Shown in pieces: positions 1 through 64,000 of a stretch of 64,000 bases of DNA. Numbering within the stretch: position 1 is the stretch's first letter; every line of letters begins with the position of its first letter. Under the pieces are notes generated by a model. The model was not told where the DNA came from. It did no database searches and was given only the letters and a program-made list of their open reading frames with translations. A program made the position numbers and the translations under genes. The DNA comes from Polychytrium aggregatum (lineage: Eukaryota > Chytridiomycota > Chytridiomycetes > Polychytriales). The stretch is from assembly GCF_025602895.1 (NCBI RefSeq), contig NW_026516358.1:1-64000 (forward strand), given 5' to 3'.

Positions 1-696
1 TACTCCGAGATTGGCCGACTCCCTCGGCCGCAGGGTTTTGTGTGCAGGGACCAATCCAAGGCAGCACCGGCGGCGCGGTCTTGGATATCATACTCGGTGG
101 ATCTATGGAGAAGCCGCACGCAGCGATATGATCGTCTCTGGTGATGCTCCAATACGCGATTGCCTCTGATGATGCTCCAATGCACGGCTGCCTCGGGCGA
201 CGAACGATGCACTGGAAACCAATGGCGTTGCTGCATATTGATGCGAAAAGGCAGAGTCGCTCGGCCAAGGCTTGGCACACCCGGCGTAGTCATGAAGCGG
301 GCCAGTTCCGAACACATTCGGGCGAGCGGCTTGCAATAACCTGCGTCCAACAGGCCATGCGCATTTCAGTCATTCCAGCAAAAAAAACTGATTGTATTGA
401 TCAACATCCAAATTGATTTGTTCCCTCCAAACATCGGACCATCTGCCACACACTTGACTTGCACATCGCTTCAATTAGTCCATGATTGCTGTGTGCAGCG
501 ATGCACGTCCAGAATTGGCCATATTGGAATGCAATATGGCCGCATTGGGCTATTTTTTCTTTTTTGCCAGCGCGTCCAGTCTCCGACACCAGCGATCCTT
601 TGCGTCCAGCCTCCATCGGCTCCCTGCAACCAAAGCCGACGCCAAGTGCCCGCGATTTAGCCAGCGCTTCGTCTTCACCAACGATATTGAGCAAAC
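1..696. other. Upstream flank of ESF1, no gene seen
   Basis: No conserved reading frame was recognised on either strand. A short imperfect direct repeat built on 'gatgctccaat' lies near 143-182. The last ~150 bases before the ATG at 697 are presumably the ESF1 promoter and 5' UTR; no clear TATA box was seen. Confidence 0.5.
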
Positions 697-3600
697 ATGC
701 CCTCCGATAACGGCCGGTCCAAGGGCAAAAGCTCGGCTGGCAAGGCGCCTGCCAAGACATCTGCTGCCCCTTCGGCCGTCACCATGGACCCACGTTTCTT
801 CCGAGTCCACAACGACCCTCGCTTCATCCGACCCAAGCGAGATGATAACAAAATCAAGATTGACCGGCGCTTCGAGAAGATGCTGGGCAGCAGCGAGTTT
901 GGCTCATCCAAAGGACGTATGTATCATGGCAGTTGGATGACGAGTGAGGACCGATGCGCTGATTCTGGCTCGATGATGCCCGGTGATAGTGCCGTCAGCA
1001 GACGGGCAACCATTCTGTTCACGATGCAGTGCCGCGGCTCCTCGGCATATCCCTGAAAACAAGCAATAGCATCGGGAAATTGTGTTGAGCCACGGCGCTT
1101 TCGTGATACGCTCGGCTTCGGGCGATCGGATATGTGGGGCATGTGCTTTTGAATCTGGACTGCATCCGGCAACCAGCTCGCCACCCAGGCGTTCCGGATG
1201 ATTGCTGCTTATACATCTTGAACTGTGTTGAATCTGTATCATGCCCTCCCCCATTCTGGGCTATCATTTGCGCCCTATCCTCACAACCGAATCGCTTCGT
1301 TCGATGCCGAGTAGCCAAGGTTGACAAATATGGCCGCAAAACCAAGCAAAGCACCGCAGATGACATGAAGCGCTTCTATCAGCTGGAGGATGAGGAAAAG
1401 GATGAGGAAAAGGATGAGGATGAAGATGAAGATGAAGATGAAGATGAAGATGAAGATGAAGATGAAGATGAAGATGAGGATGAGGAAGGCGACGTGGATA
1501 AAGCCGATGACGACGATGACGACGATGACGATGACGAGGACGGGGACGGGGACGAGGATACGAAGCTCGAAGATGAGGAGGATGACGACGACGAAGGAGC
1601 CCGGGAGTACAAGTTTGATCCCGAGGGCTTCGACTTGGCTCGTGGTGAGGGCTTGGTCGAGTCCTCTGATGAAGACGACGAGGAGAATCTGGACGAGGAC
1701 GAGTCGGAGGAAGACGAAGAGGAGGAGGAACAGGTAACTGCAGACCCCGGCAATCTACAGCTGAAAAACAAGTTGCGGTGCATCAGCTGCGACAGACACA
1801 ACTCTCATCCGGAACTGACAATCCGTCGTGGTGTGCTTCTCCCGTTTCTACTACAAATCAGATTCCAACAGGCGAAGAGACCACTCGATTTGCTGTCGTC
1901 AATATGGACTGGGACTACATCAAGGTGAGATCGGTCGTGGCTTTGGAGCGCTCAATCGACTCAACGGCCAGACTGGCCCCACAGGCCGCCTTTTAGATGC
2001 CGCGCTCGCGAAGCAATGCCGGGCGCCACCCGTTGATGCTGAAAATTGTGTTTCTCACCGAATCTCACTCAATCGGTCGTGTAGGCCAAGGATCTGTTCA
2101 AGCTCTTTGAAAGCTTTAAACCCGCCAACGGCCAGGTCGTCTCGGTCAAGATCTACGTGTCTGACTTTGGCAAAGAGCGGCTGGAGAAGGTTAGCCTCCA
2201 AGAAGCAGTTGTGCAGCGCTAGCTGCTGCTGATCCCTTCGCTGCCATGCTCGTCTGACTGCCCATGAGGGTGCGAGCGACTTCACTGGGCAAACATGCCA
2301 TCGTTTCTCTAAACCACGCTATGGAAACTGTGCCGCAGGAATCCCGCGAGGGTCCTCCAAAGGAGATCTTTGTGTCATCGAACGACGATCAATTGATCAG
2401 CCAGACAACCGGCGAGGACTTTGACTCGGACAAACTGCGTGCCTACCAGCTGGATCGGCTGCGATACTACTATGCTGTCGTCGAGTGCGACTCGGTCGAG
2501 ACCGCAAAGTCGATATACACTGACTGTGACGGAGTCGAGTACGAAAAGTCGTCCAACGTCTTTGATCTGCGGTTTATTCCGGATGGCATGGACTTTGACG
2601 AAGACAACCTGAAGGAGTCTGCTTTTGAGGCGCCTGCAGTCTACGACGCTGTCGAGTTTACCACTCAAGTAAGTCTCAGAATGGGCCGTGTCGCCACGCC
2701 ATATGACGTGGACGAAGTTTGCATGGATCAAAGACCATCAGCTTTGGTTCTGTCATGGCGGATCACACTGCTCCGACGGATCAAGCGCCGTCGATATATG
2801 GGTGCGTGATGAGCTGTGTGGTGACGTTTACGATCCAGCGTCACTCACACGACACTGCCTCAGGCTCTCCAACACTCTTCGGTCAAACTTACCTGGGACG
2901 AAGACGACCACGATCGAGTGCGCGTGACCCGAAGGAAGTTCACCAAAGACGAGCTGAAAGATATGGACTTCAAGGCGTACGTTGCCTCTGCCTCGGAAGA
3001 GTCCGATGCATCTGATTCGGAGGAGCTGGCTGCAAAGTACAAGAACCTGCTCAAGGGCACGGACGGCGGCGATGGCGACCAGGAAAGAGAGGGCGAGGAG
3101 CTGGAGATTACCTTCGCACCCGGACTGAGCGAGAAGGCGACCGAGCTACTCGAAAAGAAGAAGGAGAAGGCCGCGCAGAAGGACGAGACTGTGTTTGAGA
3201 CGTATCTGCGAAAGAAGAAGGAGAAGAAGAAGGAGCGTCGAGCTGCAAAGAAGGCTGGTCAGGCGGACGAAGAATCGGGCAGTGATGAAGCCAGCAATCG
3301 TAAGTTCAGAAGGCGGTCCACATGGGGGACTCTGCGCGGGGCAGCAAGTTAAATGAGATATAGCAGCCAGCTGGCGCCGGATAGTCGTAACTTTGGGCAA
3401 GTGGGTCCGCCCACCTCCCAAAGTCAGAGAGGTGGTACTCTCACCAGACAGATGTCATCCGTATTATCAAAGCGAAGCTGTAGCCACTCGCGCGAGGCAC
3501 TCTATCTTCCCTCACACTAACGACACACACAAATCTCTCGGGCATTTGGTGTAGCCATGTTCGACAATGTCGACGAGGACGACGAGGACCCGTTCTTCCA

Positions 3601-4534
3601 GTACGATTTTGGCGCTGACTACGTCGATCCTAGCCGACCAAGCAAAGCCGAGCCCGGACTGTCCAAGAAAGAAGAGCGCGAGAAGAAACGGCAGGCAAAG
3701 AAGGAAGCGGAGGCGGAGCGTGCCAAGCTGGAGCTGCTGATGATGGACGAGCTCGCTGGGCAGACACGGCACTTTGACCAGCGCGAGGTGATCAAGAAGG
3801 AGAAGCTCACCAAGGTCAAGGGCAAAGCAGCGAAAAAGAGTGCCCGCAAGGCGGCCGAACTTAGCGCGGCACAGGACGACTTTGAGATCAACGTTGCCGA
3901 TCCGCGCTTTTCGTCGCTCATGGATTCACATCACTTTGCCATCGATCCCACCAACCCACAGTAAGTGTTTCAGCGCCCCCCCCCCGGCCGTCAGCGACTC
4001 CGGCCGTCAGCGACGGGCAAGATGCCGCACAAAGTCGTTTCGGAGGACGCACCGTTGAATCACGGGCGGCCAGTTCCCACTGCCCCATATCCATGCCTGA
4101 CCAAACTCTGCGTCTCCTGTGTAGTTTCAAGAAAACCACGGCGATGCAGAAGATCCTGGAGAAGCGCTCGACTGTCGCGGCCGAGAAGGAGACGACGACC
4201 CTCCGGCCCGAGAAGGTGGGCATGTGCGAACAATCAGCGCGGATTGCGATGCGGTGGCTGGGACACGCGCATCCGAGGAGGCAAGGGGTAGAGAGCGCGG
4301 GTCGCGGGGCAGTGCATGTGAACCTCGAAGCATATTCGTGGCCCGGCCCGATGGGAACGGCGTTCGCGCTCGCCTGACACTCTGTCGGATACATTTGGCC
4401 AGGCTCAGCAGCAACGAGGACAATCCAGCACAAAGGCCGAGCTCAGTCAACTGGTCGAGTCCGTCAAGAGAAAGCACGCCGTGGCAACCGAGAGCAAAGC
4501 GGGCGGAAAGCGGGCAAAGATTGGCCGCACATAG
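697..4534 (+). CDS. ESF1: ESF1-type pre-rRNA processing protein (9 exons)
   Basis: Nucleolar protein needed for early pre-18S rRNA processing in the small-subunit pathway. Exons, phase-checked: 697-916, 1315-1733, 1862-1924, 2085-2189, 2339-2668, 2864-3299, 3555-3960, 4125-4215, 4403-4534, giving about 733 residues (family usually 600-850). The N terminus carries the ESF1 signature DPRFxRVxxDPRF followed by KVDKYGRK across the first intron. Then come a long Asp/Glu-rich tract, an RRM-like part with [11 protein letters not shown] and [13 protein letters not shown], the [16 protein letters not shown] block, the FKAYxASxSEES block and Lys-rich coiled coils. The NUC153-type motif [21 protein letters not shown] lies near 3897-3957. 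The gene ends with TAG. Intron ends are GT-AG, several with GTAAGT donors. Identity rests on several independent family motifs. Confidence 0.93.
1384..1600 (+). repeat. GATGAA/GAC repeat coding an acidic tract
   Basis: A trinucleotide/hexanucleotide array within ESF1 exon 2 encodes an almost pure Asp/Glu run. The antisense strand therefore shows a long artificial poly-Ser frame. Acidic stretches are usual in ESF1 proteins, but the exact repeat unit suggests replication slippage and length polymorphism. Confidence 0.85.
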
Positions 4535-5638
4535 CCGAGCCAGCAGACGCCGGGTGTTGCCGCCAGGACCCCGGACTTGTTACGGCATGTGGGTGAGTGG
4601 GCTGCGATGGCGACATCCCACCCGACCACGGATGATGTCTCTGATGGCTGGGCGGGCTCGTGGATTGACGACCGCCGGAATGCCGTGCCGGTCTGTTGTG
4701 TGCTGGCTGCTTGAGGCAGACAATTGCCGGCTGGCTGCACCGTCCGACGCCGTGCCAAAGCGTCATACACAAACGAACAATCCAAAATGCTCTGCGCACA
4801 TGTCGCACAAACGCATTCACAATGCACCTCTGTGGTGGACCCAACCGAGCTGGGCGGCAGTCGATGTATCCGCACCATGCGCCACGGCCTCGACGGCCGA
4901 TCCTCACAGGGGGTTTCCCTTTGGCAAGGACGCTGGCACCGGGAGAAACGGAGGATGTCTCTCGGCAAGGGCGCCCGGCTCTTCTGGGTCTGCAGACTTG
5001 CAGCAAGAATGCGCAGGTGACAGCCCAACAAACATGGGCTCGGATGGGTGCCTTCTGGGGCGTCGATGCCTGGCGGTGACGGCCTGGACGGCAGCAAGAG
5101 GCAGAAATGCAGGCGGGTTTGTGGAGAGCACCGTCCATGCAACGGGTACCAACTCATACAGCGGGAACCGATTCATGCCGCGGGTATCGGTTCATGCGCC
5201 GGGTATCGATCCGCACGGAACTGAGAGCGTCGCTGATAACAGCGCCACTGAGCAGGAACGAGTCCATACATACAAACGCGACAGCGCGTTGTGCACCAAT
5301 CGCGCTGCACAGCCGCGCCGGACAAACGGAACAGAGAGAGGCGGCGCCTTGAGTGGTTCCACCGCCTTCTCGCTGCCTTCTCGCGCTGGATTCTCCATGC
5401 CTTCTCGCCGCCTTCTCAGCGCCTTCTCGCCATCTCTCGCCATCTCTCGCCATCTCTCGCTGCCACTCGCCCTGGTTTCAAATCCCTCCTTAAAAAGGGC
5501 TGCCCCGCCGAACGTTCGTTCTTCTTCGCCATCCAAGTTCCCCTCCCCTCTTGCCGTTCCTGCTGCCGATCGCCCTCAGGTCCCATCTCCCCAATTAAGC
5601 CCGCCGCTGCTCGCTTCAAAGCCAAATCCGCATCCACA
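4535..5638. other. Intergenic region with short tandem repeats
   Basis: About 1.1 kb between ESF1 and the nicotinamidase gene. Long open frames exist on both strands (one of 472 codons on +), but their composition is just GC-rich coding-like noise and none resembles a known family. Short tandem repeats lie at about 5160-5215 (unit resembling ccgggtatcgattcatg) and 5425-5465 (unit ctcgccatct). The pyrimidine-rich stretch at 5360-5600 is the likely promoter and 5' UTR of the downstream gene. Confidence 0.5.
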
Positions 5639-6456
5639 ATGACCTCCGGACAGTCCCTCGACTCCAGCACCGACGTTCTCGTCGTCGTCGATGTCCAAAA
5701 CGACTTCCTGCCTGGCGGTGCCCTCGGTGTTCCCCTCGGTAATGACATCCTCCCCGGTCTCTACAAGTTCATCCAGCAGGCCCGCGACCACAGCATCCCC
5801 GTCGCCGCCACCCGCGACTGGCATCCCACCAACCACGTCTCCTTCAAGGCCCGCGATGGTCCGTGGCCGCCGCACTGCGTCCGCGAAACCAAGGGCGCCG
5901 AGTTCCCCGATGGCTTCCCTGTGCACAACATCGGCTCGAATCTGGCCATCCTCAAGGGCACCACGGCCGACAAGGATGCCTACTCGGGATTCGATGGCAC
6001 CGACCTCGACGTCCAGCTCAAGCAGCTCAACGTCCGCCGAGTCTTTGTCTGCGGCATCGCAACTGAGTAAGTCGCCAAGCCACTCGCCTCGTCCTCCTGG
6101 CTGGTCCCAGCCCTATTTGCTGTCTCCTTGCCCGATTCGCCGTGTGTTTGTCCGATTCATTCCCTTTCGTCCGATTCATTCCCTTTCGTCCGATTCACCC
6201 GCTTTCTGTCCGATCGCTGATCTCACCTGCTCCTCTTCCCCCACGTGCGCCTTCCTTTCCCTCCGCTTTCTCGTTCTCCACCCATAGGTACTGTGTCCTC
6301 GCCACCGCCCAGGATGCCCATAAGCTCGGCTACGAGGTCTTTGTCCTTGAGGATCTGATCTCGGCCGTCGAGCCCGAGCGAACTGACGAAATCCTGAGCG
6401 TCATGCGTCAAGAGGGAATCAATATCTTGAGCACCCAGGATGCCCAGTTCCTCTAG
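5639..6456 (+). CDS. PNC1: Nicotinamidase (isochorismatase-fold hydrolase)
   Basis: Converts nicotinamide to nicotinate and ammonia in the NAD+ salvage pathway. Two exons, 5639-6066 and 6288-6456, joined in phase at GA|G, give 198 residues, normal for the family. Catalytic Asp lies in VVVDVQNDF near residue 17, the metal-binding site in RDWHPTNHVSF, the probable catalytic Lys in AILKGT, and the nucleophilic Cys in GIATEYCV, which is split by the intron just before YCV. The ATG at 5639 is chosen because it leads directly into the conserved fold; upstream codons in the frame are low-complexity. The intron contains a tandem repeat of about 14 bases (cattccctttcgtccgatt). Confidence 0.93.
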
Positions 6457-7251
6457 TCTACGTCCGATGGACCCTCGCCGATACGGCACTCTATTTATGT
6501 TAGGCGACGCTTCCGATCTGCCTGCGCATGTTGCCCACTGCCCCAAGTCTACCTCTTCGCGCCAGTCGTGGAGCCACATCCCAACAGGGTGAGCTGCCGG
6601 CGACCTGTCCTCTGCCGGAGTCTGCCCTTGGGTCGATGGAGATGATGTTACGTATGAGTTGGATGTCGCCTGTCCTTGTATGTATTGCTGCATCTTTCGC
6701 CTTTCCAGCACCGGCCCTCCTTTTGTTTTCCCTCTCTTTCACTTCGCCTCTCAGGATCTCCCATTTTTTCTTGTATGTGTGTGTGTGCAGTCGCTTTGCT
6801 CGCTTTGCTCGCTTTGCTCTCAAACCCCAAGTCCGCCGAATGCTCCGGGGCTGCTGTGGGTCTCGGCTCTACCATAGCTTCTCGCCCCAGTAATATAGTC
6901 TTCCCAAGGCTTGAGCCGCACCGAATCGACCAGCGTCTGTCCCCGAGAGACGGGCAGCGGTGCGCACCGTCGCTGGCAGAGCACCCAGTTCCCACAGGGC
7001 CGTGGGAACGTGGCAGGGCCGCCACACACACACCCGTGATCGCATCTGGCTCCAGCCGGCTCCAGCCGGCTGACTCAGCATGCCCATGCCGCCAGCCAAT
7101 CCTCGCTTTCTTTGGCCGTCGTCCTTTGCCCGCCCCGTCCTTCTTTCGACCCGATCCCAGCCGGCCTTTCTGCTGCCTTCCTGTGTCGTCCTCCCACGCT
7201 GCCAATCTCTTGCCAATCAACGCACTTGTTGACCACCCTCTCGTTCCCGCC
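6457..7251. other. Intergenic region, simple repeats only
   Basis: About 800 bases between nicotinamidase and the Ala-rich gene. A tandem unit of nine bases (tcgctttgc) occurs three times near 6788-6820, next to a short GT run. No conserved frame was recognised. The distal part is probably the promoter and 5' UTR of the gene at 7252. Confidence 0.45.
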
Positions 7252-8370
7252 ATGTCCGCCGAAATCGATCACGCTGCTTCAATTGTAAGTTTCGCTCGCC
7301 TGCTCGGTGCTCTGCATGGCCGTGTGTGGGGCGCCATCGCCCCGGATCTCTCGGATCTCTCGGATCTCTCGGATCTCTTGATCTTTGCAAGGGGCATGCG
7401 CCTGCTTGCAGCTCCTCTGCTGCTGGTCGAGAGATACCCTCAGCCGTATCGGTCGTGTCTGGTTCGCTTAGAGTCCTGACCCTTCACCTCTGATTCGCGC
7501 ATCTCCAACCCGATCGCTTGTGGCATGCCAACCGTCTTTCCATCCGCTCTGCGCAATTTCATTTGGGCACCAATGTAACGTCGCAACATGAACCTCTTGC
7601 TCGACCCTGGAACATGTTGTGGGGCCACTCAGGCTGCCGCTGCCGAACAGCCCACTCTTGACCACTCCCAGGCTCCTGCTGCTGCCGAGCCCGCGGCGGT
7701 GTCCACCGAATCTGCCGCGACTGAGGCTGCAAGCGAGAGCCATGACGCTTCCGCTGCAGGCAAGCGCGTCCTCGCCGAGGTTGCTGAGGTGTCGGTTGAT
7801 TCGCCCAAGCGCAGACGAGGCCATTCGGCCAAGTCCGACGGGGACGAGACAACCGCAAACGGCTCGTCTCTTCCCAAGTCGACAAAGTCGCCTCGCTCCA
7901 AGGCCCCCAAGACCCCGAGCCGTGCGCCATCTCGCCGAAGTGAGCGCCTCTTGCGTTCGGCCTCCAAGAACAACCTCGAAAACGGCCATGGTGCCGAAGC
8001 ATATGAGCATGTTGCCGAATCCCACGAATCGTCCAAGATGACCGTCGATGATGCCGCCCCTGTCGCTACCGAGGCCCCACTCGCTGCCTCTGCTGCTGTT
8101 GCCGACTCTTCCGCTCCAGCCAGCGAGGCACCTTCTGCCGATGCTGTCGCCGCCGAGGTCGTTCCTGCCGAGGCTGCCTCCGTTACAGCTAAGCCCGCTG
8201 CCGAGCCCGCTGTCGAGTCCGCTGTCAAGCCTGTTGTCGAGCCTGCTATTGTCGAGCCTGCTGCCGAGCCTGCTGTCGAGCCTGCTATTGTCGAGTCGGT
8301 TGTCGAGTCTGTTGCCGAGGCTCCCACTGCCAATGTTCCCACCGACAAGCCCGAAGGCGCCTCGGCCTAA
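7252..8370 (+). CDS. Ala/Glu/Val-rich basic-acidic hypothetical protein
   Basis: Not recognised as a named family. The favoured model joins a short exon 7252-7284 (MSAEIDHAASI) to 7633-8370 through a GTAAGT...CAG intron in phase 0, giving 256 residues. An alternative start at 7588 without the intron would give 260. The protein is low-complexity: Ala-rich N terminus, a basic patch with SPKRRRGHSAK (probable nuclear localisation signal), Ser/Lys/Pro stretch, then a C-terminal tail of imperfect repeats of the type EPAVEPAIVEPA. The composition recalls linker-histone-like or HMGA-like chromatin proteins, but no AT-hook or globular domain was seen, so function is unassigned. The intron holds a tandem ggatctctc repeat near 7345-7378. 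Confidence 0.6.
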
Positions 8371-9162
8371 GTCTACCATTTTGAATCTCTCCGGATGATC
8401 TTGAATGACTTTCGCTGGACCGCGACTTTACAAAGTCACCACCGCATCCCCGACTTGACCATTGCATCATATCTTTGCTTTGGCGCTTTGTCGGTTCTAT
8501 TCTGGACTTGATCTCTATCTTTCTGTCTATCACGATGCACTGTGTTGCTGGCTCGAGCTTCAGGTCCAACTGCACTCTGCTTTGTCTCGTGCACATTTCT
8601 ACCTGTCGACTTTTGTTGGTGACCTTGCATGTCCTTGCCCATACTTTGATCATGCATATGTATTTATTGGATGCCCCTTGGTCGTCCATTTCTTCATTTT
8701 TTAGTGAGTCCTTCTGGGGTGTTCCATTCGGTCGCCCGTTTCGTGCGATGACTTGTTCCGCCACCTTTGGCATGGGGGGGGGCATGTCTGTATCTCTGGC
8801 CACCGTTCCCTCGATGCCTGGCGATGTGAGTGACCATTGTGTGGTTGGAGGAATATACATTACCCTCAAAGCCCCATGTCGCAAGTGCTCGGTGCGAACC
8901 ACACCGCGAGGACGACACATCCCCCGATACGCGTGTCTTGAATGCAACTGTCGCTACCGCCACCGCCCCGATCGCCTAACCGATATACCCCGCCACAATC
9001 GAAGCTCACCCGCCCGGGGCACAAAGTCCCTCAATCACACGAAGCAATCCCTCTGTCCCACTCGCGACTCGCATAACGCTCGCTGCCGTCATAGCACTGC
9101 CCTCTTGGGATAAAGTCGCAACCGCTTCCAGAGGTGGCAGTGACCGATGGCCCCTTGGCTCC
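8371..9162. other. Intergenic region between convergent genes
   Basis: About 790 bases separating the 3' ends of the Ala-rich gene (+) and TBC1D32 (-). It contains T-rich 3' UTR-like sequence and a G7 run near 8774. A 212-codon frame crosses most of it but begins without ATG and has no recognisable domain. Nothing supportable was seen. Confidence 0.5.
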
Positions 9163-12100
9163 TCAGTCCGCTCGGCACTCGGTCCAGTCCCGCCGGATCT
9201 GGGTCAGGACGAGCCCACGGTACTTGGCCTTGAGCTGATCCATGAACGACAAATACTCGGCCAGCTTGAACTCATGGGTGTTGGAGTCGCTTGCATCTCC
9301 AGCCCACCCATCCATCTTCTCGGCTTTGACTTGAGCCTCTTCGACGACTTCGGAAGCATGAGCCGTTCCGTGGGGATGTGCCAGCGGAAACTCGCTCAAG
9401 TAGGCCAGCAATTCTTGTTCCCGGGTGGCCACCAGGATCCCGCGCTCAAGATGCTTGAACAGACTGATGACAAAGTAGATCTGATAGTCGATGCCGTTGA
9501 TCATGAAGAGAGCAATGTACTTGAGGATCTTGGGAAAGTCTAGAACGTTCCAAAAGACTTCACGGAGCCATCGCATAGCAATCTATGACGCCGAACGCGT
9601 GAGTATCTTCCCGCTCTCTGACCGACATTTTTTGGAGTTCAACACGGACCCTTTGATTCTTTATGGCAGTGTCGCATCGGAAGTGCCTCGAGCCTACCTG
9701 CGATGGCGTGCAGCCGCTGAGGACAAAGGCTGAAAACACTCTTGGCAGCTCCAGTTCCAGGATCGTCTCGATCATATGGCATGTGGTCGAGTACACCAGC
9801 GGAATGTCGCCATCCTCGCTTCGTGAGTGCATATCCGCGACCTTGGCCCGGAACGACCAGGTGTACATCGAATGCATGAACTGGGCATAGTTTTCCAGGA
9901 AGGCGGTAGCTTCTGCCGCACGGCCATCTGTTTCGTCTCGGATCGAGATGCTTGACAGCGGCTGAAAATGAAAGGCAATCGTGATTGTGGCCATGAACCA
10001 ATCGAATCCTATTGCCGAAGCAGTGGTCTCAAGCCCAGTCGGCTCAGAGGCGCTTTCACCGGTCGTCTCCTTTGCATCGTCGTGGCGGTGGAAGGCATCG
10101 CACAGATACTCGTGTGTTTGCGACAGGACCTGCAAAAACGTTTCCTTCCGGAGAGTGTTCTTGCTGGTGTGGGCGAGGAGACGAGTTGCGTAGCGGATCG
10201 CCACCTCGGCACCCAGGATGTTGCTGGGCAGCGATCGCTGGGTGGCGTTGCCAAGGAATCAATGAGCCGCAAAACAGGGACTTTCAGAACAGGGTACACC
10301 ACAGCGCACCACGGCTTATCCTCGAATGATCGCATCACATCAAACTGCAATGGACAGATAACAAACCTGACTGGCCGCGATGGCTCTGCATCTTATGGGC
10401 TTTTGCGCAGCTTGTCCAGCAAAACCTTGGCTGGGAATCAGGAACCAGCCAAGGGCCTCCGCATCCTCGGTCGCGAGCAACTGGATCGTGTCCAGGAGTT
10501 TGGTCATGCAGAGGCCAAATGACTCTGCCGGGATGCTCCCGTCGCAGTCCTTGATGATGTACATGAATGCTTTCTGCATCGGCATAGGAGTAGCAGCAGG
10601 GCCGTCGAGAATGAGTCGCAGGCACAGGCTCCCCGACGATGCACTCAAGAACTTCAAGTCTTTGCATTCGGTGGGGTCAAGCCCGTCCAGTACAAGCGTG
10701 ACCAATGCACGGCCGACAATCATTAGAGTATTCCCTCGGCACGCACCTGCAATTCGCCGAGCCAGCCCTTGGGATCTGTCACGTTCTGTCCGATGATGTT
10801 GTTGAACGCCTCCAGTGCCGAGGATCTGACAGAAGGAGGTCAGTCAGGGTGAATCCTTTGACAATCAGGGCAGCCACAATGTACCCCCACTGATTCCACA
10901 GCGAGGGACACTTCTGTTCCTCCCCTCCAAGCTGCCACACGATGCACATACCCCGGCTGCGACTTTGCTGGGTACTGAGTTTTGATGTAGCACTCAGGGA
11001 CCGGAAACTCGGAGAAGAAGGTCAAATGCTCGCTCCGCAGGAAGTCGCTGGTTGATGTTGTCGGCAGCACTCGCTCCGACGGGCCGCCCGTCAAATAGGT
11101 CGATACCAGGATGGAGTTACGGAGCAGAGCATTTGCATCGATGATGAATCCTGCTCAGCCACAGGGGTTAAAGCCAGGGAAAATACCAACTAGCTCTTGG
11201 CTCAGAGGCGCGGGGCATTATCCTGGGCCAAGTGTCAGCCCGGAACTCTGAAAGCTGGATCGACACAGCGCTGTTGATGCATGATCCTTGTTTGTGAACA
11301 AACACTGAGACGCTGGTATTATCTCGCACCTACCTGAATCGATTTGGTTGTGTCTTTGGAGCCTCAGCAGGCGCTCCTGGATGTGGAACGTCGACTGCAG
11401 CAGCAGAAATGCATCTAGCGATGAAATCGCAACTTTGAGGATCGACAGACCCATCTGATGCGATATGCAAGTGGCTTAGCTATCTGATGGACCCCAGGCT
11501 GTCATCCGCGACGGTGAGACCGTACATACGTTGATTTCTTTGGAAACCAGCGTTCCACCTTCTTCCTTAAAAAGCTCACTGACCTGATGCGATTCTTCCT
11601 GCGGCAATATCAAATCCAAAGGTGGCTCCTCGAGGAGCGCAACATACTTCATCAGATACGACCACGAGTACTTGTCGTCCGCTCGTTTTCGGATCGAGTC
11701 TTTGACCATCGCCGCACACAGGGCCGGGAACGATGAAAACACCTTGACGATGCTGTTGATGATCTTGCGACAGATGTGGCTTTCCGTGTCGATCTGTGTT
11801 GGATCAAGTCTGCCGAGTCAAGGACAACAAGAGCGTTTGGCGGAGGTGTGCCAAAGGGCGCACCTGTGATCCGATCAATTGGCTCTTGACCCGTGGCATG
11901 CCCTCCGCTCTCGCTTGCCCCTCTGAGATTCATGCAAAGGATATGTGGATCACGGAAGGGGTGGTCCGATTCCAGAATCAGCCACAGCTCGCGCAAGAGC
12001 CATTCGGGTAAGTTGTTCTTGAGCAGAGAACGCATCCCCGACTGCGTGACCGAGATTTGCGAGACCAAGACGCCGTATCCGAATTTTTCGCACTTGCTGA

Positions 12101-15100
12101 CTTGAATCTTTTGCTGGTAGCTAAATAAACAAGGCGCTGTGGTATGAGCTGAACGTGCTCTCACCTCGGATTCCACTGCGGCCATGTCAGGGTGCCGGCA
12201 CTGAGGCGGGTTTGCTCCACAATCGGGGTCACTTCACCCAAGTTTCTCGACCAGCGATTGTGAATCGGTACGACACTCATGGCCTGTCACGCCGCATAAC
12301 TCTGCACATGTGCGACACTTGGCGTTGCTACCCCAGATATCACCAGTCGGCATCCCATCAAATGCGGCACCAAATGCAGCACCAAAGGACATTGGGCACA
12401 AGGACTGCTTGCTCCCAACCCAGCCTCCATTCGGCCGTCAAGTACATTGATTTGTTTGGCTCACCACTTACCGATGGAGCATGTAGCTCGTGCATGGGTC
12501 CATCGAGCCCGACTGGTGGAGCAGCAGCACCCCGCGCGGCGAGCCCGCAAAGTTGAGCAGATTGTCGAGCGATATGGTTAGCCAGTCCCGACGGCTGTGG
12601 CTTTTGTTGATGGAGTCAACTCGGGCACTATCATCGTGAACGAACATGTCCTGGTTCTCGGCGGCAAGGGTTCGATGGAGTCCATAGCGCTCGATCCAGA
12701 GTAGCCCCTCGCAAGTTCGATACAGCTGCCGGAGAAGGAAGATATAGGCCCCGAGGAGACGCAGGGGGATCGGCGAGAACGATCGGATCTCGCCTTTCAG
12801 CCCAAGTTGGACAAAATCCGCCACTGTCGGGATGATGCTTCGCACGGATGCGGATCCGTGGCATGTGTGCGACGGCGAATGTTCCTGCGCGACCGTATAC
12901 ACATAGTCCGGCCTGGATAGTGTTCCTCTCAGCAGAAGATGGCGTCCGAGGTCTGTCGCGGCAATGCTTGAAAGGTTCTCGGATATGTGAAACAAAACCA
13001 GCTGCCGATCGTGGCTGTCCTTTGGGGAGAGATCTTGGTGCTTTCTCTTACTTTCACCGAGAATGAATTTGATCGGCGCCACCAAATCCTCCAATGTATG
13101 TTCCTGGGGGGCAACGACGGAGACAAAACCAAGTCGGAGACATGCGTCAGCAAGGAGTGGTGGCGACAGCTAGAACCAAGCCCATCCGAGGTCAGCGCAG
13201 AGCAAGGCAAAGGTCAGTTGGTGCACAAACCTTGTGGAGATGGCTTTTGCATAGCGCACGGCAGGAAAACAGGCTGTTCAGTATGCCACACACGAATTTC
13301 GACAGGTTCAAAGGGGAAACTGTGTGGTATCGATCGGCTTGGTGCTGATTGTGCATGCTCTCGATCAGATCCGAGGCGACAGACAAATCAATGCTCGGGC
13401 AATAGCACATAAGGCGGACCAGTGTCCGAAGGAAGACTTGAAGGCCAATTTGTACGATTGGGGATGTGTCGCCTTCTGTACAGCGAGCGGTGCAACAGAT
13501 TGACAAAGTCATCGATGCACATGTCCACGGCATGGGAGCAAGTCAGTAGAGCGACGAATCTGCGGTCAGCACCGAGCTGCCCATGCAGCGTCGCTTGGGA
13601 TAGTCTCCAGTTTATCTCTCACCGAAGAGCGAGTCCAGCACCGAGTTCTTGGCAAGTGTCTTCTTGACGTATTTGAACGGAAAGCTCTGGCGTCCACTGA
13701 AGCATTGCGCCAATTTGGCGAGCATCACCGTCGAGTGAAGGAAGGCCAGGTAGTTCCAGTCGTCTCTGAACAGTGTTTTGCCGTTTCCGTCGCTCTCTTC
13801 GTTGGCCTCGACGTCCATCACTAAAACATCCTCCGCTTGAGTGGCCGCCTTTATCATTTCGATCGGCAGAAATTGCTGGATGGTGAGGGTTCCAGCATAG
13901 TCAAAAAAGATCCGCCCCACCACGCTGCTCGCAAAGTTCTCCTGGATCAGCACCGAGCTCGTCGCAGTCTTGCCAAACTGAGACGCCATCCATTTCTCGA
14001 ACCATGCAGCTTTGGGATCGATCAAAGCAAGGTAGTGGATGGCGTGTATCGATCCCGACGCCGGCAGGAGCTTTGTTGCTCCAGCGCCCGGCATTGCTGG
14101 GATGCTCGATGACGAAGCAACGCCATTGGACCCCACGGCGGCTGTGTCGCCGATGCCGGCTTTGAGCAGGCGGACCGTGGCGCAGATGACCTCGGTAAGC
14201 AGACTTTCCGGAAATCGGTTCCAGCACGATGGTAGCTCGTGCTGGAACTGGTTGAGCAGACGAAACTGCGATAAACAAACAGTCCAAGAGAAGGGTGTTG
14301 AGTTAATATCCCGACGATGCCGGTGTCTCGTGGCTGTTGCTCTGGTGCAGTTGTTTGTAATCAACTGTCCAAGGCACACAGTTGGATATTTTCCATAACA
14401 TGCCATTAGCGGATCTGATGTTGGTGCTGGTTTTGCATCAGGCGCAACGCTGTGGGTCGGCACATTCAGAACATCCGCCGCACCTCCCGTGTGGCGGTGA
14501 TGCCAGGACCGTACCTTTCGGAGCAGCAAATCATTTTTTGGATCGACGAGATCAAACCCATTGGATAACTTGGGTGTGTGGCCGCTTTCAATAAGTTGCG
14601 TCAGATGGTTGATAAGACTGACAAAGACCTCTCCTGTCATGGGCGGTGGTGCGGCTTTGAACGCTCTGGCGTATATCCGAAGGCCGTGCATTGCAATCCT
14701 GGAGTTGGTGTAAGCCCGCCGCAAGGTACAGGGAAATCCGAAATTCGTTAGAACAATGTCCATCAAGAACATGTCGCTTGAATCAGGAACGAGCGACTCG
14801 TGCATTTTCCGCCAGCCGCCCAGGCGAAACCACCACTGCTTGTGAGTTTGTACGAACCTCGGATCTGCATCTCCAATTGACGCCTCCAGTGCTGGTCGGG
14901 AGTCGTTCCACAACTCTCCCGATAATAGATCGACCGATGAGAACGAGGCCAGTTTCTAGAGAACCATTGGGTATCAACAAGCCGAGCGTCAATCAGGTCG
15001 CCGTTCCGAAGTCATATTCATGGACATCTCGTTGGTGGCGACCCCGCCAGCTGCCTCGCCTATCGGAATGACTATGGCCAGGAACGAGCATACCTGAATG

Positions 15101-16441
15101 GCCGCGAGCCGGACTTCCACAGGCTTTCTGGAGCTCATGTTGGACACAGCCACGCGAATCTCTTCGAGTCCGGGCGAGGCGCCAAGCGACAGGTGCTAGT
15201 TGGGTCCCAAAATTGATAGGAAACAAAGGAAAAGAAGTCGGGACACAAGCAGTCGAGTTAAGGTAGATGCAGTCACATCACCGAGTCTCGCCGTGTTCCT
15301 CCGTTCGGTTGAACGCGGGCCAGATGCTTTATAGGCGCTGTGCAAGTGGCTCTCCTATCAAGTCTCATTCGCAAGTCATGAAAGGATATCGATCCTGAGC
15401 TGCTTTCGTTTGTGGTGCTACTCTGCAGATCGAAGGAGATAGACTGCCTTCTGCGGTCATCCGACGGCTCTTGTGCCGGCGCCGCTTGAGGATGACCACG
15501 GTTGGCGACAATATCCTGGACTGATTTCTTTGTCTCTTCGACAATCGTAGCAACAAGGTTTGTATACTCTGGCGAGCCCATGATCTTCTCGACAATCATT
15601 GGGACCTGGGGCTCGGCGCAAAAGGTACCCGTGCTTTTATCTGGCCAGGTGCACGGTGTCGAAGGGAAATGGGAACGGGCTATCGTTTAATGCTCTGGGT
15701 TGCAGCGATGCAGACACGACGGCTTCGGCTTCGGCTCGATTTCTCCCTCCTTAGTGTGTTACAGCTCGTTTAAAATGCAATGTAAAGCGAAAGTATGATA
15801 AGGTATTCTATCGCCAGTCACGCCAGTCTTGTCGTTCCTTCCTGATCTTGCTCACCTATGAATCCTTCGTGCCCTGATTTGGACGCGATCTGTGCATTCA
15901 GGATGGGGGAAACAACAGACTCGAGCTTCTTGCGGAGATGTCGGATGAAGAGGTGTTTCTACGCGAGTCTCCAGATCAGTGCCTGAACTGGCATACCCAG
16001 GATCATGCCACGATGCGAATGGGCTGCCGACGCATGCTTTCACAGCGACAATGGGACGCGACCACTACGGCAGCTCCCACGATCTCACAACAAAGGCATA
16101 CAGACACGATGTGCAGGCGCAAGACTCACATGAAAATTCTCGTCAATCTTTTCGATACCCAGAAGAGCATCCATCTTGCTGGCCTTAGGACCGTGCAAAA
16201 TTGATATCATTGCAGCTCGGGCAAATGTGGCGAGCTCACTTGTGGCGACAGTGGTCGAAGACACGCCGAGACTGACGTGGTGTTGAGCAACGGGGTCGGC
16301 TCCATCGTTTGCGTGTCTCGGGTGCGGGCTGGGTCTGTTCATGGCTGGGAACAGAGGATGGTGCGCGGTACTCGAGGCAGTTGGAGGGGAGGGCGATGTC
16401 GATGCCGATGCCGATGCCGATGCGAAATGGCCTTGGGTCAT
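9163..16441 (-). CDS. TBC1D32: TBC1D32 / Broad-minded (BROMI) homolog, many exons
   Basis: Large ciliary protein with helical repeats and a degenerate C-terminal TBC domain; in animals it acts with the CCRK kinase in cilium assembly and Hedgehog signalling. Conserved blocks read in order on the minus strand: MDALLGIEKIDENF (about 16.15 kb), RHLRKKLESVVSPI (15.9), the 15.4-15.6 exon, VSNMSSRKPVEVRLAA (15.1), PKLSNGFDLVDPKN (14.5), LIDPKAAWFEKWM (14.0), LLNFAGSPRGVLLLHQSG (12.5), VSKCEKFGYGVLVSQIS (12.1), ISSLDAFLLLQSTF (11.4), TGGPSERVLP (11.1), then FDWFMATITIAFHF (10.0) and the TBC-like end FPKILKYIALFMINGIDYQIY (9.5). The start is uncertain: ATG at 16441 or 16342. It has at least 14 exons; internal junctions are approximate apart from the U12 intron listed separately. 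Confidence 0.85.
11796..11944 (-). other. AT-AC U12-type intron in TBC1D32
   Basis: Read on the minus strand, the intron begins ATATCCTTTG (5' base at 11944), has a branch site TCCTTGAC (plus-strand 11817-11824) and ends CCAACAC (last base 11796). The exon before ends with one spare base after ..RDP and the exon after resumes AG ATC GAC ACG, which restores the frame as RDPQIDTES. All three signals match the minor-spliceosome consensus. The branch-to-acceptor spacing of about 22 nt is slightly long. Confidence 0.8.
15193..15389 (-). other. Possible third U12-type intron in TBC1D32
   Basis: A perfect ATATCCTTT lies at minus-strand position 15389 after a complete codon. The next conserved exon (LSLGASPGLEEIRV) opens in phase 0 after either TAG or TAGCAC at about 15193. 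No good U12 branch site sits near that acceptor; the closest, ACCTTAACT, is about 75 nt away. It may instead be coding sequence. Confidence 0.35.
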
Positions 16442-16612
16442 GGTGGTTGGGGAGGGGAACTCTCACCATTGCCCCGGCTGCATCCAGGCTGCATCCAGGC
16501 TGCATCCAGCGGTCTTATCTCTCTGCCTCGATCTGCATCGATCTGCCTTGGTCTGCCTCGATCTGCCTTGGTCTGCCATCTCCCCAGCCGCCTCGAATCG
16601 CTTCCTTCCGCC
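16442..16612. promoter_or_regulatory. Divergent promoter between TBC1D32 and transketolase
   Basis: Only about 170 bases separate the two divergently transcribed starts. The stretch carries tandem copies of gctgcatccag (16478-16510) followed by repeats of the type atctgccttggtctgcctcg (16528-16576). No TATA box was seen. Confidence 0.45.
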
Positions 16613-19600
16613 ATGGCCGACATCGACACCGCTTGCATCAACACCATCCGCTGCCTGGCCCCGGATGTCGTCCAGAAGGCCAACGCCGGCCATCCCGGTG
16701 CCCCCATGGGCTGCGCCCCCATGGCCCACATCCTCTTCTCCCGGTTCATCCGCGGCTCTCCCGCCCACCCCAAATGGGTAAGTGCCCGTCGTTCGATCGC
16801 CCGCTGCACTGGATCCGTCCAGAAGACTGCTGCCTCGAGCTGCTCGGGCGCCCCTGGCTCCCCGATCGGTCCGCTCATCCGTAGCCATCCTGAGGATCCG
16901 CGCACTGCCCGATGGGCCGACAACCGCAATCCTGATGCCGACGCGAGACTGACCCCTGGCCATCTGTCGTTCGTCCCGATTCCAGATCAACCGCGACCGT
17001 TTTGTCCTCTCCAACGGCCACGCTTGTGCCCTGCAGTACATTCTCCTCCACCTCACCGGCTACAACATCTCTCTCGATGATCTGAAGAGCTTCCGCCAGC
17101 TCCACTCCAAGTAAGCACTTGCGGCGCTTGCCCACGACAGCACTCCATCATTGTGGCTTGCTGGTTGGGAGCGACCGCACAGCATCTAATTTTGCCGTCC
17201 CGCACTGCACAGGACCCCTGGTCACCCCGAGACCAATCACGGTGTCGACGGCATTGAGGTTACCACCGGCCCGCTCGGCCAGGGCGTTTCCAGCGCCGTC
17301 GGTCTTGCCATGGCTGAGGCTCATCTTGCCGCCACCTTCAACCGCCCCGGCTTCGAGCTGATCAACAACTACACCTACTGCATCCTTGGTGACGGCTGTC
17401 TCCAGGAGGGTGTCCAGGCTGAGGCTGTTGCTCTCGCTGGGTAAGCTCTGCTCTGATGCCCGCTGTCGATTCCTGGATTTCAGGGCATTGGTCCTGCAAT
17501 CAGGCGCTGTTCTCGCGCTGCGAGAGATGGTTGGGCCATGAATCCAAGGGCTGCGGCTCTTGCCAAACCAGAGCACTTGACGATCCTAGGCTAACACGCA
17601 TGCCCGCTGCTTGGTCCTCAGCCACCTCCAGCTTGGCAAGCTGATCTGCCTCTACGACGACAACCACATCACCATCGACGGTGACACTGCCTTGGGCTTC
17701 ACCGAGGATGTTTGCAAGCGCTTCGAGGCCTACGGTTGGCACACCCAGGTCATCACCGATGGTGACCACGATATCGAGGGCATCGCCAGAGCCATCGAGA
17801 TCGCTCAGGCCGTCGCCGACAAGCCCTCCCTGATCAAGATCCGGTGAGTCGCGACTACATCGCCCTCGCTACATCTTGCAATCTGGATCGCCTGCGTCGA
17901 TCTGCAAGTTCCGCCGCCGCCTTTGAGCTGCGAGCCCACCGTCTGCCTCTACTGCATCCCTTGACAAGTGGGAGTGCACTGTCGCCGAACTGATACTTGC
18001 ATCAACTCCGCTCATCAATGTCCCTGCAGCACCACTATCGGATATGGCTCCAAGAACCAGGGCGAGGAGAAGGTCCATGGCTCCCCTCTGGGTGAGGCCG
18101 ACATTCTCAATGTCAAGGCCAAGTTTGGCTTCCCCACCGACAAGAAGTTCTATATTCCTGATGAGGTGGGTGTCTCTGCTGTTGCGGCATCTTGTTGCTT
18201 TCAACCAGTCCCCTCCTGCTTCTGAGCCCTCGCGCAACACACATCCTTTCTGCGGCTCACCAATCGATTGGCTTTGCTTTGCAGGTCTACGGCTTCTACA
18301 AGAACTTCTCCCTCCGCGGCCAGCAGCTCTACGCCCAGTGGACCGAGACCTTTGCCACCTACGGCCAGACCCACCCCGAGCTGGTGCGTGCATGCTCAAG
18401 CATAGCGTGCCATGGCCGTCGCCGTCGCTGTTATCGTGGCCATTCCGCCCTCTGTGCTCGGCCTGCTCACAATGCTCTGTATCTCGATGCATTCGTGCTT
18501 TCCCACACATTCAGCATGCCGAGCTGAGCCGTCGTCTTGCCGGCGAGCTCCCTGCTGGATGGAAGGATGCCCTCCCCAAGTACACCAGCGCAAGTGCCAC
18601 CCTGGCCACTCGGTATGTTCACAGTTCGATTCGTCCTGTCCGATCGCGCCACTCCCACTCGATGGTGGCCGATCCTGCTCGATTGGGCGCAACGCTGACG
18701 ATCCAACTTGCTTCCAGCAAAACCTCCGAGGCTGTCTTCAACGCCATCGCTGAGCGCATCCCCGAAATTATCGGCGGCTCTGCCGATCTCACTGGCTCCA
18801 ACAACTGCTGGTGGAAGACCGCCAAGGACTTCCAGCCCGTATGTGCACATTGCTCGCTTGCTTGACCCTGCTCTCACACGCCCACTGCACTGGCTCTGCT
18901 TTGGCTATGTCTGTGTCTGTGTCTGCCTGTGTACATTGCTGACGAAAGTACCAACACTCTCGTATCTCGTGCAGCCCGCCACCGGTCTCGGCACCTATGC
19001 CGGTCGATACATCCGCTTCGGTGTTCGCGAGCACGGAATGGCTGCTATTTGCAACGGCCTCCACGCCTACGGCGGTCTGATTCCGTTCGGCGCTACTTTC
19101 TTCAACTTCATCGGGTGAGCATCGAGATCGACATAGCGTCGTCTGTCGCCACTGGGCATGCATATCCTGTGGTGGATGTCACTGACGCCACGGCCGATCC
19201 GATATCCGCCTCTGACTTGCCGCGCGGTGTCAACTCTGTATTCTGTGTCGTGTTTGATTAGCTACGCCCTTGGTGCCGTGCGTCTGTCCTCGCTGTCCAA
19301 GCACCAGGTCCTGTACGTCATGACCCACGACTCGATCGGCCTTGGCGAGGACGGCCCTACCCACCAGCCCATCGAAACCCTCGCCGAGCTCCGCGCTCTG
19401 CCCAACACCCTGGTCATCCGTCCTGCCGATGGCCACGAGGTATGAAGCTCGTTTGTGACTCGAGTTGACGAACCAGGCACTACGACCTCGCAGACTCGAT
19501 AGGCGCTTGGCAACCCTCGGCAGCATCCAGTCGAACTGACCTTTGCCGGCCGTGTCTCCAGACCAACGGCGCCTACATTGCCGCCCTCGAGAACCGCACT

Positions 19601-20169
19601 GGCCCGACTGTTCTGGTCCTCACTCGTCAGAACCTGCCCCACTTTGACACCTCCTCGGCCGAGGGCGTCCTCAAGGGTGCCTACGTTCTCCAGGACGTGG
19701 CCAGCCCTCAGGTCATCCTGGTTGCCACTGGCTCCGAGGTCTCGCTCGCCGTCAACACCGCCAAGGAGCTCGCCAACTCTGGTGTCCATGTGAGTGCCAT
19801 CGCATTGTATCCACACAGCTCGTCGCTTTTGGCCGTTCCTGTGCCCGTTCCTCACCTGCTGCTCTCCAACAGGCCCGCGTCGTCTCTTTCCCCTCCTGGG
19901 AGCTCTTCGAGGCCCAGTCGCAGGAGTACAAGGACTCGGTCTTCCCCGAGGGCATCCCTGTGCTGAGCATTGAGGCCCTGAGCACCTTTGGCTGGGACCG
20001 CTACGCCCACGCCTCGGTTGGTGTCAACAGCTTTGGTATCTCTGCCCCCGCCAGCCAGATCTACAAGACCTTTGGTCTTGTTCCCGATGTCATCGCCGAG
20101 AAGGCCAAGCGCCTCATCAGCTACTACAGCGACCGCAAGCCCGAGTGGAAGCTGCGCAAGCCCTTCTAA
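16613..20169 (+). CDS. TKL1: Transketolase (12 exons)
   Basis: Thiamine-diphosphate enzyme of the non-oxidative pentose phosphate pathway; transfers two-carbon ketol units between sugar phosphates in the cytosol. Exons read continuously as a complete enzyme of about 680 residues: N-terminal [18 protein letters not shown], the [10 protein letters not shown] block, [17 protein letters not shown], the ThDP-binding GDGCLQEGV...N motif, HGSPLG, the pyrimidine-binding domain with [26 protein letters not shown] (catalytic Glu) and [29 protein letters not shown], and the C-terminal domain ending KLRKPF-TAA. Eleven GT-AG introns interrupt it, donors near 16776, 17112, 17440, 17844, 18167, 18384, 18613, 18841, 19114, 19440 and 19789. 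The start at 16613 precedes [13 protein letters not shown], the usual N-terminal helix. Confidence 0.96.
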
Positions 20170-20754
20170 GTGGCTCGCCTGCGGCCACCACCACCCAGTC
20201 GAAAGCCCTACAGTCGCCATCGATCCGTAACCCCCCCCCAGAAGTTCAATGTTAACAAAGCTGACTGGATCTGCGATGATGGATGTGTGGCCGTGCCGGG
20301 CCTGCTGGGCAGTCCTGTGGACAGTCCTGATGGGCAGTCCTGTGGGCAGCAGGAGTGCGTGCTTCGAATTGTAGGGCGATGGTGGCGAGCCAAGCACACC
20401 AAAGGCAGCCGAGCGTTGGCATCATGCAATGTGCGTTGTTGGGGTCGAAATGAAAGCCCGTGGCCATGAACCCACCGGGCGTGTCTATTTGAGCATGAGT
20501 TGCACTGCCAAAGCCGGATTTGTCGACAGCGCCGAAAGCAGAGTGGGCCATTCGTGTGTTGAAGCGGCCCGTTTCTGTTCAGGCTCATTTGTCCAAAAAT
20601 GGCGTTTCCTCAGCGGCTTCGCTCTGGGTTCCCGCCACCTCCAGCGATTCCAACCGGCCGACGGCCCCGGTCCGCCCTACGACAGTGCGGGTTCGTCAAT
20701 CGAGATCACGATCCTGGCTCTGAGCCTGATCTGTCGCCCTCTGACATCCCCAAC
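20170..20754. other. Intergenic region, no gene seen
   Basis: About 585 bases between the transketolase stop and the Elg1-like start. It contains a C9 run near 20230 and a few short direct repeats based on ggcagtcctgtgg (20308-20350). The frame upstream of 20755 stays open to 20599 (possible earlier start), but that part is unremarkable in composition. Confidence 0.5.
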
Positions 20755-23700
20755 ATGGGCAAAGCCTCGCGGGGCTCCAAGAAGCGGCCGCTCACCCTCG
20801 AGAGCTTTTTCCGGCCGCCTATCCCCACTACCGCCCAGAAGCCATTGGGACCAACGGGTCGGTTGGCGGACGAGATACTGGATATTGACAGCGACGACCA
20901 AGACCCGGTAGTATGCTTTGATCCTGAGTCGCCCATGAGCCCGAGCTCCAAGTCCCTGGCTCGTGGCGATGCGTCACAGTCCCCCGAACCGTCGAATGCC
21001 ATCTCAACAAATGCCACCTGTGCAATCGGACCGGTAATCAGCCAAACTGCAACGAGCGAGTCCAATAGCTCGCCACATGTATCCAGCTCCTGCACCCTCC
21101 CTCCGGAATCGGCAGATCTGAGTCTGTTGCTGCCGAGGCCTATATCGCCTCCACTCGGACCCGAATCATCTTCCCAGGAACAGTTTACAGGATCACCTGG
21201 CTCGAGGAGAACGACTCGGTCTGGAAGAGCTATCAGTGTCCAGAACTACTATGCCCCTATTCCGCTCTTCCTTGGCGAGGAGACAGATTCCAATGATATC
21301 TATGGCACCATTGAAGAAGGAAAGGGGCGCCGGAAGCGATTCGATCCCGAAGCGCCTTTGCCCTCAGCTGTCGCTGGCTCTCGGACCCACAATCCCGGAG
21401 ACGCTTCTCGTCTGACACGCAGTTCCAAACCCAAGTCGCCGGACCTGTTCGAGGCCGAGGAAAGCAAAGACAGCTCTCATTGTCCCAGAAAACTGTTGGA
21501 CAAGAGCTCAGCAAGCACGGCCTGTGATCATGCAGGGGGGGATGGCGCCTCATCCAAGCAGACACAAGGGGCTCCTCTTGCGCCGGTTGAGTCGCTATCA
21601 TCACAGCGCCGACAGCCTCGTGCAGATGACAAGGTGGGCACCCGGGAATGTGGATACCATTGGCGTATTCGCAGTCACCCCACGAGACTGTTCAAAGCGT
21701 CTGTGATTCGGGTGAGTGCTGATGCTATCCGTTCTGATCTGATACATCGATCGCGTTCACTTAGAAAACAGCGGAGGGCCAGAGACAACTTGACCAGGGC
21801 TATAAAGGTGATTGCGAACATTCCAAAACCGTACAGCGCAAATCGCAGTCTCGATAGCAGAGCTTCGTTGCCCTTCACACCAGTAAATTGTAAACCTCAG
21901 CGATTGTACTCACTTGGGCACCACTGACCTTTTTGCTTCACCAGGCAACCCCGCTGTTGCCCCATCAAATCCCACGCCCGACCCCCCACCAAAAAAAATC
22001 CACCCCTTTTTTCAACGACACAAGACATCTAGCGCTGTCGGAGAGAGCAGTACTTTGGGCCTCGTTGCCGAGACAGCCTCCGTCCCCGATACTAGCACTC
22101 CTCCTCTCGTGCACGGTTCGTCGGATCTGCTCCAGGTTCACACGTTTTTTCTGACGCCCGAGCAGAGGCGAGTGCAGCAGCAACTGAAAGAAAGAAAGCA
22201 AGCTCTCTTGGATAAGCACGAGTCCGACCAGCTCATGTCATCCTTTTCCAGGGGCAAGCCGACGAACCCTTTCTTCCAAAAGACGTATTCTAGTCCGACA
22301 GAAACTGCACTCGGAGCCTCCCGTCTCCAGTCGCTGAGTGCTGGTGCATCGGTCACGCCAGCGCCGTTTCCGGAGCCATATAACCATCATGTTCATGGCC
22401 GGCCGGACCACGCATCATCAAGTTCAGATCGACTTAAAGAACCGCCTTGCCCGTTTCCTCTTCGACCTGTTCATCCAATGCATACCGATGAGCGCCCAAC
22501 TGGGTCGAACACTACTGATTTTAAGAAGCGATTGTTCTCCAAGCCTGTCTCTTCCCTTGGAAACACAGACCAGCGCGAGAAGTTCTCCCCTCGATACGTG
22601 GGAACAACTTATCAATCAGCGGAAGCTATTCACAAGGAGCTACTCGAGGAATACACCGATGCCGTGTTTGGCCAGCCAGTTTACTCCAAGCTCTGGGGCC
22701 AATGTATGCAGGATTTGAAGACGAGCCGAGGTGGACAATCTTTCGCCGACGCGCAACGACTTTGGTCGCAGCAACACGAACCCCTCTGTTCAAACGAGTT
22801 TCTCGGCTGCGACAACAAGCCTGCCTTGGATCATCTGTCGTCGTGGCTGCAGTCCTGGAATGAAGTCTATGGCGACCTGGTCTGGAGCGAGCGCAAAAGA
22901 ATCCAGCGCGAGGCTCTCAAAATGGCCCAGAAGCGCAAGCGCTCAACGGTTCTCGGGGATTTCATCGATGACGACGAATACGATGCAGGCGACTCTTTCG
23001 AAACCAAGCCTCCGTTTATGACCGTGTCTGGCCCCTCGGGATCTGGGAAGACAGCAGCAGTCTATGCCGTCGCACGCGAGCACGGATATGATGTGCTCGA
23101 AGTCAGCATGTCGGATAAGCGTGGCGGAAAGGAGCTCCTGGCCACCGTTAGCGCTGCCACCCAAATCCACAAAGTGCACAAGACCGCGACTAACAAAGAC
23201 CACGGGCTCACGCCAAGCGACGTCTCCGCGACTGTCATCGATGTCGATTCCCCTCAAAGTACTGTGACTGATCATACCACCCTGACAAATCCGCTCAAGG
23301 ATGTCGGTGCCAAAGCGACTCGAAGCACCCTGGAGCCTGCGTGCGTCACAGCCTCCAATAGCGTTGGCACGATGAGGCCTTCGAAAGGCCAACACAGCGA
23401 TATTCCTGCACCAAATAAGCGTACGAGCAACAAGAGACGCTGTGTCACAGAGAACAAAAGACGACCGATCGAGTCTTCCTCAGGCACTGTCGACAGCAGC
23501 GAGGAGCCAGACGCGGACTGTGTTGTTGACACAAAGCCGGATTCGCTCGCTGAGCATTCTCGCCAATGGCGCCCGGGTTCGCCTGAGGTGACAATCACAT
23601 CCCCTGGCCGACGAACGTTGGTCCTTCTGGATGAGGTCGATCAACACAGTGTCGATCAAGATAAAGGATTCTGGAGCGCTGTGATCCAGCTTATGGAGAG

Positions 23701-26086
23701 CAGCAAGCGCCCAATTGTGATGACATCCAACGGTAAGCTCGTGACGCTGCGAGAATCGCAAGCGCAAGTCGCGCATATTTAGAGGATTTCTGAGGCCACT
23801 GTCACTATTTCTTCCACCAGAGTATCCATTTTCGCCACAGAATGGTGCTATACCTCCTGGCCTCCTTTCCTCCCTTCAGCAAGCGACGTATCGCTTGGAA
23901 ATGCATCTGCCCTCTGTCTTCGAAGTAGCGCTCTATTGCCAGTTGGTTTTGCTCCGTCGTGGGATTTGGATCCAACCAGCCGAGTTGACATCATGGCTCC
24001 GCATCGAGTTCTCTGGTGAAACGCAGCATTGCGATGTCCGGCAAGCACTCAATACCCTGCAGCTGTACATATGCTCAGCGAACAGCACCGCAAATGGCGG
24101 CGTAACCAGCGACATCGATGCATACAAGTATGGAAACGACCAAATCGCGATGCGCTTCATTCGGCTATTTGAACAAGATTCGCCAGAGGAGATCTTTGCG
24201 CGCCGTCAAGATAGGAGAGAGCGCACCATCAAAGCCGAGAGCAGCAATCGGGAGGTATCCGATCCCGAGCACGCATCTCTACATTCAATCGTTGCCATTG
24301 GTGTTAATAAGCGGCAAGAATACGAACACATGTGTCGCATGGCCTGGATACTGGACTTGGAATCCATCATGAATGTGTATGCTCGCCCGAGCGAATGGAG
24401 ATATGAAGAGGTACGCCTGTATCATTAGGTTTTGGCGGTCGGTCGATTTGGCTAATTTGGCCAATAGGGCGATTTGATTCACCGGCTCCATATACTGACT
24501 CGATACGCTGTCCCGGCCTCAATCTGCGTAATGATAGACTGCACTGCCCATCATTGGCGATTCTGAGGCCGAGAAGGTACTTGGATCCTATCCCATCATT
24601 CACGCTCCTTCAGGTTGCTCCTACTCGTCCCATTATGACGGCATCAGAGAGGCGCTCGGTGACTTTGCACAGCTCTTGGATGGTCATGCAAGGTCAGGCC
24701 CTCCCGGCCGCAAAGCTGTAACGTTGCCTTCTCAAGGACCACGACCCAGGTAGGCGATAGTATTTCCTATATCGCAGACGCCCTTCGAACGAGTGATTTG
24801 GATCACGAGCCACAATAACCCCCTGGCTTTTCCTCGCTTGAAGGATAAACTCAGAATACGAAAGCTCTGTCCACGCGGCCCTCGATTTCTTTACCCGTGA
24901 ATCCATGCATGTTGTCGAAAAGAGTTACCTCTATTCGCTGCTGGCCCCATACATCTCGATTCAATGTCTTCACGACAATGCTGAGCACCAAGAGCGCCAG
25001 CGCGTTCGTCACCGAACAGAGCAGACACTACAAGCAGCACACGGAGGACGCGGAGGACAAGTAGGACGAGCTGGACAAGAGGTGCTCCAGCAACTCAAAA
25101 GCAGCCCACAGATACCGATTGCCGATATGCCTTTGACAAGCGGACGAGAATGCACCTCCCGGATCGGAACTGAGCCTTCCTCGCCGACCTGGGCTTCTCG
25201 TTTCAAGCAATCGGTCGCTTCCGTAACTACCGCAGTCACGCCTACAGTGTTCGCACCAAGTTCTCCACCAACGAACTTCCGGCCTTTAGTGCCTCAATCA
25301 TCAATCGATCCGTTCTCACTCATTCCTAATCCACCGTATTGCCCAGCAAGCGCGACGGCCGGGCATTTGCCTGCGCTGGATCCGAGATATACGTTTGCGC
25401 CCATGCTTGCTGATCCAGTGTCCACATCCGGCCCGATGCCCAGCTCTGCGTCGACAGTACTGTGGCCCCGGCCGATACCGATGCATGTACCTATGCCAAT
25501 ACCAATGGTGATACCGATACCGACGCCGATACCGACGCCGATCCCGATGCCGATCCCGATGCCGATGCCGATACCAGTACCGATGCCAATGTCAATGGCG
25601 ATGGCGATGCCTGTTTCAACTGTCCCGCTTGGAATAGGAGCTGCAGGAAACAGTCTCGTAGTGTCAGCGCAAGAGTTGGCGAATCACCCTCTCCTATTAC
25701 ATGGTAGATTGTTGCCCACTTGGCCCTCAGCGCCTGCAATCTCCGCACCACATGTAGCCTCCACAGCAGCTGCACTCTCAGGCTCTTCCATGACATGGCG
25801 ACCATCCAGTCCCACCGACTCAGAGATAGCACTGCCTCACCCGACTCTTGCAAACCAGCCGCAATCTGGGAATGGAAGCATCGAGCAGTCTACCGCGGAT
25901 GCCTCGGTATATTCAATTACCAAGATTCGCCGAAGCCTGCGGGTGAAGGCCGGCGCACTGGGCTCGAAATTCCGCCGGCACTTTGAAGGGCAACTGAGCG
26001 AGGAGTCAAGTGAGCGGCTCTCCAAGATTTATGCGAATCTTCGAACCAGCTCCTCCGTTGACAGTGTGTCTGATGCCTGTTTTTGA
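20755..26086 (+). CDS. ELG1: Elg1/ATAD5-type RFC-like AAA+ protein (PCNA unloader)
   Basis: Large subunit of the alternative clamp loader that removes PCNA from DNA. A PIP-like box KKRPLTLESFF lies near the N terminus, followed by a long disordered region with a second PIP-like KIHPFFQRH, the TFFLTPEQRR and NPFFQK motifs, then the AAA+ core: Walker A GPSGSGKTAAVYAVA (about 23.03 kb), SDKRGGKELL, Walker B LVLLDEVD (about 23.62 kb) and IVMTSNG. After an intron at about 23733-23820 come sensor and lid helices (DVRQALNTLQLY). C-terminal helices appear near 24.85-25.05 kb. The last frame runs on to 26086 through a low-complexity Pro/Ile/Met tail; that tail may be a separate gene or a misread 3' end. 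The junction near 21.7-21.94 kb was not resolved. An alternative start is 20599. Confidence 0.8.
25476..25620 (+). repeat. Hexanucleotide GATGCC/GATACC array
   Basis: Tandem, imperfect six-base units (ccgatg, ccgata) encode an alternating PIPMPIPMPMPIP run in the 24905-26086 frame. The other + frame reads as Asp/Ala repeats. It looks like slippage-prone sequence, so the coding status of the surrounding tail should be treated with care. Confidence 0.7.
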
Positions 26087-26467
26087 ATAAACAGGTTGGT
26101 CGATGGACTATATTCAGAAATCGTAGGAAACTGTCCCATCGCAACCGAAAATGTAGTTTTGAAAACCTGCATCCAACAAACCAATGCAACCATAGCTGAT
26201 CACTTCTGAGCGAAAGTCCACGACTCGCTTCCCCGTCTCCATCATTGCCCTGCGCACAATGACCATGCTGCTCATGGACACACTGGAGATGGGCAACCTT
26301 TCCCGGATTGTAGATGATGGTGTAACATCCCAAGGCAGCAACGCAAAAGTCAAATGCGCGGCAGATGGTTATGATGAGTGTGTGTTACGATGCAACAAAC
26401 CATTTGGCTGCTGATCAGACACCCTGGCTAACAAGGCGAAAATAATAAAGCCCAGGCGTACGGCCCT
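26087..26467. other. Gap between convergent ELG1 and CFAP70 3' ends
   Basis: About 380 bases. A minus-strand 79-codon frame (26114-26353, no ATG start) crosses it and is not low-complexity, but it matches nothing recognised. Otherwise it is probably two overlapping 3' UTRs; 'aataataaag' near 26440 is an AATAAA-like sequence on +. Confidence 0.4.
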
Positions 26468-29400
26468 TCAAAAAACCGGCTCTTGAACGTCATTGCTATC
26501 GGAGCATTCGTCGCTGGCCGACTCTTCGAGATCCTCCCGCTCGAGTGCAAGTAGATCGGATTTGATTGGAGGATCAAGGGCCTGCTCAAAGAGACGCTGT
26601 GTCTGCTCGTCCGACGGGTCCAGCTCGAGGCACATTCGGAAGCACTCCGATGCAGCTCCGTTTTTCTGGGCCCGAAGAAACGCCACCCCGAGGAGCCTGT
26701 GGTTCAGCAATGGTGCAATAATAGGCGGTCACTTGTGGGGCGCGGCTGCTGGAGCGCAAAATCGATTACAACGCTCGCTCCGCCGATACGGAACGGTGCA
26801 GGCGATAAGGTCGGCCGATATGCCGGTCCATTGCCTGTAGGCGTCCACCTCGAACAATGGCCGGCCTTTCCCTTGTTCATCGATTCATATGCAAATCCCA
26901 ACAGATCGCCGGCTACTAGAGCGCATCGAGAAACAGCTCCTCTGTCTACCAGTGCTGCAGATAGCCATCAAAGGCAAGTCCTGATCTTACTTGAGAATCT
27001 CAGCGTTGCGTATGCCTATTCTAAGAGCCTGTGCGACTGCTTGATTGGCTTCAAACTCCCGATTGGTCTGAAGACAAAGAATGGTGATGTAGGCCCATAC
27101 TTCGCTATCCCTATTGTTCAGCACGTTGGCTTCCTGGAGTTTGATTGATGAAACATGGATACAGCTGAGTATCGGGAGGGAGATGGTACTGGTACAGATG
27201 AAGCCGCCTCATAACGCGCAAGCTGGTTCAGCCTCTCAAACTAGAGCATGCTTTCGTGGTCGTGATGAGGGGTAGGCCGGGAATCCTTACAGCGAGAGAA
27301 TCCTCGGCTTCTGCATACTCGCTCAGCGCTAAGCACGCCTTGCCGACTCCCAACCATCCGTTACTTGTGGGCTCGAGCTCACATGATTTGATATATATCG
27401 CCTTGGCCAAATTGGCCGAGTGCGTGTCCTGTGTTTTGAATCCAAGAGCATCCTGACTCTCGGATATCTCGCCAAGAAGGCATCTGATGCTGTCTGACGG
27501 AACAAAACCAGCTTTACGCAGGTACAAATGGCCGAGACGCAGGTAGATCAGGGCCAGGTTGTGCGGGGGCTTCGGAAGCGATATGACTGTTTCGTAGGAT
27601 GACAGAGCATCGTCCCAGTTCTGTTGGATATATTGGAGGTGTCCTAGTTGTGGGGTGAAAAGGCCGGGATTGTGAGGCTGTGACCATTGAATCGGCGGCC
27701 ACCCTCGCACACTCCCGCCCACACTGGCTCGATGAAGGACCTTCGGCCATATTGCTTGTATCGCTCAAGTCATACCAAGTGCTGCCCAGGCATCCGGGCT
27801 ATCTTGCTTCACATCTATGGCGTCCTGGACATGCTTTTCGGCCACCTTGAAGTTGCTGCGCTGAACTTCGAGCTGACTCAGAAGCAGATAAGGTCGAACC
27901 TGCGGACCGTTTTTCAGCATCTCCTGTGATAGTGCTCTCTCGACCAGCTGACCGGCATGACATTGGACCAAAAACTCGGCCGACAGCATAAATATCGATA
28001 TATCGTTGCTTGAGCTTGATTCGCTGTGCAACTTTTCGGCATCGGCCAGATACTTCTCTGACTCGAGTTCCTCTCCTATGATGTCATAGAAGAGGCCCTT
28101 TTCCAGCATAGATGTTCAAATATGAGCGGACGGTCGCATTTTGCAGCTAGCTCGACGACTGCAGCAGACCAAGTTGCTGTAATGATCACGACAAACCCAC
28201 CATCGCTGTTAATCCCAGCACATATTTGGGCTGAATTTCCGTGACGCGGTTGAAAAACACCCGTGCTTCTTCGTAGCGCTCGTTCACGCAACAGAGAGAT
28301 CCATAGCCTAGTAGACTGGAATAAATATCCGGTGTGAGCTCGGGAAACATTCAGCATATCCATGACCTAGGATTAATACAAGCATTCATGAATCACTTGA
28401 TGATGAGCTAGCCAACCTTGGAATGTGTTTTTGATTTCTCTGAAGGATTTCTTTGAAGCACTCCTCGCCTTTTGAGGGCAGGCCAGTACGGACACAAAAG
28501 CAGCCGTAATCAAACCTGCACATCGAATGACATGCACATCGAATGACACGCACATCGAATGACACGCACACCCCCAGACGTGCATTGTGTTGATAGTCAG
28601 TCAGTCGGAATATTTCGAATGCTTTCTGAAGTGGATTTGACTCGCACACCTCGCACGGACTGACTCAAAATGTATCGCATCCCATCGTATCGCATCCTAT
28701 CGTATCGCCTTTACCATGCTTGCATACTCTCTTCGTATTTAGAGACACGCTCTTGATGATAGAGGGCTGCGACATGGAGGTTTCTTTCGGTTTCTTCGCG
28801 ATCGGCAAACGATTTGAGAGAATTGAAGTCGGCAGTGCGGCTGATGGTTGGATCTTCTGCAAGTGCAACCCTGTTCTTAAACATCTGAATATTGCTGCTA
28901 TATTAGAATTGGTCAAGATGGCTGTCAGGCGCAGCACATTGCCTCCGCTTACTTGGGCTGTTGAAATGTGCATTTGGTCGTTTAAATAGACGTATATCTC
29001 GCTCAAGAAACACTGAAGCTCCGCCTTTGTGGAGAATGGCGATTTCTTTTGGAATTGCTATAGGCGAATGATCGAGCTCGTTGGAAACGCGGCTGAATAC
29101 TGTTGTCGAGTCCTCGGTGATGTGAGCCCTCCATAGCACTTACCTCGCGAACCACCTCAACGACGGCTGCTTTGAGGCGCTCCTTGAAACTAAAATACAC
29201 GCCACTTCTGTTCAGATGAAACATGAACTTGCGGCGGCGCTGGAATTGAGAGAAATGGCGGACTTGATCAGTGCCGTCGGTGAGCTCTGGAGCTGCATCC
29301 AGAAACCATGCTACTTACCTGCTGTGTATCGTCAGCCGTCACTGCAGCCGCAAATTCGCCATCCTTGGCAAACTCCCTTTGGTACTCCTGAACCAAAATT

Positions 29401-32217
29401 CGCACAATATCTTGGATCTGCTCCCGATACTCCTGGTTGGCCTTGACAGATCGTCGCTGATAGAGCATATGGGATGGAATTATGCGCCTTGGTATGAAAT
29501 CGCTTACAGACTTTGTAATCTGTAATGGCCGTATGGGAAGGTCACTGTTGTTAGCACCACAATGTCGCGTTCTGAACTCGGTATGACCTCTCAGACAGCT
29601 TTGTTCATGTTTGATACCCCACCATCAATATAGCAATGCTCTACAGGTATCTCTCCTCAAACTATGACTGCAGACCCCATACATACCGGCTGGAGCTTTT
29701 TCTTGTTTAGCAATGGCTTTTCGAGCAAGAGTTCCAAGTAAATTGATGTCCCCAGTGATTTATATATGTTTCCGCCTAATGTATAAACATTGATTGTTAA
29801 TTTGATTCCTGCATAGCTTGCTGCATATCTTGACGGTTTATGCAGCATATTGTTACCATCATCCTTGTTTCCCTTGCTTTTCTTTCCATCGGCACTAGTT
29901 GGATTCCCGGTAGTAAGACCTTCAGCTGTTGAAGGAGGCTCAAACATCTCCATCGGATAGCGACCTGGGACAGCAGTGGCAGAATCAGAGCCCCGAGCAA
30001 TTGCCAATGCTGCTATGTGAAAGCACCGACCCGCGACGACCTGCTTCGGACCTACAGCGTACCTTTCAAGCCCACAACTCTTGGAAACATAAGGGCACTG
30101 CTGTCAACGACTACTTTGCCCCGGTATTTGTTCACGTACGGGTCTGTCAAATGAGCAAATTTGGGTTGAAGCTCTCGAACAAACTGGACATTGACGAAAT
30201 AGCCGATTAGCTTCTCCACTACCGATACTGAGCTCAAGTTGGTTTTTACATTCAATCTCAGTTTGTCTCGTGATCCTGGTAACCACGTACCTCGATCTCG
30301 ATCGGACGCTTTGCCAGTGCCCACTCGCGGAGACGGACGACCGCGGTCGGTGGAAGCCAGATATAGTGACTTGTATGCCAAAGCACTTTTTTCGTGTTGA
30401 TGTTGGATGGATCTGCCCCGGTCTTTTCAACCTTTTCTGCTGGTGGAAGCTCCGAGAGGGTTGCTCCATTGTGGCCAAGACTACTGGCCGAGTTTTTGGG
30501 CTTAGGAATGTAAATTGGCTGCGGCTGGATCGCGTTTGCCTCCGCTAGATCATTCAGAAGACAATATTATGAAAGGCAGAAAATAGCACAGTGAGTCAAT
30601 ATCGCTCGGCAGCTTGTCTGAATCTACCACAGAGGGAGAATACAACACCGATTCAACTAGACGCAAACTGATGCTCTCGTCAGCTGCAACTGGCAACGAA
30701 CATCTTTTGTACTTTGGAATAGCACTCTGTAATACATGTGCTCCGCCGAAGCTCTCTTACGAAATGGCCAGCATACCTGTGGAGCTTGCATCCGAAACGG
30801 TCAATGTGCCTCCGCCTACGTTGATGAGACGCTCTGGAGAGCTTTCTGCCGGGACGACAAAGTTGAGAGAGTACTGAAAAATGTCTTTGAGCCCCCGTGT
30901 ATTGCACAGCAGGTTGGTTAGACTCTGTTTGTATGCGGATCGGTCCGTCCTTCTCGGTAGCTTGCGCGCACATAAAATGATAACTGAGTCTGCGACTCCT
31001 CCCTCGTCGCTAGACCAGAGTATTTTATCATGTTGGCGTCCCTTTCGCGTGCATTCTGCACTCACTGGAGTTTAGATCTTTCTCCGATCCTTCTTTGACG
31101 TTCCACTCGTCCGGGACGGGCAGCATGTCTTCGATTTTTAAGCAAATGCAGTTGGACGTATCTTGAATGTCGGGCCGAATCAAATGGTCGTCAAAGGTGA
31201 TTTCGACTTCGATACGAGGAGAAATGTCCTCTTCCGGCGACTTTGGGACCGGAAGAAGTTTGGGATTAGCATAGCTGACGGAGAGCGTCTCGGAGACCGA
31301 TAATGGGGGTGGCTCTGGAGACACGGTTTCCACACTTGGGTCGCGTGAAATGAAATTGAGGAGTTTGCCCATGAACGACATTTCGGTCACGCCGAGAATG
31401 GCGGTTTTCTCCTTGGGAAGCGACTCAATTACTGTCACGACGAGCTTCTTGTTGCCGATCGTGTCGATGAAGCTCTGCATATGCAAGGGCCATAGATGTT
31501 AAGAACGCAGCTTCCTGGCAATGCTTTCTGTAGCCATGCAGCAACACCAACCTCGTCAATATGGAACTTTTGTTCGATCAAGAAAGAATATTCTGGATGA
31601 GGATTGTCAATAACCACTTGAGACTGTGAAGGTTTTGTCCCGTTGCGAGCGTTAGTTTCCAAAGACCATATGATCCCAACATTCTGAATCGGAGACTCCG
31701 TTTCGCGCGCAGGCGGTACAAGCGTTCCCTCTCACAAAACAGCTGCGAGGTCTGCACAACAGGCAGCCATCATGACAATCGGAAAGAACGCACATCTTTG
31801 TAATCGAAATCAGCAAACTGGACCCGAACAAAGCTGTTGACGTGTTCGCCCTTTACTCCCCGGATATTTCTGGCTGAGATCACTCTGATCAGTTCACCGG
31901 CGCGTGGTTAAGGATTATCGTGTGCCTCCGTGATCTTGCCCTGGACATCCACCATCCACCATGCCCAAAGCCCCAGACTTTCGTCGGCGACGTGTGAAAA
32001 GGATATCCATCGTGACCTCGCGAGGAGTGCTTGGTGTGTTATCTGGATCGGCGGTGCCGCTGACTTGGGAAGCAAAAAAAGTCGAAGGTTTTCGCGTCTG
32101 CGCCATGGCGAGCTGTGCAGCTTGAGACCCTGCATTTGCACTCGATGCCGCCGGTCCCGAGCCTTTGGCGGTGCCAGGCTTGGAGGTGGTTGGTGATCTC
32201 TTGAGCGACTCGTTCAT
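26468..32217 (-). CDS. CFAP70: CFAP70 homolog (axonemal outer-arm-associated TPR protein)
   Basis: Flagellar protein with an N-terminal C2-like part and C-terminal TPR array. Minus-strand blocks in order: start MNESLKRSPTT (ATG at 32217), then after an AT-AC intron VIRVISARNIRGVKG and FVRVQFADFDYK, LVVTVIESLPKEKTAILG (31.4 kb), LGTSIYLELLLEKPLLNKKK (29.7), ANQEYREQIQDIVRILVQEY (29.4), GVYFSFKERLKAAVVEVVRE (29.2), MSEIYVYLNDQMH (29.0), and TPR repeats such as LALIYLRLGHLYLRKAG and SNGWLGVGKACLALSEYAEAE down to a Glu/Asp-rich end at 26468. The order and several blocks match the animal and algal family. It has more than ten exons; most junctions are approximate. Its presence implies a flagellated stage. 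Confidence 0.82.
28503..28572. repeat. Short tandem repeat (18-20 bp, 3 copies)
   Basis: Three near-identical copies of 'cacatcgaatgacacg' type units stand head to tail within a CFAP70 intron or exon edge. There is no spacer structure, so it is a simple tandem duplication. Confidence 0.8.
31892..32006 (-). other. AT-AC U12-type intron in CFAP70
   Basis: On the minus strand the intron starts ATATCCTTTT (5' base at 32006), contains the branch site TCCTTAAC (plus-strand 31907-31914) and ends GGTGAAC at 31892, with 16 nt between the branch A and the end. Exon 1 (32217-32007) leaves one spare G. The next exon opens TG ATC AGA GTG, giving ..REVTM-V-IRVISARN, in phase. Without this splice the frame meets TAA just upstream of the conserved block. 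Confidence 0.9.
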
Positions 32218-32444
32218 CGCTTGGGTGTCGTGAGCAGATAGCCGAACGCGATGGAATCGCAGGTTGCGCCAGCCATTCGCACTTGCAGTTGAACTCAAAC
32301 GAAACTTGGCGGTCTCGCATGAAGCAGTTTGACCAATCAGTCGGACGTTGGGTTGGAGGAGCGCGCCAAAAGCTGGTTTGCGAGCGAGCCGGAGCGCTCC
32401 GAAACGGAGCGAAACCCCATGCTTGAGTCAGGGGCCCAGCGTTG

Positions 32445-32779
32445 TTCTGGGTCCTGAATGCACACCTGCCCATCGCCCGCCACGACCAAATAGCGTTCTC
32501 ACAGTGCCTGGAGGCCAAGCTGTCGAGAGGATCGAGTACATGCACCACACTCACGCATCGAGACAGCAGTGCTTCATGAAACATGATCACGACATGCCTG
32601 TCGATCGTCGCCACAGGAGATTGACCAAGTGTATTCAAGGCCGCACCCCAAAACCAACCAAACCCAAGAGATTGCCAACCTGGACTGGAAACAATCGCAC
32701 GGCTTGTTTACTGTGGTCTGCGGAAGTTCGGCATGCCTCAGGCATCTGATGCCAGAAAACAGGGATACCATCCCGTTCC
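32445..32779 (+). pseudogene. Fanzor element relic 1 (3' end plus right terminus)
   Basis: A decayed copy of the end of a Fanzor-bearing transposon. In frame at 32562 it reads HRDSSAS-stop-NMITTCLSIVATGD, which lines up with NRDVNAARNMITVCRSIVETGE of the full Fanzor at 46.64 kb (the RuvC-III motif). The cysteine of CTTLTHRD matches that of CRTVWNRD. A TGA at 32577 and frameshifts break it. It ends in gggataccatcccgttccc, matching the right terminus of the intact element (...gtcccgttt). It aligns over its whole length (~330 bp) with relic 2 at 58.2 kb; no 5' part of Fanzor or transposase remains. Confidence 0.75.
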
Positions 32780-33211
32780 CAAGCTTGGGTAGATGCTGCT
32801 GCCTCTGCCGCAACGGCCCCTCTTTGGTTCTGGCTCTGGTTCTGGTTCTGGCTCTGGCTCTGGCTTCTGAACACGCACACATCTACCCTGTGATCCTGTG
32901 TGCCCGAGAGCATTCTCGAGGTCCAGACGCTTTACACCCCCGGGTATCAGGCCCATGCATCGCACCCGTGTCCCAGTCCTGAATCGTCGTGGCAACACGA
33001 ATGTAAGCACGATCCTGAGTGCGAGTTGATCATCGCTTACGAGTATCGACCGCATATGTTGACAACGGTACTTCATGAAACGATGCGATACACACAAAGG
33101 CCAGCCACAATCCCACAGGCCTCGGCTGCGCGACCAGCAGGGAAGTTGGGTTGGCAACCTTATCGCTGCATAGACTTTCCCTTGGCGAGTGATGGTGCCG
33201 TGTTGTGCGAA
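32777..33211 (-). repeat. 435-bp repeat R, copy 1 (inverted)
   Basis: Reverse complement of 42609-43043. The lengths are identical and only a couple of base differences were seen (for example cccaagctt versus ctccagctt near one end). It contains an internal hexamer array (agccag/aaccag) that would encode Pro-Glu repeats. One end abuts the right terminus of Fanzor relic 1. A 140-codon frame is shared by both copies, but at this identity that does not show coding function. Confidence 0.92.
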
Positions 33212-33534
33212 TGTGGGAATCAGTGAACCAAGAGAAACGCAGGTACGATGATCGCCCCCCCCCTCAAAGAGTGAGGTACCCGGGACAAACTCGATTGACA
33301 TGTGCATATATTCAAGCTTCAGAGAGAAACAGAAGAAAACATATCGATTGCCTCAAACACTGCGTGACCTGTTCCCTTTGAGAGTGCCGTGGTTTATTCC
33401 AGGAACAGCCTTGCCCATTACCAGCAAACAGGCCGCTCCAGCAAACGCCGGCACAGATATCCCTGCACTCGGCATATACCCCACCAGGAGCGCCGGTTGG
33501 ATCACGGTTGCAAATTTTGTAACTGTTTCCAGGA
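33212..33534. other. Gap between repeat R and the coiled-coil gene
   Basis: About 320 bases containing a C9 run near 33256. A minus-strand frame (33353-33538) encodes a short hydrophobic Ala/Gly-rich peptide but lacks an ATG. It is probably the 3' flank of the coiled-coil gene. Confidence 0.4.
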
Positions 33535-36500
33535 TCACATTCCACGAATGTTCGTTACAACCTGTGCTCCGGACAAGGACATCGCACGAGCCACAGGGGG
33601 GTCGCTGACACGGCTCTCGGGCCGACTGAGTGGAGCAGGACGGCGAGGTTCGTATCCGGAAGTATCATAACTGGTGCCGTCTAACTCATCAACACCGGTA
33701 ATCGGCCGCTCTGTTGTCGTTGTATAGTTGCTGCTCTCTCCAAAGCTTAATCCTTCGCCGTAGCTCCTGCTTTGTGGGTTGTTCTTTTCATACTGAGCAG
33801 TCAGTGGTTGCTGTACGGTCGTATAGTGTCTTTCCATGATGTTGCCGGCCATGCGATTCGATGCCGTCGAATTTCTTCTCTCGACCATGCTAGTTTGCTG
33901 TGAGAACGTCGGAGGAGCGTTGCTAGTCGTTTGCATAGCTTGAGCAGGCGGCCGGGTGCTGACGCTGCTTCGAAGGACACCCGAAGGACTAGCACTGAGG
34001 ATCGACGCCACGTCGCGGTCCATCAGCAGCTCAACTTGACTGCGAAGCCGTTTTGAGAGCTCGTTTACATTACTTTGCAGTCTCTGAAGGTCGCTGTCCT
34101 TTTGGCGGTCAATCACGCGGCTGCTCGCCACTTCATCCTCCAGTCGGCGGACCTGGTCCAGGAGATTGCCTTGCTTCAAGTTCAAGACGACAATTTCCTG
34201 CTCCTTCTGCTGCAAAGCAGTCGAGAGCGTCCCAATCTGTCGGTTACAGCTGGCCTCGCTAGCCTGCAGTTCAGATATGCGGGCCTCAAGCCGGAAGCGT
34301 TCCGCTGTGAGATCTGTGGCCTCGAGCTTGGTACGTGAGAGCTCTTCGTTTAGTCCTGTAATCTGCTGGGCCTTGTTGCCGAGCTGGGCCTGGAGGTTTG
34401 CCAGATCACTCTCGAGCGACTGCTTGGTGTAGCTTAGTCGGTCTTGGAGGGCAGCGAGATCTTCTTTATACTTGGACTTGAGACTCTCACGGTCGTATGA
34501 TTCCTTGGCAAGGGCAGAGTTTGCATTTGCCAGAGACGTTGTCAGGTCAGAGAGACGCTTGGATTGCTGCTGAATGTTTTCGTCACGCTGGCGGATAATT
34601 TGTCGCAGGTTGCCTTCCACCTCGCGCACCTCGGCGAGCTGAAGTTGCTGCTCATTCAGGGAACAGGTCAGGTCGGAGACCTTTTCTTGAAAGGCAGCGA
34701 GCTTTTCCTTGCTGAGTAGCTTGAACTCAGATATGGCTTGAGTGTCTCTGTCGATTCGAATCGATAAGTTGTTGATCTGGGCGTCTTTGTCTTGAAGCTC
34801 CTGAAGTTTGAGCTGCAAGTCGGCCTTGCATTGGGACAGCGCTAGAGACAAATCGTCGCGCTCTTTGCGAAGCTGCTCCTGCACATCCTTGAGCGACTGG
34901 ATGTCGTGTTCGCAAGCACTTATATGTCCCCGCAGGTCATTCACAAGGTGTTTGTACTCCGCATTGTCCTGAGTGAGACGCAGGCTTTCGGATTGAAGCT
35001 TACGGTATTGTTGATTGAGCGAATCTAGCTCTTCCTTCTGTGAAGCGACCCTGTTGAGGTTGTCTTGGACATCAAGACGTAGCTTTGCTTCGACGCTCTT
35101 GAGATGATCGATATCTTGCATAAAAATTAGCTCTCGTGCCATCAAGCGCTCGACCTCGCTTGAGTATTTGCGCTGGAGGGCTGTCACGGCCTCGAGGTCA
35201 CTGCAAAGCTTGCGCTCGCGTAGTGCAGCCTGCTCAAGCTCATCCAAACACTGCCGCTCGCGCTTGCTCAGGGTCTCGTATTTTCTCTCCAGCTCTTGGA
35301 GCTGCATCTTGACATCCCCGAGGGCTTGGCATTCGGCCGTTTGCTGAGCGAGCTGACCCTTGAGCGCCTTCAGCTCTTCGTCGCGCTGAGAGCAGTAGTG
35401 CTCGAGCTGGAGAATATGCACCTGCTGCTTCATTCCGTTTTCTTTCTCCTTCATCCACTCTCCATCGCGTTCTCGGGACACCTGGATGATTTTCTTGAGG
35501 TCACGTTCTCGCTGAGAGAGTTTTTCCTCGAGCTCTGCTTTGGCACCCTCGAGTTCTTGGTTGAACTTTTCGACTTTGCGGATCCTCATGTCGCTCTCGA
35601 CAACTTGTTTGGTGACTGTATCGACCCCGGCTTTGAGCTTGTCATTCAAGCTAGACCAGGCCGCAGACTCCTTGTTGTACTTGGCGACCAGCCCTTGGTA
35701 CTCGTCATTGAGGTCGGTGAATGCCTTGTTTTTGGCACTCAAGGCCCTCGTCAATTGCGTGACTTCGTTGGCGGTCTTGCGCTCCTGATTGCGCAGCTCC
35801 AGAAGATGGTTTGTCTGCAGCGACTGCACCTCCGAAATGAGTTTGTGGTATTCGCTTTCAAGCTGAAGATGCTTTGCTCGCTCTTCTTCCAGGAGTACAA
35901 GGAGAGTTTTGCTGTTCGTGGGGAGCTATGAATCGAATTGGGAGTGGATGAGCTATCGGCAGACCGGGCGTGACAAGCACTTGAGCAGACAGCCCCCCCC
36001 TCCAGACAACTATTCTCCCCCGGAGCAGCAACTTTGACTGCCATAGCCCCTGTCCACGAAGCACCATCTACCTTCGGTTTGGGCTGCAGGTCCCTCGCGG
36101 ATTTCCCGTACACATCGCTGGAGGTGGTGCGGCGGTGCGTGCTTGCATCGCGGCTATCGGTATCCCGGCCGGTGAACCTTGGCGTGCGGTCGCGGCTGCT
36201 CTCCCGGTCTCGGTCACTGTCCGGATCGAGGGCTCTTTCCCGCGGCGACTCGAAGCCGGCAGTGCTGCGTTGGGTGCCAGAGGTGTGGTATTCGGGGAAC
36301 GGGGGCCTTTCCGAGGTATAGTATCTCTTCCTCTCTTGCTCCAGTCCGCGGCTGTCGACCAAATTGTCTCGGGGAGGATTGGGCATGTCCTCCTCGCCAA
36401 ACTCCCGGGGCTGGTCGATCCAGACGTCTTTACCTTTGGTCTGGCCGTATTTGTCTCGGAGGTCGGAATCGGGCGAGTCCAGACCGACTCCACCCGCTTG

Positions 36501-37281
36501 GCGATATCTCGGGTCATCTTGATCGGGCAAGCCAGGCCGTTCGTTGTCTGGGATTTCGGCGAAGCGTTCGCGCTCGTACTGCTTTGAGGCCAGATCCCCC
36601 AAGGACGACTTTGACTTGGCCGGGATGCTTCTCTCTCTGGCTCGGGTATCTTCGCGATCAGGATCTATATTCGCTAGCGAGGCATCGGCCGACTTGGGCT
36701 CGGATCGGGCAGCCAACCGGCTGCCTACATTGAGTTTGTTGCCAATGGGGCTGTTGCGGCCACTTGTTTTGGCTGAATGTGAAACGACACAGAGATTTGG
36801 CTGTTAATGACAGTCAAGAGGGAGTGCATCAACCAAGTTTGAGGTGCCAGCGACCTTAGATCGGGACAAAAATGACAATGGCAATGACAGTGATAGGCGG
36901 AGCCGGCAGGGCCATGGTAATGGTCAGATGTGGTTTGCAAACGAGCTTAGGATGGAGCTGTCTGTTTGGATTCGTCGGCCAACATCAGAGAGCACCCGAA
37001 CGTGGCGAAAGGGCAGCAGCGCTCAGAAATAGTCGTATGAATAGAATACCAGTCTCTCGCCAGGAGGCGGCTTCGTCGAGCCGACCATAGCTCGGAGTGG
37101 GTGCGTTTAGTGCCAGACCGGAGAGGGGTTTGGCCGAGGAGCCGTCTTGACGCAAATCCCGGGGTGTATCGAGGGTTATCGACGGCCGAGACCGAGCATA
37201 GAGCTCTCGCTCCCGTTCCAGCTCCCGAAGACGGTCTTCTCTCGACCGCTTGGGCTGGGTTTCGGCTGAGAGCGGCGGCAT
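33535..37281 (-). CDS. Long coiled-coil protein of unknown identity
   Basis: Not recognised. The minus-strand model starts MPPLSAETQPKRSREDRL (ATG at 37281), continues after an intron through a charged Arg/Asp/Ser-rich disordered region (about 36.0-36.75 kb, rich in SRDRTPRF-like text), and after a second intron near 35.94 kb enters a ~600-residue almost continuous coiled coil from NSKTLLVLLEEERAKHL (35.92 kb) to about 34.0 kb. A Ser/Thr/Pro-rich tail ends ..VVTNIRGM at 33535. Total is about 1,100 residues. Heptads are regular, with no motor, membrane or enzymatic motif. The layout (disordered head, long rod, disordered tail) is that of many centrosomal and basal-body proteins, and its neighbour is CFAP70, but that role is only a guess. 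Confidence 0.75.
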
Positions 37282-37703
37282 TGGTGTCTGATCGATGTGC
37301 AGCCCGAGAAAGAGGATATAGATGACGAAAGTGGATTCGTGGGCGACCTGGCGATGATGGCGATCGAGAGCTGAGCTACGGCGGGCGATGGCGATCGGGC
37401 ATCCGACTGAGAAGGGGAGGGGGAATCGGCTGCTCTTCTGGACAGTGCCGGCCGGCTCGAAGCGACCGAGAACAACAATCCGAGCGTCGATAGAATGCTC
37501 TGATTGGGACGGCGGGCACGGGGCCGAGGCCGGACGATTGTGCTCGAGGTTGGCTCGGCCTGCCTCAGGTCGATGGAGCGCGCGGGAATCCAGAGTGATT
37601 GGCATCATTCAAGGCCGGGAGCAGGTATGTACGGCCAGGTCCAGCAGCGACATGCCCGCATCCAGTTGGCTCATGTTGCGCCTGTTGGATTTGATCGCCA
37701 GCC
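37282..37703. promoter_or_regulatory. Divergent promoter of coiled-coil and FAM13-like genes
   Basis: About 420 bases between two divergently transcribed starts. No TATA box or clear operator-like repeat was seen. A shared promoter is inferred from arrangement only. Confidence 0.4.
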
Positions 37704-40700
37704 ATGAAGAAGTTTCTGGGGACCATTAGCTTCTCCGGCATCGGAGGCCGGAAACGGCCAAGTCCGAGCCGTGGTGTCCTCGAGGCCTCATCTGCAACGG
37801 AATCCTCCGGCTCGGCGTATTTTGGGTCGCCTCTGTCGACGGTGCTGCATACAAGCAGCATCAATCTCAGTATATCGCCTGCTGCTGGCGAAAGCCCAAT
37901 AACAGCATATGGACCCGTGCCTCCGATAATGACCGATTTCGTCAAATTCTTCGAGTCAGGAGCAAGTAGGCCATCCGAATGCAATGACAGTGCGATGAAT
38001 TCCGTTGAATGGGTTTGTCTGAACCACACCCTGCGTACTCGGCTTTTTAGTGGATGCGGGTGACGAGCAGCACTTGGTATACAGCCCTGGGCTGCAGAGG
38101 GTTTGGTTGGAGGCGATTCGTATGTTCTCTCGAGTTTTCATGGTGCTGGCGATTCTTGCGCCAATCCTCTCAAGTCCGCGGCACTCATACTTCCCACCAA
38201 TACTCTTCGCGTTCTGCCCTCGTGCATTGCCAAGATCTGTTTTGCGAGGGTGTATTCCGGACAGCAGGCTCAGCTCGAGTCATTCGCGAGCTCCGAGAGA
38301 AAATCAACAGCGGTATGTCGGATTCCTAGTCCCATGGCGCCGTCGCAAGCAAGGCACAGTATAAGCCAGCGGGAGCACTGAATATGCATCTGCGACCTCA
38401 GGATCGGGAATTGGGTTCGCCGAGTTGACAGAAGCAGATGTTCCTGCTGTCGCCACTCTATTCAAACAGTGGCTTCGTGAGATTCCTGAAGGAATCATTC
38501 CGAAGCTACACTTCCACCAATTTGTCGAGGCTGGAGGTGAGGGCTTGTTGGTCGATCGGATGAAAGCCGGTGTTATAAAGGTCGATTGTCACCGATAGCC
38601 TCGGCTTTCGACTGGGATTTCAGCCTCGAAGTGCCACACGGGTCCTACGAATAGCCTCTGCTCTCGATATCCACGATGCAGATCGTGTGCCAACGAAACC
38701 GTGGCGAGGCCATAACCTTGATGTCGTTCATGTGCAGAATGCGCTGCGGATCTCGCAGAATGCATCAAGGCTCTGCCGGAAACAAACGCTGCTTCGCTCA
38801 TGTACTTGCTTGAGTTCCTCGTGTTTGTATCAGCACACGAACATCACAACAAAATGGGGATCGACAACCTCGCAATCGTATTTGGCCCAACGCTATTCCA
38901 GTGCCCGAGTTCTCAGGACGATGATCCGCAAGCCTATCTTTCCGAAAGTGTTCAAACAACCAAAATCCTCAAGTTTCTTCTGCTTCACTTTGGAGAAATC
39001 AAACAAGTATGTCGTCGTGGATATTCCGGTCTCATTGGGCGCTTTTGTCTCAAAGGGCACCACTAAGGGTGCCGCCCAATAACGATGGAATCGATCGCTC
39101 CTTCTGCACACTAGATCATCATCGGTCAATCACGCAGTTGTAAATTGTCGCAGTCGCAATGCTCTCTTCCATCTCGTGAATTGCTCGATCAAGACCAGTG
39201 CCTCGGAAAGCATCCCACGTGAGTCCAGTCATCCCCCAGCTCTATCCGATTATGGACACGATCCAACGATCAACGATCACGAATTGAACAGAATTTATCG
39301 CCCGACATAGGGGAGTCTCTACAAGCTTGCCCGTGTTCATGGAGTCACTTCTCACTGATCTGAGTGGACAAAGCGTTCAACGAGTCCTCGGCTCCGAAGG
39401 TCCGGATATGGGAGAAAATGAACCCAAGGTATCAACCACTCGTAATGTCGTCCACGGCACATTTAGTCGCCATTCCAAGCCGGGACCATACAACGTGCAC
39501 GTTCTGTCTTGGCAAGTGGAGCTGTGTGGAGCTGTGTGCTCACGAGTGCGCTTTTCTTAGGACCAGCCGATTCATACCCAAGCAAACGCTGTCACCATTT
39601 CCGGCTCGCGCGGGAACTCGTGCACTTCTTCCGACCAGCAGAGAACTTTGGCCTGCAGCGAGCCCCAAACAATGAAAGCGACTGTGGAGGTAGAATGGGA
39701 TTTGTTTTCGACAAGCATGGTGCCATCGTGTGACCAAGTAAGAGGATTTACATGTCAACTGGTTGGGTGACGAGCAAACCATTGGTTCCTCTCAAGGTTT
39801 CCGTCGGTATCATGTCTGTTCACGAGCCATATGGTCTGGTCCGATCTGGCGATCAATCCACACAGTAAGTCACATCGTCTCTTTCATTTAACGAACGCGA
39901 GACGAAGCTAAGGCCAGCCGATACTCCCAGGATACTTCAGCCTGCTCAACTATCGAGCTTCACGAATGAGAATCAAGCACCCGAGCGCCTCGAACTTGAG
40001 CAAGCTTCGATCTCAAAGGCGGTAGGCACTATTTCGTTTCGGCCAATGACTCATGGAGCTGGCCAAAGGGATAGGTGGCTCGGGAATGCTTGAGCAGATT
40101 CGCAGGTTTGGCGAACAAACTCATCGTCAGATTGTCGGATCTCTCTCGCTCACTAGAGTCGCCCCAAGCCACCTCGCCGGAAAGCGCCCCCACCACCAGC
40201 GAAGGTGATCTCCAACAAAGACCCATCGCTACCTCCGCCTCCGCCCGCAAGTGCAGTACCGCCTCTCCCGCAGTTCCAGAGACTTGCTCGACCAGAACTT
40301 GACGATGGGATTAGACGACCAATATCGGCCTCAGAAACGGCTCAGTGCAGATGGGATGCCGAAAGCACTGCTGTCATGGCAGAGTTGCGCAGACCGTCGG
40401 CCTCGTCGAGCCCCAGGACCAGGCCAGAGACTCCGAAAAACGCATGTTTCCCAGATCGCTGCAGTCGGAGCAGCGGGGAGTTGGACAGTTCCGGCAGCGA
40501 GTCTTCTCCGATTGAACAATCATATTCATCCACGAAGCCACAGTCCAAATTACCTGATGCGATCCCTTCAGAACGCATCGTCAATGGATGTCTAAGTCTG
40601 GGCAAAGCAGCCTCGCATAGCACTGTAAGATATGCCGCACGGTCTCAAATGCCTGAATTAACTGCGATCCCTATCAGTACATCTCTTGAAACTCTGTTTT

Positions 40701-42546
40701 ATTTCCATTGAAACCCATTGAGACCCTGTCTGAAGAACCCAGTGCCTGCGCCACCGTGTCATTTGCGGCTGGCCCTCGAGACTGATACCATTTCGTGATC
40801 GTTACAGATCGCACCGGCAAACCATCAGCGACTCCCCAAGCACATGAAAAACAAGAGCCTCAACATTGTGACAGATACGCCAACCGGTCATCAGCAAACG
40901 AAAAAAGTGTCGTTTGAGTCGTCTCTTCGGTCACTGGCAACGCCCCTGACCCCATTCACGCCATTCACGCCGCTCACACCGCTAACTCCACGAACTCCAA
41001 TGACCAAATCGGTACCAGCTTTGGAAAAATCCAATGGAAGCGGTATGGCTGCACCTGAACACACTGTGTCCGCCCAAATCGAATCCGGGGTCATGAGATT
41101 CAGATGAAGTTGCTCCCACTGTGCTGATATCAAAGTGTTTCACAGCCAATACCAAAGCTCACAGTGGAGCCAGGCAATCTTCGGACGTACGAGTCAATGA
41201 ACCGGGGAAATGGCACCGCTCTGTCGATTCTCTCCATTCAAATGCGAGCTGGTGAGTCTGGTCTTTACAAGACTAAGAAAGAGGGGTAGTTGCAACATAC
41301 TGGGTCTGGAATCTGGATCTATACAGCGTGGCCGCATTCGCACATTTTGATTCTCACTATTGCCATTCATCTAGTCTGTCCGAGAGCAACGTGCAGCTTG
41401 ACAGGAAATCGCCAGTAGACCACAGAAGTGATATCTTGGCATCTGGAGTCGAGGGGCTGGCAATTGAATTGCGCCGGCTTCAGAAAGAGGCGGCCGCACA
41501 ACGAGCGGCCAGTCTTGCAGTTGATCGTGAAGCGATTTTGTCAAGGGAAATGAGGATCATAGAACTGAAGAAGATGCTCAATGGTGCGGTGCCCCTGATA
41601 GTATAACTTGTTTGCTTGACATTTGCAGTGCAGCTGACCGTCCCCACCTTTGGAATCGCAAATCTAGAAGAGCGGACATCACCGGGTCAAGACGCTCTCG
41701 ATCGTCTTGAGCTCAAGCGTCGTGCTGAAAATCGCCCGTATGTTCTCGACGACATGACGATCACGCAGCTTTGCCAAGAAAAAGTCGACATCAAGCGAGA
41801 GATATACGAGCTTAGAAAGTCTACCGAAACCGATCAACAGGTATGCCGGGTCGTATAGCAGAGTATTGACGGGGCAGGAGATACAATGGTGAGTATGCCA
41901 ATAATGGGTATGGCAATGGTATGATCCAGGGCTTTGCTTCATCGTCTATCAATATTCTCTGGATTCTAGAGCGGTTTCGAAGACCATGACATCTTGCGCG
42001 AGCTCTATCGAAGGTACTGTGAGATTCGTGCTCTGATTGAGAAAAACGACGGTCAAGTTGCATCAGCAAAGGAATCAGCGTCTCTCGCTTCCATCAACTC
42101 ACCGGCAACTGGCTCCATGGAAGCGTAAGTTGTTGGCAGAGATTGTCAGCCAGGATCGCGTGGTTCGGGGCGACGATTGAACCTGAAGGGAGAGCGAGCA
42201 TACGGGCCGGCATTTGTGGCCATGCCTTACGTTGCTGATCAACTGCACGTGTGGCAGGTTGAAAAAACTGCGCTATGAAAAGAAGGTCCTGCAGATCAAG
42301 TTGCACGCCTATCAGGATGAATTCATGCAGCGGATGGGACGACCCGTGCAAACATCCAGAGATAGAGCTCCCATCCAAGTTGATTATTTGCGGTACAAGG
42401 TGAGTACTCATGTTCTGCGAGCTCAGATAGCATCTCTGATACTGGAAATTGGCCATTCTTGACTTCCTATCAATACTGAACTTGAGTGTCATCAGGAATT
42501 GAAAATGATCCTGAAGGAATACGAGCAACCGTGCCAAGAATCATAG
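37704..42546 (+). CDS. FAM13-type RhoGAP protein, many exons
   Basis: GTPase-activating protein for Rho-family GTPases. The N-terminal exon has FGSPLSTVLH and VPPIMTDFVKFFE (start of RhoGAP). The arginine-finger block reads GVFRTAGSARVIRELREKIN (38.25-38.31 kb). The core continues DVPAVATLFKQWLREIPEGI (38.43), YLLEFLVFVSAHEHHNKM (38.80) and MGIDNLAIVFGPTLFQCP (38.85). A long Ser/Pro-rich middle includes LTPFTPFTPLTPLTPRTP. C-terminal exons carry ELRRLQKEAAAQRAA, VLDDMTITQLCQEKVDIKRE (41.75) and LKKLRYEKKVLQIKLHAYQD followed by a GRPV motif (42.26), which is the FAM13 C-terminal coiled-coil pattern. The gene ends QPCQES-TAG. RhoGAP at the front and this coiled coil at the back together define FAM13. 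Junctions between 39.0 and 40.9 kb are not resolved. Confidence 0.8.
40935..41010 (+). repeat. Nine-base (acgccattc) array coding TP-rich repeats
   Basis: Short imperfect tandem units encode an LTPFTPFTPLTPLT run in the FAM13-like protein. Such Thr-Pro repeats are frequent proline-directed kinase targets; this is inference from composition only. Confidence 0.7.
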
Positions 42547-42608
42547 CTACTATACCAGATTTCTTGAAAGACGTGTGATTGCAAAGCCTAAGCCTTATCG
42601 AAGGTGTG

Positions 42609-43043
42609 TTCGCACAACACGGCACCATCACTCGCCAAGGGAAAGTCTATGCAGCGATAAGGTTGCCAACCCAACTTCCCTGCTGGTCGCGCAGCCGAGG
42701 CCTGTGGGATTGTGGCTGGCCTTTGTGTGTATCGCATCGTTTCATGAAGTACCGTTGTCAACATATGCGGTCGATACTCGTAAGCGATGATCAACTCGCA
42801 CTCAGGATCGTGCTTACATTCGTGTTGCCACGACGATTCAGGACTGGGACACGGGTGCGATGCATGGGCCTGATACCCGGGGGTGTAAAGCGTCTGGACC
42901 TCGAGAATGCTCTCGGGCACACAGGATCACAGGGTAGATGTGTGCGTGTTCAGAAGCCAGAGCCAGAGCCAGAACCAGAACCAGAGCCAGAACCAAAGAG
43001 GGGCCGTTGCGGCAGAGGCAGCAGCATCTACTCCAGCTTGGGA
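42609..43043 (+). repeat. 435-bp repeat R, copy 2
   Basis: Same unit as 32777-33211 in the opposite orientation. It begins 63 bases after the stop of the FAM13-like gene and ends about 65 bases before the left terminus of the Fanzor transposon. The two copies flank 9.4 kb holding the coiled-coil and FAM13-like genes. The repeat has no terminal inverted repeat of its own that I can see. Confidence 0.92.
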
Positions 43044-43107
43044 TGATTACGGTTATAACAAGCGAGCCAACCCTCCCACAGCACGTCCGGATTACAGGCA
43101 ATCCAAT

Positions 43108-43120
43108 AAAAAACGGGACA
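43108..43120 (+). repeat. Left terminal inverted repeat
   Basis: The thirteen bases aaaaaacgggaca recur as an exact reverse complement at 46808-46820. It lies 58 bases upstream of the transposase ATG. Confidence 0.75.
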
Positions 43121-43178
43121 CCCGGATTTTTGACCATTCATCGAATATTTTGTTACCCAAAACCATCGCGCGCTGGCC

Positions 43179-44111
43179 ATGACCATTCGCCACACATCCG
43201 ACTTTCGCACCGCCGCATTGCGATGCTACGCCCTCATCCATAGCCTGCGTAAGGTCGCCACCATATTCAGTGTATCCAAGAGCACCATCCATCGATGGCA
43301 CCGAGGATGCAAGCTGGATGACCCATCCCGGGTCCCAGCTCGCAGATCCACTTTCTTCGAGCAGGCATGTCCAGTCATTCGCACCCTGATTGAACAGGAC
43401 CCGTTCCAGACTGGTCCTGTGTTGCGATGCAAGCTCGAGTCCATCCTCCAGAGGAAAGTATCACTCTCACTCTGCCACACTGCCATCCACCGAGCAGGTC
43501 TCTCACACAAGAGGGCAACACACCTCTACAAGTCCAAGCGACTGGATGAGCGAGTGGCACAGTTCAGGGACCAGGCCCGCTCCATTGACCCACGACGATT
43601 CGTTTTTGTCGACGAGACAGGGATCAGGAGATCCATTTTCCCTCTTTACGGATACTCACCGAAGGGTGCTCCGCTTCGCCAGCGCAATCACATGAAGCAC
43701 AAGTCTGTCTCGGCTGCATTTGCCATCAACCACTCTGGTGTGCTGCATCGCATGTACATCCCCACATCATTCAAGACACACTCGATGGTCGAGTTCTTTG
43801 AGCGAGCGAGCTTCCCAGACGACTCTGTGATTGTGATGGACAATGTCAGCATGCACAAGACAATGCCTGTCCTGGACTGCATCGAGCGCCGAGGATGGTC
43901 AGTGATCTTCACCCCACCTGCCTCGCCCGACTTCAATCCCATCGAGAACTTCTTTGGGATTGTGAAGCATCAGTACAGGAAGGCAGCAGCGCTGAACGCC
44001 TCCGAGGGGTTCAAGATCGGGATGGTGACCCTGTTTGAGTCTGCCGTTCGGAGGGTGCTTCCAGATGTCTTCCCACGGCTGATTGAGCGAGCGATGCGCT
44101 TCTGGGGTTGA
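43179..44111 (+). CDS. DD34E transposase (IS630/Tc1-mariner superfamily)
   Basis: Single-exon, apparently intact, 310 residues, the normal size for this superfamily. The N-terminal helix-turn-helix covers about residues 5-45 (TAALRCYALIHSLRKVATIF, then SKSTIHRWHRG). A second DNA-binding helix region follows. The catalytic triad is present: first Asp in FVFVDETGIRRS, second Asp in VIVMDNVSMHK, and Glu in SPDFNPIENFFG, with exactly 34 residues between the second Asp and the Glu. The reaction is cut-and-paste transposition at TA. It lies first in the element, 252 bases ahead of the Fanzor start. With all three catalytic residues and no break, it could still be active. Confidence 0.93.
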   Translation: MTIRHTSDFRTAALRCYALIHSLRKVATIFSVSKSTIHRWHRGCKLDDPSRVPARRSTFFEQACPVIRTLIEQDPFQTGPVLRCKLESILQRKVSLSLCHTAIHRAGLSHKRATHLYKSKRLDERVAQFRDQARSIDPRRFVFVDETGIRRSIFPLYGYSPKGAPLRQRNHMKHKSVSAAFAINHSGVLHRMYIPTSFKTHSMVEFFERASFPDDSVIVMDNVSMHKTMPVLDCIERRGWSVIFTPPASPDFNPIENFFGIVKHQYRKAAALNASEGFKIGMVTLFESAVRRVLPDVFPRLIERAMRFWG

Positions 44112-44228
44112 GTTCCCTCCAATCAAGCCGCCGTTCTCACGTTCACATCCCTGGCTTGAGCCTCTCGGCGATTTTTGAACAGGGTCACTTCCCCAACCAG
44201 CCCGCAAAGACGGGCTCCTGCTCTCGGG

Positions 44229-44234
44229 TATAAA
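44229..44234 (+). promoter_or_regulatory. Candidate TATA box of the Fanzor gene
   Basis: TATAAA in the 252-base gap between the transposase stop and the Fanzor ATG, 130 bases before that ATG. Its place suggests the Fanzor gene has its own promoter rather than reading through from the transposase. Confidence 0.5.
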
Positions 44235-44363
44235 TGCCACACCTTCGTCCTGCTGCTTTCTTCCCTCATCTCGCCTTGATCTGATCATCGCGCTATTGTA
44301 CGATAAAAAAAAGTCTCTGCTCTGACCAGTACCACTGGCAGGCATCCAGCATCCTCTGCCCCC

Positions 44364-46736
44364 ATGCCTCCGAAGCGCAAGGGTACCGGTGATGGCCAGC
44401 CTCGGCCACCCAGGCCCAAGAAAGCCAAGTCACAGTCGGAGCCTGTCTCTGGTTCGTATTCTGATCCCACGCATGCTTGTTTCTCTGTTGCTCCGTCGCT
44501 CACCACCACTGCTTCTGCAGATCCAATGGATGTCGATCCCACCGAGCCTGGTCCATCTACTTCCTCGAGTACCGGCAAGCGATGTCGCCAGTGCGATGGC
44601 ACCGATCACGAACGCTGCAACACCAGCAAGTGTCCCAAATACCGGCCCCTCAAGAGCTCTGTCGTCCCACTCGTGGATGGAAGGTCATCCGCCCCTCAGT
44701 TCAGCTGCTTCAAGCAGACGATGGATAGCTGTTGTCTCAATCCCGCTCTCCGCGACAAGATCCAGGCCACCGTCGAGGCCATGACCCAGATCCAGTTCGA
44801 GGCATCCAGGCTGCTCAACCTGCATATCCTCCGGTGCATCGAGCAGGATCTTCCCGTCCCCGTCATCTCCAAGTCCACCCCTGCTTTCATCCGCCAATGC
44901 TTCACGATTGTCCAGGCCGATGCCCTCTCCCCGACCGGGGACAACGAGAAATACAACGAGCATCTGGTCGCTTCCTTTCGCGACTACCAGACCACTCGGC
45001 ACGCAGACCTGCCTCCGGCCCCTCGTCTGCCTGATGGTGCTCACAGTCAGCTTCTCACACTGGCTGTCAACGCCTATGCCACCAACTGCACCACCCACCT
45101 CGACCTGGCCTACTGGCGACTCCTTCGCCGCTTCTGCGCTGCCGTCTTCCCTGCCAACAAGCACAAGCACGAAGCCATCGAGGCCTGTCTCGAGCTCTTC
45201 GAGAAACCAGGGCAGACTCCACCCAAGGCCGATCTCGAGTTCCTCTATCCAGACTTTGGCCACGTCCTGGACGAGTTTCGGTACAGCAGCGACCAGGACC
45301 GCTTCCGGGCCCTCCATCGCCTCTCACACCATGTGGGAATCCTCGCCCGGGACAAGATGGTCGACAATGTCCACAAGTGGATCGACTGTGACATGCCCGC
45401 CCTCCGAGTCACCGAGCTGCAGCGCCAGGCCAAGCTGGACGAGCTCACTACCCAAGGCATTCCCTCCGACGACAAGCGATTCACCACGGCCAAGTCTGAG
45501 CTCGGCACCACCAAGGCCAAGATCAACAAGCTGGCATCCAGGATCAACTGGGCACTCAAGCAGCTCACTCTTGACACTCCTCCGGCCGTGTGCACGATGG
45601 TCCCTCTGTGCACAGCCAAGGCCAAGTATGTCAAGATCGACACCGTCACTCTTTGGCAACTCCTGGGTCCAAAGAAGCGCCTTGGACTCACCAGGGACAA
45701 GCTCAAGGAAGAAGGTGATGACGGTGTCAACAACCAGGATCGTCTCTGGCGCAGTTGCTTCAAGCTGCGTAGTTCCCTCTTCCAAGAGCGGGACGTGAAC
45801 AAGAAACTGTTCAACTACGAGATCAGTACCGATGGAATTGGATGCACCATCGGTCTCGTCAAGTTTCTGCCTCGAACCGATCACACCGAGACCATCGAGC
45901 CTCCTCCGACTGCCGAGCAGCGTATCCAGACCCACATCGGCGACCCAGACCCCAACAGGACCACTTGGATTGGCATCGATCCTGGAGTCGGCTCCATCTT
46001 CACGGCGGTCATCCAAGCACCGAGCCACCAAGACGAGGTGGTCTCGTTCTCCAATGGTCACTATCAGCAAATGTGTGGCCATACGTCCAATACTGAGTGG
46101 CACAACACCATGAAGTATCGACTCAGCATCGAGACCTAGATGTCGACCACCCCCTCGCCCAAGGTGTCGTCCTCGGAGGCCTTCAAGATCCATCTCGCCC
46201 ATGTCCTGCGACCGGAGCTGCGAGTGCAGCTCGACTTCCACCTTGGCAAGAAGGCCCGTCACCATCGCTTCACGGGCCACAGGAGACGCCAAGTGGCCGT
46301 CGACAGGATGTGTAAGTCGGTCCTGAAGCACGCCCCGATACGGACCGATGTGGTGATCGCCTTTGGCAATGCGTCATGGCGTCAAGGCAAGGGCTATGCA
46401 TCCAGCCCTCGGAGGCAGCGGTTTGCTCGGTACTTTGAGCAATTCGAGCACCACCGACGCCGTCCCAATCACCATCATGGAAGCGTCAAGGTGGCCTCGA
46501 CGAACGAGTTCAACACCTCGCAAGTGTGCTCCAAGTGCCTGGAGCCAGTTCGGTTGGAAGGACTCGATGCGCCCAGTGTTGCGAATTCCCACTTTGTCAG
46601 GAGCTGCAAGAATCCCAGCTGCCGGACAGTGTGGAATCGCGACGTCAATGCGGCGCGCAACATGATCACAGTATGCAGGTCGATTGTGGAGACCGGAGAG
46701 CGACCGGTGGTCTTCACTCGGAGGCTGCCAAAGTGA
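44364..46736 (+). CDS. Fanzor RNA-guided nuclease, split by one in-frame TAG
   Basis: Eukaryotic TnpB homolog. The frame is open from 44364 except for TAG at 46137-46139; ATG follows at once in the same frame, so it would be 790 codons counting the stop. Features: basic N terminus (residues 2-22, NLS-like), a zinc-knuckle-like C74-x2-C77-x4-H82-x2-C85-x4-C90, a long helical domain, RuvC-I Asp539 in WIGIDPGVGSIFTA, SFSNGHYQQMCG, then after the stop PSPKVSSSEAF, RRRQVAVDRMCK, VVIAFGNASW, the EFNTSQVCSKC...SCKNPSC zinc finger and RuvC-III Asp760 in WNRDVNAARNM. The usual RuvC-II Glu position holds no Glu in FGNASW; Glu715 in TNEFNTS may serve instead, as reported for Fanzors. It is probably inactivated by a nonsense mutation, or it needs readthrough. 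Confidence 0.92.
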
Positions 46737-46820
46737 TCTGTTTTATTTCTTGTGGCTTTGCTTGACGCAAGCACAGCACATACTACTGTTCATGGAAACG
46801 GCTATATTGTCCCGTTTTTT
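46737..46820 (+). ncRNA. Candidate guide-RNA (omega/fRNA) scaffold 3' of Fanzor
   Basis: TnpB and Fanzor guide RNAs normally come from the 3' end of the nuclease gene through to the element's right end. Here that interval is 84 bases and includes a hairpin at 46759-46773: tgcttg, loop acg, caagca, a perfect 6-bp stem. The right terminal repeat follows. The guide would then be read from flanking host DNA past 46820. This rests on position and the hairpin only. Confidence 0.45.
46808..46820 (-). repeat. Right terminal inverted repeat
   Basis: Exact reverse complement of 43108-43120. The surrounding bases (atgga-ac, tata, gtcccgttt, ctgaa) are also kept at the end of the relic near 58.54 kb, which supports this as the true right end. 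Confidence 0.75.
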
Positions 46821-47017
46821 TCTGAATAAAGTGTAAGCTGCAGTTTGATACGCATTAGGCAAATTCTTGGGGATTGTTTGCAAGTGGCTCGGGGGCGACC
46901 ATCGGCTCATGTGGTGATGTCGCTTTTGTCCCATATCCCAAGGCCTCTCGGGTGCTCAGAGCACCTCCGAAGCGCCGAAATGAGACAGTGGACGCCGGGA
47001 ATCGGTAGCGTGCAGTA

Positions 47018-48182
47018 CTAATTGTGGCCCCGTGACATGAGAACTCTGTCCGATAACCCGGCAAGATTATTCATAAGTTGGTGGAGCTGGCTGTAGTGGC
47101 CCATGATCTCTCGGGTAGACTCTCGAATTCGAGGATCCTGCGAAATAGAACGGTGGTCCAGTGAGCCGCTCGGAGGTGGATACAGCGCCCTGATTCCGAG
47201 AGCTGGAGCCATACACACGGTTCGGGCTGGTGCCGATGCGGCAAAATGGAAAGCTTGTCGATAAAGCTGCGATGCCCCCACATACCATCTTGGCATACTC
47301 TGTCATTTCCATCAAGCCGACCCACTCCGCGACGCCTATCCGATCCTTGCTCGTTTCAGTCAGATGTAAGAGTGAATACAACAGTTCGACAGCCGGTCTA
47401 TCGATTTCATGCGAGAGCCCAGCGATTCCACGGGATTAGCAAATGCATAAAAGATCAATCCCTGTCTCTGACTGCGATCAGAGGCTGCTGGTTCCCGGAA
47501 ACATCAGTGTCTACCTTTGTGCCTCACGTTGGACGTAGAGGAAGCTCTTTGGGCTCGGCTGCTTGAGATTGAGCAGAATTGGCTGCAGATGAGAAAGTGT
47601 TGCGTCGATGTTGCTCTTGAGCTCGTGGAGATATTGAAGTTTTGATTCTAGGAGGAATTCGCTGCTGCGTCAGACAACGGAACCCCAACATGCCCCCGAG
47701 GCTCCAGCGCTATTGGACAGGGCCGATCTCATCGAGCCGACCAAGGTGAGCTGGCCCACTAGAGCAGATCCGAATACCTATCACCCTGTAGGCACCGGTC
47801 TCGGTCGCGAGGCCACGATTGATGCTATGAGCTCAGTACCCAGATCTTCGGAATAGGCCAGGTCATGAATAGCTTCGTGGCGCCTCACATGCGCCAGGCT
47901 TTGGTTGAGCTGTGAAACCCCCCTCCCGAAAATATAGATGCAGAGCGAGCCGTGCAACATGAGCGCAAGGGCCGCAGATGCAATGGACTTTTCATCGACA
48001 AGCCTCGTTGGTGTGCGGCAACAACAACGTACCTCTCCGATCGAGTGCTGGAGCTCAAACAGCTGCGTCAGAGTTTCTGCCCATCCGCTCGCGGACCCTT
48101 GGGCTGTGCCGTCTGGATGCAAAGTGTCGGCGGCGAGTCCCAGGCGCTCTGCTTCTTCCAGAACATTGGCGTATGAATTCAT
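47018..48182 (-). CDS. Small multi-exon protein, possibly augmin HAUS2-like
   Basis: The minus-strand model starts MNSYANVLEEAERLGL (ATG at 48182), splices in phase after ..QHSIGE to LNQSLAHVRRHEAIHDLAYS (about 47.87 kb), then to a helical block LLESKLQYLHELKSNIDATL and LLNLKQPSPKSFLYVQREAQ (47.6 kb), VELLYSLLHLTETSKDRIGV (47.35 kb), and a last exon with YSQLHQLMNNLAGLSDRVL ending at 47018. It would be an all-helical protein of about 230 residues. The order and a central 'H..aL..L..P' helix loosely recall augmin subunit 2 (microtubule branching), which would suit the XMAP215 neighbour, but no diagnostic motif was found. Junctions after exon 2 are not settled. Confidence 0.5.
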
Positions 48183-48415
48183 GGTGATGGACCAGAACAG
48201 GCGACAGCAATCGAGGGCGAATGGCTGTCGAAGTGAACAACAAGCAAGGGCTGGCGCAAGTCTGGGTTGGTGGCGCCCGATTTGGTATTATTGACTCCCT
48301 GGGTGTCGCCTGCTCTCGCTCGTCCTCGTTCGCTGTCGCCGGCCCTCGCTGGTGGTCTTGTCGCATCGTCTGGCTTGCCCGCCAGCGTCCAACACCTGCA
48401 CCTGCATCTGAACTC
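48183..48415. promoter_or_regulatory. Divergent promoter, small gene / XMAP215
   Basis: About 230 bases separate the two divergent start codons. It is pyrimidine-rich towards the XMAP215 start, with a short repeat 'ctcgctcgtcctcgttcgctg'-like stretch. No TATA box. Confidence 0.4.
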
Positions 48416-58149
<9,734 letters not shown>

Positions 58150-58214
58150 TGCTAGAATCGATGGTGCAGTGTGAACTGAGCGCTCTCTCTGGGCTGGTCA
58201 TGACTATATTTTTT

Positions 58215-58541
58215 TTCTGGACCCTGAATACACCGCCGCCATGACCAAACAGCGTGTCCAAGGAACTGGGGCGGAACAGCTCGGTTGACCCGGCTATCTT
58301 GATATCGAGCAGCCACAGAAACTGTCTGGATGGTCGAATGCACGCACCACACCTCCCGCATCGCAACATCAATGCCAATCGAGCATAGTCGCAAGATATT
58401 GACCTAGTATATCCAGGATGATGCCTCCCAAACCAACCAAATCCACTGGGCTGCCCACGAAGACAAGAGTGCAATCGCCCGGCCTATCCTCCAGGGCCAG
58501 CAGAACACTGCAATGGACACTCGGGATACACCGTCCCGTTT
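58215..58541 (+). pseudogene. Fanzor element relic 2 (3' end plus right terminus)
   Basis: Begins at ttctggaccctgaata, matching relic 1 (ttctgggtcctgaatg at 32445). In one frame it reads ..SSSHRNCLDGR.. then HRNINANRA-stop (58359-58388), aligning with the zinc-finger and RuvC-III end of the full Fanzor (SCKNPSC, NRDVNAARN). It ends cgggatacaccgtcccgtttcgctctgaa-like, matching the right terminus at 46.8 kb. It carries a TAG at 58386 and other breaks and lies 66 bases after the XMAP215 stop. Confidence 0.72.
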
Positions 58542-59017
58542 CGCTCTGAAAAAGCCGCAGCAACCCTGCGGTTTGCTGTGCCTGAATGCGCTCGTGGTTG
58601 TTGAGTTCGCAAGAGCATCACCACTTTGTCAGTCCTCTGCCGGCCGAGCCGAGCAAAGTGATCCAAGAGTTCCGCCAAGCTCAGGGCACAAAGGGAGACT
58701 TGGCATTGCTTCTGGGCCAAAGATTTTCAGTCGAACGAGACACATTCCCAGTAAACCGTGATCGTCTGCCACTAGATACGTCGGCGGGATGTCGGCCGGT
58801 TTCCGGGTCTGCTCAGCGCCGGGGCCTCATTGCTGTGCTCGGCAAGGCGGGTGTGGATTTGCCGGATCATGGCGACGATTGATTCAGAGCTATGCAGCTG
58901 CATTGATGACGGTTGGCTTTCGGTCATTCTCCTTGCGTTGAGATGAATTCCTGAAGTAGTTGAATTCGATTAAGCGAAGGAAGCAAAATCAGCCCTCGCC
59001 GCTATCCGTGCTGCTCA
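58542..59017. other. Intergenic region, no gene seen
   Basis: About 475 bases between the relic and the RBM48 3' end. No conserved frame was recognised on either strand. It may include more decayed transposon sequence, but nothing could be aligned to the intact element. Confidence 0.45.
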
Positions 59018-60036
59018 TCAAAGCGGCTCCCTACCAAGTCGAACATGCGTGTGCTGGCGGTCTCTCAGTTTTTCGATGACATCCAACTTGGACTCGAACT
59101 GTGGAGCGTACCGAACGGCGAGTACGCTGTGAAAGAATACCGAGTCATCCGCCTTCCGCTTGGCGACTCTGACATTCGCGGGGAAAGTTAGATACCGATG
59201 AGAGCCCATCAACCAGACACAACCGCCAGTGGCCAGGCAGATCATCAATCGGCATGGAGACGATCACCGCCTTAGTCGCCGAAGCTATCGACTTACCTGG
59301 CCTCTGGGAGAGACCGGAACTTGAGCCAATAGACATCGGTGAGCCGATCATGATCATGATCGTCAATAAACCCATACCTATCTCACAGCGGCGCATATTG
59401 CCCAGTCGACGAGTGGAGAAGACATGTGGGTCAATATCCATTCTCCGAGCTTTGATCAGGAAACGAGGATCCCAGTCGCCGATCCTCCTACTGATTCTGT
59501 CATCGATTCAACCATCGATTCAACCATCGACTCAACCGCGGACTCAACCATCGACACATCTGTCGATTCATCTTCCGATTCCCCACTTACGACCGGTGCA
59601 TCAAGGCCGGACGAGTGCGATCCAGGATGATGTTTCTGCGGGTCGCTACTTACTCCTCGATTTTGCCATGGACAGAAAACAGATCCAAGAGCTCTTTGGT
59701 GACGCCCAAGGCCGGAACGTTTTCGACGATCAAGTATCTATCCGTGCCAGTGCATCGCTAAGTTCGAATAGCTGGATAATGCACCCTCGCCGACAACTGA
59801 CGGCTGATGCTCGGTGAAGATCGGCTCGCTCGCGCACTGACCTAGATTCGTCGTTGATGGTGTAGACTGCAGCCAGAGCGTTTGGGATGAGCAACCAACA
59901 ACAAGAATGGCCGCCAGGGCAACAGATCGCCCTGATTCGCTTTGGACTTGAGGTGCGGCATCAACACAGTCCGCTCACCTCGACGAGCACGCTCCTTTCC
60001 GAGCTTGCGCATTGGTGCAGCCTCGATACTGAGCAA
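59018..60036 (-). CDS. RBM48: RBM48-like RRM protein (minor-spliceosome factor)
   Basis: Single-RRM protein; in animals and plants RBM48 works with ARMC7 in splicing of U12-type introns. Minus-strand exons, phase-checked: first exon ending at 59979 (MRKLGKERARR, ATG at 60012 or 60036), a 25-nt microexon 59866-59842 (VYTINDES), then RYLIVENVPALGVTKELLDL and FSVHGKIEE, next YGFIDDHDHDRLTDVYWLKF and RSLPEAR, and the last exon VAKRKADDSVFFHSVLAVRY, APQFES to ..LGREPL-stop at 59018. RNP2 (YLIVENV), RNP1-like (LTDVYWLKF) and the family's V/IxYAPxFES ending are all present. It is only ~125 residues, so the long C-terminal tail of animal RBM48 is missing. Intron 3 holds a tandem repeat. Confidence 0.85.
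59500..59592. repeat. 12-bp tandem repeat (attcaaccatcg)
   Basis: About seven imperfect copies of a 12-base unit lie inside an RBM48 intron. On + one frame would read as a Ser/Thr/Asp-rich repeat (DSTIDSTIDST), which I take as a by-product of the repeat and not a gene. Confidence 0.85.
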
Positions 60037-60059
60037 TATTGTTTCGCCAGGGGGCTACG

Positions 60060-60392
60060 ATGAGCACCGAACCGACCGGGAGCGGTGAGGAGAAGAGCAG
60101 GAGGAAGGGCAAGGAGAGGGCTCTCGCAACCACCCTCATCCCGCGGACCGATCACATCTCGGCCCTTTTGCACCCCGGTCGAATCACCACCAGCGATATC
60201 GGGCTATCGGGTGGAGAGATTGTTTCGGTTGCTGCTTCGTTATACGCAGACACGGTCGCAAATAAGCCATGCAAGTCGACTGAGAGTGCACCTTACGATT
60301 TCGCCTGTGCACTCACCCTAATCACCCGCTATTACTTTTGGTTGACCCGCATAACCACTGCGCTGGACTCTGACTACATCGATTTCGCATAG
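60060..60392 (+). CDS. Small hypothetical protein
   Basis: A 110-residue frame starting MSTEPTGSGEEKSRRKGKER and ending ..SDYIDFA-TAG. Basic N terminus, then a mixed, not low-complexity stretch (ILGL-like core and FACALTLITRYYFWLTRITT, a possible hydrophobic helix). It lies divergent from RBM48 with only about 25-50 bases between starts, and 90 bases ahead of the PPP4R4-like start. Not recognised. It could be 5' UTR of the next gene. Confidence 0.35.
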   Translation: MSTEPTGSGEEKSRRKGKERALATTLIPRTDHISALLHPGRITTSDIGLSGGEIVSVAASLYADTVANKPCKSTESAPYDFACALTLITRYYFWLTRITTALDSDYIDFA

Positions 60393-60484
60393 CCAGCAAC
60401 TTGCTGTCCTTCCTCTCTCCTCATTCGCTGCTACTTTCGTCGCTTCCCTTCCCGCTTCCGTGCGGCTGCTGATAGCTACAGCCC

Positions 60485-63400
60485 ATGGGTCCCCCGCGCT
60501 CAGACGGGAAAGCATCCCGGTCCAGCCGCACCGAAGAAATCGACTGGGCTGGCGCGCTGGAGACCCCAGCAGAGTGCACCATCGAGGATGATATCAAAGG
60601 CACCGACGAGCTCAAGTACTCATTCAAGCTGTACAAGGTACATGCTGTCCGAACGAGCGGCCCGCAGCCGCCGTACTAACACTCAGCTGCAACCCTTACC
60701 ATAGACGGACGAAGAAATATCCAGATTTGCCATTCCGGAGGGTTTAACCGAGGTCGACCGAGCCGCCTGTCTCCTCAAGTAAGACCCTCCACCATCACCA
60801 CCGTCGGATCGTGAGGAGCCCGGTCAGTGCGCGAGCTAATCATCCATGTATCCCTCAGAGGCGGGCGACTTGTCCAGAAGCAAAGTGTCATTGATAATAT
60901 GATGGGACTGTTCAAGAACTCGCCAGCCCAGGCTTCGGCTGTAATCATACCTTTGATACTGGTGAGTTTCCAGGCAAAGCCGTAACAACACTCACAACAA
61001 CCAACATCAGCCTCGAGGGACCGGAATCGGGATGGTACTCTTCCCAGGTGACCAGCGAATATCGAGGGTGTGTTCTGACGGATCGTTTTCGTTGGATTAG
61101 GAGCTGGTCATCAGCGAGCCCAAGCTGTTTCGGCCCCAAATTGGAGCCAATTTGCTCGAGCTGCTGGAGAGCGGACTTTTGGACAAGGACTGTATCAAAC
61201 CCATATTCTTCGTTGCGCGCAAGTTTTTGGAATCGAAGGAGACCGGTAAGAAATCGCTGCTGGACGATTGCTGGTGGTTAGGTGTTAAGCGACACTCTTC
61301 TGCTCGAGGTTGATGGGTACGAACCAACAGACCCGAGTCAGCAGAGCTGCCTTATTGTGCAGCTACTAACTTTGCTTGAGCCGCATGCTCCTGCTTCACC
61401 GGCACCCATAGACACGGACATCTGGATGAGCGTGTCGACCGCTTGCATTCAATGCTTACCGGTCTCGATCATTGAGGAGACAGTACGTGGCATACAGAAA
61501 CGTTTCTCTGACGGCGTAAAGTGGGATTTGCCGAAACCAGAGCCCATCGCGCAACAGTCCAGCAACAACTGGGGCTTGTGCATTAATTCCGTTCCGTTCG
61601 CTTTTGACCAAGGTGTTGCCTGAGATAATCGCGGACGTGGGCTTGTCGCAGCCGGTCTTGAATCGTTTGTGGTGCGGCAAGTCTCTTGGGGTACTCTACA
61701 CTCGATTGGATCCAAAAAAGTATGCCTAGCCTCCGAAGCGCCGGTGCCGATCATATTCGGGCTGCACCAAGGTACATCGATGCAACAGGGAGCTTGAATT
61801 TGACCAGTGGTACCATTCTCAATCCACGGAAGGTACGAGAAGACCCTATTGACCAGAGCCTGCCTGCTCTGCCAAGATGTCAATGCGGAAGTTCGGACGA
61901 CAATGTGCAGCCAACTTGGGATCATCGCGCAGAGTAATTGGTAGGTTTAGCAGCAGCCCTTCCGAATGCATGTCCCGACATGCCTAAATTTGAAACGGGC
62001 ATGATTCGGTGTGTTCGTGGATGGGTTTCTGCCCACGTTCGTAATCTGCATAATCCGGTGCTACACGGGCATAAGCCATTATGATGGAGTCGCTACCAAC
62101 CCGTGAGGTACCACCGGATTCAGACACTGAGCCACGCAAACTCTGTCACTGATCAGCTCGGATGCAACAAAGAAGAAGATTTTGACAGAGTACTCTGAGC
62201 TCCTCTTCGATGAAGAGGAATCGGTTAAAGAAGCTGCCCTGACGAGCGTCCTGGATTTGTGGGAATGGGTTGACAAAGGTACGTGGTCGTAGTGCAGCCA
62301 GTCGACGACGAAAGGCTTCTGAACATACGTCCCTCTCTCCTGTAGATTTTCGTGACACTACCTTGATTCCGTTTTGGAAATCTCTATGCCAAGAGCGGCC
62401 TCCCAAAATGATGAGAGTGGTTGCTGAGAAAATTGGCCGATTTATATGGATTGCACGGGGTGAGTACTTTCGACAAGTTGAGTTTGCACTTCGCTGTGGA
62501 TATGCACACTGGTTACTGAGCCCACGACTCAATGCTTGGGGTAGATGATCTATCCGACAACGACATGGCTCTGTGCTTGAGCTTTTATCAGTCTTTGACG
62601 CTGGCCTCAGACGAAGAGCTGCGAGTATGGTGCGCCTTCAACTATCCTGTAAGTATGCCCACCAACTCCCGCTTTGCCTCAAACCCGAAAACTTGCCGTA
62701 CGACACTCCAACCTTCTGTTCGTACACAGGCAGTGTTCATGTCTCTCGGCGATGTCGCTGTGGATAACATCAAGATGGAAAGAGTTTTGGAAACACTTTC
62801 GGGGGATATCAGCATCCAAGTGCGACGACGAGTTGCCTGTGGTTTGCATGAGGTACACCTGTAATGTTCGCGCTTCCGCGTGCGTTTCCCCCAGTGGCTG
62901 CCCCGAGTCGTGAATCGCACAGATAAGCTGGACGCATTCGTCTGCAACTTATGAGCAAAAACAATGCTGAACCTATTCCGCTAGGTGGCATTGATGGTAG
63001 GAAGAGATTCCCATTCCAAACTCCGAGTCATTTTCACAAGATTCTTAATGGATTCAAACCTGGACGTTCTCATGGCCATTGTCAAAAATCTCGACAAAAT
63101 TCTGATGTCCTTCACTTACGACGAGTCCTTTACAAGGGTGGGCATCAAGACATTGAATGAGCTGCTGCCTGGATTACTGAATGCGCTGCTGCTGCTATTC
63201 ACAAAGTGAATTTCACGAGGCCTTTGCCTTCGTGGCGCTGTGCTTATGTATGTACTATCTTTCAGGGAAATCAAGCGGAAGAGCTCCTGCTGCTGATTCT
63301 TCGACGAGAACAAGAAGTTGCTTGCAGCCCGGAATTCGGATGGAGAGCACACCGGGCCCTGCTCGAAAGCTTTTCCAACTTTGCCAATTTCTTTGATTCA

Positions 63401-64000
63401 CACTTCCTGTGTGAACACTGTCTACCGCTTCTTACGCGCAGACTGAAGGAGGTTAGTCAACTGGATCATGTGAACCGCGGCATGGGTAGTTTGGACATAC
63501 AAAACGCTGTATACCCAGTACGATTGGCGCCCCTAATTATGGCGCATCCATTTTATTTCTCTAGAACAAGCCTCTGCCGGTCAAATACGCGGCAATACAC
63601 GCCATGTGCTCATACATGCGGAGAGTGCGCTCGGTCGAGTTGCGTGAGCGGATCGCCAAAATACTCTGCGGTACGTTGGTGGCTACAGGCTAAAATGCGA
63701 AATTGACAGCACACCGAAATAACACTCAACAGCGCCAATGTCTAGTCGGTCGCTTTGCTTTGATGACGGCAGATTATTTACTCGTACGTTATGCGACATG
63801 TACAGATCTCAAGAGCTCGCCGTCATATCACATCCGCATGCTCTTCTTGGATGCCGTACAAACTGCTCTGGACTTGTGCTCCCAAAAAATGGTTCGAAGT
63901 ACCGTCTTTCGAGATTACTGTGACATGGCACGAGACCCTGTCTCAAACATCCGGCTCCGAGTGTGTGCCATGGTACCAGACATGCGCCGGACGCTACGAA
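60485..64000 (+). CDS. PPP4R4-like HEAT-repeat phosphatase regulatory protein (cut at edge)
   Basis: The start MGPPRSDGKASR leads to a charged N terminus and TDEEISRFAIPEGLTEVDRA, ACLLKRGRLVQKQSVIDN, which matches the entry of the PPP4R4 family (regulatory subunit of protein phosphatase 4 / PP2A-like). HEAT-like helices follow: IPLILELVISEPKLFRP, FFVARKFLESKETG, VLPEIIADVGLSQPVLNRLW (61.6 kb), LLCQDVNAEVRTTMCSQLGI (61.88), SLRVIFTRFLMDSNLDVLMA (63.0-63.1), the FANFFDSHFLCEHCLPLLTR block (63.4) and DPVSNIRLRVCAMVPDMRRT at 63.93-64.0 kb. At least ten short introns. The C-terminal part lies beyond the window. PPP4R4 fits best; other HEAT-repeat PP2A scaffold relatives cannot be fully excluded. 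Confidence 0.72.

Follow-up and report, generated by a model that had tools for sequence, protein, structure and literature searches.

Among the described systems closest to the element analysed here are PGv-1 and PUl-1, in which a Mariner-like transposase accompanies a Fanzor1 gene, and the presence of Fanzor1 within a Tc1/mariner element is therefore already known (Bao & Jurka 2013, PMC3627910). PGv-1, like its kin, is bounded by terminal inverted repeats with TA duplications; it is described as single-copy, with an extra GIY-YIG nuclease gene. SPu-1 of Spizellomyces punctatus is a Fanzor1 element with putative TA duplications and a single ORF, the Fanzor (PMC3627910). We assume that SPu-1 and SpuFz1, whose target-adjacent motif (TAM) is CATA (PMC10432273), are the same element. 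In the Fanzor1 Helitrons CRe-1/2/3 of Chlamydomonas, almost all 3' ends are intact, the 5' end is truncated or variable, and duplications of 7-19 bp lie directly after TTTT; in Helitron-1N1_CRe, a Fanzor-less relative, duplications occur in 1/200 (PMC3627910). In retention and gene drive by IS200/IS605 elements on bacterial plasmids, the RNA-guided nuclease TnpB keeps a record of where the element inserted and cleaves element-free copies (PMC11870625). A proliferative advantage that Fanzors may give their carrier transposons has been deduced from copy numbers (PMC10711439).

The window, a 64,000-nucleotide stretch of Polychytrium aggregatum DNA (contig NW_026516358.1), carries one copy of a 3.7-kb Tc1/mariner (DD34E) element that encodes a transposase and a Fanzor1-type nuclease (Table 1). 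As in PGv-1 and its kin, terminal inverted repeats and TA duplications are present. In contrast to PGv-1, this is a two-gene element with more than 100 exact right ends and derivatives of ~307 bp, and unlike SPu-1 it has a transposase. The new part is the comparison of copies, which reveals a T-TA on the left, target-derived left joints and differences in element interiors between alleles. No report of T-TA or of target-derived left joints was found in the available text on Fanzor1 Mariner elements (PMC3627910).

Table 1. Features of the window copy and its flanks.
Feature	Position	Strand	Basis or remark
Proposed TAM, TTA: left TA duplication and the conserved T before it	43092..43094	+	Copy comparison
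Left terminal inverted repeat (26 bp)	43095..43120	+	19/26 matching the right one; boundary from copy comparison
Tc1/mariner (IS630-like) DD34E transposase, 310 aa, open frame	43179..44111	+	Pfam DDE_3, E 5.7e-23; D145, D221, E256
Fanzor, first part: zinc knuckle, STDG, first RuvC aspartate D539	44364..46139	+	591 codons, then TAG at 46137-46139
Fanzor, remainder past TAG in the same frame: RuvC E715, D760, C4 zinc finger, stop	46140..46736	+	PF07282
Candidate guide RNA (reRNA) 3' end	46780..46835	+	Long hairpin in which 3' untranslated sequence pairs with the right terminal repeat, as far as the T of the right TA
Right terminal inverted repeat	46808..46833	+	Repeat comparison; boundary from copy comparison
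Right TA duplication	46834..46835	+	G before TA, hence no TTA at the occupied right junction
Right flank, first ~20 bases, predicted to serve as guide	46836..46855	+	Analogy with Fanzor/TnpB reRNAs (PMC10711439, PMC10432273)

The genome was queried with both ends of the element. The left 1.26 kb gave 868 first-look candidates, and every one of the 40 scored was 97-100% identical; the right end gave 1100, and the 40 that were scored had 98-100% identity across nearly all of the query. Two further weak secondary matches to the right-end query were among those listed. As an exact right-end pattern was also present at 158 genomic places, the element is a real multi-copy family and not a chance arrangement. 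Both genes lay between the same ends in the window copy and in four other copies read end to end, in which the genes were not always unbroken. These results agree with the preliminary description of a DD34E transposon carrying a Fanzor, and the search for further copies that it proposed kept the two genes within one element. With 418 contigs, the assembly is fragmented. Diversity values carry a low bias within the query regions, since similarity was the basis on which left and right loci were selected.

Multi-copy comparison placed the true element ends at 43095 and 46833, with TA outside each. The perfect 13-bp inverted repeat previously taken for the termini (43108-43120 and 46808-46820) is real, but it covers just the inner half of an imperfect terminal inverted repeat of 26 bp (19/26 matches), and each end lies 13 bp further out. 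TA flanked both ends at 22 of 23 distinct sites. "Complete" was the wrong word for the window copy because its Fanzor frame is interrupted; of the three catalytic residues, E715 (46506) and D760 (46641) lie beyond the TAG. The transposase was confirmed as intact-looking, with an open frame, all three DDE residues and exactly 34 residues between D221 and E256. Its diversity was 0.039 at third codon positions, compared to 0.013 and 0.014 at first and second positions. For the Fanzor the third position was likewise the most variable (0.070 versus 0.033 and 0.025), and both genes therefore show codon-position signatures of selection.

The RuvC motifs, zinc finger and N-terminal knuckle (CX2C...C) attributed to the Fanzor are all present, although its frame is not intact in this copy. 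Natural copies with an open Fanzor frame were found on C8 (788 aa), C99 and C376. PF07282 matched the C-terminal piece (E 3.9e-10), and a Pfam search of the first 591 codons returned no family. When the frame was read past the TAG, it contained the published Fanzor motif, D-X(125,275)-[TS][TS]XX-C4 zinc finger-X(5,50)-RD (PMC3627910); the residues are D539, T718, S719, C722, C725, C748, C753, R759 and D760, and they are the same in an open natural copy. Two further Fanzor traits, the DPG motif and a shifted RuvC glutamate (PMC10711439), were found as IDPG at D539 and as NEFNTS with E715, the latter judged to be the shifted glutamate by motif position rather than structure.

Assignment to Fanzor1 was examined by comparison with published traits. 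The TDG motif in the WED domain, a Fanzor1 trait (PMC10711439), is present as STDG (T489) and is conserved in P0001, the sole relative recovered from the protein database (25% identity; 8000 candidates scored). The gene is carried by a non-IS607 eukaryotic transposon, as expected of Fanzor1, since a DDE transposase shares the element ends; the IS607-type element with a serine recombinase expected of Fanzor2 was not observed. The neighbouring DDE transposase is not by itself decisive against Fanzor2, because some Fanzor2 sit in other transposons (PMC10711439). IS607-like Fanzor frames are present elsewhere in the same genome. Among viral contigs, 57 pattern matches included no relative. When the PDB was searched by sequence, the N-terminal 591 aa had no match and the C-terminal piece had weak matches only, with SpuFz1 at E 0.13.

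Sequences flanking the copies were compared to determine the target preference. A T preceded the left TA in 99 of 100 copies listed and 76 of 77 distinct flanks. The base after the right TA was free (A 14, C 27, G 26 and T 16 among 83 distinct right flanks, which include two with TG in place of TA), and the T-TA preference is therefore not palindromic. Six places lacked a T before the TA, among them C119, whose allele does have T. TACA began 15/83 distinct right flanks, above the ~1 in 16 level, and the homing model presented below does not clearly predict this excess. From the flanks of the copies we propose TTA as the putative TAM.

Empty alleles were sought by querying 14 joined sites. A partner place was found at 10, none of which read through the join (40/381 candidates scored). 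Because no empty allele was found, it is from the flanks that an empty site is presumed to read TTA. Flanks of allele pairs had 0-3 mismatches per 1,327-1,400 aligned bp in 6/7 pairs. With haplotype flanks only ~0-0.2% different in these six, the insertions probably predate the haplotype split, and the missing empty alleles are not evidence of drive. Copy comparison fixed the element ends and the TA on both sides. The preliminary description had expected the element to disclose its guide RNA and its target preference, and this was partly borne out, by the left TTA and a candidate hairpin at the right end.

The family does not keep to the exact ends and TA-only duplication of Tc1/mariner elements. 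The left end was altered, with a longer duplication, at 5/23 distinct sites and standard at the other 18, and in many copies 1-8 left-end bases were replaced by target sequence. A non-C first base, in register, occurred at 36 places genome-wide, whereas the mirror-image search, for right ends with their last base changed, gave 0 places; the last base of the right junction was thus unaltered in the search made. Both flanks were known at 19 sites, and at 18 of these the left end had bases past the TA in common with the right flank of the same site. The remaining site, C400/C386, shared none and contradicts the match. Over 17 in-register sites, 27/29 altered bases equalled the right (opposite) flank. 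Bases shared beyond TA totalled 85, where random pairing gave 7.2 on average (0/20,000 draws as high). Over 16 sites, the microhomology that follows the last altered base averaged 2.31 versus 0.47 (0/20,000 resamples as high). C9 had one extra altered base, which did not match the flank.

The register of the 36 altered places was imposed by the search pattern. In searches that did not impose it, 5/7 checked altered left ends were in register, and some left ends were off register. Left ends with one extra base were present at 12 places; C8/C135, the one site checked, fits, and for the remaining 10 places no right end turned up at the positions searched. The junction test left out C124:162029 (a right end without TA after it; likely allele C401:129388), sites at which the right end was not found (C24:452960, two on C52, C112:954784, C168:155993, C179:131107 and C13:16354), and C68:491129 and C146:116640. 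Where likely alleles had identical letters, they entered the test as one site (C366, C362, C401:172566, C79:131746, C318, C407, C334:248045 and C334:253129). No 5'-truncated copy was seen within ~2 kb among 30 right-end loci, the window's included, which were chosen by similarity.

We favour, at a probability of roughly 0.6, a Tc1/mariner cut-and-paste transposon that acquired a Fanzor1 and is re-copied into its own empty sites by RNA-guided homing; the cutting by the Fanzor, and the homing, are what we infer. The transposase would excise the element and insert it at a TA. The right-end RNA would combine a hairpin scaffold with a guide taken from the start of the right flank, and together with the Fanzor it would recognise the same site when empty, provided that TTA lies on its left. 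The empty allele, or the resealed donor site, would be cut some bases to the right of TTA, and repair from the occupied allele or the sister would copy the element back in. Since this cut would fall rightward of where the element inserts, a short non-matching target tail would remain on the left side of the break. If incompletely trimmed, this tail could prime on the element by microhomology, with a few target bases replacing the first left-end bases, while the right junction would remain exact. Switching of the new strand to other copies during repair could give scrambled interiors, and exchanges of full-length and ~307-bp forms at one site.

The same junctions might be made by the transposase alone, if it prefers TTA in one orientation and holds the left end loosely, so that this end is trimmed by a few bases and the duplication lengthened by the same amount; the Fanzor would then be passive cargo or active elsewhere. 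The terminal repeats differ (19/26 identical), so end-specific behaviour is possible, and the transposase frame is open, with more diversity at the third codon position than at the first two. Tc1/mariner elements are known, however, for palindromic target preferences, and the T-TA seen here is one-sided. Neither the microhomology at the joints nor the missing mirror change at the right end (0 versus 36 places) is predicted by this explanation, and the Fanzor has its own codon-position signature of selection. We consider it unlikely.

Distinctly less probable is a one-ended insertion in which the right end is joined first and the polymerase switches from target to element at microhomology on the left, as in target-primed or break-induced replication, with no RNA-guided cut. 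The exact right junction, the variable left end and the microhomology are all accounted for in this way, and some left ends are off register. It offers no reason for the left T-TA or for the register kept in 5/7 altered ends when the search did not impose it, and no 5'-truncated copy was seen within ~2 kb among the 30 right-end loci, though these were chosen by similarity. An ordinary element of the published Tc1/mariner type with Fanzor1 (PMC3627910), with drifted ends and haplotype differences that are assembly artefacts, would suit very similar copies in a fragmented assembly, but is highly improbable, as agreement of left-end bases with the right flank (27/29) cannot arise by drift and the same altered joints were found on two contigs at C363/C68, C102/C124, C156/C223 and C157/C416.

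For the homing reading, we see an even chance that the left joints are a footprint, within a eukaryotic genome, of RNA-guided homing, in which a Fanzor reprogrammed by the flank at every new site cuts the element-free allele downstream of TTA and recombination brings the element back in, short derivatives that retain just the ends and the presumed guide-RNA region are carried along, and the same rule explains the Chlamydomonas duplications. If so, the TAM would be composed of flank bases plus the target duplication, and variable duplications would be untrimmed tails up to the cut. CATA of SpuFz1, with the TA duplications of SPu-1, fits this composition (PMC10432273, PMC3627910); CATA ends in TA like the proposed TTA, and the bases before TA differ. 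CRe-1/2/3 resemble the present family in their intact 3' ends, variable 5' end and variable-length duplications after a fixed T-rich motif. They differ in being Helitrons, not Tc1/mariner elements, and have been explained by one-ended rolling-circle transposition (PMC3627910). The rule would cover their 7-19-bp duplications and 5' truncations, but not the few much longer duplications (44-443 bp; PMC3627910). The likeness to IS200/IS605 would lie in the presumed cutting; that system is bacterial, with the single-strand transposase TnpA (PMC11870625), whereas the present element has a double-strand DDE transposase and a eukaryotic host. With many young copies, two haplotypes and a readable, orientation-specific footprint, the family makes the homing idea, TAM and guide RNA directly testable, and the simple junction test can be applied to any genome with Fanzor elements.

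As assembled, the element interiors are mosaic. In the six allele pairs with closely matching flanks, the elements had 1-62 differences per ~2,700 bases, and over all seven pairs 228/291 differences were variants also present in other copies. One pair was identical over ~1.1 kb and then diverged. C363/C68, C134/C113 and C376/C101 are among the haplotype pairs with mosaic elements. A full-length element on one haplotype and a ~307-bp form on the other were found at C190/C172 and C301/C364, and also at C223/C156, judged by identical joint letters only. Taken alone, mosaic interiors could reflect gap repair induced by the transposase, or misassembly of repeats with ~97% identity.

By analogy with known reRNAs, the right-end RNA may be the guide RNA of the Fanzor. 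For Fanzor1, the scaffold of such an RNA would be expected to take in the terminal repeat and the target duplication. Folds of 76-199 nt containing the candidate hairpin gave a weak signal (z -1.5 to -2.1), and Rfam at gathering scores had no match in the window. Among 30 right ends, 4/47 paired and 4/27 unpaired positions varied, with no covariation. Conservation of the 3' end was rejected as strong evidence for a guide RNA, because the selection of these loci relied on similarity in that very region. Right ends do vary: 3/30 differed at the base fifth from the end, and C417 had two changes. At L046, L068 and C417 the changed right-end bases differed, by eye, from the known left flank.

Comparison of multiple copies placed the ends of the window element directly inside flanking TA dinucleotides. 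The 13-bp inverted repeats, which the preliminary description had taken for the termini, are real but form the inner portion of 26-bp terminal repeats that match at 19 positions between left (5') and right (3') ends. The transposon displayed the features of Tc1/mariner elements, with the exception of exact left ends, and its Fanzor protein carried the published sequence features of Fanzors as well as the TDG of Fanzor1. Carriage of Fanzor1 by Tc1/mariner elements has been on record since 2013 (PMC3627910). Contig C8 holds a natural copy whose transposase (310 aa) and Fanzor (788 aa) frames are both open, as they are in the C376 copy. The C99 copy has an open Fanzor with a split transposase frame, and the C2 copy an open transposase with a split Fanzor frame.

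Features of the window element and its surroundings
Feature	Position	Strand	Remark
BROMI (PF14961) frame	13612-14913	-	
Tandem unit	32825-32869		TGGTTCTGGCTC
Tandem unit	42951-42995		CAGAACCAGAGC
Left TA	43093-43094		
Element	43095-46833		3,739 bp
DD34E transposase	43179-44111		310 aa
Fanzor frame	44364-46736		downstream of transposase; in the window copy a TAG (46137-46139) breaks it
Right TA	46834-46835		
HEAT/CLASP family frame	53576-56335	+	

The standard CAGGC start of the left end was altered in 5 of 23 distinct sites, and in-register altered left ends, in which the first bases are replaced without a change in spacing, were found at 36 places genome-wide. At sites with a known right flank, the altered bases nearly always repeat those following the right TA. 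Examples (left end, then right flank) are TATAGTCAATCC with TATAGTCAAT, TATGGTC with TATGGTCCG, TAAGAGCGATCC with TAAGAGCACC, TACAGTAGATCC with TACAGTAGATCG and TACTGCGGTGATCC with TACTGCGGTGTGG. The 17 in-register sites together have 29 altered bases, of which 27 equalled the right flank. The left end shared bases beyond the TA with its own right flank in 18 of 19 tested sites; the single exception, the site on contigs C400/C386, contradicts the match. Shared bases summed to 85, compared to a mean of 7.2 under random pairing (0/20,000 draws as high). Microhomology after the last altered base was also longer, with a mean of 2.31 versus 0.47 (16 sites; 0/20,000 as high).

The mirror-image change, an altered last base of the right end adjoining the TA, was found at no place in a genome pattern search. 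Single-base variants of the right end occur further in, at the fifth base from the end (3/30), and the C417 right end has two changes. The left flank is known for three of these right-end variants, and by eye their changed bases differed from it. Off-register left ends also exist, and those at two separate sites (C8/C135 and C135/C318) fit the flank. Left ends with one extra base were observed at C12, C24:965661, C112:538879, C126, C62, C375:89115, C218, C404, C372:219204 and C112:281170; the right end was absent at the places examined for these, which may be cut-down copies or another subfamily. At C124:158400-158640 (locus L102), the right end is followed directly by CAGGCAATAC rather than TA, and CAGGCAATAC resembles the element's own left end.

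The target preference is one-sided. Of 100 listed copies, 99 have T immediately before the left TA (76/77 distinct flanks). A non-T base before the TA of an exact left end occurred at only six places in the whole genome, one of which (C119) is allelic to a copy with T. A palindromic transposase preference would predict T-TA-A, yet the base following the right TA was A in 14, C in 27, G in 26 and T in 16 of 83 distinct flanks. Two of these 83 had TG in place of TA, and a few copies lack the TA duplication. The C376/C101 copies (L033, L034, L054) have A rather than T before the left TA, TG rather than TA after the right end, and no TA duplication. Right flanks began with TACA more often than by chance (15/83; expected about 1 in 16). 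TACA is similar to the sequence that follows the TA at the element's left end.

The junction features would be explained jointly if the empty allele were cut to the right of the point of insertion. The left broken end would bear a tail of target bases mismatching the occupied allele, and the flank would keep this tail in register opposite the element's first bases. Trimming halted at a chance match would leave target bases followed by microhomology at the left joint, and the right broken end, matching the flank fully, would yield an exact copy of the right junction. The expected nuclease would be the element-encoded Fanzor, recognizing TTA (the conserved T and left TA) as target-adjacent motif (TAM), guided by the right flank and cutting downstream. 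Where the element is already present, its right junction is G-TA instead of T-TA, which would keep it safe from its own guide. The right terminal repeat and upstream sequence are predicted to fold into a candidate guide-RNA hairpin that extends as far as the T in the right TA (76-199 nt, z -1.5 to -2.1), in line with the description of Fanzor1 guide RNAs, whose predicted scaffold includes terminal repeat and target duplication (PMC10711439). We infer the cut, the guide RNA and the TAM.

Among known systems, SpuFz1 has the TAM CATA (PMC10432273), the Spizellomyces punctatus element SPu-1 has putative TA duplications (PMC3627910), and bacterial TnpB functions as a device for retention and drive (PMC11870625). 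In Chlamydomonas Fanzor1 Helitrons the 3' end is intact and truncation affects the 5' end; duplications of 7-19 bp, some much longer, lie immediately after TTTT. A Fanzor-less relative has duplications in 1/200 copies, and the authors do not decide whether Fanzor is responsible (PMC3627910). In searches of open-licence PubMed Central papers, we found no report of natural Fanzor homing or of such target-derived junctions.

The assembly (64.7 Mb in 418 contigs) behaves as two haplotypes, as many sites were found on two contigs with near-identical flanks. Similarity queries returned 868 first-look candidates for the left end and 1100 for the right, 40 of each being scored. Exact patterns, each designed such that roughly a quarter of flanks is excluded, occurred at 114 places (left) and 158 (right). 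More than one Fanzor family is present, and of the 150 genome places scored for Pfam PF07282, 57 fall in frames that run for 750 codons or more without a stop. Diversity was highest at the third codon position in both Fanzor (0.070 vs 0.033 and 0.025) and transposase (0.039 vs 0.013 and 0.014), as expected if selection acted on both proteins during copy spread. Fanzor-like pieces of 69-76% identity lie just past the right end of some copies (L059 2118-2309, L063 2119-2221, C99:20696-21066) and may be left over from a related, older family.

A 307-308-bp form, measured in two copies, consists of 97 bp of left end and 210-211 bp of right end and includes the candidate guide-RNA hairpin in full. 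Its junction was found exactly at 45 places and with one mismatch at 6, 51 in all. Two sites, C190/C172 and C301/C364, carry the full element on one haplotype and the short form on the other, with a six-T right-end variant common to both alleles of C190/C172. C223/C156 looks like a third, judged on junction letters rather than longer flanks, since an altered left end and ten right-flank letters are common to both.

Flanks of six of seven haplotype pairs showed 0-3 differences per 1,327-1,400 aligned bp; their elements showed 1, 11, 29, 34, 58 and 62 per ~2,700 bases. The seventh pair (window site/C79) had 89 element differences and two flank differences in the nearest 400 bp; further out, this pair aligned poorly (108/895 with 49 gaps). 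Non-allelic copies had a median of 98 differences (231 pairs; lowest 29, next 72). Variants also present in other copies were involved in 228 of 291 allele differences. The C363/C68 pair is identical for ~1.1 kb and diverges thereafter, and two adjacent non-allelic C8 copies are identical for the first ~2.4 kb, then differ. In the assembly, interiors are thus mosaic between near-identical flanks; barring assembly errors, other copies seem to overwrite an element more quickly than mutations accumulate in its flanks. At C14:63211-95200 (L090, L091), ~32 kb lies between the flanks where the C375 haplotype has a full element; this seems to be other DNA inside a copy, as both element ends are still present.

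An IS607-like Fanzor2/TnpB frame of 476 aa, open throughout, was observed at L002 1483-2913 (-), its N-terminus resembling by eye a MerR-type helix-turn-helix and serine recombinase start. C124:410594, C379:92828 and C379:97918 were listed with it, the sequence being read for L002; places matching in score and frame length form inverted pairs ~5 kb apart on two contigs. At L027 (C399:55126-55242), the query that joined the flanks of the C399 insertion into an empty site matched the copy's right-end place at 87%, as would be seen if the left flank were anciently related to the right end of the element. Within the window, the two similar tandem units lie ~10 kb apart in opposite orientation, the second ~100 bp left of the element, and the BROMI and HEAT/CLASP frames hint at a flagellated host.
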